A DNA stretch of 64,000 nucleotides. Origin: Bacillota bacterium. Lineage in GTDB: Bacteria > Bacillota > Clostridia > Lachnospirales > Lachnospiraceae. Positions 1 to 64,000 of this stretch are shown piece by piece. The position numbers were made by a program, and so were the translations under genes. The notes under the pieces were generated by a model. The model made no database searches. It was not told the DNA's origin and worked only from the letters and a program-made list of their open reading frames with translations. Each line of letters begins with the position of its first letter. Positions within the stretch are counted from its first letter, which is position 1. The stretch spans positions 77,073 through 141,072 of the forward strand of contig JAUNDN010000001.1 in assembly GCA_030526045.1 (NCBI GenBank), in the 5' to 3' direction.

Positions 1-213
1 AATGCTCTTTTTCAGCTCGCTTACTTCCCACTCAATCTCCTGTTTCACATCCTCCTTCGCAAACAATTGAAACAGTGGATCGCTGATGCGGAGAATCAGA
101 ATAATTCCCACCAGTATTCTGACATATTTCATATAAGCATTTCCCGGAACAAAGCAGAGAATTCCCTGAACGATAATCATAAATATGCAGATTTCCTTCA
201 TAATAGAAATCAT
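1..213 (-). CDS. spoIIIAF: Stage III sporulation protein AF, partial (3' end outside window)
   Basis: Last visible gene of the spoIIIA operon, cut by the window edge; the first 71 codons are present. The start ATG at 213 follows an AGGAGG ribosome-binding site (221-226) that overlaps the end of spoIIIAE. The visible N-terminus (MISIMKEICIFMIIVQ...) is hydrophobic, with two membrane segments (about residues 5-20 and 30-47) and then a charged stretch (KEDVKQEIEWE). That matches SpoIIIAF, whose soluble ring-forming domain follows two membrane helices. It belongs to the mother-cell side of the SpoIIIA-SpoIIQ channel around the forespore. Position after spoIIIAE supports the call strongly. Confidence 0.88.
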   Translation of the reverse strand, partial: MISIMKEICIFMIIVQGILCFVPGNAYMKYVRILVGIILILRISDPLFQLFAKEDVKQEIEWEVSELKKSI

Positions 214-224
214 TCTCTTTCCTC

Positions 225-1409
225 CTACGATGATACTGCATAAGCAACCACTGCAATCACAATGAGAAAAAGCGCTACGGCTGTAAGCACACACCTTAAC
301 AGTAAGAAGCAGCCCTCTCCGACTCTGTCCACACAGCCTGAAATTCTTTTGTCACTGACGATTCCGGTTACCGCTGCCCCCAGCTTCATGGTCATTGTTA
401 TGATCAGTATCTGAACCACAGGTGCCAGGCAGATCCCCAAAAGCAGCACCAGCAGCAATACCCCCATACTGTTTTTAATCAGGACAGCTGCCCCCAGTAC
501 CAGCTCGGTAACACCTTCCGCGATCCCGCCGATTCCCGGAATTGCAGACACTGCCTTCCTGACCGCAGATATCTTCAGCCTGTCCAATACCGGCACAATT
601 ACTGCCTGAACAAGACTCAAGCCGGTAACTGCCCCTAAGGAAAGCTTTAATGCCATGACAATTCCTTTTCGGATAAAATCAAGAAGCAGGGAAAGCTTTT
701 CCTCTACCCAGATTCCGTTCAGCAGAGCAAGCAGTACATAGCTGCAAATAAGCGGGATCAGTACCGTGCTAAGAAAGCTTTCGACCAGATAAGCTACGAT
801 CAGCATCAGCTCATAATAAAACATCGCCGTTGTCGGACCCTGGGCAGTTCCCACCACCACAAAATAGGTAGGGATAAACATTTTAATAAACAACACAATA
901 TTTTCTACTGCACCCAATGCGATTTCAGAAACGGAACTGAAAATTCCGGTTGTCAGAACCATCAGAAACAAATACAGAAAGTAAAACCCGGCCTGTGAAA
1001 TCTGCTGTCCTGCAAACAAATCGGAAAACCCGGAAAAGAGCGCTGAAACAACACCCAAGATCAGTACAGTAAGAAAAACCTGCCTGATATTCATTAGTTC
1101 TCCCCTGATATATCCAGTAATCCCATCGCCTAATTTCCTTAATGCCTCCGTTACTCTACCCTCCACGATCAACCGGAAGGTCTCTCCGGTATTGATCTCA
1201 AATTCCGGGAAAAGCTCCTTCATTTTGGCATCTATATGATTCAGTTCAAGTGAATCCGTCCAAAGCTCCACATACTCCTGTATCATCGAATCCTCCGTCA
1301 TAGCTTCTCCGGGCTCCTTTGCAAGCACCGGCATTTTGCACAGCATAAAAGCGCAAAAAATACCCGCAATGATATATAGCAATTTTCTCTCCGATTTGAT
1401 CATATTCAC
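225..1409 (-). CDS. spoIIIAE: Stage III sporulation protein AE
   Basis: 394 residues, the usual family length. It starts with a signal-like hydrophobic segment (about residues 10-30, ending near VLAKEPGEA), then a soluble stretch to about residue 105, and then many membrane helices to the C-terminus. SpoIIIAE is the polytopic membrane component of the mother-cell feeding-tube complex that keeps the engulfed forespore alive and sigma-G active. It sits 2 nt downstream of spoIIIAD, and the spoIIIAF ribosome-binding site overlaps its end, so the genes are cotranscribed and probably translationally coupled. Confidence 0.95.
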   Translation of the reverse strand: MNMIKSERKLLYIIAGIFCAFMLCKMPVLAKEPGEAMTEDSMIQEYVELWTDSLELNHIDAKMKELFPEFEINTGETFRLIVEGRVTEALRKLGDGITGYIRGELMNIRQVFLTVLILGVVSALFSGFSDLFAGQQISQAGFYFLYLFLMVLTTGIFSSVSEIALGAVENIVLFIKMFIPTYFVVVGTAQGPTTAMFYYELMLIVAYLVESFLSTVLIPLICSYVLLALLNGIWVEEKLSLLLDFIRKGIVMALKLSLGAVTGLSLVQAVIVPVLDRLKISAVRKAVSAIPGIGGIAEGVTELVLGAAVLIKNSMGVLLLVLLLGICLAPVVQILIITMTMKLGAAVTGIVSDKRISGCVDRVGEGCFLLLRCVLTAVALFLIVIAVVAYAVSS

Positions 1410-1411
1410 CC

Positions 1412-1798
1412 CTATCCTGCTATTGCGTTGATATTTTCAACAACTGCCACCAAAACAGGAATTCCCATCAGCAGAACAGACAGTTTGCCGAAGGTTTCAA
1501 TCTGACCGGCCACCGCACCATATCCTGCATCCTTGCAGATGGATGCGCAAAACTCGCATACATAAGTTATTCCGACCGCCTTAAACAGAAATCCCAGATA
1601 GCTTCCGCTGCCGCTAAGATAGCGCTCAAGCTCTTTTACCCTGTCAAGCAGTACCTTCAACCCGCTCAGCGAAAAAGTGAAAATAACAAGACAAATTGCC
1701 GCACCGATATAGAGTCCGTATTCTGCTTTACCCGACTTAAACTGAAGCGCAAGCATCACCCCTGCCACTCCCAAAACACCGATCTTAACAACTTCCAT
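1412..1798 (-). CDS. spoIIIAD: Stage III sporulation protein AD
   Basis: 128-residue integral membrane protein with about four hydrophobic segments and little else. Length, hydrophobicity pattern and position between spoIIIAC and spoIIIAE identify it. SpoIIIAC and SpoIIIAD are small, related membrane proteins of the SpoIIIA-SpoIIQ complex in the mother-cell-derived outer forespore membrane. The gene ends 2 nt before spoIIIAE begins, typical of tight operon packing. Confidence 0.93.
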   Translation of the reverse strand: MEVVKIGVLGVAGVMLALQFKSGKAEYGLYIGAAICLVIFTFSLSGLKVLLDRVKELERYLSGSGSYLGFLFKAVGITYVCEFCASICKDAGYGAVAGQIETFGKLSVLLMGIPVLVAVVENINAIAG

Positions 1799-1819
1799 GT
1801 TTCCTCCGTTCCATATCTG

Positions 1820-2014
1820 TTACATGCTAAAGAGATCCTGTATCATAACAAATAAATCATAGATATAAGGCAGCACCCATGTCAGGACCAGAATGAGTCC
1901 CGCTAGGCTGATCAGGAAAGCGTGTTCTTCCCTTCCGCTGTGTTTTAAAATCTGACTTAGAATGGTCACCAGAATTCCTACCGCAGCTATTTTAAAAATC
2001 AGACTTATCCCCAT
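1820..2014 (-). CDS. spoIIIAC: Stage III sporulation protein AC
   Basis: 64-residue protein with two membrane helices (about residues 5-20 and 33-60), the standard size for SpoIIIAC. It starts MGISLIFKIAAVGIL, like family members. The gene lies 19 nt downstream of spoIIIAB in the operon. It is a small membrane subunit of the sporulation channel complex. Confidence 0.93.
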   Translation of the reverse strand: MGISLIFKIAAVGILVTILSQILKHSGREEHAFLISLAGLILVLTWVLPYIYDLFVMIQDLFSM

Positions 2015-2033
2015 ATTTCCTCCATTATCTTGC

Positions 2034-2552
2034 TTACAGCAGTAGTATCGTCACCAGAATCCCCCCTGCCAGTCCAAGACTCATAACCATTTTATTTTTA
2101 CTCTTCTGCTCCGCCTCCAGCTCCGTAATTCTTTGAATCACTGCCCTCAGCAGCTCATCCAGAGCACCTGCCTGTGCATTTTCCTTCATAAACCCCAGAC
2201 AGGAGGGAAAGTCGAGCAGAAGCCTCCATTCCTGCCTGTGCAACGGTGTCCTAAAAAGGATTTTTTCCATTTGTTCCTTCCAGATCAGCGGAAATTCCGT
2301 TTCTCCTTTCTTTTGTTCCCAATAGATTTCGCGAAATGCCTCTGCAAAAACAATTTCCTTGTTTTCCGCGATTCGAAGCAGTGCCTCCGGAATGGTTATT
2401 CTCTGATAAGAAATATAATATTTCATATCCTCATATATTTTTCGTATCTGTTTTAGCAGCAAAAGCCGGTGCTTCTGCTCCCTGCACCAGGCATTTGCAC
2501 TCCCCACACATCCGGTAAGCACCAGAATACACCCTGCCAGTTTAACCAACAT
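2034..2552 (-). CDS. spoIIIAB: Stage III sporulation protein AB
   Basis: 172 residues, usual length. An N-terminal hydrophobic segment (residues 3-20) is followed by a long helical soluble region and a C-terminal hydrophobic segment (MSLGLAGGILVTILLL). This two-helix-anchored architecture, related in fold to type II/IV secretion F proteins, is typical of SpoIIIAB. The start overlaps the end of spoIIIAA by 11 nt, suggesting coupling to the ATPase it is thought to work with. Confidence 0.93.
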   Translation of the reverse strand: MLVKLAGCILVLTGCVGSANAWCREQKHRLLLLKQIRKIYEDMKYYISYQRITIPEALLRIAENKEIVFAEAFREIYWEQKKGETEFPLIWKEQMEKILFRTPLHRQEWRLLLDFPSCLGFMKENAQAGALDELLRAVIQRITELEAEQKSKNKMVMSLGLAGGILVTILLL

Positions 2553-3534
2553 TGTTTTTTGCCTCCGGAAACAGTCGTTTCCCGCTTTCGTTTAAGATTT
2601 CCCGAATGCGGCATACTCCGTTTTTCTTTTCCAGGAAAATATATCTTTCAAAAAAATCCTCCGGTTTATACTGTATTCCTTCCTTTTCCGGGCTTCCGGA
2701 ATTCAAATGTCTTCTTACATCCTTCATGGAGTTCCCATGCATAGTTGCCAGCATGCTGCTTCCGCACTGAAGCACCTGATAGACAGCCCGCATGTCCTCA
2801 TATCCGCCAATCTCATCCACTGCCACAACGGAAGGTGCCATCGACCGCATCAGAAGCATCATTCCCTGTATCTTCGGGCAACCGTCCATTACATCCGTAC
2901 GCATTCCGACATGATTCTGGGGAATTCCCATGAAGCTTCCTGCAATTTCAGAACGCTCATCTACCACGCCCACCTGTCGTCCTCCTCCGTTTGCGTTTCC
3001 TTCGGAGACCTGCCTGATCATATCCCGCAGCATGGTGGTTTTGCCACACCCGGGGGGTGATACCAGCAGTGTATTCAGGAACCTGTCCCTTTCATATAAG
3101 TACGGCATAGCTTCATCTGCTACACCAATCATTTCATGCGATATACGGATATTCATGAAACGGATATGGTTGATATTCCTGACACTCCCGTCTTCACTAA
3201 GCACAACCTGCCCCGCCATTCCGATCCTATGACCTCCCTGAATGGTCAGGAAGCCCTGCCGTATTTCATTTTCAAATGCATACATGGAATAATGACATAC
3301 ATTTTTAATGATTTCTTCCATTTCACGTTCTGTTATGTACCACGCGTCCTGACAGTTTACACTGACATTCCCCCGACAGGATAAGAAAAATTCCTCTCCG
3401 GAAATCATAAACCGTACCGGCTGACCTGTTCCGAGTCGGATTTCCTGAAGTTTGTCCGCTTTTTGAAGCGGTCTTTCCCACCTTGTCCGCATATAGTCCG
3501 GAAATATCCTTAAAATCTCTTCCTGTTTTGTCAT
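2542..3534 (-). CDS. spoIIIAA: Stage III sporulation protein AA, secretion-type ATPase
   Basis: Cytoplasmic ATPase of the SpoIIIA complex, related to the GspE/PilT/VirB11 secretion ATPases. It has a Walker A motif (SPPGCGKTT, about residues 160-167) and a Walker B-type segment (VVAVDEIGG, about 236-243). The frame is open to a GTG at 3543, but the AAGAGG site at 3543-3548 is correctly spaced for the ATG at 3534, giving 330 residues starting MTKQEEILRIF. It is the first gene of the operon and begins just after the pnp terminator. Confidence 0.93.
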   Translation of the reverse strand: MTKQEEILRIFPDYMRTRWERPLQKADKLQEIRLGTGQPVRFMISGEEFFLSCRGNVSVNCQDAWYITEREMEEIIKNVCHYSMYAFENEIRQGFLTIQGGHRIGMAGQVVLSEDGSVRNINHIRFMNIRISHEMIGVADEAMPYLYERDRFLNTLLVSPPGCGKTTMLRDMIRQVSEGNANGGGRQVGVVDERSEIAGSFMGIPQNHVGMRTDVMDGCPKIQGMMLLMRSMAPSVVAVDEIGGYEDMRAVYQVLQCGSSMLATMHGNSMKDVRRHLNSGSPEKEGIQYKPEDFFERYIFLEKKNGVCRIREILNESGKRLFPEAKNNVG

Positions 3535-3553
3535 CAAATTCACCTCTTAACCA

Positions 3554-3579
3554 AATATATGTGAATCTGTCCAAGTTAT
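3554..3579 (-). promoter_or_regulatory. Possible sigma-E promoter of the spoIIIA operon
   Basis: On the minus strand, ATAA (3576-3579) lies 14 nt before CATATATT (3554-3561), resembling the sigma-E pattern expected for spoIIIA. The predicted transcription start would fall almost on the ribosome-binding site, leaving a very short leader, so this is a weak call. Confidence 0.35.
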
Positions 3580-3593
3580 GCACGAAAAAGGGG

Positions 3594-3627
3594 CGAAAAA
3601 AAAGGCAGAGCCAAATGCTCTGCCTTT
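3594..3627 (-). terminator. Rho-independent terminator after pnp
   Basis: An 11-bp perfect stem (3601-3611 with 3617-3627) has a 5-nt loop and, on the minus strand, a run of eight T reaching 3596. It begins 18 nt past the pnp stop and separates rpsO-pnp from the sporulation operon. Confidence 0.9.
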
Positions 3628-3645
3628 CTTATCATTTTATTGTGA

Positions 3646-5736
3646 TTACTGCTGTGCAACGTCCTTCATGGAGAAGCTCATTCTTCCCATCTTGTCCTTG
3701 CCGAGGCATACAACGGTTACCTTGTCTCCAAGCGTAAGCACATCTTCAACGCGATTGATTCTTTCCTTCGCAATCTTGGAAATGTGAACCATTCCCTCTT
3801 TGCCGGGAGCGAATTCCACAAAAGCACCGAATTCCTTAATACTTACAACAATTCCCTTGAAAATCTGACCTTCCTGATAATCGGTCACAATTGTCTTAAT
3901 GTATTCCACAGCCTTATCCATCATGGCTGCATCTGTGCCGCATACGGATACCATACCATCATCGGTAATATCGATCTTAACACCGGTACGTGCAATAATC
4001 TCATTAATTGTCTTACCGCGCTGACCAACAACATCACCAATCTTTTCAGGATCAATCTGAAGAGAAATGATCTTTGGTGCATAAGGTCCGACCTCAGGTC
4101 TGGGCTGCGCAATCGCCTTCTTCATGCAATTATCCATAATGAACAATCTTGCTTCACGGCATCTTGCAATCGCACCTTCAACGATCGGTCTTGTCAGACC
4201 GTGAATCTTAATATCCATCTGAATTGCGGTAATACCCTCTGTTGTACCGGTTACCTTAAAGTCCATATCTCCAAAGAAGTCTTCAAGACCCTGGATATCG
4301 GTAAGCAGAACAAAATCATCATCTGTGTCGCCTGTAACCAGACCACAGGAAATACCTGCTACCATCTTCTTGATCGGTACACCGGCTGCCATCAGTGACA
4401 TACAGGATGCACAGGTGGATGCCATAGAGGTGGAGCCGTTAGATTCAAAGGTTTCTGAAACCGTACGGATTGCATAGGGGAATTCCTCTTCAGAGGGAAG
4501 TACAGGAATCAGTGCTCTCTCTGCCAATGCTCCGTGACCGATCTCTCTTCTTCCGGGTCCTCTTGAAGGCTTTGTCTCACCTACAGAGTAGGACGGGAAA
4601 TTATAATGATGCATATAGCGCTTGCTTACTTCATTTTCATCAAGTCCGTCAATTCTCTGCTGTTCTGAAAGCGGTGCCAGCGTACAAACGTTACAGATCT
4701 GAGTCTGTCCACGGGTGAACATTGCAGAACCGTGTACTCTGGGAATAATATCTACTTCTGCAGCAAGCGGGCGGATCTGTGTGATCTCACGACCGTCGGG
4801 ACGCTTGTGATCCTTCAAAATCATCTTGCGAACCGTCTTCTTCTCATACTGGTAAATAGCTTCATCAAGTACCGCAAGCCATTCTTCATTCTCAGCAAAC
4901 GCCTCTTCCAGTTTTGCTGTGATATTCTTGATATTCTCTTCACGAACCTGCTTTTCATCCGTGAAAACCGCCTCCTCCATCTGCGCGGGCGGTACAATTT
5001 CCTTCATAGCCGCAAACAGCTCTTCAGGAACTGCACAGCTTGTATACTCGTGCTTAGCCTTTCCCACTTCGGCTACGATCTGATTGATGAAGGCAATGAT
5101 CGTCTGATTGATCTCATGTGCTTTATAAATTGCCTCGATCATGGTTGCTTCTGGAATTTCATTGGCACCTGCTTCGATCATGATTACCTTTTCGGAAGTG
5201 GAAGCAACCGTCAGGTTCAGATCGCCGTTCTTCCACTGTTCCTGGGAAGGATTTACAACGAGTTCACCGTCTACCATTCCCATCTGCGTCATCGCACAGG
5301 GTCCGTCAAAGGGAATATCGGAAATGCAGGTTGCGATAGCTGCACCGAGCATAGCCACCAGTTCAGGACGGCATTCCGGATCAACGCTCATAACCATATT
5401 GTTCAAGGTAACGTCATTTCTGTAATCCTTAGGAAACAAGGGACGCATCGGTCTGTCAATAACACGGCTTGTGAGAATTGCATTCTCGGAAGCCTTTCCC
5501 TCTCTTTTATTAAATCCGCCGGGAATCTTTCCGACCGCATATAGCTTTTCTTCATACTCTACACTGAGAGGGAAGAAATCGATCCCCTCACGAGGCTTGT
5601 CTGATGCTGTTGCGGTGGACAGCACTGTGGTGTCACCGTAATGCATAAATGCACATCCGTTTGCCTGCTTACCCACTCTGTTTACATCAACACTGAGGGT
5701 ACGTCCTGCAAGTTCCATTGAAAATGTCTTGTACAT
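3646..5736 (-). CDS. pnp: Polyribonucleotide nucleotidyltransferase (PNPase)
   Basis: 696 residues, normal for PNPase, the 3'-to-5' phosphorolytic exoribonuclease of mRNA decay. Domain order is complete: first RNase PH domain, helical linker, second RNase PH domain with conserved GHGALAERAL and SNGSTSMAS segments, then a KH domain (GKTINEII region, about 555-610) and an S1 domain (GIVVSIKEFGAFVEF, about 620-690). The start ATG at 5736 is preceded by AAGGAGAGAG. It lies downstream of rpsO, the common bacterial arrangement. A short leader ORF sits upstream of the start. Confidence 0.97.
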   Translation of the reverse strand: MYKTFSMELAGRTLSVDVNRVGKQANGCAFMHYGDTTVLSTATASDKPREGIDFFPLSVEYEEKLYAVGKIPGGFNKREGKASENAILTSRVIDRPMRPLFPKDYRNDVTLNNMVMSVDPECRPELVAMLGAAIATCISDIPFDGPCAMTQMGMVDGELVVNPSQEQWKNGDLNLTVASTSEKVIMIEAGANEIPEATMIEAIYKAHEINQTIIAFINQIVAEVGKAKHEYTSCAVPEELFAAMKEIVPPAQMEEAVFTDEKQVREENIKNITAKLEEAFAENEEWLAVLDEAIYQYEKKTVRKMILKDHKRPDGREITQIRPLAAEVDIIPRVHGSAMFTRGQTQICNVCTLAPLSEQQRIDGLDENEVSKRYMHHYNFPSYSVGETKPSRGPGRREIGHGALAERALIPVLPSEEEFPYAIRTVSETFESNGSTSMASTCASCMSLMAAGVPIKKMVAGISCGLVTGDTDDDFVLLTDIQGLEDFFGDMDFKVTGTTEGITAIQMDIKIHGLTRPIVEGAIARCREARLFIMDNCMKKAIAQPRPEVGPYAPKIISLQIDPEKIGDVVGQRGKTINEIIARTGVKIDITDDGMVSVCGTDAAMMDKAVEYIKTIVTDYQEGQIFKGIVVSIKEFGAFVEFAPGKEGMVHISKIAKERINRVEDVLTLGDKVTVVCLGKDKMGRMSFSMKDVAQQ

Positions 5737-5762
5737 AATCTCTCTCCTTTTCTTTACATAAT

Positions 5763-5837
5763 CTATAATGTCTGATAAAGGAAACAGCTGCCAACACGAC
5801 GTGGAGCAACAATTCTTCTCCTGTCAAAAAGCAGCAT
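5763..5837 (-). CDS. Possible 24-residue leader peptide upstream of pnp
   Basis: A 25-codon ORF (MLLFDRRRIVAP... ending ...LYQTL) has its ATG at 5837 preceded by GAGGAG (about 5844-5850) at good spacing and ends 26 nt before pnp. It is arginine-rich near the N-terminus. No homology is recognised and it may be chance. The SD-like sequence and its placement in the 280-nt rpsO-pnp spacer are the only support. Confidence 0.25.
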   Translation of the reverse strand: MLLFDRRRIVAPRRVGSCFLYQTL

Positions 5838-5967
5838 AGACTCTCTCCTCATTTTTATCGCAAAAAGCCTATGTTACTTCTTGACACAAACGTCTTGTAT
5901 CTTCCTGAATCCTCTATCAGATCGTTACCAAATGGATTCCTGCCGTGAAAATCTGGTTCCACGATGG

Positions 5968-6007
5968 AATAAAAGGCGGAGTCCGAAACATCGGTATACT
6001 CCGCCTC
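5968..6007 (-). terminator. Terminator or attenuator after rpsO
   Basis: AGGCGGAGT (5974-5982) pairs with ACTCCGCCT (5998-6006). A small inner CCGA/TCGG stem fills the loop, and TTTTATT follows on the minus strand. It lies 13 nt after the rpsO stop and probably limits read-through into pnp. Confidence 0.75.
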
Positions 6008-6019
6008 AAATCACTGTTT

Positions 6020-6286
6020 TTATTTTCTCAGTCCCAGTTTCTCGATCAAAGCACGGTATCTTTCAATGTCCTTTTCCTTCAGGTAATTAAGAAGACCACG
6101 TCTCTGACCTACCATCTTGAACATACCTCTTCTGGAATGGTTATCCTTCGGATGCTCCTTCAGATGCTCAGTAAGCTCCTGAATTCTTGCTGTCAGTACT
6201 GCAACCTGTACCTCAGGTGAACCTGTATCACCTTCACATCTTGCATACTCTTTCATGATTGCTGTTTTCTTTTCCTTAGAAATCAT
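6020..6286 (-). CDS. rpsO: 30S ribosomal protein S15
   Basis: 88 residues, exact family length. The sequence carries the S15 signature around [20 protein letters not shown] and the typical C-terminus [15 protein letters not shown]15 binds the central domain of 16S rRNA early in small-subunit assembly and often represses its own synthesis through its leader. The start at 6286 follows an AAGGAGG site. A consensus-like promoter and a structured 5' leader lie upstream. Confidence 0.98.
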
Positions 6287-6311
6287 TGTATTTCCTCCTT
6301 ATTTTTCAAAC

Positions 6312-6359
6312 GCCTGCCACCAAGAAACGGTCGGAGTTTCCATACTTCTGAGTGGCGGC
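6312..6359 (-). promoter_or_regulatory. Structured 5' leader of rpsO, candidate S15 autoregulatory element
   Basis: On the transcript, GCC/GGC (6357-6359 with 6312-6314) and CCAC/GTGG (6352-6355 with 6317-6320) form an outer stem, and GAAAC/GTTTC (6336-6340 with 6324-6328) an inner hairpin with a 7-nt loop. It lies between the promoter and the rpsO ribosome-binding site. S15-binding leaders are known in several phyla with unlike folds, so the function is inferred from position only. Confidence 0.45.
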
Positions 6360-6377
6360 TGATTCTCATACTGTTCA

Positions 6378-6406
6378 ATCATAGCACAAACCTTTTGCTA
6401 TGTAAA
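6378..6406 (-). promoter_or_regulatory. Sigma-A promoter of rpsO
   Basis: Minus strand TTTACA (6401-6406), 17-nt spacer, TATGAT (6378-6383). It predicts a leader of about 85 nt containing the structured element. Confidence 0.7.
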
Positions 6407-6556
6407 GCCTATTTTCAACGCTTCCTGAGAATTCTTAATAAATAAACTTATGTATAAACATTCTACATTTTATTGGTAATTTGTCGAAAAATGTGTTATT
6501 CTGGTTTTGGTACTTTCTTACTATACAATAAACCTATTTTCAGGGGGGCAATTACC

Positions 6557-7831
6557 ATGAAATTACGAGGAAAAATCCAATTCATATCACTGTTTCCAAT
6601 CACTCTGATGACAGTGGAATCCATTTTCTTTACCTGGCTTTATCTGCGAGATTACCCCGAGGCACGCGATGTCATGCTAATGCCGCTGTGCAGAATCGGT
6701 CTGATCACACTGGCCATTACTGCCGTAGTGGTCTATTTCGTTGTAAAAAAGCTTGTTGGGGGTATCCATCACGTTTCCGACAGCTTACAGTCTCTTTCCG
6801 ACAGAAACTTAAGTTTTGCCATCAATGAAAAGATTCTGGAGCGTAAAGATGAAACAGGGCTTCTTGCAAGAAACACCAAATCCTTAAATGAAAATCTTGC
6901 CGCAATCATCGATCAGATTACATCAACCTCTGCAGAGCTGAATCACGTTGCCGGCGATTTATCCCAGATGACGGAAAGCACTTCCTCTGTTTCCGAAAAT
7001 CTTGCGTCTGCAATGTCGGATATCGCAAGAGGTGCTGCCGATGAAGCTGCTTCTACACAAACTATTTCAGGCAAAATGTCAATCATCAAAACACTGGCCG
7101 AACAATCCTCTGAAAACACGGATGCCTTCCGTATTCTGATAGAACAGATCAACGCATCCAGCAATCAGGGACAGGCACTTGTTCAAAAGCTGGATGACAA
7201 TTCCGAAATCACCCGATGTGAGATCAACGAAATTGCAGCGCAGACAGAGGCTACCCATCAAGCTTCCCTTGAAATCCAGACTGCTGCAGAATTTATTGCT
7301 TCTATCGCTGAGGAAACAAATCTCCTTGCACTGAATGCCAGCATTGAAGCTGCAAGAGCCGGTGAACAGGGACGTGGGTTTGCCGTTGTCGCTGAACAGA
7401 TTAAGAAGCTAGCCGAGCAGGCAAGCTCCTCCGCACAAAATATTGATGCCGTTATCAAAAATCTTCTTTCCGAATCTGATAAGACCGTGGAATGTATGAA
7501 CCGAGTGCAGGAAATTACCCAAACAGAAAATCATGAGATCAAGGAAACGCACCAGCTGTTTATCACCCTCGGAAATGACATCGCAAAAGCATCAAATGAA
7601 ATACATACGATTTCAAACAATCTAGCTGAGCTCTCTCATGCCGAGAAAGCGATCATGGCAGAAATTGATTCTCTTTCTGCCTCCACCCAGGAGACTGCCG
7701 CCTCCACGGAAGAGATTACCGCTTCCTCCGAGGAACTGACAAGCACCGCAGAAAACCTTGCTTCTCACGGGTTGCAGCTTGCTAACCTCGCTGGCGGGCT
7801 TCAATCCCAGCTCGAGCGGTTCCATATGTAA
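6557..7831 (+). CDS. Methyl-accepting chemotaxis protein with minimal periplasmic part
   Basis: Chemoreceptor of 424 residues. The ATG at 6557 is chosen because AGGGGGGC (6542-6549) precedes it; an upstream in-frame start lacks such a site. Two membrane helices (about 8-29 and 43-63) are separated by only about a dozen residues, so there is no external ligand domain. A HAMP-like linker (about 64-120) leads into the cytoplasmic coiled coil, whose conserved hairpin tip ([20 protein letters not shown]) lies at about 253-272. It should signal through CheA/CheW. The stimulus is unknown and may be internal or membrane-borne. The gene is monocistronic, convergent with the NlpC/P60 gene. Confidence 0.92.
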
Positions 7832-7932
7832 CCTCCAGCAAAGGATTGTTTTATAAATCATTTTTAACTGTTTATAGGCATGTAACCCTTAGCAGTGCGG
7901 CTATAAATGATTTCGGCATTTTGCGAACCCAG

Positions 7933-8065
7933 CCGATACAAATGCTTATTACACTGTGCGGATGACTGTCCGAAAAGCCGATGGTGGTATTTATGTGTAA
8001 GGAACACATAAATACCACCATCGGCTTTTCGGACAGTCATCCGCACAGTGGCATTATTGTATCGG
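7933..8065. repeat. Long palindrome: 47-bp perfect inverted repeat with imperfect extension
   Basis: Positions 7952-7998 and 8004-8050 are perfect reverse complements across 47 bp with a 5-nt centre (AAGGA). Beyond a mismatched zone, CCGATACA (7933-7940) again pairs with TGTATCGG (8058-8065). It lies between the convergent chemoreceptor and NlpC/P60 genes, 16 nt after the latter's stop. It could act as a two-way terminator, but the stem is far longer than needed and has no T-run. A mobile or foldback origin is equally possible. Confidence 0.9.
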
Positions 8066-8081
8066 TTGTTCCTACTGTTGA

Positions 8082-9143
8082 TTAGTCCTGCAGGATTCTC
8101 ACCATTTTAGCCGGCGTTCTATAGTTATAATTAGAAATCTTAATTCCGGTCTTCGGGCTGCTGGCATGAATTACCTGACCGCCACCGATATAGATTGCCA
8201 CATGATTAATGGTGCCGCCTTTCGCATAAAAGATCAAATCTCCTGCCTGTAGTTCTGATGCACTGATCTTTGTACCGCAATTTGCCTGTGCCCTTGAGGA
8301 ACGAGGTAATTTCACCCCATACTTGGCAAAGACACTAAGGACAAAGCCTGAGCAGTCCGCACCCTTCGTCAGGCTGGTACCACCCCAAACATAAGGATTC
8401 CCCAAAAACTGCTTTGCGTACTGACAGAGGTCTACCCGCACATCGGATACGCCCTGACCATACAGAAGTTCTGTCATGGTAATTGCCGTTGCAAGATCTG
8501 ATTTTACTTCAACGTAGTCACCGGATACATACACGTCCTCTCCGTCGAGGTCCACCTTGATCCAGCCGTCATCCAAAATCTCAATCATTTCAAGCGTTTC
8601 CCCGGAAGCAATCTGAGTGATAATCTCGGCATCCGTATTCGGCTCCTCCCGTACATTCAGTCCGTCTGTATTAGCAACTGCAATGGCAGAAGCAAGCTCT
8701 TCGCCCTTCTTTTTCGCCTCATAACCGGTAAGAAGATACTCTTCCTTTACATAGCCTTCCACTTTACCCGACTTCACATATGCCCAGCCGTTTTCACTGC
8801 TTACAATTTCACAGGCAGCATGCTTCGGGAGTTTTCCCACCAGCTTTCCGGATTCATCCGGCTCTTTTCTTATATTTAGATTATTTTCTTCTACATTACA
8901 GATTCCAAGGTGCGTATATCCCCATAGAGCGCCTTCTGCAGCCTTTGCAATTTCCTTATATTCCGCCTCTGTGAGCACGGAGGAAAACAAATCCCCTACC
9001 CCTGCTGTCAGGAAATCTTCACTTCTTGTAATCTCATCTAATGTATCTGCAGTCCCAATTCCTGTTGCCCGTACCGTAAGCGGTGTAAAAAGGAAACATG
9101 CCGCGGTAAGTGCACACACACTGCTACTGATATATCTTTTCAA
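8082..9143 (-). CDS. Secreted SH3-NlpC/P60 peptidoglycan endopeptidase
   Basis: Cell-wall hydrolase of 353 residues. The frame is open to a TTG at 9155, but the GGAGGG site at 9148-9153 places the start at the TTG at 9143 (MKRYISSSVC...). That gives a clean signal peptide ending near residue 26 (TVRA). Two bacterial SH3 domains (about 82-140 and 155-215) bind the wall. The C-terminal NlpC/P60 domain (about 235-353) has the catalytic Cys264 (ADCSGFV), His314 (INHVAIYIG) and a second conserved His326 (VIHASS). It should cut stem peptides at gamma-D-Glu-diamino acid bonds. A consensus promoter and a WalR-like box lie just upstream, fitting control by wall stress. Confidence 0.93.
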   Translation of the reverse strand: MKRYISSSVCALTAACFLFTPLTVRATGIGTADTLDEITRSEDFLTAGVGDLFSSVLTEAEYKEIAKAAEGALWGYTHLGICNVEENNLNIRKEPDESGKLVGKLPKHAACEIVSSENGWAYVKSGKVEGYVKEEYLLTGYEAKKKGEELASAIAVANTDGLNVREEPNTDAEIITQIASGETLEMIEILDDGWIKVDLDGEDVYVSGDYVEVKSDLATAITMTELLYGQGVSDVRVDLCQYAKQFLGNPYVWGGTSLTKGADCSGFVLSVFAKYGVKLPRSSRAQANCGTKISASELQAGDLIFYAKGGTINHVAIYIGGGQVIHASSPKTGIKISNYNYRTPAKMVRILQD

Positions 9144-9158
9144 AACGCCCTCCAAAAT

Positions 9159-9175
9159 GTTACAATTTTGTTACA
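9159..9175 (-). promoter_or_regulatory. WalR (YycF)-type operator
   Basis: Minus strand TGTAAC-AAAAT-TGTAAC exactly fits the WalR consensus TGTWAH-N5-TGTWAH. It begins 14 nt after the -10 hexamer, so it covers the start of the transcript, the arrangement expected for repression. The downstream gene is a wall hydrolase, the main class of WalR target. Confidence 0.65.
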
Positions 9176-9189
9176 TTTTCAACATAGCC

Positions 9190-9218
9190 ATTATAACAAT
9201 GCTGCCAGGCTTTGTCAA
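9190..9218 (-). promoter_or_regulatory. Consensus sigma-A promoter of the NlpC/P60 gene
   Basis: Minus strand TTGACA (9213-9218), 17-nt spacer, TATAAT (9190-9195): a full-consensus promoter. Such strength fits a gene held down by a repressor. Confidence 0.88.
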
Positions 9219-9267
9219 ATCAGGTTCCCCAAATTTTTCTGGTAACAACTGGTGAACTCAATTATTA

Positions 9268-10188
9268 CTATATTTTATGGTATTGCCTTCCCTCTTCAAT
9301 ATCCTCTTCCATCTGTTTCTTCAAGTGTTTCATATCCTCAAATTTTCTTTCCGGCCGCTTAAACTGTAACAATTCCGTCACAATTTCCTTTCCATACATA
9401 TCCCTGTCAAAATCATACAGGTAGGTTTCAACACTTACCGTATTCGTATTACTCACCGTAGGCTTGTGCCCGATATTGGTAATCCCCGGATAAGTGCCAC
9501 CCTCGAAAAGAACTCGCGAATAGTACACGCCTCTGGGTGGCAGCAGCTTATCCTGCCCCGGATAGAGATTCAAGGTTGGCATGCCCATCCTTCTTCCAAT
9601 GCGGTTTCCCTGTTCCACCCGCCCCTCAAAGCTGTAGGGGCGTCCAAGAAGTCGTCCGGCTGTAACCAGATCTCCCTTCTCCACCATTTCACGCACATAG
9701 GTGGAGCTGATCTCTCTCCCGTTCTCATAAACCTTATCAATGATATCCACCCTGTAGCCAAGCTCCCCGGAAAGGCTTTTTAGCAGTGTCTGATCACCCA
9801 TTCCCTTATACCCAAAGGATAAATCGGCTCCTGCGGAAATATATGCGGCATTCATCTGCTTTGCAAGAATCCTTCTTGCAAAGTCCTCGGGAGGAGTTGC
9901 GGCTGTTTCCCGATTTAACGGAAACTCGATCAAAATATCAATTCCCATTTTCTCGAAATACTTTCTTTTTTCTTCCCGGGTAGTCAGCTCGGAATCCTTA
10001 CTCTGCCCAAAGAAAACCGCCGCCGAAGGAAAAAAGGTGAAAACTGCCGCCTTCATTCCATTTTTTTGCTGCTCCAAAATACAGTTCAGCAGCTTTACAT
10101 GCCCCCTGTGAATCCCATCAAACTTACCGATTGCAACGGCTGTTCTGTTCTCTATATAAAATTCTGTCGTATCCTGAATAATCTGCAT
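9268..10188 (-). CDS. ribF: Bifunctional riboflavin kinase / FAD synthetase
   Basis: 306 residues, usual length. The N-terminal FAD synthetase domain has the nucleotidyl-transfer motif FDGIHRGH (about 24-31) and the ISSTYVR segment. The C-terminal flavokinase domain (about 185-300) has GMPTLNL and PPRGVYYS. It makes FMN from riboflavin and FAD from FMN in the cytoplasm. It is the last gene of the rimP-nusA-infB operon, 45 nt after truB, a frequent position for ribF in Firmicutes. No FMN riboswitch is seen upstream. Confidence 0.96.
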   Translation of the reverse strand: MQIIQDTTEFYIENRTAVAIGKFDGIHRGHVKLLNCILEQQKNGMKAAVFTFFPSAAVFFGQSKDSELTTREEKRKYFEKMGIDILIEFPLNRETAATPPEDFARRILAKQMNAAYISAGADLSFGYKGMGDQTLLKSLSGELGYRVDIIDKVYENGREISSTYVREMVEKGDLVTAGRLLGRPYSFEGRVEQGNRIGRRMGMPTLNLYPGQDKLLPPRGVYYSRVLFEGGTYPGITNIGHKPTVSNTNTVSVETYLYDFDRDMYGKEIVTELLQFKRPERKFEDMKHLKKQMEEDIEEGRQYHKI

Positions 10189-10233
10189 ATAATCCTTTCC
10201 TGCTTACAGACCGGGAGGTCACTTACGAGTTTC

Positions 10234-11157
10234 CTATTGTGTAAAAAAGAGTTTTACCGGACAAAAAAGCTTACGTTTTTGCTCATACCGGTAAATACCA
10301 AAAAAAACTTTTTCATGACTGTAAACACGAAATTCCCTGCCGTCATACAGCGTCAAAGACGCATTCGCGTCTTTATTCCATTCCGCGAAATCCGAGCTTT
10401 TCATCTGATTTCCATTTTGAAGAGCCTTCCTTGCGGATTCCTTCACTGTAATTTTCGGAAGTCCTTCAAACATCCGCTCAACCGGAACCACAAGTTCCTC
10501 AAGCCTATCCCCGTCTGCATATTTCTGAAGCTCGCCCAGCGTATGGGCTTCTTCAATCCGAAATTCTCCTACCCTGCTTCTTGTAAGACTTGCCATCACT
10601 CCACCGCAGCCCAAAGCCTGTCCGATGTCGTGGCAGAGCGTCCGTATGTAGGTACCCTTAGAGCATTCCACTCGGATGGTATATTCCGGATGACTTTCCT
10701 TGAGAATTTCTATTGCATAAACCGTGATCGGCCTGGCTGCCCGTTCAACTTCTTTCCCTTGTCTTGCAAGCTCATATAGCTTCTTCCCGTCTACCTTCAA
10801 AGCAGAATACATAGGCGGTATCTGCATGGAGTCCCCCTGAAAGGAAAGAATTGTATTTCGTACCTCATCAGAAGATACCTTGACCTCGCTCTCCTTTAAC
10901 ACCTTTCCCGACAGATCCTGTGTATCGGTAACAATTCCCAGACGCAAAACAGCAACATACTCCTTGCTTCTGTCCGTAAGCATGTCACACAGCCTTGTCC
11001 CATTTCCCAGACACACAGGAAGAACCCCCACCGCATCCGGGTCAAGGGTTCCTGTATGTCCGATCTTTTTCTGTTTACATATGCCTCGAAGCTTCGCCAC
11101 CACATCGTGTGATGTATAGCCTGCTTCTTTATACACGTTGATAATCCCGTGATACAT
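10234..11157 (-). CDS. truB: tRNA pseudouridine(55) synthase
   Basis: 307 residues. The catalytic motif GHTGTLDPDAVG has its nucleophile at about Asp39, and the later YEL and GTYIRTLCHDIG segments are also conserved. It isomerises U55 in the T-loop of tRNAs. It lies 18 nt after the DHH phosphoesterase and 45 nt before ribF, the common truB-ribF pairing. Confidence 0.97.
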   Translation of the reverse strand: MYHGIINVYKEAGYTSHDVVAKLRGICKQKKIGHTGTLDPDAVGVLPVCLGNGTRLCDMLTDRSKEYVAVLRLGIVTDTQDLSGKVLKESEVKVSSDEVRNTILSFQGDSMQIPPMYSALKVDGKKLYELARQGKEVERAARPITVYAIEILKESHPEYTIRVECSKGTYIRTLCHDIGQALGCGGVMASLTRSRVGEFRIEEAHTLGELQKYADGDRLEELVVPVERMFEGLPKITVKESARKALQNGNQMKSSDFAEWNKDANASLTLYDGREFRVYSHEKVFFGIYRYEQKRKLFCPVKLFFTQ

Positions 11158-11175
11158 GTTTCCTCCGGTCTTGCT

Positions 11176-12126
11176 CTATTTCATCTGCAGTGCAATCTGT
11201 GCTGACAGGTTATTCACAATGTCATGGAAGGTCCCCTGCATAGTAACTCCTGCTGCTCTTACATGACCGCCACCCCCAAAGAAGGCAGCAATCTTTGCCA
11301 CATCCACTGCCCCGTTTGAACGTAAGCTTACCTTATATTCAAGGCTTTTCAGTTCATACATAAAGATTGCACATTCCACACCCTTTGTGTTACGCAGCTG
11401 ACTTACGATTCCGTCAAGATCATAGGGCTCTGCCCTGTAAAAGTTCATGGTTCTACGGTCGATCATGCTGACCACACATTTGCCATCCATAAATAAAATA
11501 CTTTCTAATAAAGCCCTTCCCAGAATCTGATTCTGAATATAGGTCTTCTCATAAAACGTCTCGTCAATGAGCTTTGGAAAATCAAATCCATAGGCAATCA
11601 GCTCCGCTGCCACTCTCAGCGTAGACGGGGCAGTATTGGAATACTGAAACACCCCGGTATCATGAATGATTCCTATGTAAAGTGCCTTGGCGATTTCTTC
11701 ATCCAGCATTGATTTATCTTCAATCACTTCATATACAAGTTCACAGGTTGAGCTTGCCTTCGGCACAATATAGTTCACATCCCCGCAACCACTGTTGCTC
11801 ACATGATGGTCAATATTGATTCTTTTCTTTGCTGCATCAAAATATGCTTCAGCCTTTCCGATTCGGTCCTTCGCCGCATCCAGCACAATAAACACATCAA
11901 AGCCTTCCATATCCGTAACAAAATCCGTATGGATTTCATTCACATCCTTAATACAATCAAAAATATCCGCAGGCTTTTCAAGGAACGCTGCTATCGTGGC
12001 ATCCGGGCAGACCTTTTTCAGATAAAGGTACAGCCCCATTACAGACCCGACGCAATCTCCGTCGGGCCTTAAATGACCACTGATACCGATTGTTGATGCA
12101 CCTTTTACTTCACTTAAAATATTCAT
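11176..12126 (-). CDS. nrnA: DHH/DHHA1 phosphoesterase (NrnA-like oligoribonuclease / pAp phosphatase)
   Basis: 316 residues with the DHH-family metal motifs: DGD (22-24), a further Asp (VLDAAKD, about 83), DHH (106-108), and the substrate-binding GGGGHVRAAG of DHHA1 near residue 285. NrnA enzymes degrade nanoRNAs and dephosphorylate 3'-phosphoadenosine 5'-phosphate. Some homologues also cleave pGpG or c-di-AMP, so exact substrate is open. It lies between rbfA (3-nt gap) and truB, standard for this operon. Confidence 0.93.
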   Translation of the reverse strand: MNILSEVKGASTIGISGHLRPDGDCVGSVMGLYLYLKKVCPDATIAAFLEKPADIFDCIKDVNEIHTDFVTDMEGFDVFIVLDAAKDRIGKAEAYFDAAKKRINIDHHVSNSGCGDVNYIVPKASSTCELVYEVIEDKSMLDEEIAKALYIGIIHDTGVFQYSNTAPSTLRVAAELIAYGFDFPKLIDETFYEKTYIQNQILGRALLESILFMDGKCVVSMIDRRTMNFYRAEPYDLDGIVSQLRNTKGVECAIFMYELKSLEYKVSLRSNGAVDVAKIAAFFGGGGHVRAAGVTMQGTFHDIVNNLSAQIALQMK

Positions 12127-12129
12127 AAA

Positions 12130-12501
12130 TTATTCCACTTCCTGATCATTCGTCCGGTTCACTTCATCAATCAGCTTTGACATCTTCACACCATAGGCAA
12201 TGGATTGATCCACAATAAACCGGATTTCCGGTGTATTGCGAAGATTGATTCTTCTTGCCAGCTCCTTACGGATAAATCCCTCTGCACTCCTTAATCCTTC
12301 AAGCGTGGCCTTCTGGGCTTCCTCATCTCCGTAAACACTGATCCAGGCCTTACAGGTCTTCAGATCCGGTGCAACCTCAACAGACACCACTGAGGTCAGA
12401 GGACTGATTCTGGGATCCTTGATCTCTCCCCGTATCACCTCTGCTAAAACTCTTTGCACCTCCCCGTTAATTCGGGTATTTTTCATACTGTTTTTTCTCA
12501 C
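12130..12501 (-). CDS. rbfA: Ribosome-binding factor A
   Basis: 123 residues. It begins with the typical [14 protein letters not shown] segment and has the KH-like fold features [15 protein letters not shown] and [18 protein letters not shown]. It aids late 16S rRNA maturation in the 30S subunit. It overlaps the end of infB by 4 nt, suggesting coupling. Confidence 0.97.
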
Positions 12502-15398
12502 CTGGGAACCTCCACCATAATATAAGCCTCTACAATGTCAAGCTCCTGCATCTGATCGAAGCCTTCAAACACAAGACCGCACTCGAACCCTGCCTTGACT
12601 TCTTTCACATCATCCTTGAAACGCTTTAACGAAGCCAGGGCACCCTCATAGATCTGCTCGCCCTCTCTGGTGATGCGTACCTTACAATCTCTCTGGAACA
12701 CACCGTCAAGAACATAGGAACCTGCGATATTACCTACTGCAGATGCCTTAAAGATCTGCCTTACCTCTGCATGGCCGATTACCTTCTCCTCAAATACAGG
12801 ATCAAGCATACCCTTCATTGCGGCTTCTATATCTTCAATTGCCTGGTAAATAACCTTGTAAAGCCGGATATCAACACCTTCCCTCTCAGCAATGGTCTTC
12901 GCCATTGCATCGGGACGAACATTAAATCCGATAATGATTGCTGCTGATGCAGACGCAAGAGAAACATCCGATTCATTGATTGCGCCAACGCCACCATGAA
13001 TACATTTCACTACGACTTCCTCATTGGAAAGCTTCATCAGACTCTGCTTAACAGCCTCAACACTACCCTGTACATCTGCCTTTACGATAATATTCAGTTC
13101 CTTCAGATTACCTGCCTGAATCTGGCTGAAGAGGTCATCCAGAGACATTTTAGCCTTGGTCTCCTCCAGCATTTTCTCTTTATTCTGTGCAAGGTAGGTT
13201 TCTGCATAGGACTTTGCTGTCTTATCGTTTTCGTGGGCAATAAACACCTCACCTGCACTGGGCACATCGGAAAGTCCCAAAATTTCAACAGGTGTGGACG
13301 GCGTTGCTTCCTTCACTCTTCTGCCCTTGTCGTCAACCATTGCTCTTACCTTGCCGTGGCTTGCTCCCGCGGAAATGAAATCTCCCACATGAAGCGTACC
13401 CTTCTGAACAAGAACTGTTGCAACCGGACCACGTCCCTTGTCAAGCTCTGCCTCTATTACAAGACCTCTTGCGCGTCTGTCGGGATTTGCCTTTAACTCC
13501 ATAATCTCTGCGGTAAGCAGAATGGTTTCAAGCAGAGTTTCAATTCCCTCTCCTGACTTTGCGGAAACAGGTACAAATTCTGTATTTCCGCCCCAATCTA
13601 CGGGAATCAGTTCATATTCGGTCATCTCCTGCTTTACACGATCAATATTTGCACCGGGCTTATCAATCTTGTTGACTGCAACAATGATTTCGATTCCGGC
13701 AGCCTTTGCATGATTGATTGCTTCCACTGTCTGAGGCATAACGCCGTCATCTGCCGCTACTACCAGGATCGCAATATCCGTAGAGTTTGCTCCACGCATA
13801 CGCATTGCGGTAAATGCTTCATGTCCCGGTGTATCCAGGAAAGTAATGGACTGGCCATTAACATTTACAGTATACGCACCAATATGCTGTGTAATACCTC
13901 CCGCTTCCTTATCCGTTACATTTGTTTTACGAATTGCATCAAGAAGAGATGTCTTACCGTGATCGACATGACCCATGACGCAGATAACAGGCGGTCTTAC
14001 TGCCAGATTCTCCTCTGCCTCATCCTCTTCCTTAAGGAGTTCCTCAATGACGTCTACCTTTTCTTCCTTCTCACAGATAATCTCATAATCAATTGCAATA
14101 TTTTCTGCGTCCTCAAAAGAAATCTCAGAGTTAACCGTCACAATCTGCCCCTGCAGGAACAGCTTCTTAATAATTGCGGAAGGCTGCAGCTTCATCTTAT
14201 CAGCCAGTTCCTTGATGGTAAGGGATTCGGGAATGGTAATCACCTTGATCTGTTCTTCCACAGCCTCCTCTACCTTCTTTTCCGGCTTGATAAAGCGCCC
14301 TGCTTTGTTCTTATTCTTTACAGCCGCCTCATCCTCTTCGTAAATAAAGTCTTTCCTTGATCTCTTATCTCTCTCCTGATTGCTTCTGCGCTTTTCTTCA
14401 TCTCTGCGCTTTTCTTCCTTAACCGGGGCTTCCGAAACGAAACTCTTACCCGGCTTTTCAGCTCTCTTAAATCGATTGTCCTGTCCCTGAGGGCTTCTTT
14501 CACCGCGGCCAATATTGTTGCCAGGTCTGTTATTACTCCGATCAGGGCCATTACCCCTGAAATCACTCCTGCCAGCCTGATTACCTGCACGATTAGCGCC
14601 TTCAGGTCTGCGGGAGTCGTTCCTTGCAGGCCTTTCGCCCTGATTGTTTTCAGTGTTTCCCTGAGTCCTCTCGTTTCTCTGGTATCTTTCATCTCTTCCC
14701 GCCTGTCTTGCTATGCCGTTATCTCTTGACTGTGCTGTCCTTGCCGCATTATCACCGGCCTGCTGAGTTCTCTGTACTTCCCTGTCTTCAGCTGCCTTTA
14801 CAACCTGCGTTTTTGTTTCCTGCGCATTCTTAGCTGCCAGTCTTTCATTCTCAAGCTTTCTTGCATTCTGCCTGAAATCTACCTTGGTGCTCTCCATCAC
14901 AGAAGGAGCCGTGAGGGGACGAATAATCCTGTGAGGAGCTTCCTGTCCGGGTTTTCCCTGATTCGGACGATTTCCTCCGGCCGGTCTGCTTCCCCCCTGA
15001 GCGGGTCTGTTTCCACCCTGCGCAGGTCTGCGATCTCCCTGTCCCTGCATACGTTGTCCCGGGATATTACTGTTATGAGGATTGCTTACAAAAATAATTT
15101 TCTTTTTCTTACGGGGAGGTTCTCCCTCAACCGGTGCCTTTGGCTGTGTCTGCGCCTTCTGCTCCTTTGCCTCCGGTTTCTCTGAAGTAACAGGCGCCTC
15201 TTCTTCCTTCTTTACTGCCTCCTGCTCCTTCACTTCCACGGCACCGCCAAATGCCTTTCTTACCATTGCTGCCGCATCCTCCTCTAAGGAGCTCTGTGCA
15301 GCCTTTACTTCAATTCCTTTATCCTGCAGAAAAGCAATCACTTCCTTGCTCTGCTTTCCCAATTCCTTTGCTATTTCATGCACTTTTATTTTGGCCAT
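12498..15398 (-). CDS. infB: Translation initiation factor IF-2
   Basis: 966 residues. An N-terminal IF2N domain (about 1-50) is followed by a long, charged, low-complexity linker to about residue 385, including a Gly-Arg-Pro-Gln tract near 125-150. A second IF2N region comes before the GTPase domain: G1 GHVDHGKT (476-483), G3 DTPGHE, G4 NKID and G5 SAK. Domains II, III and IV follow. It brings initiator tRNA to the 30S subunit. The extended linker is common in Lachnospiraceae. Confidence 0.98.
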
Positions 15399-15411
15399 TC
15401 CACTACCTCCG

Positions 15412-15723
15412 TCATACCTGTGATTCTTCCAAATGCTTTATTATGTTCGCTGCCATGCCCGGATCCGTTATTGCAACAGAAGCCCGCATTTCTTTTCCGA
15501 TTGCCTGGCCAAGAGTTTCCTTCCCTGCGTAAAAATAAATAGGAGTCTTGTAAAACGCACACATATCGGAAAACATCTTCCTGGTATTATCCGATGCATC
15601 GGTTCCTACGATTACCAGTGCCGCCTTCCCTTCCTTTACTGCCTTTTCCGTAGAGAATTCCCCGCTCACAAGGTTTCTCCCTCTGGCCGCCAGCCCCAAG
15701 AGGGATAGTATTCTGTCATTCAT
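15412..15723 (-). CDS. ylxQ: YlxQ, L7Ae-family RNA-binding protein
   Basis: 103 residues from the ATG at 15723 ([15 protein letters not shown]). That start overlaps the ylxR stop in ATGAATGA and is preferred to the longer frame. The L7Ae/L30e fold is shown by the Gly-rich start ([11 protein letters not shown]) and the central [14 protein letters not shown] segment. YlxQ is a K-turn-type RNA-binding protein of the nusA-infB operon with no firmly assigned role in bacteria. Confidence 0.9.
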
Positions 15724-15985
15724 GGATCTCATCAAACTCCTTCTCAAGGCTGTTATACACTTCATTTGGAATACTCATTTTGAAAGACCGTTCCAATCCT
15801 TTATTTTTCACGGCACTGATAAGGCATTCCTTCTGTTTACAAAGATAGGCCCCTCTGCCGTTCTTCTTCCCTGTTACATCCAGCACGATTTCATCTTCCG
15901 GGGTTTTTAAGACGCGCATCATTTCCCTCTTGCTTTTCATTTCTCCGCATCCTACGCACTGGCGCATGGGTATTTTTTTTGCCAT
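15716..15985 (-). CDS. ylxR: YlxR (DUF448)
   Basis: 89 residues with the family signature RQCVGCGEMKSKREMMR near the N-terminus and GRGAYLC in the middle. Members are small nucleic-acid-associated proteins of the nusA operon; RNase P association and transcriptional roles have been suggested in other bacteria. It overlaps ylxQ by 8 nt and lies 9 nt after nusA. Confidence 0.93.
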   Translation of the reverse strand: MAKKIPMRQCVGCGEMKSKREMMRVLKTPEDEIVLDVTGKKNGRGAYLCKQKECLISAVKNKGLERSFKMSIPNEVYNSLEKEFDEIHE

Positions 15986-15994
15986 GTTCTCCCC

Positions 15995-17173
15995 CTATTC
16001 TGCCTCGTCTCCTGCCGGAGCCTCATACTCCTCATCTGACTCGTAGTTCTCTTCCATACCCTCTTCCTCATACTCTTCCTCGTACTCATCGTACTCGTCG
16101 TACTCATCCATGTAATCTTCATAGCGGAATCCGGGCGCATCCTTTGCCTGAGTCTCACTCTTGATGTCAATCTTATATCCGGTCAGTCTGGCTGCCAGTC
16201 TGGCATTCTGTCCCTCCTTACCAATGGCAAGGGAAAGCTGGTAATCCGGAACAACAACTTTGGCTGTCTTTTCATCCGGATCAGCAAATACCGCAACGAT
16301 CTTTGCAGGAGAAAGTGCATTCTGAATCAGATTACCGGGGTTTTCATCCCAGTTAATGATATCAATCTTCTCACCGCGAAGCTCCTCTACTATGGAATTC
16401 ACTCTTGCACCATTCAATCCGACACAGGCACCAACTGCATCTACATTCGGGTTATTGGAGCGCACTGCCATCTTGGTTCTGCTTCCTGCTTCCCTTGCAA
16501 TGCTCATGATCTCAACCGTGCCGTCCTTAATCTCTGTTACCTCTGCTTCAAACAGACGCTTTACGAGTTCCGGATGTGTACGGCTGACAAGGATTCTGGG
16601 ACCCTTAGGTGTGTTTTTCACTTCCAGGATGTAAACCTTGATTCTCTCTGTAGGCTTAAATGCTTCTCCCTTAACCTGCTCGCTCTCATTTAAGATACCA
16701 TCTGCCTTACCAAGATTGATGCTGATGTTTTTTCCAAAGTAGCGCTGAACGATACCTGTCACAATATCCTTCTCTTTTTCAAAATACTGATTGTAAATGA
16801 CACTTCTTTCCTCCTCACGGATCTTCTGAAGGATCACATTCTTTGCATTCTGAGTTGCAATACGTCCGAACTCCTTGGACTTGATCTCCACGTGGATGAT
16901 ATCTCCGAGCTTTGCATCGGATTTGATCTTCTGCGCGTCCTCTAAGGTAATCTGGAGGCAGTCATCTTCTACCTCCTCCACTACTTCCTTTTCTGCATAG
17001 CAGAGGAAATCACAGGTATCTCTGTCAATTTCAACCTTGATATTATCAGATTTTCCAAAGTGATTCTTGCAGGCAGTAATCAAAGAGTTCTCAATTGCTT
17101 CAAAGAGAGTCTCTTTGCTGATTTCCTTCTCCTTTTCCAAAATATCAAGTGCTTCCATTAATTCTTTGTTCAT
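15995..17173 (-). CDS. nusA: Transcription termination/antitermination protein NusA
   Basis: 392 residues: N-terminal RNAP-binding domain (about 1-130), S1 domain (about 135-200), and two KH domains (about 200-345) with the [13 protein letters not shown] and [17 protein letters not shown] segments. An acidic, Asp/Glu/Tyr-rich tail of about 40 residues completes it. NusA enhances pausing and intrinsic termination. A weak terminator in the leader of its own operon suggests feedback control. The tail replaces the extra C-terminal repeats found in Proteobacteria. Confidence 0.97.
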
Positions 17174-17206
17174 TTTCCCTTATCCCTTTCCGCCCGTTTC
17201 TCCGGA

Positions 17207-17683
17207 CTAAAAATCTAATGTAAGTTTGATTGTTGCAATATCTTTTCTGTTAAAGACTCTGTCTTTGATTTCTTTGTCAGATGCCATTCCCAACGTTACG
17301 GTATCTGCATCAAACGCTTTCAAGACTCCCGTAAAATCCTTGACACCGTCAATCGGTTTATAGGTCTTTACGTCCACCTCCTGAAGGAGGCTTTTCTCAA
17401 GATGCTTATCTTTTTTCAGAGTACGTCCCAGCCCCGGTGAACTGACCTCCAGAATATAGGCGTCCTCAATGAAATCTACCCGGTCAAGCTCATCCGAAAG
17501 TGCTCTGCTCACCGCCTCACAATCATTAATATTGACGCCTGCGTCCTTGTCAATATAGCAGCGAAGGTACCAGTCTGCTCCCTCCTTCACATACTCGATA
17601 TCATAGATTTCCACATGATTCGCCTCGGCAATCGGTGTAAGGAGTTCTTCCGTCTTAGTCTCATAGCTTTCTCTTTTCGACAT
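17207..17683 (-). CDS. rimP: Ribosome maturation factor RimP
   Basis: 158 residues from the ATG at 17683 (MSKRESYETK), which follows AAAGGTGG; a longer in-frame start at 17737 would lie inside the leader hairpin. It has the family segments VEIYDIEYVKEG, DINDCEAVSRALS (as VNINDCEAV) and YILEVSSPGLGRTLK. RimP is needed for maturation of the 30S subunit. It is the first gene of the nusA-infB operon. Confidence 0.95.
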   Translation of the reverse strand: MSKRESYETKTEELLTPIAEANHVEIYDIEYVKEGADWYLRCYIDKDAGVNINDCEAVSRALSDELDRVDFIEDAYILEVSSPGLGRTLKKDKHLEKSLLQEVDVKTYKPIDGVKDFTGVLKAFDADTVTLGMASDKEIKDRVFNRKDIATIKLTLDF

Positions 17684-17711
17684 AAATCCACCTTTCAATT
17701 TCATTTTCCGT

Positions 17712-17739
17712 AAAAAAGAGTGGACCGCAAAGTCCACCC
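17712..17739 (-). terminator. Leader terminator (attenuator) of the rimP-nusA-infB operon
   Basis: On the minus strand GTGGAC (17732-17737) pairs with GTCCAC (17720-17725) over a 6-nt loop, then CTC and six T (17712-17717). It lies downstream of the operon promoter and 28 nt before the rimP ATG, so there is no room for another promoter after it. The short stem and interrupted T-run mark a weak intrinsic terminator, the kind that depends on NusA. Confidence 0.7.
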
Positions 17740-17768
17740 TAACTAGTAATTATCTTTAATTCTTCTGT

Positions 17769-17797
17769 ATTGTAGCACCCTGCATCATAAATTGCAA
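17769..17797 (-). promoter_or_regulatory. Sigma-A promoter of the rimP operon
   Basis: Minus strand TTGCAA (17792-17797), 17-nt spacer, TACAAT (17769-17774). The predicted transcript begins about 20 nt before the leader hairpin. Confidence 0.72.
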
Positions 17798-17824
17798 GCA
17801 AAACAGGGAAATTTATCGGAAAAA

Positions 17825-18778
17825 TTATAGGGAAATACTGCCCTTTTCCTTTTCTTCTTTGTATAAACGATATACACATACTGCCGCCAGCAAAATAAAG
17901 CCCATTCCGCCGATCAAGCCGGTTGGAGCCGGTCCCAGAAAAACATTGTACGGATTGTCAAGAGAGGTAAAGTAAATACCTGTAGCGGCAAATCCGTTTA
18001 TCATGCCATGCCCCAAGATTGCCGGAATACAACTTTTGGTCTTAATCGTTACATAAGACAATATAATCCCAAGCACCGTACAGAATATGCACATTGCAAG
18101 AATTCCCGTCACTGGATAGCCCAGGTAACCGTTACCGTAATTATGTCCCATAATGGTCAGCGGCATATGCCACAGCCCCCAAATCACTCCGGTGATCAAA
18201 AGGGTAGGCACAACCTTCAATTTCTTCAACATCTTAGGGAGCAGATAACCTCTCCAGCCCCATTCCTCGCCAAAGCAGTTTAAAACATTCAAAAAGGGTG
18301 AAAGAAAAAGCCCCATCAGAATCTGCAGTGTCATCGTCTGCTGCAGCTGTGTAACGGTGACCTCCACCTCCGTGCCGGAAGCCTGAGCCTGGGCTTCATA
18401 CATTGCCATTAAATAGCCCAGCTGTCCGTCAAACTGTTTTGGGAAAATCAAAAAGTAAAGTACCATTCCAAACACGGTAAGAAGAGCGAAGCCAAACCAT
18501 ACAAGTGCATAATACCGAAGATTTCCCTTCAGATTCAGTGCTATCATCAATTCCCTGCCGCGAAACCCTTCCTTGGTGAATAGCCTAGTCAAGATCACTG
18601 CCATCGTAGGAATAAACATTACCCCACTGATCAGAGACTGCGCTAAAATGGCATGATTGATATCAGTGCTTCCCAGAATCGGTGCAATCATAAAAATTTC
18701 AACTGCATAGGTAAGCACGAAAGTAATCCCAAGATAGACAAATATTCTTCTCTTATCCATATCTTTATCTGTATTCAT
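17825..18778 (-). CDS. CPBP-family intramembrane metalloprotease
   Basis: 317-residue polytopic membrane protein with about eight hydrophobic segments. The CPBP (Abi/Rce1-like) motifs are present: EEWGWRGYLLP (Glu171, Glu172, Arg176), GLWHMPL with His at about 204, and a later HGMINGF. Relatives cleave within the membrane or mature peptides and anchored proteins; the substrate here is unknown. It starts 12 nt after the mannose-1-phosphate guanylyltransferase, so they are probably cotranscribed. Confidence 0.9.
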   Translation of the reverse strand: MNTDKDMDKRRIFVYLGITFVLTYAVEIFMIAPILGSTDINHAILAQSLISGVMFIPTMAVILTRLFTKEGFRGRELMIALNLKGNLRYYALVWFGFALLTVFGMVLYFLIFPKQFDGQLGYLMAMYEAQAQASGTEVEVTVTQLQQTMTLQILMGLFLSPFLNVLNCFGEEWGWRGYLLPKMLKKLKVVPTLLITGVIWGLWHMPLTIMGHNYGNGYLGYPVTGILAMCIFCTVLGIILSYVTIKTKSCIPAILGHGMINGFAATGIYFTSLDNPYNVFLGPAPTGLIGGMGFILLAAVCVYRLYKEEKEKGSISL

Positions 18779-18790
18779 TATTCTGTCCTC

Positions 18791-20101
18791 TTACAAATCA
18801 TATTTTTTCTTGTCATTAACACTGATTTCCTTGCCAAGCTGTACCTCAATCAGTTTGATCTCCGTATCTGCAAGAATCGTATGCTTGCAGCCTGCCGGCA
18901 ATTCCACAACATCTCCGGCTTTTACGGGCTGCTGCACTCCGTCAATAACCGTTCTTCCTTTGCCGGAGATTACGGTCCAGACCTCTCTTCGCCTGCCATG
19001 ACTGTGATAATTCATACTGCGTCCGGCCTTCAGGGTAACCTTAATCGTCATGCTTTCATCTTCAATATCAATCACCTTGAAGCTTCCCCATGACTTTTCC
19101 GCAAACATGATCTGCTGGTCAATACTGTCCACATACGGCTTGATATAGCTGGACTGCTCCTTATCGGAAACCAGAATTCCCTCCGGACTTGCGGAAACCA
19201 CTACATCCTTAAGTCCCATGCAAAGCACCGGCACATCCAGTTCATTAACCACATGAACATTTTCACATCTGTCATTAAAAATTGCATTGCCTACGCTGGT
19301 CTCTTCCATTGCCTCTGTTAAGGTATTCCAGGTTCCCAGATCCTTCCACTGACCTGCAAAACGCATAACACGGATCTTCTTTTCCTTTTCCACTACCGCA
19401 TAGTCAAAGCTGATCTTCGTCAGCTGATCGTATTTGGAGAACAGATCCCAATAATCCGTAAATTCAATGAGTTCATGCGCCTTTTCCAGCATATATTTCA
19501 ATTGAAAGGCAAACACACCACCATTCCACAGGGCTCCCTGCTTAATATACTCCTTAGCGGTATAAAGATCCGGCTTTTCCTTGAAGGTGCTGACCATGCT
19601 GACTCTTTCTTTATCCTGCGGGATCACGTAACCATACTTTTCACTGGGATAGGTCGGTTCAATCCCCATAAGCACCAGATTTGCTGTATCCTCCGCAGCA
19701 AGCTGCCCCAGCTCCTTAAGCGCTTCAAAATAGTCCTGTTCCACATAAGGATCTACAGGACAGACTACCACCGGCTCATCCTCCTGCACCTTGTTTACAT
19801 CATGCAGCCAGGCTGCTGCAAGCGCAATTGCAGGGAATGTGTCTCTTCTGCATGGCTCCACACAGACACCTACTGCATTGCCAAGCTGATTATGAATAGC
19901 GGAAACCTGTGTCTTAGAGGTTGCGATCGTGACACGCGCTTCCTTGTCTACACTGCAGATCTGCCTGTATACCCTCTGCACCATAGACTCATATTCTCCG
20001 TCTTCGGTCTTAAAAATCTTAATAAACTGTTTGGAACGTATATCGTTTGACAAAGGCCACAGACGCTTTCCCGAGCCGCCTGATAATAATACAATATTCA
20101 T
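18791..20101 (-). CDS. manC: Mannose-1-phosphate guanylyltransferase with C-terminal cupin
   Basis: 436 residues. The N-terminal nucleotidyltransferase domain has LLSGGSGKRLWPLS (about 4-17) and FKEKP followed by NGGVFAFQ. The C-terminal cupin (about 345-430) has the SMNYHSHGRRREVW motif of the type II phosphomannose isomerase fold. It converts mannose-1-phosphate and GTP to GDP-mannose for surface polysaccharide. The cupin here may or may not be an active isomerase. AAGGAG precedes the start. Confidence 0.9.
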   Translation of the reverse strand: MNIVLLSGGSGKRLWPLSNDIRSKQFIKIFKTEDGEYESMVQRVYRQICSVDKEARVTIATSKTQVSAIHNQLGNAVGVCVEPCRRDTFPAIALAAAWLHDVNKVQEDEPVVVCPVDPYVEQDYFEALKELGQLAAEDTANLVLMGIEPTYPSEKYGYVIPQDKERVSMVSTFKEKPDLYTAKEYIKQGALWNGGVFAFQLKYMLEKAHELIEFTDYWDLFSKYDQLTKISFDYAVVEKEKKIRVMRFAGQWKDLGTWNTLTEAMEETSVGNAIFNDRCENVHVVNELDVPVLCMGLKDVVVSASPEGILVSDKEQSSYIKPYVDSIDQQIMFAEKSWGSFKVIDIEDESMTIKVTLKAGRSMNYHSHGRRREVWTVISGKGRTVIDGVQQPVKAGDVVELPAGCKHTILADTEIKLIEVQLGKEISVNDKKKYDL

Positions 20102-20164
20102 CCGAATCTCCTTTATACCTTGTATATGAGGTCAAAAGCATGATATAGCGCAAAACGGACAAAA

Positions 20165-21856
20165 CTACAAATCAAAGGATACCTTGATCATTTCCTCCAT
20201 GGAGGTGATCCCCTCCAGTACGTATTCTGTTGCACTCATGCGCAAGGTGTTCATACCTTCTTCCAAGGCTTTATTCTTAATATCCTCTGCGCTTCCGTTT
20301 TTGCTGATGATATTTTTCAGAGGCTGCGTCACTTCCATAATTTCATAAACACCGATTCTGCCCCTGAAACCGGTCCCGTCACACTTAGGGCAGCCGCAGG
20401 GTTCATAGATGGTAATATCTGCATCGGCTGGTTGATTCAGCAGCTCCAGATCATCTGCATTAGCCTTCTTTGGCTTCTTACAGTTGGGGCAAAGGCGGCG
20501 CACCAGTCTCTGGGCAATAACACCAACCGTGGAATCCGCAATCAGATATGGTTCGATCCCCATATCCTCCAGACGGGTAATCGTGCTTGCTGCTGAGTTG
20601 GTATGAAGCGTAGAAACCACAAGGTGTCCTGTAATGGATGCCTGTACTGCAATACTTGCTGTCTCCTGATCTCGGATCTCACCGATCATGATAATATCCG
20701 GGTCCTGTCGCAAAATAGAACGAAGTGCACTAGCAAAGGTCAAGTTTGCCTTATTATTTACCTGTACCTGATTAATTCCATCGATATTCGCTTCCACCGG
20801 GTCCTCGACGGTAATAATATTTACATCCTCTTTGTTTAATTCACTGAGTGCGGTATAAAGCGTTGTTGATTTACCACTTCCTGTAGGGCCTGTAACAAGC
20901 AGAATTCCGTGAGGATTCTGCAAAATATGATCAAATTTCTTCATATCTGCCGGCTTTAGACCAAGCTGACTCTTTTCCTTTGTAAGGGCATTCTTGGAGG
21001 TAAGACGCATTACTACCTTCTCACCGTATACTGTCGGCAGAATGGATACACGGATATCAAACTCGTGGCGATCTACAATCTGGGTAATACGACCGTCCTG
21101 AGGCTTTCTCTTTTCGGAAATATCCATGCCTCCGATAATTTTGATTCTGGCAACAATTGCCGGAAGCAGACGAATATTATAATCTGCCTTTTCATAAAGG
21201 GCTCCGTCGATGCGGTAACGGATACGCACCTGACGCTCCATCGGCTCAATATGAATATCGGATGCTCTCTGGCGTACCGCCTGATCAATCATATTCTTTA
21301 CAAGCTGAACGATCGGGGAGTTGTTGACATCTTCACTATAGATATCATTCTGCTCCTCAAACTGACTTTCCTTTTCTCTGGTATATTCCTCCAGTGCGGA
21401 ATTTACCTCCGCCTGACCGTAATACTTATCCAGCGCCAGCATAATACTTCTGGTCGTTGCAACTACCGGTTCCACCTGAAGATTGGTGATGATTGTAATA
21501 TCATCCATGGCAGTCATATCAAGCGGGTCTGCCATCGCTACCCGCAAAATATTCGCGCCTTCCGCCGAATAATCAAAGGGAAAAATTTTGTGCTTCTTCA
21601 GGACATTGGCGGGAATCAGGTCAAGCACCTCTTCTGATATATTGGTATTCTGCAAGTCCACCGTATCCAGTTCCAGCTGGGTACTGAGAGCCTTAACGAT
21701 ATTCTCCTCTGTCGTGATTCCTTCATCTACAAGCGTTTCACCCAGCTTGCGGCCGCTTCCCTTTTGAAGTTCCAAGCCCTTTGTTAGCTGTTCTTGTGTA
21801 ATTACGCCACTGTTTACCAGTGCATCTCCAAGACGTATCTTTTTTCTATAATTCAT
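20165..21856 (-). CDS. pilB: Type IV pilus / type II secretion assembly ATPase with MshEN c-di-GMP-binding domain
   Basis: 563 residues. The N-terminus has two 24-residue MshEN motifs: RLGDALVNSG...L24...L28..Q31 starting at Arg8, and KLGETLVDEG...I53...L57..Q60 starting at Lys37. They are separated by exactly five residues, as in established c-di-GMP-binding MshEN domains. The GspE/PilB ATPase core follows, with Walker A GPTGSGKSTT (about 323-332), Walker B DPDIIMIGEIRD, and a four-Cys zinc site (CPNCKKP...CGCPKCDGTG). It powers pilus extension or pseudopilus assembly. It lies 19 nt after pilT, with no pilin or platform gene nearby. Confidence 0.92.
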   Translation of the reverse strand: MNYRKKIRLGDALVNSGVITQEQLTKGLELQKGSGRKLGETLVDEGITTEENIVKALSTQLELDTVDLQNTNISEEVLDLIPANVLKKHKIFPFDYSAEGANILRVAMADPLDMTAMDDITIITNLQVEPVVATTRSIMLALDKYYGQAEVNSALEEYTREKESQFEEQNDIYSEDVNNSPIVQLVKNMIDQAVRQRASDIHIEPMERQVRIRYRIDGALYEKADYNIRLLPAIVARIKIIGGMDISEKRKPQDGRITQIVDRHEFDIRVSILPTVYGEKVVMRLTSKNALTKEKSQLGLKPADMKKFDHILQNPHGILLVTGPTGSGKSTTLYTALSELNKEDVNIITVEDPVEANIDGINQVQVNNKANLTFASALRSILRQDPDIIMIGEIRDQETASIAVQASITGHLVVSTLHTNSAASTITRLEDMGIEPYLIADSTVGVIAQRLVRRLCPNCKKPKKANADDLELLNQPADADITIYEPCGCPKCDGTGFRGRIGVYEIMEVTQPLKNIISKNGSAEDIKNKALEEGMNTLRMSATEYVLEGITSMEEMIKVSFDL

Positions 21857-21875
21857 AATGGTACCTTCAAACTCT

Positions 21876-22931
21876 TTACATTACTTTATTCTGCATTGCA
21901 TCCGGATCCTGTGCAAACTGAATTGCCATCTCCCGACTGATCTTTCCTTCATAAAAAAGCTGTGTGATTGCTTCATCCATCGTAATCATACCCATTTTAC
22001 GATTGGTCTGCATGACAGAAACCAGCTGATGGGATTTTCCCTCGCGGATCAGATTCCGCACTGCATGATTGGTATGCATTACCTCAAATGCCGCCACACG
22101 CCCTTTCCCGTCATAGGTTGGGATCAGCTGCTGAGATATGACCGCCTCAAGCACATTTGCCAGCTGCACACGAATCTGCTGCTGCTGATGTGGCGGGAAA
22201 ACATCGATCACACGGTCAACCGTGCTTGCCGCGCCAATCGTATGCAGGGTAGAAAGTACCAGGTGTCCTGTTTCTGCCGCAGTAATTGCAACACTGATGG
22301 TTTCAAAATCACGCATCTCCCCCACCAGAATCACATCCGGATCCTCACGAAGCGCCGCGCGCAGCGCATTTGCATAGCTCTGGGAATCAAGGCCAATCTC
22401 TCTCTGGTTAACCATGGACAGTTTATGCTGATGCAGATACTCAATAGGGTCCTCAAGAGTAATGACATGTGCATCCCGGCAATTATTAATCTTATCAATA
22501 ATTGCTGCCAGTGTAGTTGATTTACCGCTTCCCGTAGGCCCTGTCACCAGAACCAGTCCCCTTTTCCTCTCATACAGATTGATAACGGATTCGGGAACTC
22601 CAAGTACCTCCGGAGAAGGAACCTGCGTGCCCACAAGACGCAATGCCACAGCGGCAGAGCCTCTCTGCTTGTATGCGTTTACCCTGTATCTTCCAAGCTC
22701 CGGAATAGAGAAGGACATATCATATTCTCCTCTTTCCTCAAAGCGTGCCAACTGGATTTCCGACATAATCTGGGTAACCACATTCATCGTATCATTTGGC
22801 AGCATCCTGGGAAAATCCATGGTAATCAGTTTCCCGTTCACCCGCATTTTGGGCGGAATTCCTACAGTAATATGCACATCGGATGCTCCCGCATCCTTAG
22901 CAACCCTCATAATCTGTTCTATTTCCGGCAT
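21876..22931 (-). CDS. pilT: Twitching motility (pilus retraction) ATPase PilT
   Basis: 351 residues, typical PilT length. It has Walker A GPTGSGKSTT, the Asp box and Walker B (EDPDVILVGEMRD), the His box STLHT, and the C-terminal AIRNLIREGK-type segment (here AVRNLIREGKSHQL) that PilT uses for retraction. The start follows GGAGTG at good spacing. With the next gene it forms the antagonistic extension/retraction motor pair of a type IV pilus. Confidence 0.94.
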   Translation of the reverse strand: MPEIEQIMRVAKDAGASDVHITVGIPPKMRVNGKLITMDFPRMLPNDTMNVVTQIMSEIQLARFEERGEYDMSFSIPELGRYRVNAYKQRGSAAVALRLVGTQVPSPEVLGVPESVINLYERKRGLVLVTGPTGSGKSTTLAAIIDKINNCRDAHVITLEDPIEYLHQHKLSMVNQREIGLDSQSYANALRAALREDPDVILVGEMRDFETISVAITAAETGHLVLSTLHTIGAASTVDRVIDVFPPHQQQQIRVQLANVLEAVISQQLIPTYDGKGRVAAFEVMHTNHAVRNLIREGKSHQLVSVMQTNRKMGMITMDEAITQLFYEGKISREMAIQFAQDPDAMQNKVM

Positions 22932-22990
22932 GGCAAAATCACTCCATTTTCAGCTTTTGAAATCATTTTATCACATTCCGGACTGTATTC

Positions 22991-23938
22991 CTACAATAAA
23001 ATTTTGAAATAATCTATTCGCACATTAGTCCATCGTCCACAGCTGCTGCAATCTGCACTTCTGATCATTTTCTTTTTGCAACAATGTAAGCCAGCATCCG
23101 GTTTTCTTCGAAATATCTCTGACAGAACATCCTGCGCCGCTTTACTCTCTTCAAGATTCCCGTCACCGACAATATAAATATTGGAATTTCTGCTTTTTTC
23201 CTGTAACACAACATCGCCGGCAACACCCCGTTATGCTCCGGTCTTTCCAAAAATTCCCGCAATTTATATTCAAAAGCCGCTTTGGTCAGACAACCGGTAA
23301 GCTTATCCGTATCCCTCTGCTGTTCAATATAGCGCTTTTGTGCCATTTCCCTAAGCTTGGTGCGAATGGATACGAATGATACTGGCATGCACTACACTTC
23401 CGATGAAAAGGCAGCATATTGCGTTTACGGTGTCGGTATATGCCAGATAATATGCCTTTTGATGAAAATCGATTGGAATAAACACCCTGATTACCAGACA
23501 AAAAAAGCAAAATACGCGCCAGGGTTTGTCCATGATCAAAAGCGGTGCCACAATAATAATAATGCAGAAGGTGGTCGCCGAAATATCATTTCTGAGCACC
23601 GTATTGAGAATCAGGGCATAACCGATCATCAAGGACATTGTCGCGTACCAGAGCGGAATAATGAATCGCTTTGCTCCCTTTTTCATCCGTTCACATAAGT
23701 ACCAGATTCCGATAAAACTAATTCCCACCAGAAAGTAAATGGTCCGGTTTGGCGCCATCATTTCCAAAAACAGGCTTCCCGTAAAAAGCCCTGTGAACAT
23801 CAGGAGCAGACAGATTGCAGTAAGGTTTAAGGTTCCCCTGTCCTTCTCCAAAATTTCCTGTTCAATTTCCTGATATTCTTCCTTTTTCAGGCCACCATAT
23901 TTCAAATTATTCATACACTTTACAAGAAACTGTTTCAT
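22991..23938 (-). pseudogene. Frameshifted membrane-anchored GGDEF protein
   Basis: The first frame (23938 to about 23370) encodes five or six membrane segments, then runs into a stop. The next frame (23388 to 23065) continues with a linker and the start of a GGDEF domain (REMAQKRYIEQQRDTDKLTGCLTKAAFEYKL, quoted in parts). A third frame (to 22991) holds GDGNLEESKAAQDVLSEIFRR, which resembles the helix before the GGDEF motif. The motif itself and the C-terminal half are gone. At least two frameshifts and a truncation make it non-functional as a cyclase. A promoter with SARP-type repeats lies upstream. Confidence 0.82.
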
Positions 23939-24007
23939 TCTTTGATCTTCTCCTGTTTTCCACCTGTTGCAAACCTAATACGGGAAATTTATCATTATTT
24001 GGAATCT

Positions 24008-24041
24008 ATTATAAACCACCCTTCGTAACCCAACCGTAACC
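24008..24041 (-). promoter_or_regulatory. Promoter with SARP-type heptamer direct repeats (upstream of GGDEF relic)
   Basis: Minus strand GGTTACG (24035-24041), N4, GGTTACG (24024-24030), 10 nt, TATAAT (24008-24013). There is no -35 hexamer; the repeats occupy that place with 11-bp phasing. The same layout recurs at 27151-27184. Confidence 0.7.
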
Positions 24042-24107
24042 AAAAGAGGCAAAAAAGCAAAGAAATTAAAGAAAAAGCAAAGAAATTTTACATTCATATC
24101 ATATTAA

Positions 24108-24150
24108 TAATAAAACAGTCGAATATTGGCAAACGCCAACATTCGACTGT
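24108..24150 (-). terminator. Terminator after the Rpn nuclease gene
   Basis: A 16-bp stem with one mismatch (24115-24130 with 24135-24150) has a 4-nt loop and is followed on the minus strand by TTTTATTATT. It starts 30 nt after the gene's stop. Confidence 0.85.
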
Positions 24151-24179
24151 CAATTGCATACTGCTTAGCTGCAATATAT

Positions 24180-25226
24180 CTAAAATTTATCACCATGCAG
24201 AGCTTCTTGAATCTTTTTGGTTTCATAATCAGGTGCTGCCATAAGCACCGCTTCATATATTGGGGAAAGATCGTCTTTATTTTCTTCCAATTCTGTTGCT
24301 ATGGTGTCCAGCGTCTTGCCTTTCCTGACTTTTTTGCAAATCAATTCAATTAGCTTCTGTTCCTCGCCACGTTCAATTCCCTGAATAATACCACGCTTCA
24401 TTCCACGTTCCATACCACGTTCTATTCCACGTTCATATATACCATCACTCAAGTTACACATTCGCCCTACACCCTCCTTCATTTCTCTGGTTGTAGCTAT
24501 TCCATACTCTTTCTCTAATCTCAACAATTTTTCTGCCGGCTTCATTTCTCCTGAAAACACCGTGCCCAAAAAGCCATGCAGCGGGGTTTTCTTTTTCCGG
24601 CAGCTTTCCTCGTCCAGCCCTATCATCACAACAGACAACAAGTCATATCTGTGGTTTCCCTCCTTTGTTCCGAAAATGATATGGGGCTCCATTCGGTATT
24701 CTATGATGGTGTCCGCCTCCTTTTTCGGAGCATTCAAACACAGCCATATGGAATACACCTTTTTCACGTTGTCATAATCTTCCGCTGCAAACTCCGTGTC
24801 CAATTGCGCTGACAGCATCCTGGCGCAATAGAAAACACCTCTCGTCACCAGATCATAACCCGGATAATAGTCTTTCTGAATCTCCACATTCAGAATCAGT
24901 TTGACCCTCTCTGCGTTTCGTGTAATCACATAAAACCGGACATCAAAGGTGACTTCTCCCTCGTTTGGTACTTTGTCCTCTGTTGTCATTCCGGTAATAG
25001 CTTCCGTTTTTTTCTTTCCCGGATGCACCGGCGTTTCTGCCACCTCAATATCTTCAATAGCATTTGCTATCTCTTCCAGAGTACAGTCCCTCATCTCCTT
25101 AACCGTATACTTCACGATCCAAGAAATCACGCCTTTGTCTGCTACAATCTTTTTGGCTTCCGTGTCATACTGCGCCTTCATTTCAGCAATATTTATCGCA
25201 TCAGCCAGATACGTCTTTTTCTTCAT
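24180..25226 (-). CDS. Rpn-family PD-(D/E)XK nuclease / putative transposase
   Basis: 348 residues from the ATG at 25226 (MKKKTYLADAINIAEMK), preceded by GTGGGGG. An upstream extension of 34 residues in the same frame is not supported. The nuclease core shows FDVRF (catalytic Asp) and LNVEIQKDY (the E-x-Q form of the active site), as in Rpn and transposase_31 proteins. The C-terminus has a 4-residue periodic tract (GIERGMERGMKRG...) typical of the family and visible in DNA as a near-12-bp repeat. Rpn proteins promote RecA-independent recombination in E. coli; their role in clostridia is unsettled. It lies beside a multi-hairpin repeat. Confidence 0.85.
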   Translation of the reverse strand: MKKKTYLADAINIAEMKAQYDTEAKKIVADKGVISWIVKYTVKEMRDCTLEEIANAIEDIEVAETPVHPGKKKTEAITGMTTEDKVPNEGEVTFDVRFYVITRNAERVKLILNVEIQKDYYPGYDLVTRGVFYCARMLSAQLDTEFAAEDYDNVKKVYSIWLCLNAPKKEADTIIEYRMEPHIIFGTKEGNHRYDLLSVVMIGLDEESCRKKKTPLHGFLGTVFSGEMKPAEKLLRLEKEYGIATTREMKEGVGRMCNLSDGIYERGIERGMERGMKRGIIQGIERGEEQKLIELICKKVRKGKTLDTIATELEENKDDLSPIYEAVLMAAPDYETKKIQEALHGDKF

Positions 25227-25330
25227 TTGTCCCCCACTTTCCCTGTATCCTACAGAAATCTTTTCGCAAAAACAGAGAAAATGAGATACTATCATTAGTA
25301 TAAGCTGAACAATACTTTTTGACAACAAAA

Positions 25331-25478
25331 TTCCCTGTTATTACCGTTTTTGTTACCAGTTGAATGTTTCGGCGAAACGCCGTTTCGAATGCCTTAGGCA
25401 TTTGATGTTCCAACATGTATGCTTACGGAAGTAGAGAAACTTCCGATATTTCAACTGTAACATAGAAATAACAGGGAA
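25331..25478. repeat. Cloverleaf-like nested inverted-repeat element
   Basis: Outer 12-bp perfect arms TTCCCTGTTATT (25331-25342) and AATAACAGGGAA (25467-25478). Inside them a second 12-bp stem (25352-25364 with 25450-25461, one bulge) encloses small hairpins: CGGCG/CGCCG (25370-25382), AATGCC/GGCATT (25388-25402), ATGT/ACAT (25405-25416) and CGGAAGT/ACTTCCG (25426-25445). A 5-bp repeat ACAAA (25325-25329, 25479-25483) may be a target duplication but is low complexity. It fills the space between the lipoprotein stop and the Rpn gene. A MITE-like or structured-RNA element are both possible. Confidence 0.75.
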
Positions 25479-25483
25479 ACAAA

Positions 25484-26665
25484 TTAATTTTCTATAAAAT
25501 CTGAAAAAATATCCTCCAGAATTCCCTCAGGTGTCATACTTCTGTAATGGTCAGGATCAGTGAGTCCTCCGTTCTCTCCTGTCAGGCTCCATGTGAATTT
25601 GCCGGTGTATTCACCGTCAATTGCTGTATACTTTTCATACTCCTTTAAGGCAATCGGATATCTCGTATACCATTCCGGAAAATATTTTGACATATAGGAA
25701 TCGGCAAGACGGTAAGCATCACAATTTTCATCCTCTCCGATCGCAGACAGCTCTGGTCCACCTCCCGGTTGCCCTGTTCTGCTATCTGCAGCAGTACTGT
25801 GCAGAATCAAAATACTTCCGTCCTCGCAGGTGCCGACACAGATCCATACATGCCCCTTGATGCTGAATATGTCGCCCGGATAAAATTCGGAATTTGCAAA
25901 GTCCGTTGGCTTTTCTACTTCTTGTGTCCACTCACCCCAGCCATTCTGCGCAAGTGTTTTGGCTGTCTTGGTGGAGGACATGACATATCCGTCCTGACCG
26001 CTCTTCGTATTCGTAATGTTATATAGAATCCATCCCACATACCCGGAGCAGTCCAGGCCTGCATAATAGTACTCATTATATCCGCCATAAGGATAATAGC
26101 TGTTCGCCGCATCCTTGAGTGTTTCATCACCATTTTTGTCACGATAGGTATAGTTCTCATCCTGCTCCCGAAAAAATCTCACCCAGTCCTCGGATATACC
26201 AATCGTTCTTGTCTGGATTGCCGAACCGACATCCTGCCAGTCCCAGCCACCTCCATAGACATAGAGAGTCGTTCCTACCGGCATCAATGCAGTGGAAAGG
26301 AAGTTCTTAAGTGTCCGCTCGCCCGGTGTTCCTTTTACAGGCGGTTGATATTCCTCTGTATCGACACTTTCCTTTTCCTCTGAAGCTGTCACTATTCCGT
26401 CCTCTATATGAATTTCGTAGGTGTACCCTTCCTTCAGGCAATTCTGTATGGGATACGGATATTCCCCTTCTTCATTCGCTATGCCATTATCAATTTTTAG
26501 CGTTTTCTCTTTTTCATTAATCATAAATCGATAAGAAAAGCTATCCTTGGTATCCTTATTGACCTCTTCCGCACCGTAATTCTCTACCCCAAGATAAACA
26601 GCTTCCACAATTTGATTCCCCTGCTTTGCACAGCCACAGACCAGTACCTGAATCACAAACAGCAA
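25484..26665 (-). CDS. NlpC/P60-type lipoprotein, 5' end damaged
   Basis: About 393 residues. The lipobox LVCGC gives a lipid-anchored surface protein, and the C-terminal half is an NlpC/P60-like papain fold with Cys in LDCSGYVGW, His in GHVWICVG and a later HS segment. The N-terminal ~110 residues are unrecognised. The only start is a TTG at 26665 without a ribosome-binding site and without the usual positive N-terminus. The frame is open further upstream (ALKWQILLFVIQVLVCGC) into the SARP remnant, so a deletion seems to have removed the true start. It may be silent or translated by coupling. It differs from the SH3-containing hydrolase at 8082-9143. Confidence 0.75.
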   Translation of the reverse strand: MLFVIQVLVCGCAKQGNQIVEAVYLGVENYGAEEVNKDTKDSFSYRFMINEKEKTLKIDNGIANEEGEYPYPIQNCLKEGYTYEIHIEDGIVTASEEKESVDTEEYQPPVKGTPGERTLKNFLSTALMPVGTTLYVYGGGWDWQDVGSAIQTRTIGISEDWVRFFREQDENYTYRDKNGDETLKDAANSYYPYGGYNEYYYAGLDCSGYVGWILYNITNTKSGQDGYVMSSTKTAKTLAQNGWGEWTQEVEKPTDFANSEFYPGDIFSIKGHVWICVGTCEDGSILILHSTAADSRTGQPGGGPELSAIGEDENCDAYRLADSYMSKYFPEWYTRYPIALKEYEKYTAIDGEYTGKFTWSLTGENGGLTDPDHYRSMTPEGILEDIFSDFIEN

Positions 26666-26689
26666 TATTTGCCATTTTAATGCTGCTTA

Positions 26690-27146
26690 GCTGGGCATTT
26701 CCGGTTTCCGCCCAGGAATACTGTCTCATATATTCCCCACTGTATAGTCTGATTTTTTCCTGATCACCGTCCAAAATCCGGTACAGGTCACATTCTACCT
26801 TCTGTGTAAGAAGATACTTCTTCCTTCCGTCTGTAGCTATGATGTCGTCAACTCCCTTTTCCTTTAATGTATCCATCATTCGTTTAAAAGTTACTCTGCT
26901 TAGGGATTGTGTGCTATCATCAGCTGTCCGGCCCGGCCACAGGCAGGCAATTACCTCTCCTGTCGTAACGCCCTCGCTCCCCCTGCCCACCAGAAGAGCA
27001 AACATTTCCTCCACTTTGGTTCTGCCCCACAGAAGTCTCTCACCATCAACAGTAACTACAAACCCGGGCATAGTCTGAATACTGACCCTTTTCTTGATAT
27101 GTTCATTAAGACTAACTCCTTCAAAATAGTTAATGGAAAGATTTCT
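26690..27146 (-). pseudogene. Remnant of a SARP/BTAD-type transcriptional regulator
   Basis: The readable frame encodes a winged-helix DNA-binding region (VSIQTMPGFVVTVDGERLLW, then TKVEEMFALLVGRGSEGVTT, quoted in two parts) and the start of a bacterial transcriptional activator domain (CDLYRILDGD...YSGEYMRQYSWAE). In Lachnospiraceae such regulators normally begin with a receiver domain and end with a complete BTAD. Here the receiver is missing and the BTAD stops near 26690, where the frame runs into lipoprotein sequence. Both ends look like deletions. A promoter with SARP-type repeats sits directly upstream. Confidence 0.78.
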
Positions 27147-27150
27147 TTAC

Positions 27151-27184
27151 ATTATAAAACCCCTTCCGTAACTGATCCGTAACC
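27151..27184 (-). promoter_or_regulatory. Promoter with SARP-type heptamer direct repeats (upstream of SARP remnant)
   Basis: Minus strand GGTTACG (27178-27184), N4, AGTTACG (27167-27173), 10 nt, TATAAT (27151-27156). The spacing is identical to the promoter at 24008-24041, and flanking bases (AAGGG) are also shared. It suggests autoregulation by the now-broken regulator. Confidence 0.7.
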
Positions 27185-27221
27185 GAAAGGGGACAAAATC
27201 AAAAACCTATAAATTTTTAGA

Positions 27222-28361
27222 CTAATCCAGACGTCTCATCTCCGTATACGCTAAAAGCAACGGACCCACTCCCTTAGCATCATCCTCCACGACAGGCTCC
27301 GACATATAGTATTCAAAGCTTCCGTCTCTCCTTAGGTTATCTGCCGGTCCGAGACCTGCCACCAGGCAGATGCCGCCAAGACTTAAATGACCATCCCTTT
27401 CTTTCAGATAAGTGTTACAGATTCCCTGGAAGGCTTTCAGTCCATACTCTCTGTAGTTTTCCGGTAAAAATCCAAGTCTTACACCCTTTAGAATAGAATA
27501 TGCCATAATTGCACTCCCACTGGTCTCCAAATAATTTGGCTCTTTTCCGCCCAGTGCAGGAAGCTGATACCACAGTCCACTCTCATCCTGAAGCTTCAGC
27601 ATAGAATCAATCAGATTCACGAATGCTCTTTTCAGATATTCATATTCTTTTTCACATTCCCTACAGATTTCACACTTGTCAAGTGTATCAAGCAACGCCA
27701 TGGAATACCATCCCAGTGCTCTCAGCCAGAAATTCTGTGAAAGTCCCGTTCTCTTATCGCACCAGAATACTGATCTGGAAGCATCATAGCCATGATAGTA
27801 TAGTCCGGTCTTCGGATCACGCATACACGCTATGACATTGGTGAACTGTCCGAAAATATCCTCATAATTCTTCTTATCGTTAAATCTGGTCTCATATTCC
27901 ATATAAAAGGGCTGTGCCATATACATGCCATCCAGCCATATCTGGTTGGGGTAAATCTTCTTATGCCAGAAGTTTCCCTCCGCGGTTCTCGGCTGTGTCC
28001 ACACCTGAGAGTAAATCAGGTCAATTGCCCTGCGGTATTTCTCTTTTCCGTTGATGTCATATAAAGCAAATAACGTCTTTCCCGCATTTACATTATCCAG
28101 ATTATACTCATCTACCCTGTAGTCTGAAATGCTTCCATCCTCCCTCACTCTGTGGTCAATAAAAGCATCTGCAAATTCATAATATTTCTCATCTCCTGTA
28201 GCATGATAGATTTCCAGAAGAGCCAATATCATACACCCGTCTATGTAATTCCACCCTGCAACCTTTCCTTCGAGAGCTTTCTCAATGTTCCATGCCGGTA
28301 CATCCAACGTACTTTTCTCAACCAGCTCATCAATGTATTTTTCAAAAATAGGCATTACCAT
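27222..28361 (-). CDS. Glycoside hydrolase family 105, unsaturated glycuronyl hydrolase
   Basis: 379 residues, no signal peptide, so cytoplasmic. The family motif WLDGMYMAQPFY with its catalytic Asp is at about residue 143, and the (alpha/alpha)6-barrel pattern is typical of YteR/YesR-like enzymes. GH105 enzymes remove the unsaturated galacturonyl or glucuronyl end that polysaccharide lyases leave on pectin-type oligosaccharides. It follows the GGDEF-EAL gene by 38 nt in the same direction. GAGAGGA supports the ATG at 28361. No lyase lies nearby. Confidence 0.92.
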   Translation of the reverse strand: MVMPIFEKYIDELVEKSTLDVPAWNIEKALEGKVAGWNYIDGCMILALLEIYHATGDEKYYEFADAFIDHRVREDGSISDYRVDEYNLDNVNAGKTLFALYDINGKEKYRRAIDLIYSQVWTQPRTAEGNFWHKKIYPNQIWLDGMYMAQPFYMEYETRFNDKKNYEDIFGQFTNVIACMRDPKTGLYYHGYDASRSVFWCDKRTGLSQNFWLRALGWYSMALLDTLDKCEICRECEKEYEYLKRAFVNLIDSMLKLQDESGLWYQLPALGGKEPNYLETSGSAIMAYSILKGVRLGFLPENYREYGLKAFQGICNTYLKERDGHLSLGGICLVAGLGPADNLRRDGSFEYYMSEPVVEDDAKGVGPLLLAYTEMRRLD

Positions 28362-28399
28362 GAAAATTTCCTCTCAAGTCTTATTCTTTGTAAGTCCGC

Positions 28400-30064
28400 C
28401 TACAAAAACTGCTCTATAAACTCTGCAAGCGGGCATGGCTTTCCAAAATAGTAGCCTTGAATATAGTCGGGATCGATCTCACAAATCTTATCCAGTTCTT
28501 CCTTGGTCTCAATTCCCTAAATACAAAGCTTCAGATTAATGTCATGTACCATATCTGACATATGCTGGAGCAAATGATGTTCATAGGTATTCTTAAGCGC
28601 TTTTAAGGTAAAGGATCTGTCAATCTTAATCGTATTCAACTTCAGATCATATAGATAATGGAAGTTGGAATAGCCCGTTCCGAAGTCATCTAGAGCCAGT
28701 AGAATTCCATTATTCTTCAGTCCGTCACAGAAGTTGAAGAAAAATGTATTGGACTCCAAAAAACCGCTTTCCGTCAGCTCAATAATAATACTGTCAGGGC
28801 TCAGATGATGCTTCTCAAGGCACTGAAGAATTTCACTTAAGACATCACTTTTGAGCACCTGGATGTAGGAAAGATTCACCGAAACCCGAAAGTCCGGAAG
28901 CTTTTCCCTGACTTTGGCGCACGCGGACATTGCCTGGTCTAAGACCCATTTCCCTACCGGAATGATCAGATTGCTTTCCTCAAGAAGCGGGATAAATTCT
29001 CCCGGAGAAATCATTCCTGTCTTTTCACTTCGAAATCTCAGAAGCGTTTCCGCATTACACAGCTTCCCTTCCCGGATATCCATAATCGGCTGAAAATATG
29101 CCTCAAATCCCTTAAAATTGTGATTTACCGCCCATAGAAGTGTGGAAGTCAGTTCCTTCTTATGAAGAAACGCGTGATAGTCCTCCTTCGCATAAATGTA
29201 ATACTTGTTCTTCCCCGTGTTCTTTGCTTCGTTCATCGCAAACTCGGATAACTTCATCAGATTATGGTATGCTTTGTTCACCACCAGTGAGAAGTCTATA
29301 ATTCCGGCTGAAATGGTGTAAAACACTTCATAACATTGTTGTTCAATGAACCTGTTTAGCTTATTCTGTATCCTGCTGTAAAGTTCCACGGCTTCCTCTA
29401 TGGTTCTGCCCGTCAGATCTACAATTGTATATTCATCTGCTACCACACGATACAGCTTCTGCTCCGGCAGAAGAACTGACTGAATACATTCCGCAGTCTT
29501 TCCGATGATCATATCACCGTATTCAATTCCCTTGTTTTCATTGATTTCCTTAAAGTTATCGATCCCGAGTCTGATCAGGAAGCCCTTCATATCCTCTCCG
29601 CTGTGCAGACCAAGCTCCTTCTGCAGGCTTTCTTCCCTTAAGAGCCCACTGACATTGTCCGCCTTCTGTTTGAGCCCGATCTCATTAATACACCCAACCA
29701 GAAATGCCGGTGTTCCGTCCTGCGCATTAATCACGCGTCCTCTGCAATTAATCCAGATCGGCTTTCCCTCTCTGTCTCTCCAGCGATACTGTAGGTTATG
29801 GAACCGTTTACCGTGATGCTCAATCTGATCCAGATCTGCCATAAGAAGAGCCAGATCATCCGGATAGGTAAGTTTTTGCAAATTTTCAGAAACATGATCA
29901 AACCGGCTCGACGGTATGTCAAAGCGCTCCACTGCATTTTCGGAAATGCAGTAGCAGTCGTTCTTCATATCTAAAATATACAGATAATCATCCATGCACG
30001 GATTCAGAATCTCAATTGTATTTTGGAACTGCTCCATTGTAATGCCACTAAATATTTTCTCCAT
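28400..30064 (-). pseudogene. PAS-GGDEF-EAL protein with in-frame stop in the EAL domain
   Basis: The frame from the ATG at 30064 (after GGGGGG) encodes a PAS-like domain (about 1-130), a GGDEF domain with a degenerate core (VVADEYT in place of GGDEF, so not a cyclase), and an EAL domain (NAETLLRF, ELTESGF, DDFGTGYS, KIDRSF). A TAG at 28517-28519 falls exactly where the conserved EGIET glutamate should be. The same frame then continues cleanly for 38 codons (GIETKEEL...YIQGYYFGKP...) to a TAG at 28400. The truncated protein lacks essential EAL residues. One base change (GAG to TAG) explains it. Confidence 0.85.
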
Positions 30065-30140
30065 GCTGCCCCCCGCATTCTCCCCAATACGAATGCTCTT
30101 TTGCAACTCAAATATCAGACATTCTCGTGATATATGTCAA

Positions 30141-30169
30141 ATTGTACCACAATTTATACATTATTTCAA
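30141..30169 (-). promoter_or_regulatory. Sigma-A promoter of the GGDEF-EAL gene and GH105
   Basis: Minus strand TTGAAA (30164-30169), 17-nt spacer, TACAAT (30141-30146), about 75 nt before the ATG at 30064. Confidence 0.65.
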
Positions 30170-30208
30170 TGTCTATACTGTGCACCATACCGGAAATTCC
30201 AAAAGATG

Positions 30209-32716
30209 TCACTGTGCAATATCCCAGACAGACCTGCAAGCAATGTTTTCTGCATCTCCGCCTAAAATTTCAACACTATATTCCCCTGCCTCCATATCAA
30301 AGAAATTATCAGATAGCCATAAATCCTTGTCTACACCGAAGATTTCCACCTTTTGTGCAAATGCGTCCGCCTTCACGGTAATCCGATTCCCGGTCCTCTT
30401 AAGCTTGAGATGAGGATCTTCATACAAGTAATGCTTGGGCGGAGTAAACAGACAACTGTTCTCCGAAACCATCTTTCCATCTATCATAAAGCCGTATTCC
30501 AAATGGATCTCCCGTTCGTTCTGTTCAGAAAAATCCATTTTTTCAAGCCATACGCCATCAAGAGCCGGTATGGTAATTTCACATTCTCCACTTGCTATCA
30601 CAGAACTATCCGGTCTTCGCAGTTTCCACACCACCATACCGGAAACCGGTTTCATCGTCTCATTCGCAACATGCAGTCTTGCACTGACCTCAATCGGCGC
30701 AGGCTCGGCAATGCAGTGGGGTCTTTCGCTGAGTTCACCGATCTCCTCGCAGGAAATCAGAACCGGGGCGAACATCTTCCGCTCGGCATAGTGAAGTGCC
30801 TTATAACGTCCGTAATAATCAATACTTGCCCAGGAAGCAACAGGCCAGATGTCATTCAGCTGCCATACAACCGTTCCCATACATCTTCCGCGGTTACGCC
30901 TGAAATGCTCCACGCCATAGCGGATAGCATCTGCCTGAAGAAGCTGGGAGGCATAAAGCATACTGTCAAAATCCTTAGGATACAGGTAAGTCGCAGACAG
31001 ATATTTCAATATTTTCCCGTTTGCTGCCCTGTTTCTCTGATGCATCTCCATCACTCTGGAGAAAACGTTGCGGTCCTCCTCAAAGGTAAAGCTTTCCACC
31101 GTCCTGCTACAGGGGAAGGATTGGAAGCCAAACTCTGAAAGATAACGAAACCGGAATTTTCTGTACTCCGTAAAGGGCTTTTCTCCATGCCATACATCCC
31201 AGTAATGAGTATCTCCACGATTTTCATCCCAGGGATTGTCAAAATTACCGCCTGATGAGGGAGAGGAAGGCCAATAGAAGGTAACAGGATCCTCTTCCTT
31301 CAAAATCTTGGGAATAATGTATTCATAAAGCTTAATATAATCGTATTTCTGCTTAATAGAAGGCTTCCACGCCTTATCCAGCGTTTGGGTTTCCATTTCA
31401 TTATTTCCGCACCACAATGCCAGGCAGGCATGATGACGGATTCTTCTCACATTGTCAATTGTCTCCTGCGTAATATTTGCCTCAAATTCATCATCAAGCT
31501 CGTAGGAGGCGCAGGCATACATGAAGTCCTGCCATACAAGCAACCCCAGTTCATCGCAGATGTCAAAGAAAAAGTCATCCGGATAATAGCCACCGCCCCA
31601 GACACGAATACAGTTGTGGTTCGCCCAGACTGCATCCTCAAGGAGCTTTCTGGTTCTCTCTTCGGTTACCCTGCCCAATAGGTTATCCTCAGGGATGTAG
31701 TCCGCTCCCATGGCAAATATTTTGACACCGTTCACCTCGTGGGCAAAGCAGTTACCCCACTCGTCCCGGTCTGTATTTACCGTCATGGTACGAAGACCGA
31801 TCCTTCTTTCCCACACATCCAGTTCTTTTCCGTCTGCACTATTCAGTTCAACCTTTACCCTGTAAAGCGGCTGATCTCCATAGCCGTTCGGCCACCAGAG
31901 CTTCGGATCATCGATCACGATCCGATAATCCTGATCCTTCTCTTCCACTCCCGCTTGGTCCTTCGCCTGATAGCATCTGCCATCCGGATCTGTAACCGTA
32001 ATGAGAATCCTCTGCTCCTCCTGCCTGATACAGGAAGTATCTGCTCCATCAAACAGCTCCAGGGAAATATCAAAGTCAAGCGTAACTCTTCCCTGTTCAT
32101 GTTGTTGCGTGATATAGACAGAGTCCAGTCTGCTGCTCTCAACACCCAGAATCGTCACATCCCGGAAAATACCGGCATCAGGCAATCTCGGGCCCCAGTC
32201 CCATCCAAACATGCAATGAGCCTTACGAAGATGCGGAAAGCCCTCCATGCACTCCTGTGATCCACCGGTATATACTTTTTCATTCTCTTCTCTGATGTAT
32301 TGGGTGGGAGAATGTAATACAACCCTTAACCGGTTCTCTCCTTCCCTTAATGTTGCCAGCTCCAACAGGTCATATTCCCAGATTCTGTGCATGTTGTAGG
32401 CACAGCCTATCAATTTTTCATTGACATAAATATCTGCCAGGGTATCGATTCCATCAAAATGCAAAAGCAGAGCCCTACAGGCAAGCATCTGTTCCGTAAC
32501 CTCAAAGGTTGTCTCAAAACAGAAATCATTGTCCATAAGAGGCAGTACCTTAAGCTCATTATCCCTAAAAAAAGGATCCGGAATCAGTTTTTCCTTCAGT
32601 AAGGCCCCATAGACTGAGCCCGGGACCTTTGCAGGAATTCCCTCCTTAGGTAAAAGTGCGGCATCCTTTCCGATGATTTTTAAATTCCAAATTCCGTTCA
32701 ATTTCTCTTTGAGCAT
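30209..32716 (-). CDS. Beta-mannosidase, glycoside hydrolase family 2
   Basis: 835 residues, normal for GH2 mannosidases. An N-terminal jellyroll with the GWDWGPRLPDAG segment typical of mannosidases is followed by an immunoglobulin-like domain and a TIM barrel. The acid/base Glu is in LWCGNNEME (about residue 431) and the nucleophile Glu in RYLSEFGFQS (about 525). There is no signal peptide, so it acts on imported manno-oligosaccharides, releasing mannose from the non-reducing end. A 10-bp dyad lies in its upstream region. Confidence 0.93.
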   Translation of the reverse strand: MLKEKLNGIWNLKIIGKDAALLPKEGIPAKVPGSVYGALLKEKLIPDPFFRDNELKVLPLMDNDFCFETTFEVTEQMLACRALLLHFDGIDTLADIYVNEKLIGCAYNMHRIWEYDLLELATLREGENRLRVVLHSPTQYIREENEKVYTGGSQECMEGFPHLRKAHCMFGWDWGPRLPDAGIFRDVTILGVESSRLDSVYITQQHEQGRVTLDFDISLELFDGADTSCIRQEEQRILITVTDPDGRCYQAKDQAGVEEKDQDYRIVIDDPKLWWPNGYGDQPLYRVKVELNSADGKELDVWERRIGLRTMTVNTDRDEWGNCFAHEVNGVKIFAMGADYIPEDNLLGRVTEERTRKLLEDAVWANHNCIRVWGGGYYPDDFFFDICDELGLLVWQDFMYACASYELDDEFEANITQETIDNVRRIRHHACLALWCGNNEMETQTLDKAWKPSIKQKYDYIKLYEYIIPKILKEEDPVTFYWPSSPSSGGNFDNPWDENRGDTHYWDVWHGEKPFTEYRKFRFRYLSEFGFQSFPCSRTVESFTFEEDRNVFSRVMEMHQRNRAANGKILKYLSATYLYPKDFDSMLYASQLLQADAIRYGVEHFRRNRGRCMGTVVWQLNDIWPVASWASIDYYGRYKALHYAERKMFAPVLISCEEIGELSERPHCIAEPAPIEVSARLHVANETMKPVSGMVVWKLRRPDSSVIASGECEITIPALDGVWLEKMDFSEQNEREIHLEYGFMIDGKMVSENSCLFTPPKHYLYEDPHLKLKRTGNRITVKADAFAQKVEIFGVDKDLWLSDNFFDMEAGEYSVEILGGDAENIACRSVWDIAQ

Positions 32717-32798
32717 GGATCTAGCCTTTCTTTACTTGATTTTCCTTCAATATAGCATACTCCCTGTCCATGTAATAGAACTAATCATTGCGAAAATT

Positions 32799-32830
32799 GT
32801 ATAAAATGATCTTTATCTGGCATTTTATAC
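32799..32830. promoter_or_regulatory. Dyad, possible operator between GH2 and the small membrane protein
   Basis: GTATAAAATG (32799-32808) and CATTTTATAC (32821-32830) are perfect inverted repeats with a 12-bp spacer, in the divergent promoter region. It looks like a dimeric regulator site, but the cognate factor is not evident. AT-richness lowers the weight. Confidence 0.45.
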
Positions 32831-32884
32831 TATAACCATGCTATAATAATCGCAATTAATATTTGTCAAAGATCGGAGCAAATT

Positions 32885-33172
32885 ATGAAGTCAAAATCAA
32901 AACAAATTGCAGCTATCATTTGTATTATTTTATTGGTTCTTCTATATGTAGCCACTCTGGTGGTATCATTGCTTGATTTCCCGGGATCCGGGCAACTTTT
33001 TGCCGCCTGTCTGGTTGCCACTGTCGGACTTCCTATCCTCCTGTGGATCTATATCTGGCTTTACGGAAGACTTACCTCCAAAAGTACTCCTGCAGACCTT
33101 TTCCCTAAAGAAGATTCAGAGCAAGAAGCTGTTCCAACTCCGCCTTTGCCTGAATCAGATCCCGGAAAATAA
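32885..33172 (+). CDS. Small two-helix membrane protein
   Basis: 95 residues: two membrane helices (about 8-31 and 38-61) and a hydrophilic, proline-rich tail (TPADLFPKEDSEQEAVPTPP). An AT-rich promoter zone and CGGAGCAAATT precede the ATG. Its last 68 nt overlap the 3' end of the HAD hydrolase on the other strand. No family recognised. The clear membrane pattern argues for a real gene. Confidence 0.6.
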   Translation: MKSKSKQIAAIICIILLVLLYVATLVVSLLDFPGSGQLFAACLVATVGLPILLWIYIWLYGRLTSKSTPADLFPKEDSEQEAVPTPPLPESDPGK

Positions 33173-33716
33173 TTCCCTTCATGCCTTCTTTTTGGGCTGC
33201 TTCTACATTGGCCGGTGTATCATCAAGGAACACACATTCCTGCGCCTTCAATCCGTATCTTACAAGAAACAGCTGATATATTTCCGGAGATGGCTTAATC
33301 ACCTTTTCCTGATAGGACAAAATACCACCCTGCATTTCCTGCAGAAAGTCCAGAGCTTCTGCACACTGTATATGCGCTCTATGGGAAAAGTTTGAAATGT
33401 AATAAACACCGTAGCCTCGCCCTTTTAGTTCCTTCAGCCAGGGAATGGCATAATCATACCGAAGAATCATATTCGTAATGTCCTCAAACACCTGGCGTAT
33501 CTGTCTTTCAATGGATGGATCGTTTGCAATAAATCCCTCAAGGAGCTCCTCATCCGTCATCTTTCCCCTGTCAAGTTCATTCCACAATGTACTTCTGACC
33601 GTGGCATCTGCAAGCTTCTCCTTTATTTCTTCCGAAAACCCAAAGCTGTCGTAAAAATCCTTCCAGGCAAATCCCGCAAGCACGTTTCCGATATCAAATA
33701 CAACATTCTTAATCAT
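33105..33716 (-). CDS. HAD-superfamily hydrolase
   Basis: 203 residues from the ATG at 33716 (MIKNVVFDIGNVLAGF), with AGAGGG upstream; a start 10 codons earlier is unlikely. HAD motifs: I is FDIGN (Asp nucleophile, though the second Asp is replaced by Asn, as in YihX/epoxide-hydrolase-like members), II is YYISNFS, III a Lys (VIKPSPEIY), IV FLDDTPAN. It is probably a sugar-phosphate or nucleotide phosphatase. Substrate unknown. Confidence 0.88.
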   Translation of the reverse strand: MIKNVVFDIGNVLAGFAWKDFYDSFGFSEEIKEKLADATVRSTLWNELDRGKMTDEELLEGFIANDPSIERQIRQVFEDITNMILRYDYAIPWLKELKGRGYGVYYISNFSHRAHIQCAEALDFLQEMQGGILSYQEKVIKPSPEIYQLFLVRYGLKAQECVFLDDTPANVEAAQKEGMKGIIFRDLIQAKAELEQLLALNLL

Positions 33717-33771
33717 TTTCTTACCCTCTTTTATCTCAATTTTCATAACATCCTTTGTAAGGATAGCACAG

Positions 33772-34659
33772 TCACATAGGACTTACCATCTCAAGAAGGG
33801 CTTTTGCCGCTCCTGAAATAAAAGTTTTCTCATCCGTAACCACGCAGATCTGCCTCTTCGGAATAATCTTATTGAAACGAAGTTCAAACAGCCTGCCATC
33901 CTCAAGATATTCCCGTGCAAAATCCCGTACCACACTGCCGATTCCAAGATTACGAAGTGCGAACTGCACAATCATATCACTGGTGGCCAGTTCAAATTCC
34001 GGATGCAGCTTGACGCCGTTTTGCAACAAAAATTCGGACAGATACCGTCCTGTACTTGTTTCCCCTTCAAGGGAGATGATCGGCAGCCTTTCAAGCTCCT
34101 GCAAATCCAGCATACGGTTTTTGTATTGCATAAATTTTCTTCCGCCCACGAACACATCCTCAATCTGGCGCACCGGCATCATCGACATTCCATGTATCTG
34201 TGTAAACGGTGTACTGACAACACCAAAATCAATCTTTCCCTGCCTTAACAGGTTTAGGGTCTCTGGGGTAGGTGCATTGGTAACCATGACCTTGACTCCC
34301 GGGTATTTTTCATGATACTTTTCCAGCAATGGAAGCAGATAATACTTCAGTGTCATATCACTTGCACCGATTCGCACTTCCCCGCTATCAAGTTGCAGCA
34401 TGGAACGAAGTTTTTTCTCACCAAGCATCAGTTGCTCATAGCCTTCCTTCACATGCTCATAAAGCACCTGTCCTTCCGAGGTCAGACGGATTCCTTTTGA
34501 GGAACGCACAAACAACCGGGTATTAAGTGCCTTTTCCAGCTGCTTAAGAGCCTGGCTCACCGCAGGCTGTGAAACCGACAGTTCTCCGGCTGCTGCTGTT
34601 AAACTCCCCAACTTTGCCACATAATAAAATACCTTGTAATATTCCAGATTTTCTGTCAT
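33772..34659 (-). CDS. LysR-family transcriptional regulator
   Basis: 295 residues: N-terminal winged helix (about 1-60, with GSLTAAAGELSVSQPAVSQALKQLE split over the recognition helix) and a periplasmic-binding-like effector domain. Its ATG overlaps the stop of the preceding 179-residue gene by 4 nt, so the two are coupled. The usual divergent target gene is absent; targets and ligand are unknown. Confidence 0.92.
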   Translation of the reverse strand: MTENLEYYKVFYYVAKLGSLTAAAGELSVSQPAVSQALKQLEKALNTRLFVRSSKGIRLTSEGQVLYEHVKEGYEQLMLGEKKLRSMLQLDSGEVRIGASDMTLKYYLLPLLEKYHEKYPGVKVMVTNAPTPETLNLLRQGKIDFGVVSTPFTQIHGMSMMPVRQIEDVFVGGRKFMQYKNRMLDLQELERLPIISLEGETSTGRYLSEFLLQNGVKLHPEFELATSDMIVQFALRNLGIGSVVRDFAREYLEDGRLFELRFNKIIPKRQICVVTDEKTFISGAAKALLEMVSPM

Positions 34660-35195
34660 AGTTCCTCCCGCTGTGCCAGAAGGCGCTCTACCGCGTCTCC
34701 CCGCAGCCAGCTTCCGTTGATTGCTCCCTGAAAAAGAAAAAGGCTCTTCTTACCGAGAAAGGGGGCCATATTCTCATGTACCTTCTGCGGGTCTTCCATG
34801 GTAAGGCTCTCCCCCGCAAGCACCAGAATCAGCTTTGATCTTGCGTGAAACAGTTTAAGGTTTGCAGACAGTGCATCCAGAGTCCGCTTCCCTTGCTGCT
34901 CCTGATATTCTTCAAAGCAGCTACTCATCTGTAAAAATGAAAAGGGAATCACCTGATTCTCAAGCCTTTCATCACATTTAAATAAAACAAGATTCAGACG
35001 CACATTTCGAAAAACCTCACTGTGGGAGCGCAGGGTTGCCGCCAGATCCGCTGCCGTTTCAGCAACATAAGCCTTCGGCAGTCCACAGTCAATGACCAGT
35101 GTCATTTCAAGAATACCTCCGGCATAATTTCCCTTCACGTGCAGCACCTGCTCTACCGCATTATTCAGATTCTTTTTCATGATAAGATTCATCAT
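34656..35195 (-). CDS. Uncharacterised protein coupled to a LysR regulator
   Basis: 179 residues, no signal peptide or membrane helix. A segment EMTLVIDCGLPKAYVAE followed by alternating hydrophobic strands (VRLNLVLFKC, SKLILVLAGE, KSLFLFQG) suggests a Rossmann-like or von Willebrand A-like fold, but no metal site is clear. The gene has its own promoter and overlaps LysR by 4 nt. I do not recognise the family. Its strict linkage suggests a partner or accessory of the regulator. Confidence 0.7.
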   Translation of the reverse strand: MMNLIMKKNLNNAVEQVLHVKGNYAGGILEMTLVIDCGLPKAYVAETAADLAATLRSHSEVFRNVRLNLVLFKCDERLENQVIPFSFLQMSSCFEEYQEQQGKRTLDALSANLKLFHARSKLILVLAGESLTMEDPQKVHENMAPFLGKKSLFLFQGAINGSWLRGDAVERLLAQREEL

Positions 35196-35238
35196 AGGCT
35201 TTGCCTTCTTTATTGTTTGCTACATACATGGATATTGT

Positions 35239-35268
35239 ATTATAAATCATAGAAATTATTTTTGTCAA
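35239..35268 (-). promoter_or_regulatory. Sigma-A promoter of the 179-residue gene and LysR
   Basis: Minus strand TTGACA (35263-35268), 18-nt spacer, TATAAT (35239-35244), about 40 nt before the start at 35195. Confidence 0.75.
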
Positions 35269-35274
35269 ACAAGC

Positions 35275-35301
35275 AAAAGAGCCCGCTTTCACGGACTCTT
35301 T
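35275..35301 (-). terminator. Terminator of the sugar ABC transporter operon
   Basis: AAAGAG (35276-35281) and CCG (35283-35285) pair with CTCTTT (35296-35301) and CGG (35292-35294) with one internal mismatch. A second hairpin, GCACAAG/CTTGTGC (35304-35310 with 35319-35325), lies just before it on the transcript. T-rich sequence follows. It is 78 nt past the last permease gene. Confidence 0.6.
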
Positions 35302-35378
35302 GCGCACAAGCAATATTACTTGTGCAAATATATTGTTACAGGTATGATTGTAACCGATTAGGAAAACATCAATGGAGC

Positions 35379-36227
35379 TTAACCCTTTACCGCACCTGCT
35401 ACCACACCTTCAATAATATACTTCTGACAGGTCAGATAGAAGATTACAATGGGAATAATGGAAAGAACCAGCATAGCCATCAAAGCTCCCATATCCTTAT
35501 TTCCGTTGGATCCCACCAGCATCTGTACCACAACCGGAATCGTCTTGTACTTGGTGCTGATACCGATTACCAGATAGGGAAGCAGGAAGTCATTCCAGAT
35601 CCACATTGCATTTAATATCGCTACCGTAATTGCAGTGGGCTTCAAAATCGGGAATACCACCTTAAAGAAATTCTGCAGCGGATTACATCCGTCGATCATA
35701 GCTGCTTCTTCAATATCAATCGGCACCGACTTGATAAATCCTGCAAACATAAACACGGAAAGCCCTGCCCCGAAGCCCAGATAAAGAATACACATACCCA
35801 CCGGATTCTTTAAATGGAATTTGTCAGCCAGTGAGGACATGGTAAACATGACCATCTGGAAGGGTACAATCATGGAAAATACAAACATATAATAAAGTGC
35901 CTGTGTCCATTTTGCTTTTACTCTGGTCAGATAATATGCTGTCATGGATGTAAACAAAATCAGCAATATTACTGAGAAAATCGTAATGAAGAAGGACCAT
36001 CCGATTGCATTTAAAAGACCGGTCTTAACAAGGCCATTCACATAGTTGGTAAGTCCTGAAAAGGTTTCCGCTGTGGGAAGAGAAAACGGATCCTTGCTGA
36101 TAAAGAGTTTTCCCTTAAAGGAGTTATTCAGGATAAAGAACAGCGGATATAATACGAATATTCCTACCATGCAAAGAATGATAAAAATCAATGCATTTGT
36201 GGTTTTTGTCTTCTTACTCTGTATCAT
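35379..36227 (-). CDS. Sugar ABC transporter permease, MalG-like
   Basis: 282 residues with six membrane helices and the EAA loop (EEAAMIDGCNPLQNFFKVVFP) that contacts the ATPase. It is the second permease of a carbohydrate-uptake (CUT1) transporter. Its ATG overlaps the stop of the MalF-like gene by 1 nt (TAATG). No ATPase gene is in the operon, so a shared MsmX-like ATPase elsewhere is expected. Confidence 0.93.
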   Translation of the reverse strand: MIQSKKTKTTNALIFIILCMVGIFVLYPLFFILNNSFKGKLFISKDPFSLPTAETFSGLTNYVNGLVKTGLLNAIGWSFFITIFSVILLILFTSMTAYYLTRVKAKWTQALYYMFVFSMIVPFQMVMFTMSSLADKFHLKNPVGMCILYLGFGAGLSVFMFAGFIKSVPIDIEEAAMIDGCNPLQNFFKVVFPILKPTAITVAILNAMWIWNDFLLPYLVIGISTKYKTIPVVVQMLVGSNGNKDMGALMAMLVLSIIPIVIFYLTCQKYIIEGVVAGAVKG

Positions 36228-37072
36228 TACTGTTCCACCTCCTTACTTCTGGTAAAGGAAAGCTGAGCCAGCGCGATTACCGCTACAATGATGAAGAATA
36301 CGACTGCCTTCGCCTGACCGACTCCCTCATATCCTGTCTTTCCGTAAAAAGTATCATAAATATTCAGCGCAAGCATCTGTGTCTTGTTCCTGGGCGCACC
36401 GTTTGTCAATGCCTTGTTCTGATCGAACAGCTTAAAGCTGTTTGACAGGGTAAGGAACATACAGATGGTGATGGAGGACATTACCATGGGAATCTTGACC
36501 TTGATCAAGGTCTGCCATGAGGTAGCTCCGTCAATTTTGGCTGCTTCTATTAATTCAGTGGGAATATTCTGAAGACCTGCGATATAGATAATCATCATAT
36601 ACCCAACCATTTGCCAATTCATTAAAACGACCAGTCCCCAAAAGCCGTATTTGGCATTGGAAACAATTGTGGTCTCAAACTGATATAAAATTGCATTGAT
36701 CATCTGCTGCCAGGTATAACCAAGTACAATACCTCCGATCAGGTTCGGCATAAAGAACACGGTTCGAAAGAGATTGGTTCCCTTGATCTTTCTGGTAAGC
36801 ATAAGTGCAATTGCAAATGCAAGAATATTAATCGTAATCACACTGATCACGGTAAATGCCGCCGTGAATCCCAGTGCTCTGGTAAAGCCCTGCCCTTCCG
36901 TAAAGGCAAGCTTGTAATTCTCAAATCCCACCCACTTGGCATTGCCTACAGTGGTGAACTCGCAAAAAGATAAATATAAGCCCTGTATAAAGGGGATAAT
37001 GAACGCGAATGCAAAAGCAATCAGCGTCGGAACTGTAAAAATGACAAAATATTTTTTTAAAGTTTTTTCCAT
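36227..37072 (-). CDS. Sugar ABC transporter permease, MalF-like
   Basis: 281 residues, six membrane helices, EAA loop IEAAKIDGATSWQTLIKVKIP. It is the first permease of the CUT1 system. It is separated from the binding-protein gene by 63 nt containing a hairpin that probably keeps binding-protein mRNA more abundant. Confidence 0.93.
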   Translation of the reverse strand: MEKTLKKYFVIFTVPTLIAFAFAFIIPFIQGLYLSFCEFTTVGNAKWVGFENYKLAFTEGQGFTRALGFTAAFTVISVITINILAFAIALMLTRKIKGTNLFRTVFFMPNLIGGIVLGYTWQQMINAILYQFETTIVSNAKYGFWGLVVLMNWQMVGYMMIIYIAGLQNIPTELIEAAKIDGATSWQTLIKVKIPMVMSSITICMFLTLSNSFKLFDQNKALTNGAPRNKTQMLALNIYDTFYGKTGYEGVGQAKAVVFFIIVAVIALAQLSFTRSKEVEQ

Positions 37073-37093
37073 ACCTGTAACTCCCTTTTTTAA

Positions 37094-37120
37094 AGAGGGT
37101 ACCCACTTAGGGCACCCTCT
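37094..37120 (-). terminator. Intercistronic hairpin after the binding-protein gene
   Basis: AGAGGGT-x-CCC (37094-37104) pairs with GGG-x-ACCCTCT (37110-37120), 10 bp with one mismatch and a 5-nt loop. No clear T-run follows, so it is more likely an mRNA-stabilising or partial-termination element between binding protein and permeases. Confidence 0.55.
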
Positions 37121-37135
37121 AATCAGTCAGCTGAA

Positions 37136-38533
37136 TTATTTCGTTGCTGCTTTTTCTTCTGCCCATCTTGTAACTACAGTATCTGCAACTTCATCCCATG
37201 TCATGTTTCCATTGCAGTATTCAAGCAGTGCTGCACCGAAGTCATCCTTGAAATCCTGGCTGGGGAATGTTGTGAAGTTCCAGCTTACACTGGTTTTTCC
37301 GTTTTCCATGTAACGGAACATTTCCTTAGCAAGAGGATCCTGAGGCTTCTCATCATCACCAAAGGTGGTGAAAGGAGCTGCGTTTCCTAATGTGTTAACC
37401 ATATAGTCCTTACCTGCATCAGAGGAGATCAACCAGTTAACAAAATCAAGTGTCGCCTTCTGGTTTGCTTCAGAGGTCTGGCTGTTTACACACCAGAAGT
37501 TTTCTGTACCTGTACATAAGCCCTGGTTTGCTTCCCCAGCTGCTCCAATGTAGATAGGCATGAACTTAACGTTTTCTTCTGTCACAACGTTTCCGTCAAC
37601 GCCGGAGATCTGTCCCCATCCCCAGTTACCGTTCTGAACCATAGCACACTGTCCAAGTGCGAACTCAGCCATGGAATCTGTAACTGCCTTGCTTCCTAAC
37701 AGAGTAGGTGCACAGGTAGAATTGTTGATATATAAATCAAAGATATTCTTAAAGTTTTCGCTGTAAGTGAACTCAAGATCATCTAAGTCTGTAACACCCT
37801 TATCCTTGTACTCATAGTATACAGGGATGTTTGCAAGGTGTGTCTGCCATCTCCAGTCTTCACCGGGAAGTAAGGAGGTTGAAGCGAACACGCCGTCAAT
37901 ACCAAGGTCATCCTTCTTAGCCTGCATATCTTCTACAACTGCCTTTAAGGTATCAAAGCTGCCTATCTCGTCTACGCTCTTAACAACTGCGCCGTCCATT
38001 GCGAAGTACTTCTGCATAATTTCATCATTGTAGATGATACCGTAGGATTCAACTGTGTAAGGAACACCGTATACACCGCCGTCAGATCCTGTAACAGCAA
38101 GGCTCTTATCAGATAAATTCTTGTAAAGCTCTGTATCTGTCAGATCCATGCAGTAATCTTTCCATGAATTGTATCCTACAGGTCCGTTGATCTGGAATAA
38201 GGTAGGTGCATCAGAACCTGCAATCTCAGATTTCAGGACTTCCTCATAGGTACCGCTTGCTGCAGTAACAACCTTAACAGGTACACCTGTTTCTTCTGTA
38301 TAAGCTGTTGCGATTTCCTGCCACTGCTCATCTACTTCAGGCTTGAAGTTCAGATAGTATACAGAACCTGATTCTGCGCTTGCTTCAGCTTCCTTAGCCG
38401 GTTCCTCTGCTTTCTCGGTTTCTGTACCTGCTTCAGCTTTTTCTGCGGGTGCTTCTGTATTATTGCCACATCCGATCAATAAGCTGGAAATCATTGCTAC
38501 GCTCAGTAATGCACTGATTACTTTCTTTTTCAT
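37136..38533 (-). CDS. Sugar-binding lipoprotein of an ABC transporter
   Basis: 465 residues. A signal peptide with lipobox (SSLLIGCGNN, lipidated Cys about 22) and an acidic Glu/Ala-rich linker (about 25-55) lead into a family 1 solute-binding domain with tryptophan-rich pocket segments (WGWGQISG, EDWRWQTHL). It captures an oligosaccharide and feeds the MalF/MalG-like permeases. Specificity cannot be read. Candidate CcpA and dyad sites overlap its promoter, pointing to catabolite control. Confidence 0.93.
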   Translation of the reverse strand: MKKKVISALLSVAMISSLLIGCGNNTEAPAEKAEAGTETEKAEEPAKEAEASAESGSVYYLNFKPEVDEQWQEIATAYTEETGVPVKVVTAASGTYEEVLKSEIAGSDAPTLFQINGPVGYNSWKDYCMDLTDTELYKNLSDKSLAVTGSDGGVYGVPYTVESYGIIYNDEIMQKYFAMDGAVVKSVDEIGSFDTLKAVVEDMQAKKDDLGIDGVFASTSLLPGEDWRWQTHLANIPVYYEYKDKGVTDLDDLEFTYSENFKNIFDLYINNSTCAPTLLGSKAVTDSMAEFALGQCAMVQNGNWGWGQISGVDGNVVTEENVKFMPIYIGAAGEANQGLCTGTENFWCVNSQTSEANQKATLDFVNWLISSDAGKDYMVNTLGNAAPFTTFGDDEKPQDPLAKEMFRYMENGKTSVSWNFTTFPSQDFKDDFGAALLEYCNGNMTWDEVADTVVTRWAEEKAATK

Positions 38534-38631
38534 AACTCATCCTCTCCTTTTGTAATTGTTTGGTATGATTATTATTTTACAAATGTGATCAAATATACGT
38601 CGATAACCTGCACCGTTTGTGGTATCGTTAT

Positions 38632-38646
38632 CGGTAACGTTTCCAA
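38632..38646 (-). promoter_or_regulatory. CcpA (cre)-like site upstream of the sugar-binding protein
   Basis: Minus strand TTGGAAACGTTACCG fits the cre consensus WTGNAANCGNWNNCW at all but the last base. It lies just downstream of the predicted transcription start, a repressing position. A LacI-family operator of another kind would look similar. Confidence 0.5.
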
Positions 38647-38656
38647 TCACATTTTT

Positions 38657-38694
38657 AACATAACACCTATCCACGAATAATGCAATAGGTGTTA
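38657..38694 (-). promoter_or_regulatory. Promoter overlapped by a 10-bp dyad
   Basis: Minus strand TTGCAT (38680-38685), 17-nt spacer, TATGTT (38657-38662). Perfect inverted repeats TAACACCTAT (38661-38670) and ATAGGTGTTA (38685-38694) cover both hexamers. The dyad could be an operator or, since degV ends 73 nt upstream, a terminator stem without a good T-run. Confidence 0.5.
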
Positions 38695-38767
38695 GATAAT
38701 TTTTTTAAATTCTTCATATTTGTAAAATTTCAGAATTGTTTTTGTGCACTTTTACCAAAAAATGGAA

Positions 38768-39655
38768 TCAGTCTTTTCTTTCACTACCCCAGAAGAACAA
38801 TGCTACCGTGCCCGGTCCTGTATGACTTCCGATCGTGGTACCGATATCATTGATCTCCACCTTTCCATTCAGATTGGGGAACCGCTCCTCCACCAGCTTT
38901 GCCACTGCCTTTGCATCCTCCGGGCAGTCGGACTGCGACATATAGCACTTCCCGCTATATTCAAGTCCATTCTGTGCAAACTCTTCCATCTTATTTGCAA
39001 TTGCCTGAATAACCTTCTTTTTGGTTCTGATCTTAAATCTCGGAATCAGCTTTCCCTGATAGTCCACATTAAGAAGCGGGCAGATATCCATGACGGAACC
39101 CACAAAGCCGGCTGTCTTGGAGATTCGTCCACCCTTTACAAAGAATGTAAGATCTGATGAGAAAAACCAATGATGAAGCTTTAGTTTATTCTCCTCCGCC
39201 CAGGAATACAGACTGTCAATATCCATTCCTTCATCCCGAAGATCTGCCAGTTTATCCATGAGGAGTCCGTAGCCTGAGGAGGCTGCAAGGGAATCCACAA
39301 TATAGATCTTACGGTCCGGATATTTCTCCATCAGCTCCTCTCTGGCAATCATTGCCGAATTATACACACCGGAAATGCCGGAAGACAGCGTCAGGTGAAG
39401 AATATCCTTTCCTTCCTCCAAAAACGGGGTGAAATACTGTATAAACTCTTCCGCATTGATCTGGGAAGTTCTTGTTTCAGCTCCATTTTTCATTGCCTGA
39501 TAAAAATCATGAAAGGCGATGGATTTTCCCAGGTCATCCAGATATTGCTTTCCATCCAGTTCAAAATGAAAACAGATATAATGAATGTCCCTGCTTTCAA
39601 AATGCTCCTGTGTCAGATCTGCTGTGGAACAGCAGCTTAATATATAGTCACCCAT
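38768..39655 (-). CDS. DegV-family fatty acid-binding protein
   Basis: 295 residues. Conserved features include the SSGISGVYNSA loop, DSLAASSGYGLLM and the terminal SHTGPGTVALFF segment. DegV/FakB proteins bind a fatty acid and present it to the kinase FakA for phosphorylation and phospholipid synthesis. No fakA is nearby. AAGGAGG precedes the start. Confidence 0.9.
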   Translation of the reverse strand: MGDYILSCCSTADLTQEHFESRDIHYICFHFELDGKQYLDDLGKSIAFHDFYQAMKNGAETRTSQINAEEFIQYFTPFLEEGKDILHLTLSSGISGVYNSAMIAREELMEKYPDRKIYIVDSLAASSGYGLLMDKLADLRDEGMDIDSLYSWAEENKLKLHHWFFSSDLTFFVKGGRISKTAGFVGSVMDICPLLNVDYQGKLIPRFKIRTKKKVIQAIANKMEEFAQNGLEYSGKCYMSQSDCPEDAKAVAKLVEERFPNLNGKVEINDIGTTIGSHTGPGTVALFFWGSERKD

Positions 39656-39684
39656 TTTTTCCTCCTTAATGAATCTCCTGTTAC

Positions 39685-39699
39685 TGTTAACGCTTTCCT
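39685..39699 (-). promoter_or_regulatory. cre-like site in the degV leader
   Basis: Minus strand AGGAAAGCGTTAACA matches the cre consensus at all but one position (G for T at position 2), between the promoter and the gene. Confidence 0.35.
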
Positions 39700-39737
39700 A
39701 TCTACGCGCAAACAATCTGTTTTCTATTAACATATTT

Positions 39738-39766
39738 ATTATAGACGTCCTCCGGCAATAACTCAA
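39738..39766 (-). promoter_or_regulatory. Sigma-A promoter of degV overlapping the end of rarD
   Basis: Minus strand TTGAGT (39761-39766), 17-nt spacer, TATAAT (39738-39743). The -35 hexamer includes the rarD stop codon. Confidence 0.6.
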
Positions 39767-40635
39767 ACCTTTTTCTCTTTTCCTTTCATGAGAAAAATGA
39801 TCAGTGCCAGCCAGACACAGACAAACATAATGACATCCGTAAGCTCCAGCTTTTCTCCGTAAAGCATGACCCCGACCAGGAACTGCAGTGTGGGATTGAT
39901 ATACATCAATATTCCAGCCAGTGACATAGGTATTTTGCTAATTCCACGGGCAAACAAAAATAGGGGAATGGTTGTCACCACACCTGAAATAGGAAACAGC
40001 AGCCACTGTACACTGTCAAGTACGCCATAAGCACCTCTCCCCTGAACTTTTGCCATACTGAGAAAGAACAGTGCAAAAGGCGCCATAAAAGCGGTTTCCC
40101 AGAATAGGGATATCTGGCTTTCCGTCTTTATCTTTTTCTTAATCATGCTGTACAGTGCAAAGGAGCCGCCGATTACAAGCGCCATCCACGGAATTGTTCC
40201 ATAGTGAATAACGGGAACCAGGATGCCTATTGTCGCAATTCCCACGGAAAACCATTGCCGCCCGGAAAGTCTCTCCCTGAATACCAGAAAGCCAATAAAT
40301 ATGGAAATGATCGGATTCAAGTAATAAGCAAGACTGGCATCCAATATATGCCCGCTGTTTACTGCATAAATGTATGATCCCCAATTGACAGTAATCATCA
40401 CGCCGCAAAGAAACAGCCGAAAAAGCTCTTTCCTGTCCTTCAAAGCCTGTGCTGCTTTTGGAAGATCTCTCATCACCAGAAGCACAAGCAGACAGAACAC
40501 AAAGGACCACACAATCCGTGCTGCCAAAACATATACGGAGTTTACGCTGCCAAGCAGTTTCCAAAAAATAGGGAGAATCCCCCAAAGTACATAACAGCCA
40601 AATACATAGAGCGCATTTCTATTTATCTTTTGCAT
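39763..40635 (-). CDS. rarD: RarD-type EamA-family transporter
   Basis: 290 residues, about ten membrane helices in two EamA repeats. The N-terminus (ALYVFGCYVLWGILPIFWKLL) and the NWGSYIYAVNSGHILDASLAYYLNP region (quoted in part) are RarD-like. The family exports metabolites or amino acids; the substrate is unknown. It begins 17 nt after carB and is probably cotranscribed with carAB. Confidence 0.88.
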   Translation of the reverse strand: MQKINRNALYVFGCYVLWGILPIFWKLLGSVNSVYVLAARIVWSFVFCLLVLLVMRDLPKAAQALKDRKELFRLFLCGVMITVNWGSYIYAVNSGHILDASLAYYLNPIISIFIGFLVFRERLSGRQWFSVGIATIGILVPVIHYGTIPWMALVIGGSFALYSMIKKKIKTESQISLFWETAFMAPFALFFLSMAKVQGRGAYGVLDSVQWLLFPISGVVTTIPLFLFARGISKIPMSLAGILMYINPTLQFLVGVMLYGEKLELTDVIMFVCVWLALIIFLMKGKEKKV

Positions 40636-40652
40636 TTTTCACCTTTTGGGCA

Positions 40653-43600
40653 TCAGATGGATGCAATATCAATCAGCGTAAACTGATCATTTTCATTTTC
40701 AAGGCTTGTCACCAGCGCTGCTGCCGTATCCATTGCCGTGATACAGTTCACGCCCGTTTCAATTGCGGTTCTTCTGATCAGGAATCCATCCCTTGACTTG
40801 TCACGCCCCTGTGTGGGAGTGTCAATCACAAGATCAATCTTATGCCCCAAAATCAGATCCATCACGGTAGGTGATTCCTGAGAAATCTTATTAACCTTAC
40901 GTGCCTTGACTCCCGCCTCGTTTAAAGCTGCCGCGGTACTTCTGGTGGCGTAAATGGTATAGCCCAGTTTCTCAAACCTGCGGCCGATCTCCACAGCCTC
41001 ACCCTTATCTGCATCCTTCACGGTAATGATCATCTGCTTGTGCTTAGGCAGATCCACGCCAGCCCCAAGGAAGGCTTTATAAAGCGCCTCATTAAAGGTC
41101 TTTGCGATACCCAGGCACTCACCGGTGGACTTCATTTCCGGTCCCAGACTGATCTCTGCTCCCCTGATCTTCTCAAAGGAGAACACCGGCATCTTAATGG
41201 CAAAATAATCTGCTTCCGGCTGCAATCCCGGTTGATAACCAAGCTCCCTGATGGTCCTTCCGATGATCACCTCTGTAGCCAGATCCACGATCGGAATTCC
41301 TGTCACCTTGCTGATATACGGTACAGTACGGGAGGAACGGGGATTCACCTCGATCACATATACATCCTCACCGATGGCTATGAACTGAATGTTAATCAGT
41401 CCCTTGACATGAAGTGCCTTTGCCAGTCTTTCGGTATAATCCGCAATCTTTGCCTTCACCGTGTCGGAAATCGTAGGCGCCGGATAAACGGAAATACTGT
41501 CACCGGAATGGACGCCGGTTCTTTCAATATGCTCCATAATACCAGGGATCAGGATATCCGTGCCGTCGCACACCGCATCCACTTCAATTTCCTTCCCCTG
41601 CAGATATTTATCAACCAGAATAGGATGATCCTGTGCGATCCGGTTGATGATATTCATAAACTCTTCAATCTCTTCATCGGAAATGGCAATCTGCATGCCC
41701 TGACCGCCAAGCACGTAGGAAGGTCTTACCAGTACCGGATAGCCCAGTCTGTTTGCAACCTCCTTAGCCTCCTGCGCCGTAAACACAGTGCCGCCTGCTG
41801 CTCTTGGAATCTGCGTCTTTTCCAATATTTCATCAAAAAGCTCTCTGTCTTCAGCCGCATCCACATCCTCTGCCCTGGTCCCTAAAATCGGAACGCCCAT
41901 CTTCATCAGGCTCTCTGTCAGTTTAATTGCGGTCTGACCACCGAACTGTACTACAGCCCCGTCCGGCTTCTCCAGCCTGACAATGCTCTCCACATCCTCA
42001 GGGGTTAAAGGTTCAAAATACAGCTTATCCGCAATATCAAAGTCCGTACTTACCGTCTCCGGATTGTTATTGATGATAATCGTCTCATAGCCTGCCTTGG
42101 CAAATGCCCAAGTGGCATGAACCGAACAATAGTCAAATTCAATTCCCTGTCCGATCCTAATAGGACCTGAGCCAAGTACCAGCACCTTCTTGGGCGGATT
42201 TGTCTCTACTGCTTCGTTTTCACTTCCGTATACAGAATAGTAATAGGGAGTGCTGGCCTCAAATTCAGCCGCACAGGTATCTACCATCTTAAAGGCTGCC
42301 ACAATGCCGTTATCATAGCGGAGCTTCTTAATCTCCTCCTCCGGCAGACCGGTAAGTCTGCTGATCACTGTATCAGGGAATTCAATCCGCTTTGCCTCCT
42401 TTAACAGTTCCACCGTAAGAGGTCCCTTCTTCAGTGCCTGCTCCATTTCTACCAGAATACCAATCTTATCGATAAACCAGTGATCGATCATGGTGATCTC
42501 ATGGATGGTGTCATAATCCACGCCCTTGCGGATTGCCTCCGCAATCACATAGATTCTCTGGTCATCCACAATTTTAAGCCGTTCCTTCAGTTCCTGTGCG
42601 TTCAGCTCACAGAAATCGTAGCTTAACAGGCAGTCCACATGCTGTTCCAGAGAACGGATTGCCTTCATCAGTGCCCCTTCGAAATTATCACAGATGCTCA
42701 TAACCTCTCCGGTTGCTTTCATCTGAGTCGTCAAAGTTCTCTTTGCCGTAATGAATTTATCAAAGGGAAGTCTGGGAAGCTTTACCACACAGTAATCCAG
42801 TGTAGGCTCAAAGCTTGCATAGGTTTTTCCCGTAATTGCATTTTTGATCTCATCCAGTGTATAGCCCAGCGCAATCTTGGCAGCCACCTTGGCAATGGGA
42901 TAGCCGGTTGCCTTACTTGCCAGTGCCGAGGAACGGCTTACTCTGGGATTAACCTCAATGACACAGTATTCAAAGCTGGTGGGATGAAGCGCAAACTGCA
43001 CATTACATCCGCCGGTAATCTCAAGTTCGCTGATAATATTCAGTGCTGAGGTACGCAGCATCTGATACTCCTTATCAGAAAGCGTCTGTGAGGGTGCCAC
43101 AACAATACTGTCTCCGGTGTGTACTCCTACCGGGTCAATATTCTCCATATTACATACCGTAATGCAGTTTCCTGCACTGTCGCGCATTACCTCATATTCA
43201 ATTTCCTTCCAGCCTGCAATGCATCTCTCCACCAGAACCTGTCCCACACGGGAAAGACGCAGACCATTCTCTAGGATGCTCTCCAGTTCTGCCTGATTGT
43301 GGGCGATACCACCACCGGAGCCTCCCAGGGTATAGGCAGGGCGAAGCACTACCGGATAGCCGATGGTATTGGTGAATGCCACACCGTCCTCAATCGTTTC
43401 TACCACCTTGGAAGCGGCACATGGTTCACCGATCTTTTCCATGGTATCCTTAAATTCCTGTCTGTCCTCTGCCTTTTTGATTGTGGCAGCTGTGGTTCCA
43501 AGCAGCTTTACATTATGGGCTTTCAGAAAACCGGATTCCTCCAGTTCCATACCGAGGTTTAAGCCTGCCTGTCCCCCCAGTGTTGGAAGAATACTGTCCG

Positions 43601-43847
43601 GCTTTTCCTTTTCGATAATCTGCTCAAGCACCCGCGCAGTGAGTGGCTCAATATATACCTTATCAGCAATATTCTTATCGGTCATAATAGTGGCAGGATT
43701 GGAATTAACAAGAATCACTTCGATTCCTTCTTCTTTCAGGGAGCGGCAAGCCTGAGTTCCCGCATAGTCAAATTCTGCTGCCTGTCCGATGACGATCGGA
43801 CCGGAGCCGATCACCATGACCCTCTTTACATTCGGATTCTTAGGCAT
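40653..43847 (-). CDS. carB: Carbamoyl-phosphate synthase large subunit
   Basis: 1064 residues, full length. It has two homologous ATP-grasp halves (first with GSGPIVIGQAAEFDYAGTQA, second with GSGPIRIGQGIEFDYCSVHA) for bicarbonate and carbamate phosphorylation, and a C-terminal MGS-like allosteric domain (about 930-1064). With CarA it makes carbamoyl phosphate for pyrimidines and arginine. It overlaps carA by 8 nt. Confidence 0.98.
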   Translation of the reverse strand: MPKNPNVKRVMVIGSGPIVIGQAAEFDYAGTQACRSLKEEGIEVILVNSNPATIMTDKNIADKVYIEPLTARVLEQIIEKEKPDSILPTLGGQAGLNLGMELEESGFLKAHNVKLLGTTAATIKKAEDRQEFKDTMEKIGEPCAASKVVETIEDGVAFTNTIGYPVVLRPAYTLGGSGGGIAHNQAELESILENGLRLSRVGQVLVERCIAGWKEIEYEVMRDSAGNCITVCNMENIDPVGVHTGDSIVVAPSQTLSDKEYQMLRTSALNIISELEITGGCNVQFALHPTSFEYCVIEVNPRVSRSSALASKATGYPIAKVAAKIALGYTLDEIKNAITGKTYASFEPTLDYCVVKLPRLPFDKFITAKRTLTTQMKATGEVMSICDNFEGALMKAIRSLEQHVDCLLSYDFCELNAQELKERLKIVDDQRIYVIAEAIRKGVDYDTIHEITMIDHWFIDKIGILVEMEQALKKGPLTVELLKEAKRIEFPDTVISRLTGLPEEEIKKLRYDNGIVAAFKMVDTCAAEFEASTPYYYSVYGSENEAVETNPPKKVLVLGSGPIRIGQGIEFDYCSVHATWAFAKAGYETIIINNNPETVSTDFDIADKLYFEPLTPEDVESIVRLEKPDGAVVQFGGQTAIKLTESLMKMGVPILGTRAEDVDAAEDRELFDEILEKTQIPRAAGGTVFTAQEAKEVANRLGYPVLVRPSYVLGGQGMQIAISDEEIEEFMNIINRIAQDHPILVDKYLQGKEIEVDAVCDGTDILIPGIMEHIERTGVHSGDSISVYPAPTISDTVKAKIADYTERLAKALHVKGLINIQFIAIGEDVYVIEVNPRSSRTVPYISKVTGIPIVDLATEVIIGRTIRELGYQPGLQPEADYFAIKMPVFSFEKIRGAEISLGPEMKSTGECLGIAKTFNEALYKAFLGAGVDLPKHKQMIITVKDADKGEAVEIGRRFEKLGYTIYATRSTAAALNEAGVKARKVNKISQESPTVMDLILGHKIDLVIDTPTQGRDKSRDGFLIRRTAIETGVNCITAMDTAAALVTSLENENDQFTLIDIASI

Positions 43848-45033
43848 CTTTTCCCACCTCCATCATCTTAATAAATCTGTCAAACAGGTAACTGGAGTCC
43901 TGTGGCCCCGGACATGCTTCCGGATGGTACTGCACGGTAAAGATGTTCTTCCCCGTGTAGGAAAGTCCCTCATTCGTGCCGTCATTTACGTTGATAAAGG
44001 CAGGAACTGCCACCTTGGGATCCAGCTTATCCGTATCTACCACATAGCCATGATTCTGGGAAGAAATGTAAACACGTCCCGTTTTAAGATCCTTCACCGG
44101 ATGGTTTCCGCCTCTGTGTCCGTACTTCATCTTATGGGTATCAGCACCTGTTGCCAGCGCCATCAACTGATGCCCGAGACAGATGGCAAAAATGGGGATA
44201 TCCGTTTCATATAATTTACGAATCTCTTTAATAATGCTTACGCATTCCTTGGGATCACCCGGACCGTTACTCAGCATGATGCCGTCAGGCTGATCTGCGA
44301 TAATTTCCTCCGCAGCAGTAAGTGCAGGGTAAACAGTTACGTCACAGCCGCGCTGTGCCAGCGACCGGACAATATTATCTTTAGCTCCAAAATCAAGCAG
44401 AGCAACCTTCTTTCCAAGACCATTCAACTGCCTGGTAATGCTCGGTCTCTTTTCTCTGATGCCCGCAGCAAAATCATCCGGTGCAAACCTTGCACTGCCG
44501 GATATAGGACCGTTTTCATCAAGCGTCCTGGCGCCTTTTATTTCATATTTCTGGGAACAAGTGACTTTTTCTACCACCTTGCCGGTAGTATATTCTTTTA
44601 ATTTTGGAAGAATTGCATTCAGATTGTAATTTTCATCGGTAGTGATCATACCATTCATGGTACCTTTTTCGCGAAGAAGCTTCGTCAGCGCACGGGTATC
44701 GATTCCGGCGATGCCGGGTATATCCTGCTCTTTCAGGAACTCCTGTATTGTAATATCCTTTCGGAAGTTACTGGCAAGTCTTGAGAGCTCTCTGACAATA
44801 AAACCATCGGGCCACGCCTGCCTAGATTCCATATCCTCTCTGCACACACCATAATTGCCAATAAGCGGATAAGTCATACAGACAGCCTGTCCTGCATAAG
44901 AGGGGTCTGTCAGAACTTCCAGATATCCCGCCATTGAAGTGTTAAAAACAATTTCACTGATTATTTCCCGATCGGCACCGATGTGGGTTCCCGCAAATAC
45001 GGTACCATCCTCAAGAATTAAAAACGCCTTCAT
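43840..45033 (-). CDS. carA: Carbamoyl-phosphate synthase small (glutaminase) subunit
   Basis: 397 residues from the ATG at 45033 (MKAFLILEDG), after GGAAGGGAG; the longer frame would reach into the promoter. The N-terminal CPSase domain precedes a class I glutamine amidotransferase with catalytic Cys in FAICLGHQLM and the His/Glu pair in QYHPEACPGP. It releases ammonia from glutamine and channels it to CarB. No pyrimidine attenuator or PyrR-binding loop is obvious in the short leader. Confidence 0.96.
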   Translation of the reverse strand: MKAFLILEDGTVFAGTHIGADREIISEIVFNTSMAGYLEVLTDPSYAGQAVCMTYPLIGNYGVCREDMESRQAWPDGFIVRELSRLASNFRKDITIQEFLKEQDIPGIAGIDTRALTKLLREKGTMNGMITTDENYNLNAILPKLKEYTTGKVVEKVTCSQKYEIKGARTLDENGPISGSARFAPDDFAAGIREKRPSITRQLNGLGKKVALLDFGAKDNIVRSLAQRGCDVTVYPALTAAEEIIADQPDGIMLSNGPGDPKECVSIIKEIRKLYETDIPIFAICLGHQLMALATGADTHKMKYGHRGGNHPVKDLKTGRVYISSQNHGYVVDTDKLDPKVAVPAFINVNDGTNEGLSYTGKNIFTVQYHPEACPGPQDSSYLFDRFIKMMEVGKDA

Positions 45034-45079
45034 GTGGTCCCTGCTCCCTTCCTGATGTATTCTCTTGCATAATCGACTA

Positions 45080-45108
45080 ATTATAGCACAAGAAGGGGGC
45101 CGGTTCAA
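45080..45108 (-). promoter_or_regulatory. Sigma-A promoter of carAB
   Basis: Minus strand TTGAAC (45103-45108), 17-nt spacer, TATAAT (45080-45085), predicting a leader of about 40 nt. Confidence 0.75.
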
Positions 45109-45120
45109 CATGGAAAATGA

Positions 45121-46704
45121 TTATTTTTCAAGAAGAATACCGCCAATATTTGTATCTCTGACCTTCCACTCTTCCTTGCCGTCTTCCGTTACAATGATCC
45201 AGCTGACTTCAAAATGATTGATATACAGCTGACTGCCGTCAGCCAGTTCAAACCGATTATTCTTCTTCAGATAGGCAGTCTGCTTATCCTTAGAAGGGTT
45301 TGGATTCTCTCTCATATAGTTAACGGCATCCTCATATAATCCGCTAAGATCAACCTCTATGGTTTCCCCTGTCTGTCTTTTCACAAATGGGAAATTAGAA
45401 AAATCGACTTCCAGGCAGGTAGTATTATCATACTCGTAAGTCTCGTAATCCCCCGCCTCATTCAGCATATTCATGGAGCTAAAGCCTGCCGTATCAAGCT
45501 CTCCCACCATCTGGCAGCCATGAATCGTCCCCCATTTCTTTTCGGGGGCATCGCTTTCGGTTGTTCCGACAGCCGATGCTGTGTCCCCATAGTTTGGATT
45601 TAACCGGGACAGGCTTGTCATATTGATAAACGGAACATAGACAGAGACTACCGTAAGGACAATGACTACAAAAAGCAGTCTTTCCGTATGGTCACTCTTA
45701 AATTTGCACGTTACTATCGCCGCAGCCTCAAACAAAATCAGCATTACTCCCAGATATCGCTGCTCGGTAAGCCCATATTCCCCGATCCTGATTCCGAGGG
45801 AATACATCTGCAACCCAAGAAGCGGTACAAACAGCCAGGGGAATGCCGAAAGGAATCTGTGATAAATCCCTTTCTTTTGAAAGGTGTTGCTCATAATCCA
45901 AACAGGGAAGCATGCAGCAAACAAAACCGTCATAGTAGTGAATACTTCATTAGACGGAACTTCCCGAAGAAACAGCATCTTTAACACATAGAGGTATCCT
46001 GCTGCCATGATTCCCATTGCAATAACAGGAAGGATATACCATAAAGAAAAGATGATTGCCGGATGCATTTCCTTTTCCGCATCATTGAGCGCCCATACGC
46101 AGCCCGCCAGCACACAAAAGCAAAACAGATAAGTTGTGAAAAGATAACCATACTCAAAGTCGCCTTCAAATAGCGCTTCCAACGTGGCAAAAAACAAAAC
46201 CCCTCCTATGAAAATCAATACGGAAAGGAAGGCTACCACCATCTCATTCGTGAAAACACCGCCGACAAATTCCGAAAAGGTGAGTTTCGTTTTGCGATAG
46301 CTGAAAAATAAGATCAATGCAAGCATTATGATCACATAGCCTGCAATCCATTCTGTAATCCGGATACTGTCTTCCCCCGTTATGTTACTGCTCATGAGGA
46401 AGGCAAACACACCGCTCAAGCAAGTACCGGGCAGCATCACCATGAGTTTTCTCTTTAGGTTGTTTTCAAATAAGGTTTCTGCCAGCCAGCAGCCTAGCGC
46501 TGCAAGAAAAAAGAACCGCCACAACCCGGAAAGCAGCTCATAGTCCTGAAGCATCTCTACCCCGCTCCAGAAGAGATTGGTTTCCTTTTCTGTGTACAGA
46601 AAATCCCTGACAATTTCATCTGCAATTCCCGTCAGGGTCCATAAAATCAGTAATACTATGGTGATTCTGTAATTAGAAAGTATCCCGCGTATTTTATTTT
46701 TCAT
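45121..46704 (-). CDS. DUF4153-like polytopic membrane protein
   Basis: 527 residues with about eleven membrane helices to roughly residue 360, including the TNEMVVAFLSVLIFIGGVLF and CFPVWIMSN regions seen in DUF4153 proteins. A soluble C-terminal domain of about 160 residues follows. Function is unknown. It is divergent from the VanRS-like pair 147 nt away, which may control it. The family assignment is by pattern, not certain. Confidence 0.72.
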   Translation of the reverse strand: MKNKIRGILSNYRITIVLLILWTLTGIADEIVRDFLYTEKETNLFWSGVEMLQDYELLSGLWRFFFLAALGCWLAETLFENNLKRKLMVMLPGTCLSGVFAFLMSSNITGEDSIRITEWIAGYVIIMLALILFFSYRKTKLTFSEFVGGVFTNEMVVAFLSVLIFIGGVLFFATLEALFEGDFEYGYLFTTYLFCFCVLAGCVWALNDAEKEMHPAIIFSLWYILPVIAMGIMAAGYLYVLKMLFLREVPSNEVFTTMTVLFAACFPVWIMSNTFQKKGIYHRFLSAFPWLFVPLLGLQMYSLGIRIGEYGLTEQRYLGVMLILFEAAAIVTCKFKSDHTERLLFVVIVLTVVSVYVPFINMTSLSRLNPNYGDTASAVGTTESDAPEKKWGTIHGCQMVGELDTAGFSSMNMLNEAGDYETYEYDNTTCLEVDFSNFPFVKRQTGETIEVDLSGLYEDAVNYMRENPNPSKDKQTAYLKKNNRFELADGSQLYINHFEVSWIIVTEDGKEEWKVRDTNIGGILLEK

Positions 46705-46850
46705 CTTCTACATCCCTTCCTTTTCTACTAGTAACACCTTCGGCAAAAGCAAAAGGTTGCAATCTTAGGAAAATATTAAGATTTTACAGTAACAAAAGCT
46801 CAAAAAATGTTTTATTTTCTGTTATACTAGGTGAATGAGGAGGAATTTTT

Positions 46851-47549
46851 ATGAGCGAAAAAATACTGGTTGTTGATGATGAAAAGGAGATCACCGACCT
46901 GATTTCCCTTTATTTACGAAATGAAAACTATACGGTTGCTCCCTTTTACGATTCTCTTAAAGCCTGTGAGGTGGCAAAGAAGGAGGAGTTTGACCTTGCC
47001 ATCTTAGATGTGATGATGCCGAAAATGGACGGCTTTAAGCTTTGTCAGGAAATTCGTAAGGAACATAATTACCCTATCATCATGCTTACTGCCAAGGAAG
47101 AGGAAATTGACAAAATTACAGGACTTACGCTGGGAGCGGATGACTATATGACCAAGCCCTTTCGTCCTCTGGAGCTTCTGGCTCGAATCAAGGCACAGCT
47201 TCGCAGATATAAGAAATACAATACAGCCGGTAACGGCGATGATTCTCAGATCATCACCCTTGGCGGGCTTATGCTGAACAGTCTCACCCATGAGTGCACA
47301 CTGGACGAAAAGCCACTACCTCTGACTCCTACAGAATTTACAATTCTCTACGTCCTATGTCAGAAAAAGGGGCAGGTTATCAGTGCTGAAGAACTTTTTC
47401 ATGCTGTCTGGGGTGAAGAGTATTTCAGCAAGAGTAACAATACCATTACTGTGCACATTCGTCATATTCGTGAAAAAATGAATGATTCCTTTGAGGATCC
47501 CAAATATATTAAAACAGTCTGGGGGTGTGGATATAAAATTGAAGCTTAA
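46851..47549 (+). CDS. VanR-like response regulator (OmpR family)
   Basis: 232 residues: receiver domain with phospho-acceptor Asp53 (LDVMMPKMDG) and Lys102 (MTKPF), then an OmpR winged helix (VWGEEYFSKSNNTITVHIRHIREK segment in the C-terminus, quoted in part). GGAGGAA precedes the ATG. A 7-bp dyad AATCTTA/TAAGATT (46761-46767, 46777-46783) upstream could be its binding site. No vancomycin-resistance genes are nearby, so only the subfamily resemblance to VanR is implied. Confidence 0.93.
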   Translation: MSEKILVVDDEKEITDLISLYLRNENYTVAPFYDSLKACEVAKKEEFDLAILDVMMPKMDGFKLCQEIRKEHNYPIIMLTAKEEEIDKITGLTLGADDYMTKPFRPLELLARIKAQLRRYKKYNTAGNGDDSQIITLGGLMLNSLTHECTLDEKPLPLTPTEFTILYVLCQKKGQVISAEELFHAVWGEEYFSKSNNTITVHIRHIREKMNDSFEDPKYIKTVWGCGYKIEA

Positions 47550-48684
47550 AGAAAGGACAAAGTTTTTTCTGCTGCTCGCGCTCCTTCTGGCGGTTGTCGG
47601 AGCTGCCGGTTATGGCATTTATTATCTCACCGATGTGGTTTTTAACGGTTCCTTTCTGGACTGGTTTGCAAATCACTTTTTTCATACTGAGATGCAATAT
47701 AATTATCGAACCGGAGATATCAGCTATCTCTACCGCCCTGACTGGTCAAAATTAAAAGGATTTCTACTTAGCTGTTTTTTCATTTTGCTGATCGTCTTTG
47801 CTCTATCCGTTTACCTGATTGCTCATTTTCATGCAAAGAAGCGGGTACGGCAGAGCATTTCGACAACCGGCAATATGATCTATTCCTATATGCACCATGA
47901 TATTGATTCAAACGATGTGTTCCCACCTGCCTACGCAGAGGTTGCTGCCCAGATGGCACAGATCAAATCCACCATGCAGCGCCACGAACAGGCAATGAAA
48001 AACGAAACAGACCGTAAGAACGATCTGATCACCTATCTTGCCCATGATTTGAAAACACCTTTAACTTCCGTTATCGGTTATCTGGATCTTCTGAAAGAAG
48101 CCTCTGACATGCCGGCTATGCAAAGAGAAAAATATATCCGGATCACGCTTGACAAGGCTCTGCGATTAGAGAAGCTGATCAATGAATTCTTTGAGATTAC
48201 CCGCTATAATCTCCAGCAGATCGTTCTGGAAAAGGAGCCTCTTGATATCTCCTTCATGCTGATGCAGTTGACTGATGAATTTTATCCGCTCCTTGAAAAC
48301 CACGGAAACACAGTTGAACTGAAGACAGAGGATGACCTGAGTGTCTTCGGGGATGCCATGAAGCTTGGAAGAGTTTTTAACAATATCCTGAAGAATGCTA
48401 TCTCCTACAGCTATCCAAACACTCCCATCAAGGTACATGCAGCCAAACGAGAAAAGGATATTTTCATCTGCTTTATCAATCAGGGGAAAACCATCCCCCC
48501 CGAAAAGCTAAATGCCATCTTCGAAAAGTTCTTCCGTATGGATGAAGCACGAAATACCAATACAGGCGGTGCCGGGCTTGGCCTTGCCATCGCAAAGGAA
48601 ATCGTTCTTCTTCACGGCGGGACTATTGAAGCATCCAGTGAAAATGAGATGACGACCTTCAGTGTCACTCTGCCAATTTACTAA
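47527..48684 (+). CDS. VanS-like sensor histidine kinase
   Basis: About 385 residues. Two membrane helices (about 13-38 and 80-100) flank an external loop of some 45 residues. A HisKA domain with phospho-His in YLAHDLKTPLTS and a HATPase domain with N (NILKNAISYS) and G (GGAGLGLAIAKE) boxes follow. The start is uncertain: GTG at 47527 (chosen) or TTG at 47539, both overlapping the regulator's end. It should phosphorylate the preceding regulator in response to an envelope signal. Confidence 0.9.
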   Translation: MDIKLKLKERTKFFLLLALLLAVVGAAGYGIYYLTDVVFNGSFLDWFANHFFHTEMQYNYRTGDISYLYRPDWSKLKGFLLSCFFILLIVFALSVYLIAHFHAKKRVRQSISTTGNMIYSYMHHDIDSNDVFPPAYAEVAAQMAQIKSTMQRHEQAMKNETDRKNDLITYLAHDLKTPLTSVIGYLDLLKEASDMPAMQREKYIRITLDKALRLEKLINEFFEITRYNLQQIVLEKEPLDISFMLMQLTDEFYPLLENHGNTVELKTEDDLSVFGDAMKLGRVFNNILKNAISYSYPNTPIKVHAAKREKDIFICFINQGKTIPPEKLNAIFEKFFRMDEARNTNTGGAGLGLAIAKEIVLLHGGTIEASSENEMTTFSVTLPIY

Positions 48685-48725
48685 AGAGATGTTTTGCATA
48701 AATCGATTTTTGTACTGAAACTAAA

Positions 48726-48757
48726 GAGGAATCTTAGCCAAACGACTAAGATTCCTT
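48726..48757. terminator. Bidirectional terminator between the sensor kinase and purL
   Basis: AGGAATCTTAG (48727-48737) pairs perfectly with CTAAGATTCCT (48746-48756) over an 8-nt loop. Moderate T-richness follows on both strands. The genes are convergent. Confidence 0.7.
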
Positions 48758-48780
48758 AAGTACTATGTTTCTTTATGAAT

Positions 48781-51700
48781 TTAGCGGAAATATTCCACAC
48801 CGGATTCAAAGATCTTCAGATCCTGCTCTCCATAGATATTGACAGCCACGCCGTCGCCGCGTCGCTCTACATGCGCCATCTTACCAAGACATCTTCCGTC
48901 AGGAGATGTGATGCCCTCGATTGCACAGTAGGAGCCATTGATGTTCCATTCCTCATCCATAGATACATTTCCGTGAAGATCCGCATACTGGGTTGCTACC
49001 TGACCGTTTGCAAACAGCTTGTCAATCCACTCCTTCGGTGCAACAAATCTTCCTTCCCCGTGAGAAGCAGGCGTTACATAAGTAGCTCCCAATTCCGCGC
49101 CCTTCATCCATGGAGATTTATCGGAAACGACTTTGGTATATACCATCTTGGAAATATGTCTGTTGATGGTATTAAAGGTCAGCGTCGGAGAATCCTCCTT
49201 CTGTCCAACGATATCCCCGTAAGGTACCAGTCCCAGCTTGATCAATGCCTGGAATCCGTTACAGATTCCGAGAGCCAGACCATCTCTTTCATTCAGCAGC
49301 TTCATGACCGCTTCCTTTATGTGTTCGTTACGGAATGCAGTTGCAAAGAACTTGGCACTTCCATCCGGCTCATCACCGGCTGAAAAGCCGCCGGGGAACA
49401 TGATAATCTGTGCCTTTTCAATATCCTTTGCAAAGATATCCACAGACTCTCTGATATCCTCTGCCGTCTGGTTCTTAAATACTCTGGTTATCACATCGGC
49501 ACCTGCCCGTTCAAATGCCTTTGCGCTGTCATATTCACAATTGGTTCCCGGAAATACCGGAATAAATACGGTAGGTCTTGCTATCTTGTTTTTGCAGATG
49601 TGAACGGACTGTGCTCTATATAACGGTGTCTCTACCGGAGAGATATCCTTTTCTGCTATGGTGGGGAATACCTTCTCCAGCTTGGATTTCCATGCATCCA
49701 ATGCTTCCTTCATGGTAACCGTAATATCCTTAAAGCAGAAGTTTGCGTCCGCCTTTACTGTGGCAACCTTTCTGAAATTCAGCTCTGCTTCCTCACCCTC
49801 TTCATTCTTCCGAGCAAGAAGCGCTTCTGCCTCAGCACTTTCCATTTCAAGCACAATGTCGCCCAGACAGTTTTCAAACAGATCACTTACCTTCAGTTCT
49901 TCGTCAAACAAAACTCCAAGCTGATTGCCGAACGCCATCTTGGAGATACCGGCAAGAAGTCCATTGGAATCCAGCGCATATGCGGACTTTACCTTCCCAT
50001 CCTTCATCAGATTGCTGATAAAGCGGTAGGTCTGCATTACATGCTCATAGACGGGAATATCATATTCATCCTTATCAAACCAGAACTGCACAAGCACATT
50101 GTCTGCTTCCTTAAGCTCCGGTGTAATAATATCCTGCTTCTTCGCCACATCCACTGCGAAGGAAACCAGGGTGGGAGGAACATCAATATCATTAAAGGTT
50201 CCGGACATACTGTCCTTTCCGCCGATGGAAGGAAGTCCGTATCCGATCTGTGCATCATAAGCACCAAGGAGTGCTGCAAAGGGCTGGCTCCATCTCTCGG
50301 GATCAGAGGTCATACGTCTGAAATATTCCTGGAAGGTAAATCGAATCTTGCTGAAGTCACCGCCGCCTGCCACGATCTTTGCCATGGATTCCGTCACAGC
50401 ATAAACTGCACCGTGATAAGGGCTCCAGGAGGAAAGATAAGGATCAAAGCCATAGCTCATCATTGTCACGGTATCTGTCTTTCCCTTCAGCACCGGAAGC
50501 TTAGCCACCATGGTCTGTGTTTCTGTCAGCTGATATTTACCGCCATAAGGCATCAGCACGCTGCCTGCACCAATGGAAGAGTCAAACATTTCCACCAGTC
50601 CCTTCTGTGAGCAGACATTCAGGTCATTTAACTCGCGAAGCCATGCTCCCTTAACATCTCCCTCGTCAAGAAGCTTCTGGACCTCAGGAATGGAAACCTT
50701 CTTTAAGTAATTATCCTCCTGCTCAGGCACATCAACTACTACGTTGGTCTCCTGATGAGCACCGTTCGTGTCAAGGAATGCACGGGAAATATTAACGATT
50801 TCCTTTCCTCTCCACTTAAGAACCAGTCTGGGCTCCTTTGTTACGACCGCAACCGGAACCGCCTCCAGATTCTCCTCAGCAGCAAAGCCAAGGAATTTAT
50901 CCACATCCCCGGGTGCAACTACCACTGCCATTCTCTCCTGGGATTCGGAGATCGCAAGCTCGGTTCCGTCAAGACCGGCATACTTCTTGGGTACCTTGTC
51001 AAGATCTACTACAAGACCGTCTGCCAGCTCACCGATCGCAACAGAAACACCGCCGGCACCAAAGTCGTTACATTTCTTAATAATCTTACTTACTTCTCCC
51101 CGACGGAAGAGTCTCTGAATCTTACGTTCTGTAGGTGCATTTCCCTTTTGTACCTCTGCACCGCAGGTCTCAATGGAGCTCTCCGTATGTACCTTGGAGG
51201 AGCCGGTAGCTCCGCCGCAGCCGTCACGACCGGTCCTTCCGCCCAACAGGATAATGATATCGTCGGGATCCGAATTCTCCCTGATCACATTTGCCCTGGG
51301 CGCTGCGCCCATAACAGCACCAATCTCCATACGCTTTGCAACATAATTGGAGTGATAAACTTCCTTCACATAGCCGGTAGCAAGACCAATCTGGTTGCCA
51401 TAGGAGGAATAACCGCTTGCTGCACCTCTTACCAGCTTCTTCTGGGAAAGCTTGCCCTTCAGGGTATCTGCAACGGGAACGGTAGGATCTGCCGCACCAG
51501 TCACACGCATTGCCTGATAGACGTAGCCTCTGCCTGAAAGAGGATCCCTGATCGCACCACCAAGACAGGTAGCCGCACCACCAAAGGGTTCTATCTCCGT
51601 GGGATGATTGTGTGTCTCATTTTTAAAGAACACCAGCCATTCTTCCGTAACAGGACCATCACCGTAATCCATTTCTACCGGAACCACGACAGAGCAGGCA

Positions 51701-52605
51701 TTGATCTCATCGGATTCCTCCATATCCTGAAGCTTTCCGTCCTTTTTCAGCTTGCGCATTGCCATCAGCGCAAGATCCATCAGACAGATAAATTTATCGC
51801 TTCTTCCCGCAAAGATCTCACTTCTGGTATCCAGATAGCTCTGATAAGTGGTCTCCAACGGTGTCCTGTAATAGCCGTCCTTAAATTCTATATTCTTAAG
51901 TTCTGTTGAAAAGGTGGTATGACGGCAATGATCAGACCAATAGGTATCAAGAACACGGATTTCCGTCATTGTCGGATTTCGGTGTTCTTCATTCTTATAA
52001 TAGTTCTGGATGTGAAGGAAATCTTTAAAGGTCATTGCCAGCCCTAAGCTGTCATAGAGATTTCGGAGTTCCTCCTGTGGCATATCCTGAAAACCTTCAA
52101 ATATAATCACATCCGCAGGATCATCATAGTCGGTGATCAATGTATCCGGCTTGTTCATGCCTGTTTCTCTGGAATCCACCGGATTAATACAATATGCCTT
52201 TATCTTTTCAAATTCTTCGGAAGAAATGTCCCCCAGTATCAGATAGGTAATCGCCGTCCTGATGATCGGCTCCTCATCCTCCTTCAGAAACTTCACGCAC
52301 TGCATCGCGGAGTCTGCACGCTGGTCAAACTGTCCGGGCAGGAATTCTACGCTGAATACCTTTCCGCCAGCCGGAATTTCAATGCTCTCCCTGTAGAGAA
52401 TGTCTACCGGCGGCTCAGAAAAAACAGTGTTTACCGCACGTTCAAAGGTTTCATCCGAAATATTCTCCACATCATACCGGATCAATACCCTTACAGCAGT
52501 AACGCCGGCAATTCCAAGATAACTGCCGATTTCCTCCTTCAGTTCCTTCGCCTTCACGGCAAAAGGGGCTTTCTTTTCTACATAGATACGTTTTACGTTT
52601 CCCAT
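48781..52605 (-). CDS. purL: Phosphoribosylformylglycinamidine synthase, single-chain
   Basis: 1274 residues, the long single-polypeptide form found in Lachnospiraceae and Proteobacteria rather than the split PurLQS of Bacillus. It has FGAM synthase domains (DTYWSDHCRHTTF, GGRTGRDGCGGATGSS, PFGGAATCLGGAIRDPLSGRG region) and a C-terminal glutaminase with catalytic Cys in GICNGFQAL and HGEGRF. It converts FGAR to FGAM with glutamine and ATP in purine synthesis. A promoter lies upstream; no purine riboswitch was recognised. Confidence 0.97.
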   Translation of the reverse strand: MGNVKRIYVEKKAPFAVKAKELKEEIGSYLGIAGVTAVRVLIRYDVENISDETFERAVNTVFSEPPVDILYRESIEIPAGGKVFSVEFLPGQFDQRADSAMQCVKFLKEDEEPIIRTAITYLILGDISSEEFEKIKAYCINPVDSRETGMNKPDTLITDYDDPADVIIFEGFQDMPQEELRNLYDSLGLAMTFKDFLHIQNYYKNEEHRNPTMTEIRVLDTYWSDHCRHTTFSTELKNIEFKDGYYRTPLETTYQSYLDTRSEIFAGRSDKFICLMDLALMAMRKLKKDGKLQDMEESDEINACSVVVPVEMDYGDGPVTEEWLVFFKNETHNHPTEIEPFGGAATCLGGAIRDPLSGRGYVYQAMRVTGAADPTVPVADTLKGKLSQKKLVRGAASGYSSYGNQIGLATGYVKEVYHSNYVAKRMEIGAVMGAAPRANVIRENSDPDDIIILLGGRTGRDGCGGATGSSKVHTESSIETCGAEVQKGNAPTERKIQRLFRRGEVSKIIKKCNDFGAGGVSVAIGELADGLVVDLDKVPKKYAGLDGTELAISESQERMAVVVAPGDVDKFLGFAAEENLEAVPVAVVTKEPRLVLKWRGKEIVNISRAFLDTNGAHQETNVVVDVPEQEDNYLKKVSIPEVQKLLDEGDVKGAWLRELNDLNVCSQKGLVEMFDSSIGAGSVLMPYGGKYQLTETQTMVAKLPVLKGKTDTVTMMSYGFDPYLSSWSPYHGAVYAVTESMAKIVAGGGDFSKIRFTFQEYFRRMTSDPERWSQPFAALLGAYDAQIGYGLPSIGGKDSMSGTFNDIDVPPTLVSFAVDVAKKQDIITPELKEADNVLVQFWFDKDEYDIPVYEHVMQTYRFISNLMKDGKVKSAYALDSNGLLAGISKMAFGNQLGVLFDEELKVSDLFENCLGDIVLEMESAEAEALLARKNEEGEEAELNFRKVATVKADANFCFKDITVTMKEALDAWKSKLEKVFPTIAEKDISPVETPLYRAQSVHICKNKIARPTVFIPVFPGTNCEYDSAKAFERAGADVITRVFKNQTAEDIRESVDIFAKDIEKAQIIMFPGGFSAGDEPDGSAKFFATAFRNEHIKEAVMKLLNERDGLALGICNGFQALIKLGLVPYGDIVGQKEDSPTLTFNTINRHISKMVYTKVVSDKSPWMKGAELGATYVTPASHGEGRFVAPKEWIDKLFANGQVATQYADLHGNVSMDEEWNINGSYCAIEGITSPDGRCLGKMAHVERRGDGVAVNIYGEQDLKIFESGVEYFR

Positions 52606-52687
52606 GGTGAATTTTCTCCTTCATATAAGCTGCTGTCTGTCAGGAAAACAACTGCTGCTTTCCGGCTGTTTTTTGCCCGACAAATAC

Positions 52688-52716
52688 ATTATGCCAAATT
52701 ATCGGTCATATTTCAA
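52688..52716 (-). promoter_or_regulatory. Sigma-A promoter of purL
   Basis: Minus strand TTGAAA (52711-52716), 17-nt spacer, CATAAT (52688-52693), about 75 nt before the ATG. Confidence 0.65.
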
Positions 52717-52740
52717 TCGGTGTTTTCAGGTTTTACATGT

Positions 52741-54027
52741 TTAGTCAGGCACAAGAGAGGGATCTGCAAAACACTCTCTTGGCATGAAAGACATATACCC
52801 CAACGGACCGTTGAAGTCAATATACTTCAGTTTAACGCAAATGGTAACCATCATGCTCTTGCTCATATCCCCGCAATCACATAGCCAGCTGCTTACATCA
52901 TTTTCCGGTTCTGTCCTGTTATATACCCGATTGGTATAAGTATAAGATGTCCCATCATATTCAAACTCATAAGGGCATCCATAATAATCCGTTGATTTAA
53001 TGAGCAAAATATGGAAATCCCCCTGTCCATCCATTCCGTAATAAGGAACTCCAATATAAGGATAAGAAGACTTTACAATAGGACCGGGACCGTTTCGTGT
53101 AATGACATAATTGGGATTACCATCCCTCACAATGGTCGTATTGGTCATGTCAAGCGGCCCTGATGTGTCACTAAAATAAACATATTCCGATGTATCTGCT
53201 ACCACTTCTTCCTTGGGCTGCGTCTGTTCCGTTTTCTTCTCTTCTACGGTATTTTTCTGTTCCACAGTCCCGCCTGTATCCGTTGAAGCGAGCAGCTGCT
53301 CAGTTTCTTCATCATCATAATAATTCGGAGCCCCCTCTACTTCACATTCTTTACAAAGCTCTGTTGTGGGGAAAGAAACCGTCTTGGTAACATCTTCACT
53401 ATCATAGAAAAAAGCTACATGTGATGCCACTTCATCCGTTACTGTGCTGACATCACTCTCCATCACTAAGGTTCTGTCATCTCCCACCAGACAGGAAATC
53501 TGCCTGGTACGGTTTTCCAGATAGAAAACTGTCATCACATAGCCTTTCGGTTCGCTTCCCAAAACCACCATACTGTAATCGTGACAATGGAATTTCTCTG
53601 CCAAAGTATTAAAGGTTTTCCCAATAACGGAATGCGTTACCTGCTTTCCATTCAGCGCAATGTCCTCCAATGTATATAAGGTAACTTCATTAAGCATTCC
53701 ATCCTGTTCAATCCCATACGTCACCGTACCTGCTTCCTCATCATAAGAAAGAATCTCCCAGTTATCCGTTTTATCAATCGTAACGCCTTCCAATAAAACC
53801 TGAATATCCTGTACCGATTCTTCCGCTTTCTCCAAAGCATTTTCATCCTCCGAAGCATTCTCCTCTACATCATTCTCCGTTGTTTCTTCTGTAACAGTCG
53901 AAGAAGCTTCTGTCGTCTCAGAAACATTTTGTTCCGTTTCAGTCTGTTGCTCCTCACCATTTTGGCAGCCGCACACAGTAAATAGCATTCCCAGAACAAT
54001 ACTTACAAGCACAATCTTTTTTCTCAC
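52741..54027 (-). CDS. Uncharacterised lipoprotein
   Basis: 428 residues. The lipobox VCGCQNG (Cys about 20-21) is followed by a Glu/Thr/Ser-rich spacer (about 25-75), a first folded region (about 76-230), a second acidic linker with a KKTEQTQPKEE tract, and a C-terminal domain (about 285-428) with several aromatic and Cys residues (WLCDCGDMS). No family is recognised. Such proteins are surface-anchored; neighbours give no clear function. Confidence 0.75.
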   Translation of the reverse strand: MRKKIVLVSIVLGMLFTVCGCQNGEEQQTETEQNVSETTEASSTVTEETTENDVEENASEDENALEKAEESVQDIQVLLEGVTIDKTDNWEILSYDEEAGTVTYGIEQDGMLNEVTLYTLEDIALNGKQVTHSVIGKTFNTLAEKFHCHDYSMVVLGSEPKGYVMTVFYLENRTRQISCLVGDDRTLVMESDVSTVTDEVASHVAFFYDSEDVTKTVSFPTTELCKECEVEGAPNYYDDEETEQLLASTDTGGTVEQKNTVEEKKTEQTQPKEEVVADTSEYVYFSDTSGPLDMTNTTIVRDGNPNYVITRNGPGPIVKSSYPYIGVPYYGMDGQGDFHILLIKSTDYYGCPYEFEYDGTSYTYTNRVYNRTEPENDVSSWLCDCGDMSKSMMVTICVKLKYIDFNGPLGYMSFMPRECFADPSLVPD

Positions 54028-54106
54028 TTAGCTATCTCCCTCATATGTTTTCTAATATCTCGACGCATACAGAATATTTCTGGCTGCGCAATGAATACGT
54101 TTTTTG

Positions 54107-55042
54107 CTACGCATGCAAACGATGTATCAGCCGATACGCCATATCATTTTCTGTGATCAAATCTTCCGTGTGGGTAAAGAATACGATGCCGTCCGTAGGC
54201 GCCACTATGGTTTCCTTAACTCCACCCTCATAGGGATCTATGATTTCTGCCATCTTATGACCATAACGCACATCCTCTCCAGCCTTGACCAGTCCTCTGA
54301 AGATGCCGCCACAGGTTGCATGGATGTTTGTCAGATCATCTTCCATAATGACATGACTGATATAGCCGCTGTGGCTCTCGTAACGGATGATACCCATGCG
54401 GGTCAGGAATCTGAGCACTGCTGCCACTGCCTGACTGGCGCTTGCCTCATCCACTTCCAAATTCTTATTCGTGTACAAGGAGAAAGCCGCCGTCATTTCA
54501 TCCTGCCAATTATAATTCAAGGTCTTCGTATCGATGGGCTTGGGCTTTCTGACCACCACATACGGCAGGCCGAACAGGTTCGCCAGAGAAGCATTTTGGT
54601 ATCCTGTTTCCATCATCCTAATATGCGGTACAAACTCCCCTGTCATATAGAAGCTTGCCAGCTGAATTCCATAACTGTAATCTTTGATCTTCTCAAAAAC
54701 ACCGCTCGCGATTCTAGCGGCAGTCTCCCCGTGGGAATTTCCCGGAAATCTGCGGTTGATATCAACGTCCTCCACACCCCAGAACCGCTTCCCCACATTC
54801 ATGGCATAACTGTTGACAACCGGCACCACCAGCACTTCCTTTCCCGCACTGATACAGCCGTTACCCTCCAATTCCTTTAAAACACGCACCATCTGTGAAC
54901 AAATATACAACTGCTGGATCTCATTTCCCCTCATTGAACCTAAAATACAGGCTGCCTTATCTCCTTTGCCGAATCGATATCCTTTGACAACCATCGGCTC
55001 TCGATAGGGGGCTTCTACTTTATAAATCTCATCTATAAACAT
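54107..55042 (-). CDS. M14/AstE-like protein lacking zinc ligands (probable pseudoenzyme)
   Basis: 311 residues, the same length as its neighbour and clearly paralogous. The zinc motif is altered: GSMRGNE has Arg38 where the active paralogue has His40, the third ligand His is replaced (IQLAS, Leu128, against DVHAS), and the catalytic Glu region is lost (TKTLNYNW). The C-terminal beta-barrel-like part (KAGEDVRYGHKMAEI...APTDGIVFF) is kept. It is probably catalytically dead and may partner or regulate the active enzyme. It starts 47 nt after the paralogue stops. Confidence 0.82.
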   Translation of the reverse strand: MFIDEIYKVEAPYREPMVVKGYRFGKGDKAACILGSMRGNEIQQLYICSQMVRVLKELEGNGCISAGKEVLVVPVVNSYAMNVGKRFWGVEDVDINRRFPGNSHGETAARIASGVFEKIKDYSYGIQLASFYMTGEFVPHIRMMETGYQNASLANLFGLPYVVVRKPKPIDTKTLNYNWQDEMTAAFSLYTNKNLEVDEASASQAVAAVLRFLTRMGIIRYESHSGYISHVIMEDDLTNIHATCGGIFRGLVKAGEDVRYGHKMAEIIDPYEGGVKETIVAPTDGIVFFTHTEDLITENDMAYRLIHRLHA

Positions 55043-55089
55043 ATCCCGACTGTTTCCTTCCTATTTCTCTCTCAAGATAATTACAAATT

Positions 55090-56025
55090 TTAGTTTTTAT
55101 CCACTTCCATAAGAATCCGTGCAAGCAATGCACCTTCATATACAAAGGGATATTCCCTAAGCGTAAATACCAGCCCGCTTTTTTCTGCGATGATTTCCTC
55201 TAACACCTTTCCTTCCAACGGACTCACCACACTGCCCAGCCTGCTTCCCTTTTTCACATAATGATTATGCTCAATTGCTGGCAGGAACACGCCGGTCGTA
55301 TGAGATCGTATGAACTCAACCTCTCCATCCGTCGAAATAACGGGAAATTGTGTTTTAGGTACCTCTCCCTTCCACATTCCCAATTCCTTCATCAGGTTAA
55401 AAATACCGTCAATGACCTGTCTGCCGTAGCCTCTGTCAATTCTGGTTCCGACCCCCATCTCCACTACAAGTGTCGGCACTCCCAGCATATTCATGGAATG
55501 GGCCAGCGTAGACTCATGTACGGTAGCTGTTGCGTTCATCCACACCATATCCGTATTTAAGAGTCTGGCATACGGAAGCAGCTTATCTGCAAAATCCTCA
55601 CTAACTCTCACCTGGGGGATTTCCTTTACAAAAATGTCACTTGCATGTACATCAAGACACAGATCCGCCCCTGCAAGGTCTCCTATGATTGCTGCCGCCG
55701 CACGTTCCATGGTAGTGCCGTTTTCCTTTCCCGGGAACATCCGGTTTAAATCCATATTGAGCTTTGGAATATTTCTGTCTGCAATATCCATCCCAAGGGG
55801 ATTCAGTGCAGGATAAATATCCACAGTCCCGTCAAGCAGCTCAGGATTCTCATGTAGTCTGCGGGCAATCTCATAACAGATGTACTGTCCTTCAAATTCA
55901 TCTCCGTGTATTCCCGTAACGAGAGCCAGCCTTTTTTCTCCGGCTCCTTCCCCTTTGATCCTGTTTTTTCTGATTGTAAGTCTCTCTCCTACCGGTAACT
56001 CAATGGAAAATACCTCTTCTGTCAT
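55090..56025 (-). CDS. Succinylglutamate desuccinylase/aspartoacylase-type (M14) metallo-enzyme
   Basis: 311 residues from the ATG at 56025 (MTEEVFSIELP), after GGGAGAG. Zinc ligands His40 and Glu43 (GIHGDEFEG) and His127 (DVHASD), and the catalytic Glu189 (VVEMGVG), are present. The C-terminal domain (VKKGSRLGSVVSPLEGKVLEE) resembles the barrel of AstE/aspartoacylases. It probably hydrolyses an N-acyl amino acid or amide; the substrate is unknown. It lies downstream of a TetR gene. Confidence 0.88.
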   Translation of the reverse strand: MTEEVFSIELPVGERLTIRKNRIKGEGAGEKRLALVTGIHGDEFEGQYICYEIARRLHENPELLDGTVDIYPALNPLGMDIADRNIPKLNMDLNRMFPGKENGTTMERAAAAIIGDLAGADLCLDVHASDIFVKEIPQVRVSEDFADKLLPYARLLNTDMVWMNATATVHESTLAHSMNMLGVPTLVVEMGVGTRIDRGYGRQVIDGIFNLMKELGMWKGEVPKTQFPVISTDGEVEFIRSHTTGVFLPAIEHNHYVKKGSRLGSVVSPLEGKVLEEIIAEKSGLVFTLREYPFVYEGALLARILMEVDKN

Positions 56026-56109
56026 TTTCTGCTTTCTCTCCCTGCTATTCGAACCTATCCTCGAAAAAAGAATGTGCACCGGCACATTCTTCCCCATCGA
56101 TAAATTCAT

Positions 56110-56694
56110 TTATTCTTCTGCTATCAGCCCCTGCATCACATACAGGATCTCACGATCGACCGCCGCCTCTGATACTCCTCGGGTATGGGCGGCGATTTTC
56201 AATCCTTCCATCACATACATGATATTTCTGGCTGCACCTCTTGGATCCTCGCAATAGAATTCCCCTTCATCAACCCCTGCCTTAATCAATTTTTCAATGA
56301 CATAGACCGCCGCATCAAACTGCTTCTTTAGCAGGTTCTCCTTCGCCGGAATCTGTTTGGTAAAAAAGTATTCATATACTGCTTTTCCTAAGGACGGCTT
56401 TTTATTCAGAAGCTCTTTTTTCTGTTCCTTTAAAAGCAATGCAAGAATCGCTGAGGGCGTTGCTTCCCCGGTGATCCTTCCTTCAAAAACATCATCAGCG
56501 TCCTCCTGTTCTAAGGCCATTACCTCCTCAAACAGCTCAGCGGTACTACCAAAATATAAGTACAGACCACCACGGCTGATATCGCAGGCTTCCACAATAT
56601 CCTTCATGGTAACCGCCTTATATCCTTTTTCCATAAAGACCTTCCTTGCAGTCTCCACGATATACCTTTTCTTTTGCGCCGACTTATCGCTCAT
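56110..56694 (-). CDS. TetR-family transcriptional regulator
   Basis: 194 residues from the ATG at 56694 (MSDKSAQKKRYIV), preceded by AGGAG; a longer start is possible. The N-terminal HTH (ARKVFMEKGYKAVTMKDIVE...SRGGLYLYFGS) is typical TetR. The ligand domain is unassigned. Its place between the 153-residue gene and the M14 pair, and opposite an MFS transporter, suggests control of this local cluster. Confidence 0.9.
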   Translation of the reverse strand: MSDKSAQKKRYIVETARKVFMEKGYKAVTMKDIVEACDISRGGLYLYFGSTAELFEEVMALEQEDADDVFEGRITGEATPSAILALLLKEQKKELLNKKPSLGKAVYEYFFTKQIPAKENLLKKQFDAAVYVIEKLIKAGVDEGEFYCEDPRGAARNIMYVMEGLKIAAHTRGVSEAAVDREILYVMQGLIAEE

Positions 56695-56728
56695 ACCCTC
56701 ATAACTCCTATACGACCTATCATTGTAC

Positions 56729-57190
56729 CTATGCCAATGGTTCATCCCATACTTCAAGCAATTCCTTAATCTTCTTAAGACCCAGAAGGAAAATCCCGTT
56801 TTCCACTGCCCTGGACCAAAGGATTCCCTTCGTCATGCCGCCCAGAACATATTTTGCCATAATATCTATAACAACCTCTATCTCCTTTAATTCCACTCTC
56901 TGAATATGATCTCGCTCATCCTGTTCGGTCCTGATCCCATACCGGGAAAAGGTATACACATAATTGCGATTCATTAATCCGGTTCCCTGCATTTCCTTTA
57001 CAAAGCCAAGAAGCGTGCTGTCGTAGACCGGAATGGGAACAGAATTCCCCGGCATATTGTCCCCCTGATAATTCTGAACCATTTTCACGCCGGATTTTTC
57101 TTCCAGCCAGGGTATGTACCGGAACAAGTTGCCCATTATCGCACGATATTTTTTAACCAGTTCCTGTCTGTAAATATTTTCGCTCTCCAT
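56729..57190 (-). CDS. Uncharacterised protein upstream of TetR
   Basis: About 153 residues from the ATG at 57190 (MESENIYRQEL); an ATG at 57214 is also possible. It is soluble, without recognisable motifs. Its PIPVYDSTLLGFVKEMQGT segment and the C-terminal helices are well ordered in appearance. It ends 34 nt before the TetR start, so probably forms an operon with TetR and the M14 pair. Confidence 0.7.
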   Translation of the reverse strand: MESENIYRQELVKKYRAIMGNLFRYIPWLEEKSGVKMVQNYQGDNMPGNSVPIPVYDSTLLGFVKEMQGTGLMNRNYVYTFSRYGIRTEQDERDHIQRVELKEIEVVIDIMAKYVLGGMTKGILWSRAVENGIFLLGLKKIKELLEVWDEPLA

Positions 57191-57294
57191 ATCCTCTGTA
57201 CCCCGTAGCAGCATTCTTTGTATATCATTATCATCTTACCATAAAATGCAAAAAAGTACACATACAAAATAACAGAAATATCCCGAAATTGCAC

Positions 57295-57323
57295 TTGGAA
57301 AAATACAATAGCTAATGTATAAT
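57295..57323 (+). promoter_or_regulatory. Sigma-A promoter of the MFS transporter
   Basis: TTGGAA (57295-57300), 17-nt spacer, TATAAT (57318-57323), about 50 nt before the ATG at 57379. Confidence 0.7.
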
Positions 57324-57378
57324 GAATTTTAGGGTTTTTATTCTATAACATATTACCATTAAGAAAGTGAGTTGTATC

Positions 57379-58707
57379 ATGAAAAATTTACCACAAAACA
57401 AATGGGTAAGAGCTGCAATACCCGCTTTATTACTTCACTGCAGCATCGGTACTGTTTATTGCTGGTCCATCTTCAGCCAGGAAATTGCCGACTACATCGG
57501 TTTCTCCAAGGGTGCTACGGAATGGGCCTTCAGTTTTGCCATCTTTTTCCTCGGTATGTCTGCTGCATTTCTCGGCAACATCGTAGAAAAAGATATTCAT
57601 AAGTCTTCCCTGATTGCCACCATCTGCTTCGCAGCAGGAATGGCCGGTACGGGACTTTTCATCTGGTATGGCGGCACCCATCCCGGAAGTATTGTTTCAC
57701 TGCTTGGAATTTACATATGCTACGGTTTGATCATGGGAATCGGCTTAGGAACCGGATATCTGTCTCCCGTCAAGACTCTGATGCTCTGGTTTCAGGACCG
57801 TAAAGGTCTGGCAACCGGTCTTGCAGTTGCAGGCTTTGGTGCCGCAAAGGCAATTGCCAGCCCGATCATGCAGTCTCTCCTCAATTCTCTCGGAGAAGGC
57901 GGCATTTATAAAATGTTCCTGATTCTTGCCATTGTTTACTTTGTAATGATGTTTGCCGGACATCTTCTTCTTGCCAAACCGGAAGGCTGGCATGAACCTG
58001 CATCCAGCGAAAAGGGTGCACATGCAATTGATGTTATCAAAGCAAAACCCGTTACCTTCATCGGTATCTGGCTGATGTTCTACATCAATATCACCTGCGG
58101 TCTTGCCCTGATCTCTCAGGAAAAGATGATCATCAAATGTATCGGTCTTGTGGGTGTAGTTGGAATCCTTTCCTCCGTGACAGCCGTATTCAATGCAGGT
58201 GGACGTCTTGGTTTCTCTGCATGGGCTGATACCTTTAAGGATCGTAACACAATCTACAAGATCATCTTCATCCTGTCTATCGCAGCTACCGGACTGGTAA
58301 TCCTGACACAGGGTATCACGAATATGGGACAGAACAAGCTTATGATGGTACTCGTTCTGGTTCTGCTGTTTGTTGTAAATGCAGGCTACGGCGGTGGCTT
58401 CAGCAATGTTCCCACTCTTCTTTCCGATCATTACGGAATGAAAAATATCAGTGCCATTCACGGAATCACCTTATCTGCATGGGCATTTGCAGGACTTACC
58501 GGAAACCAGATGGCTGCATTTATCGTAAAACATTTTGGTAAGGAAGTCGAAATGGCTCACGAGCTCGCAGACGGAACCGTTGAAACAATTGTTGTCAATC
58601 CCAGCGGTTATCAGACCGTTTTGTATGTGACGATCGTGCTTTACATCGTTGCTGCTATCATCTGCTTCACCATGATCGGCAAGAAATCAGATGAGGCTGC
58701 AGAGTAA
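57379..58707 (+). CDS. OxlT-like MFS transporter
   Basis: 442 residues from the ATG at 57379, after GAAAGTGAG (a GTG 12 nt earlier is less likely). It has twelve membrane helices and the oxalate:formate antiporter-like N-terminus (IGTVYCWSIFSQEIADY), with the usual GLGTGYLSPVKTLMLWFQDR loop. Family members exchange small carboxylates. No oxalate-decarboxylating genes lie nearby, so the substrate is open. It is divergent from the TetR cluster. Confidence 0.9.
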   Translation: MKNLPQNKWVRAAIPALLLHCSIGTVYCWSIFSQEIADYIGFSKGATEWAFSFAIFFLGMSAAFLGNIVEKDIHKSSLIATICFAAGMAGTGLFIWYGGTHPGSIVSLLGIYICYGLIMGIGLGTGYLSPVKTLMLWFQDRKGLATGLAVAGFGAAKAIASPIMQSLLNSLGEGGIYKMFLILAIVYFVMMFAGHLLLAKPEGWHEPASSEKGAHAIDVIKAKPVTFIGIWLMFYINITCGLALISQEKMIIKCIGLVGVVGILSSVTAVFNAGGRLGFSAWADTFKDRNTIYKIIFILSIAATGLVILTQGITNMGQNKLMMVLVLVLLFVVNAGYGGGFSNVPTLLSDHYGMKNISAIHGITLSAWAFAGLTGNQMAAFIVKHFGKEVEMAHELADGTVETIVVNPSGYQTVLYVTIVLYIVAAIICFTMIGKKSDEAAE

Positions 58708-58870
58708 TCCGGAACAGCAAAATCCTGTTTTAGATAATATATTGTTATTTTTCAGCAAAATGCTTATAGATTTTGTCAATTTGCGGCAATATAATAACAG
58801 AAGAGTTGAAACGGAATCAACTCAGAGCTAATTAGCAATTCCGGAAGAATTCCCCTTTTACACAAGCGAA

Positions 58871-58901
58871 AACCCCCAAGATAGCCTCTTGGGGGTTTTT
58901 G
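58871..58901 (+). terminator. Strong Rho-independent terminator
   Basis: AACCCCCAAGA (58871-58881) pairs with TCTTGGGGGTT (58887-58897), 11 bp with a 5-nt loop and a T-rich tail. It is 164 nt past the MFS stop. Confidence 0.92.
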
Positions 58902-59103
58902 TTTCCTATCATCTGTGAGAAGCCAGGTGTTCGCATCTCCGACGATCTTAAGTGTCATCGGCTTCGGTAATCTTCCTCTGTCATCGCATATGAATCCTCC
59001 TCATACTACCACCAAACAGAATCGTATCTAACTCAGGAAGTGCGGATATATGGCTCTTCACCGCCCAATGAACTAGGTCTCTGTAAACAAAACAATAAAT
59101 TGT

Positions 59104-59132
59104 TTGACTGGTATATCAGTTTTTGTTAAAAT
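59104..59132 (+). promoter_or_regulatory. Sigma-A promoter of the GGDEF-EAL-LamG gene
   Basis: TTGACT (59104-59109), 17-nt spacer, TAAAAT (59127-59132). Confidence 0.7.
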
Positions 59133-59140
59133 AATTCTAT

Positions 59141-59152
59141 ATTATTTTAGAT
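59141..59152 (-). promoter_or_regulatory. Candidate operator 1 of the arabinan cluster
   Basis: Read on the minus strand this is ATCTAAAATAAT, identical over 12 bases to 62625-62636 upstream of the ArsR-type gene. It lies 9 nt after the -10 hexamer, near the predicted start of transcription. Confidence 0.5.
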
Positions 59153-59180
59153 TTTATCAAACGTTTTTCAGGGTAAGGAT

Positions 59181-61130
59181 ATGAATACAGAAAGCAAAGA
59201 TTATCTTACAGGTCTATACACCAGACAGGCATTATATTCTATATACCAGAGCATGGTTGAAGAAAGTATTTTTCATTTCATGTTTATGGATATTGATAAT
59301 TTCAAAAATGTAAATGATGTGTATGGACATAACACAGGGGACTTATTATTAAAATCTGTTTCCAAAATATTAATTACCAGCGCACCTGATGCCCATGCAT
59401 TCCGTCTTGGAGGAGACGAATTTGTTCTTCTGTTTCAAGGTAATCGTTCGCGTGAATATCTTTGCACAGTTGCGCAAAATATCATCGACAGAGTGATTGC
59501 CAGGGAGGGCTTTCCGGCAATCAGTACTTATCTTTCTGCAAGCATTGGCATCCTCTATCATGAAACTGTAACCGGATTGCTTGATGATGTTCTTGCCAAA
59601 AGTGACATGGCAATGTACTATGCCAAAAGTCATGGGAAGAGTCAGTACATTGTCTTTAACGATATTGCACAGACTGTTTTTTCCGAAATAGAAATGGAAA
59701 AGCAGCAACAGTCTTCCTTTGATCATGGTGATTTTGAAATCCGTTATCTGCCAGTTATCAGTGTTCAAACCTCACGACTTCGTTTATCGCAGGTACGTCT
59801 TTATTGGAATATGCCAGATGGAACCGTAAAATCTCAGGAAGAATTTATTCCTCTCTTTGAAAAGAACGGATTTATTCGACAATTGGATTCTTATGTTATC
59901 CGCTCTGCTTTTTTACATTTAAAATATTGTCATGAACATTACCATCATGCCGGGAAAATCGGTCTTCGTGTTTCAAGGCTCACTCTTCTTAATGCTGATT
60001 TTCCAGGATTTCTGGAATCTCTTGTGCGTACCTACCAGGTCGCTGCTTCTGAACTTGATTTTGAAGTTGCTGAAGCCTCTTTCGTTCGAGGAAGTTCAGA
60101 AATGTTAAAGACCATGGAATCATTAAAGAAAATAGGCTTTGGCATATCCATCTTAGGGGTCGGATCAGACTTTAAAAGTCTGGCCTATTGGGATAAGCTG
60201 ATGTTTGATTCCATTTTTTTTGATGCTGAATACTTAAAAAATGCCCTGAGCACCAATAGGGGAAAGCAAATTGTAAAAGCCCTACTTGTTATGGGAAGAG
60301 AATTGAAAATGCAGGTAATTGCAGATGGCATCACAAATAAAGAAGAAGCTCTCTTCTTAAGTGGCTGTGGATGTAACGCAATCAGCGGTTCCTTCTATTC
60401 GGAACCTTTATCTCTATCCTGCTATTATGATTATGTAAAAGATAAAATTCAGCTTGAAGAGGATAAAGTTCAATTCTTCTTTACCGACAACTTCAATTCT
60501 TCTGATAATAAATTTACCGGAAAAATACTTGGCAATAATGTGCAGCTCACCCCCGGTATCAGTAGCAAATGGGGCGCTGCTTATTTCCCAGGTGGCAGTT
60601 TCGGAGAAAATGTTTTGGAATTACCCTCTGCCATTTTAGCAGACTCTTCCTATACTCTATGCATGTGGCTGAAGCCCGTAAAAAGCAATAGCTGGACAAG
60701 CTCCTTTTATGCCCGTTATCAGGGAAGCTTTTGCTCATTTTCTCCTTTTGTCATGGGTGGAAACAATGTTTTCCGCATCAGTGAAGATGCTGATGTAAAT
60801 GGCTTCCATGATGCCCTGTCTAGGCAACTTCAGGATAATATCTGGACCTTCGTGTGTCTGACTTATAATGCGGTTTCCGATGTAAGCCGTACCTATATCA
60901 ATGGTCGAAAAGCCGGCTTTTGTTTAGATGTCCCTTCACTGCCCGCATGTCGGCAAATATTAATCGGTGGAGATCCTTTCCAGCCTTCTTACGAAGGATA
61001 TGTTTCAGGACTTATCTTTTTCAACTCTGTAAAATCAGAAGAAGATATTTCGGATTTATATCAAGACTTTTGTCAGGAGCCCGGTTTCCAGGGAGAAAAG
61101 GAAGACTTCTGGATGGAGAACCGTACATAA
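59181..61130 (+). CDS. Cytoplasmic GGDEF protein with degenerate EAL and C-terminal LamG-like domain
   Basis: 649 residues, no membrane segment or signal. The GGDEF domain (about 1-160) is intact: metal Asp37/Asp39 in FMDIDNFK and RLGGDEF (Gly-Gly-Asp-Glu-Phe 77-81), without an RxxD inhibitory site. The EAL domain (about 180-420) is ruined: EAL, the ELTE and DDFG motifs and EGVET read SQVRLY, FEVAE, GVGSD and ADGIT. Residues about 430-640 resemble a LamG/concanavalin-like jellyroll (YTLCMWLKP, WTFVCLTYN, INGRKAGFC). It likely makes c-di-GMP under control of a glycan or protein ligand. It shares an operator-like motif with the adjacent arabinanase and regulator. Confidence 0.85.
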   Translation: MNTESKDYLTGLYTRQALYSIYQSMVEESIFHFMFMDIDNFKNVNDVYGHNTGDLLLKSVSKILITSAPDAHAFRLGGDEFVLLFQGNRSREYLCTVAQNIIDRVIAREGFPAISTYLSASIGILYHETVTGLLDDVLAKSDMAMYYAKSHGKSQYIVFNDIAQTVFSEIEMEKQQQSSFDHGDFEIRYLPVISVQTSRLRLSQVRLYWNMPDGTVKSQEEFIPLFEKNGFIRQLDSYVIRSAFLHLKYCHEHYHHAGKIGLRVSRLTLLNADFPGFLESLVRTYQVAASELDFEVAEASFVRGSSEMLKTMESLKKIGFGISILGVGSDFKSLAYWDKLMFDSIFFDAEYLKNALSTNRGKQIVKALLVMGRELKMQVIADGITNKEEALFLSGCGCNAISGSFYSEPLSLSCYYDYVKDKIQLEEDKVQFFFTDNFNSSDNKFTGKILGNNVQLTPGISSKWGAAYFPGGSFGENVLELPSAILADSSYTLCMWLKPVKSNSWTSSFYARYQGSFCSFSPFVMGGNNVFRISEDADVNGFHDALSRQLQDNIWTFVCLTYNAVSDVSRTYINGRKAGFCLDVPSLPACRQILIGGDPFQPSYEGYVSGLIFFNSVKSEEDISDLYQDFCQEPGFQGEKEDFWMENRT

Positions 61131-61160
61131 AAAATGCCCTGTTTTCCAGGACATTTCTTT
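61131..61160. terminator. Bidirectional terminator between GGDEF-LamG and arabinanase
   Basis: AAATG-x-CCTG (61132-61141) pairs with CAGG-x-CATTT (61147-61156) with one mismatch. T-rich tails follow on both sides. The genes are convergent. Confidence 0.7.
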
Positions 61161-62478
61161 ACAGGTCTCTTATTCTTTTAGCCCAGCATGCAATTCCTTT
61201 TTCAGACATTCCTGTCAATGCGACAGTCGGTTTGTTGGATTCATGGTCCCATACTGCACCTGCATAGCAGATTTCTTTATTCGGTCCATAGATTATACAA
61301 ATCATATTATTTCCTATGTACTCCCACTTCCCCTGAATAGAGCAGCACTCATAGTAGCCGTCCTTTCCAAGTTTCATTGGAACAGCTGTCTGTATTCCCT
61401 GCGGGAGAGAAGGCATAAGAACAATTTTCTCATAATAACCGACAAGTTCTTCTTTTTCAATCTTCTGATCTTTTTCACCACTGTAAGGCTGTGCACTGAC
61501 TAACGGCCAACCATCAGGGGTCCAGAAAATTTTTCTCACCTGCATAGTAGAAGGTTCATCTGCACCTGTGAAATTTTTCTCTCTGATATGACATACCAGG
61601 TACCAACTGCCATCCGCATCATGTAAAACAGAATTATGTCCGGGTGCCATATATATCGTTCCTTTGTTCCAACCATAACCACAAAAAATCATACATCCAA
61701 TTGTATTGTCTGCGTCTTCAGTGTCAGTCAGTTTCCTTCCGTGAAAGTCTGTAAAAGGTCCCGTAATACTTTTACTTCTTCCTACCCGTATATTGTAATC
61801 ACTCTTTAAGGAGCCATAGGAAACAAATAAGTAGTAATATTCTGTTTCCGGATGATAAATCATATATGGGCCTTCAATTCCCCCGCTCATCCATAGAGGT
61901 CTTCTGGCAACGCAGGTTCCAATTCCTGTATTCTTTGCCAACCCAGTTTCTTTATCTAGTTCAAGGGCATAACATCCTCCCCAAAAGGAACCATATATCA
62001 TGTACATCTCGCCAGTTCCTATATCTGTAATAATATTCGCATCAATTGCATTTACCGGAAACTCATCACTCGTTTTTAATACACAGCCTCTGGGGACAAA
62101 AGGTCCCTCTGCATCATTAGCTACTGCAAGAAATATGCAGGATTGACGTACTCCCCATGAAGAATTTGAACAGTATAAACGGTATTCATCTCCTACCTTT
62201 ACGATATCTGGTGCCCATATATCATCTCCGCCAACCCATTCCCTAGATTCTGCAGGCGGTGCATCCACAACCTTACCAATCATCTCCCAATGAATTAAAT
62301 CGCTGGATTTCTGGCAAATTGCGCCGGTACAATAAATATAATAATTGTTCGTTTTAGGATCTTTGAAAATTGCTGGATCATGTGTAAGCCATAATCCCAG
62401 CTTTTTATTTGTTCTTTCAATTTCATTTTTTAACACCTGTTTTTCCGGCTGCAACGGCGGTTTTGGGGGATAAATCAT
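61159..62478 (-). CDS. GH43-family endo-arabinanase-like enzyme, cytoplasmic
   Basis: 439 residues without a signal peptide. A five-bladed propeller carries the GH43 triad: base Asp34 (THDPAIF), the middle Asp (VNAIDANI) and acid Glu (SGGIEGPY). A C-terminal beta domain of about 110 residues (ELVGYYEKIVLMP...WEYIGNN) resembles the extra domain of extracellular arabinanases. The lack of a signal suggests action on imported arabino-oligosaccharides. GAGGAAGG precedes the ATG. It is divergent from the ArsR-type gene and carries a variant of the shared operator. Confidence 0.9.
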   Translation of the reverse strand: MIYPPKPPLQPEKQVLKNEIERTNKKLGLWLTHDPAIFKDPKTNNYYIYCTGAICQKSSDLIHWEMIGKVVDAPPAESREWVGGDDIWAPDIVKVGDEYRLYCSNSSWGVRQSCIFLAVANDAEGPFVPRGCVLKTSDEFPVNAIDANIITDIGTGEMYMIYGSFWGGCYALELDKETGLAKNTGIGTCVARRPLWMSGGIEGPYMIYHPETEYYYLFVSYGSLKSDYNIRVGRSKSITGPFTDFHGRKLTDTEDADNTIGCMIFCGYGWNKGTIYMAPGHNSVLHDADGSWYLVCHIREKNFTGADEPSTMQVRKIFWTPDGWPLVSAQPYSGEKDQKIEKEELVGYYEKIVLMPSLPQGIQTAVPMKLGKDGYYECCSIQGKWEYIGNNMICIIYGPNKEICYAGAVWDHESNKPTVALTGMSEKGIACWAKRIRDL

Positions 62479-62510
62479 TTTATTATACCTTCCTCATTTA
62501 CATTTTATTA

Positions 62511-62551
62511 AACTATTTTACAGTTATATGATCAAAATTCTCTTCGATAAA
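62511..62551 (-). promoter_or_regulatory. Arabinanase promoter with candidate operator 2
   Basis: Minus strand TTTATC (62546-62551), 17-nt spacer, TATAAC (62523-62528), then TGTAAAATAGTT (62511-62522), which matches the 12-base motif of the other two promoters at 9 positions, all within or next to its TAAAATA core. Confidence 0.5.
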
Positions 62552-62584
62552 GCACGACTTTTGTGATATATCTTGCCAAAAACA

Positions 62585-62636
62585 TTGCATTCCCGTCTCT
62601 GTACTGATATAATAATATAGAATTATCTAAAATAAT
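62585..62636 (+). promoter_or_regulatory. ArsR-type regulator promoter with candidate operator 3
   Basis: TTGCAT (62585-62590), 17-nt spacer, TATAAT (62608-62613), then ATCTAAAATAAT (62625-62636) inside the palindrome ATTAT-CTAAA-ATAAT (62622-62636 region). Its position just after the start suggests autorepression. Confidence 0.6.
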
Positions 62637-62669
62637 TACATCATACGACAAATATAGAGGAAATAAGCT

Positions 62670-63593
62670 ATGCTTCACATTAAATCATTAGATGACGGTC
62701 TTGAAATCTTCAAAGCACTTGGTTCAAACATCAGAATCGAAATCATAAAAATACTGCGTGAAAACAATGGCATGAATATGAATGATCTCGCTTCCTGTCT
62801 TAACATTACAAACGGGGCTCTTACCAGTCATATTAAGAAACTGGAGGATTGTGGTCTTATCACTATAGCTTCCGAATCTGCCGGGCACGGGAATCAGAAA
62901 ATCTGCTCCGTACATTTGGACAAAATTTTGATTGATGTAGATTCTCCCGAAGAGGATGCCAACGTTTACCAAACAGAATTAAAGATCGGTCATTTTTCCA
63001 ACTATGATGTATATCCTACCTGTGGTCTCGCATCTTCTACCACTGTAATCGGTGAAGTAGATGACACTAGGTACTTTGCTCATCCTGACAGATATAATGC
63101 TGATATTCTTTGGTTTACAAAGGGTTTTTTGGAATATATCATTCCGAATTTTATTCCTTTCTCGCAAAAGATTGATAAAATAACCATTTCTGCCGAATTG
63201 GGGTCTGAAGCTCCCGGTGTTAACGACGTATGGCCATCAGACATCTCCTTCTATATCAACGATACCTTTATTGGTTCCTGGACAAGTCCAGGCGATTTTG
63301 GTGATGTAAAAGGTATTTTCACTCCCGATTGGTGGTTCCCAAACTGGAATCAATATGGTCTGTTAAAGTTACTGGTAATCAACAAGCAGGGAACTTTTAT
63401 TGATGGTCTGCAGATCTCGGATGTTACCATTAAGGACTTAAACCTTACCGATAAAAGTACGATTCGACTAAAGCTTTCCGTAAATGATGACTCCACCTAT
63501 GTAGGCGGTCTTACCATATACGGCAAGAATTTCGGTAACTACAATCAGGATATTAATGTACGTATCAACTATAGTCCAATTACCCCAGAATAG
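62670..63593 (+). CDS. ArsR-type HTH regulator with unusual C-terminal beta-rich domain
   Basis: 307 residues. The N-terminal winged helix (about 8-90) has FKALGSNIRIEIIKILRENN and LASCLNITNGALTSHIKKLED, typical of the ArsR/HTH_5 fold; no metal-binding Cys is present. Residues about 105-307 form a Trp- and Gly-rich region with many beta strands (WPSDISFYIND, DWWFPNWNQYG, YVGGLTIYGKNFGNYN) that looks like a ligand-binding jellyroll rather than a metal sensor. AGAGGAA precedes the ATG. Its neighbours suggest it senses arabino-oligosaccharides or a related metabolite. Confidence 0.85.
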   Translation: MLHIKSLDDGLEIFKALGSNIRIEIIKILRENNGMNMNDLASCLNITNGALTSHIKKLEDCGLITIASESAGHGNQKICSVHLDKILIDVDSPEEDANVYQTELKIGHFSNYDVYPTCGLASSTTVIGEVDDTRYFAHPDRYNADILWFTKGFLEYIIPNFIPFSQKIDKITISAELGSEAPGVNDVWPSDISFYINDTFIGSWTSPGDFGDVKGIFTPDWWFPNWNQYGLLKLLVINKQGTFIDGLQISDVTIKDLNLTDKSTIRLKLSVNDDSTYVGGLTIYGKNFGNYNQDINVRINYSPITPE

Positions 63594-63598
63594 AAATC

Positions 63599-63627
63599 GG
63601 CTTCTGAGAAATCAGAAGCCATTTTTT
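63599..63627 (+). terminator. Terminator after the ArsR-type regulator
   Basis: GGCTTCTGA (63599-63607) and TCAGAAGCC (63612-63620) with a GAAA loop, followed by ATTTTTT. The stop of the convergent chemoreceptor overlaps the T-run. Confidence 0.92.
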
Positions 63628-64000
63628 AATATCTGAATTTGTCCATAGAGTGTGACAATTCTTCTGCTTCTTTATTCAAATTATCTGCATTACTAACCAG
63701 TAAATCCACTTGCTTCATCTTATCATTTACTGCCATTGATACTTCATCAACACTTTTTACAATGTTTTCTGCAATATCAGAAATACCCTGCATAATCTCT
63801 ACTACTTCCTCTTTGTTTTCAACCATTCCGGATATATCTTCCTGCATGATGTAAATTGCACTTACCAGTTCTGTTACCTGAGCGCTGATTGCACCAAACA
63901 TTTCTATCGTATCATTTAATGCAGTAATTTGCTCATTTAGGAAAAGATCCGTTCTCTTGGCAGATGCCCTTGTCTTTTCCGTAATACTATTGATATCTGC
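63626..64000 (-). CDS. Methyl-accepting chemotaxis protein, C-terminal part only
   Basis: The last 124 residues of a chemoreceptor; the rest lies beyond the window. The frame is open to the edge (ADINSITEKTRASAKRT...). The long helical pattern with Ala/Ser/Glu repeats and the terminal AEELSHSMDKFRY matches the second half of the MCP signalling coiled coil. The conserved tip is not in view. Confidence 0.78.
   Translation of the reverse strand, partial: ADINSITEKTRASAKRTDLFLNEQITALNDTIEMFGAISAQVTELVSAIYIMQEDISGMVENKEEVVEIMQGISDIAENIVKSVDEVSMAVNDKMKQVDLLVSNADNLNKEAEELSHSMDKFRY

Follow-up and report, generated by a model that had tools for sequence, protein, structure and literature searches.

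A predicted diguanylate cyclase with a degenerate EAL domain and an AbnA-related LamG jellyroll, a probable cytoplasmic sensor of imported arabino-oligosaccharides in Lachnospiraceae

The window locus

The window, meaning the whole 64,000-nucleotide stretch of DNA analysed, carries the following features near its right-hand end.

59181..61130, plus strand: GGDEF - dead EAL - LamG gene, 649 aa, ATG start (open reading frame, Pfam, structure model, hydropathy)
59199..59642, plus strand: GGDEF domain, residues 7-154 (Pfam, E 1e-25)
59703..60407, plus strand: EAL-fold domain, residues 175-409, predicted coupler (Pfam, E 2.2e-42)
60468..61100, plus strand: LamG/concanavalin-like jellyroll, approximately residues 430-640, predicted arabino-oligosaccharide sensor (Pfam, PDB profile, Foldseek, VIA-align)
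61159..62478, minus strand: GH43 + GH43_C protein of the arabinanase type, convergent to the cyclase gene (Pfam)
62670..63593, plus strand: winged-helix regulator of the ArsR type, in which about 220 C-terminal residues belong to no Pfam family (Pfam)
63626..64000, minus strand: C-terminal end of a chemoreceptor (MCPsignal) of 730 aa that runs past the window (L169:4699-6891; Pfam)

AlphaFold models the whole GGDEF-EAL-LamG protein with a mean pLDDT of 91.3. A 19-residue hydropathy scan found no segment hydrophobic enough to span a membrane (top mean 1.05), and the N-terminus, judged by eye, bears no likeness to a signal peptide; both results agree with the initial annotation, which described a protein lacking either, and we predict that the product is cytoplasmic. 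It is the sole Laminin_G_3 match in its genome at E ≤ 0.001, and the same genome gave 25 GGDEF, nine EAL, three PilZ and four flagellin matches. Another GGDEF-EAL gene in the window, on the minus strand at about 28436-29113 (G000:C8:105508-106185), has an in-frame TAG inside its EAL match and represents either a damaged gene or a sequencing error.

The adjoining GH43 protein has no evident signal peptide, contains the catalytic triad D34, D146 and E202, and has YxiA and the Abn2 arabinanase as its best solved relatives, with the best PDB relatives being mostly arabinanases. Because it matched four NCBIfam arabinanase models but reached the curated cut-off of none (best 262.9 bits against 800), we infer rather than assign its substrate, which is likely arabinan. 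The initial annotation had placed an intracellular arabinanase here; the GH43+GH43_C architecture and the absence of an evident signal fit, and the enzyme name goes further than the curated cut-offs allow. A single operon of cyclase and GH43 is ruled out in the window, as the genes converge.

The C-terminal 220 or so residues of the ArsR-type protein gave no Pfam or PDB match. Relatives lie near or beside LamG genes at L149:10303-11232, L151:7918-8844 and L160:8556-9485, with identities of 87% and 90% in two genomes of the same genus and 46% in another genus. The protein is likely a regulator of the window locus and possibly a new type of sugar-responsive repressor. The chemoreceptor has transmembrane hydropathy, and beyond the window (L169) it is followed by GH43, DUF624, two ABC permeases, a solute-binding protein and a GH43-GH43_C protein. 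This GH43 (320 aa) has no evident signal, and the solute-binding and GH43-GH43_C proteins have lipoprotein-like starts. Together with the window GH43 and the ArsR-type regulator, these genes read as a locus for capture, import and digestion of arabinan, with the cyclase at its edge. As at the window locus, chemoreceptor genes occur at the G012 locus and beside the LamG gene in G112 (L149:11349-13649; L154:5876-7597). c-di-GMP riboswitches were sought near the arabinan genes of the window and of 11 loci, over 138 kb and 116 kb, and none was found.

The GGDEF and EAL halves

Of the 120 best homologues, taken from 1859 proteins above threshold, 118 show the order GGDEF, EAL, LamG; the exceptions, P0084 without GGDEF and P0086 without LamG, are both short. 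Residue conservation was read from an alignment of 118 rows, comprising the window protein and the 117 of these 120 homologues that reach at least 600 aa (P0084, P0085 and P0086 were dropped), in which the window sequence weighs nearly double since P0001 is 99% identical to it.

The catalytic GGDEF residues G78, D79 and E80 are invariant in all 118 sequences, as had been noted for the window protein, and so are D37, D39, N45, D46 and D54 of the metal and GTP sites; the flanking G77 and F81 occur in 110 and 117 sequences, respectively. There is no inhibitory RxxD site ahead of the motif, again as first described, and column 71, where its D would be expected, is never D in the 118 sequences. The window protein is thus predicted from its residues to be a diguanylate cyclase.

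The EAL half was described at first as having lost all of its main motifs, which is nearly right: E204 is replaced by Q, N263 by R, the DD pair by L325 and G326, K346 by F, E382 by D and Q402 by S, although E295, E298 and D348 are kept. Over the eight catalytic positions (E of EAL, N, E, DD, K, E, Q; mapped through an alignment to MorA) the window protein keeps one. Across the 118 sequences none is kept in five, one in 39, two in 63 and three in 11, so that even the best retains three of the eight; position 263 is never N and position 402 never Q. The EAL half also has the lowest mean top-residue frequency of the three domains (0.58, against 0.62 for LamG and 0.66 for GGDEF). A phosphodiesterase, as the database name "EAL domain-containing protein" might be read, is ruled out as far as aligned catalytic residues can tell. 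A degenerate receptor of the LapD/FimX type is likewise ruled out by the intact GGDEF motif. A c-di-GMP-binding, non-cutting EAL domain such as those of LapD and FimX is not favoured by the alignment, given that R208 of EALxRW is R in just six of the 118 sequences.

The C-terminal jellyroll

The Laminin_G_3 (PF13385) match covers residues 477-624 (E 2.3e-13) and scores 51 bits against a cut-off of 27.6. Modelled alone, the domain is mostly strands, with a pLDDT of 92.8 and a pTM of 0.90, and AlphaFold is confident of the jellyroll that the initial annotation had proposed both here and in the whole protein. Among solved structures it comes closest, both in sequence profile and in fold (Foldseek, VIA-align), to the arabinan-binding Domain 4 of AbnA, so that kinship to this domain type is seen at both levels. 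Neurotoxin binding domains, sialidases and pentraxins also matched the fold; we set these matches aside as general lectin-fold likeness because their scores fall below that of AbnA. Identity to AbnA Domain 4 is just 17-20%, and in the profile alignment W496, W555 and D544 have identical partners in AbnA whereas the family-invariant W505 and R532 do not; the ligand could therefore differ from that of AbnA, the only one of these proteins for which binding of arabinan or arabino-oligosaccharides has been shown.

The domain was hardly seen alone at the sensitivity used, with one match among 91 candidate standalone proteins of about 126-400 aa. Within the bacterial family of the window organism, GH43 proteins with Laminin_G_3 were found at L173:1458-4721, L174:2991-6920 and L175:571-3723, two of the three with SLH domains, and they are possible extracellular counterparts of the sensor domain.

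LamG was found in four of the 37 genomes of the genus and in 21 of 397 genomes of the family at E ≤ 0.001, with 16 of these 21 matching below 1e-20. An order-wide profile search at E ≤ 1e-20 matched one of 295 genomes, the window's own, a count that is no proof of absence, with at most nine candidates scored per genome among those shown. Taken together, these numbers speak for a patchy spread. A contig scan with the full alignment was set aside: its patterns sat in the GGDEF half, the 80 loci kept were mostly ordinary GGDEF or GGDEF-EAL genes, and L002 alone matched to residue 638 (29% identity), with the others stopping at or before residue 450. A third LamG-GGDEF/EAL copy in G132 (L159:3307-4728) is interrupted by an in-frame TAG.

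Association with glycan genes

Distances to the nearest listed GH43 were compared between 23 LamG-bearing genes and 143 control GGDEF matches in 19 genomes. GH43 lies within 2 kb of nine of the 23 LamG genes as opposed to none of the controls, within 5 kb of 11 as opposed to two, and within 10 kb of 11 as opposed to 12. These figures draw on the 150 top-scoring matches of each kind, out of 234 for GH43 and 406 for GGDEF, the controls being the GGDEF ones less seven that lie on LamG genes, and the fused gene of G077 is excluded; distances were taken from the whole gene in most cases (in three, from a domain or part of the gene) and from the GGDEF domain for controls. The 23 cases include the broken copy (G132:C22) and a contig-end fragment (G314:C131, LamG end alone), the latter counting among the nine. 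One genus supplies three of these nine; counted per genus the association holds in six of 15, and adding the fused gene makes it seven. The initial reading would have failed had homologues never lain near glycan genes, and they do.

At least two kinds of GH43 lie nearby, sharing 61-75% identity (L149, L150, L153) or 29-32% identity (L152, L156, L158, L163) with that of the window. In G012 and G013 the LamG gene directly follows, on its own strand, an arabinofuranosidase-domain gene (Alpha-L-AF_C), and in G301 such a gene is two places off, separated from the LamG gene by one related to the window's ArsR-type regulator. In G405 the cyclase gene stands between two GH43 genes of the same orientation, the open reading frames as called being 11 and 27 bases apart, and there is also a solute-binding protein. 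GH53 and GH1 genes, of a kind suited to galactan, are present at L153 as well. No glycan genes were found next to the LamG gene in L157, L161, L165, L166 and L154 among the neighbours scanned, which at several loci were some of those present; L167 and L168 were not among the loci scanned. The LamG gene of L165 is directly preceded on its strand by a gene for xylulose-5-phosphate/fructose-6-phosphate phosphoketolase (L165:4833-7220), an enzyme that acts in pentose catabolism. Proteins without a Pfam match lie near LamG genes in two genera (L157:11498-13483, 661 aa; L163:5046-6974, 642 aa). In the part of a comparative genomics study of rumen Butyrivibrio available to us, most GH43 proteins are without signal sequences, and nothing appears there on a GGDEF-EAL-LamG protein (PMC6912079).

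It is conceivable that LamG binds another furanose, galactan, or a host or cell polysaccharide, and that arabinan genes lie near through shared regulation. The divergence from AbnA Domain 4 described above, the galactan-type genes of L153 and the several members without arabinan genes alongside would all suit such a ligand. However, profile and fold both point clearly to AbnA as the best match, the GH43 partners of the window gene and of L155 carry GH43_C, that of the window gene has mostly arabinanases as its best PDB relatives, and arabinofuranosidase-domain genes adjoin in G012 and G013, leaving a different glycan unlikely in our estimation and an arabinan-derived ligand preferred.

Fusions to GH43 and changing outputs

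In G077 a relative of the window gene (L155) forms one open frame of 1093 aa with the order GGDEF-EAL-LamG-GH43-GH43_C, the GH43 being 51% identical to the one adjoining the window gene. The 120 matches listed in a search with L155 contain at least 53 full-length four-domain fusions (P0121-P0173, of which P0121 is the L155 protein), besides P0174 and P0175, which are partial. All 53 have G78-D79-E80 intact and keep at most two of the eight EAL positions, and the GH43 triad D34, D146, E202 is present in 54 of 54 sequences (the window neighbour and the 53 fusions). GH43_C was found in the window neighbour and in L155, and the precomputed label for it is missing from some fusions. The 75 rows of a quick tree stood for the window, 18 loci, 29 selected unfused proteins and 27 of the 53 fusions. 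Its 28 fused rows, among which one protein appears twice as L155 and P0121, form one group with a support of 100, in which the unfused P0176 is nested. The window falls in the same 64-row clade, GH43-neighboured genes are on several branches, and L166 and L168 form long branches.

We compared predicted outputs in 22 sequences, the window and 21 loci, excluding the broken L159 copy and contig fragments. Twenty of them carry every residue of the LamG signature W496-W505-R532-D544-W555-D598-Q601; L165 and L167, from one genus, have K for Q601. Eight (the window and L149-L155) are cyclase-like, with GGDEF intact and zero to two of eight EAL positions, and eleven (L156, L157, L158, L160-L165, L167, L179) look to be of both types, with GGDEF or GGDEY and six to eight EAL positions. 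The remaining three (L166, L168, L178) have all eight EAL positions and a broken aligned GGDEF, and because L178 carries a second, N-terminal GGDEF, L166 and L168 alone look phosphodiesterase-only. These two genes, L166:8079-10088 and L168:6982-9879, combine the same LamG tail with a broken GGDEF and a complete EAL, so their output is likely, judging by these residues, the opposite of that of the window protein. Retention of one tail by proteins that probably make c-di-GMP and by others that probably degrade it would argue for the tail as the input.

GGDEF proteins usually have their input domains N-terminal to GGDEF, which counts against a C-terminal LamG sensor, and outputs often lie at the C-terminus. 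Information could flow in reverse, with the GTP or c-di-GMP state of the GGDEF-EAL part controlling how LamG, and the fused GH43, handle arabinan oligosaccharides. The position of the fused GH43, with its intact catalytic triad, would suit such an arrangement, and GlgX, as presented in the accessible part of PMC9530166, is a known glycan enzyme under c-di-GMP control. On the other hand, pure ligand binding would not seem to need GGDEF catalytic residues that are invariant in 118 of 118 sequences, there is no evident c-di-GMP site given the loss of the I-site and of most EAL positions and the rarity of R at position 208, and unfused members have no enzyme in the chain to regulate. We regard reverse flow as improbable and a LamG input acting on the cyclase as the better reading. 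Tethering of the cyclase by LamG to the arabinanase or to glycan-laden sites, without regulation of its activity, is less probable still: CBMs bring enzyme domains to their substrates (PMC9110388, in the part available) and the GH43 fusion shows that both are compatible within one chain, but the cytoplasm offers no evident polysaccharide as an anchor, and retention of LamG across output types, including phosphodiesterase-like ones, fits an input module better.

Proposed model

On balance we think it probable that GGDEF, pseudo-EAL and an AbnA Domain 4-related jellyroll together make a cytoplasmic diguanylate cyclase, with imported arabino-oligosaccharides as the likely signal that it senses. 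The extracellular lipoprotein GH43 would cut arabinan and the ABC importer would take the oligosaccharides into the cell, where LamG would bind one made up of several arabinose units. Binding would be relayed through the pseudo-EAL to alter GGDEF dimerisation, likely raising c-di-GMP, and raised c-di-GMP would favour remaining on the fibre as opposed to swimming. The cytoplasmic GH43, next door or in the same chain in relatives, would then shorten the ligand and end the signal. That the ligand activates rather than inhibits the cyclase is the model's weakest step, and we lean distinctly towards activation. Domain make-up, loss of EAL residues, LamG-AbnA kinship, genomic linkage and the fusions form its basis, all read from sequence; we infer which ligand binds, that the cyclase is active, how binding is coupled to it, the direction of the response, where in the cell the protein works and how the signal ends. 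An intracellular glycan sensor that sets c-di-GMP output, as first proposed, thus appears supported at the level of these comparisons.

Relation to known systems and significance

The LamG domain has its best match in Domain 4 of AbnA, the extracellular GH43 arabinanase of Geobacillus stearothermophilus (PDB 5hon, 5ho0), and the GH43 context is shared; AbnA, however, is secreted and its Domain 4 serves the enzyme, whereas here LamG sits in a predicted cytoplasmic c-di-GMP protein. The best solved matches to approximately residues 5-416 are the GGDEF-EAL hybrids MorA and PA0575 (PDB 4rnf, 4rnh, 5m3c). MorA is titled a diguanylate cyclase - phosphodiesterase, while the window protein has lost most of its EAL catalytic residues and carries a C-terminal LamG. 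LapD and FimX are degenerate GGDEF-EAL receptors, a type defined by a GGDEF without its catalytic motif; both are among the structural and profile matches and share an EAL fold with lost catalytic residues, but the window protein has an intact GGDEF and no evident membrane or periplasmic part. The GH43-LamG proteins L173 and L174, found by the window LamG query, share GH43 and Laminin_G_3 and differ in their SLH domains, their lack of GGDEF and EAL, and their weak match to the window LamG (E ~4e-7).

The fusions bear a likeness to a Bacillus velezensis GH126 protein in which a glycoside hydrolase is joined to a C-terminal GGDEF-like domain, the sole such protein reported in the accessible part of that study (PMC7479077). 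As given there, it differs in having SAERF for GGEEF, a different GH family and no CBM or EAL listed (PMC7479077). No publication joining GGDEF, EAL and LamG, GGDEF and GH43, or GGDEF and arabinanase was found in a search whose coverage left out most subscription papers. The broader literature, searched by title and abstract opening, likewise yielded no description of such a system, in keeping with the initial remark that none was known.

Sensor-GGDEF proteins are a known kind, and the input signal is unknown for many c-di-GMP proteins. What appears new here, on the domain architectures, is the CBM-type intracellular input and the fusion of cyclase to GH43. Database names such as "EAL domain-containing protein" mask both the lost EAL catalytic residues and the predicted cyclase. 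The kinship of the tail to a crystallised arabinan-binding module gives the family a named candidate ligand, and the GH43 fusions make the link between enzyme and sensor physical. We know of nothing in print on a link from diet to c-di-GMP in fibre-degrading bacteria of the Lachnospiraceae type. More tentatively, in a reading that we doubt slightly more than we believe, anaerobic fibre degraders may have turned an arabinanase CBM into an intracellular second-messenger receptor, with one conserved arabinan-reading module wired by lineage to a cyclase, a two-way enzyme or a phosphodiesterase, and with four-domain chains that would read, report and destroy their ligand as a self-erasing nutrient signal.
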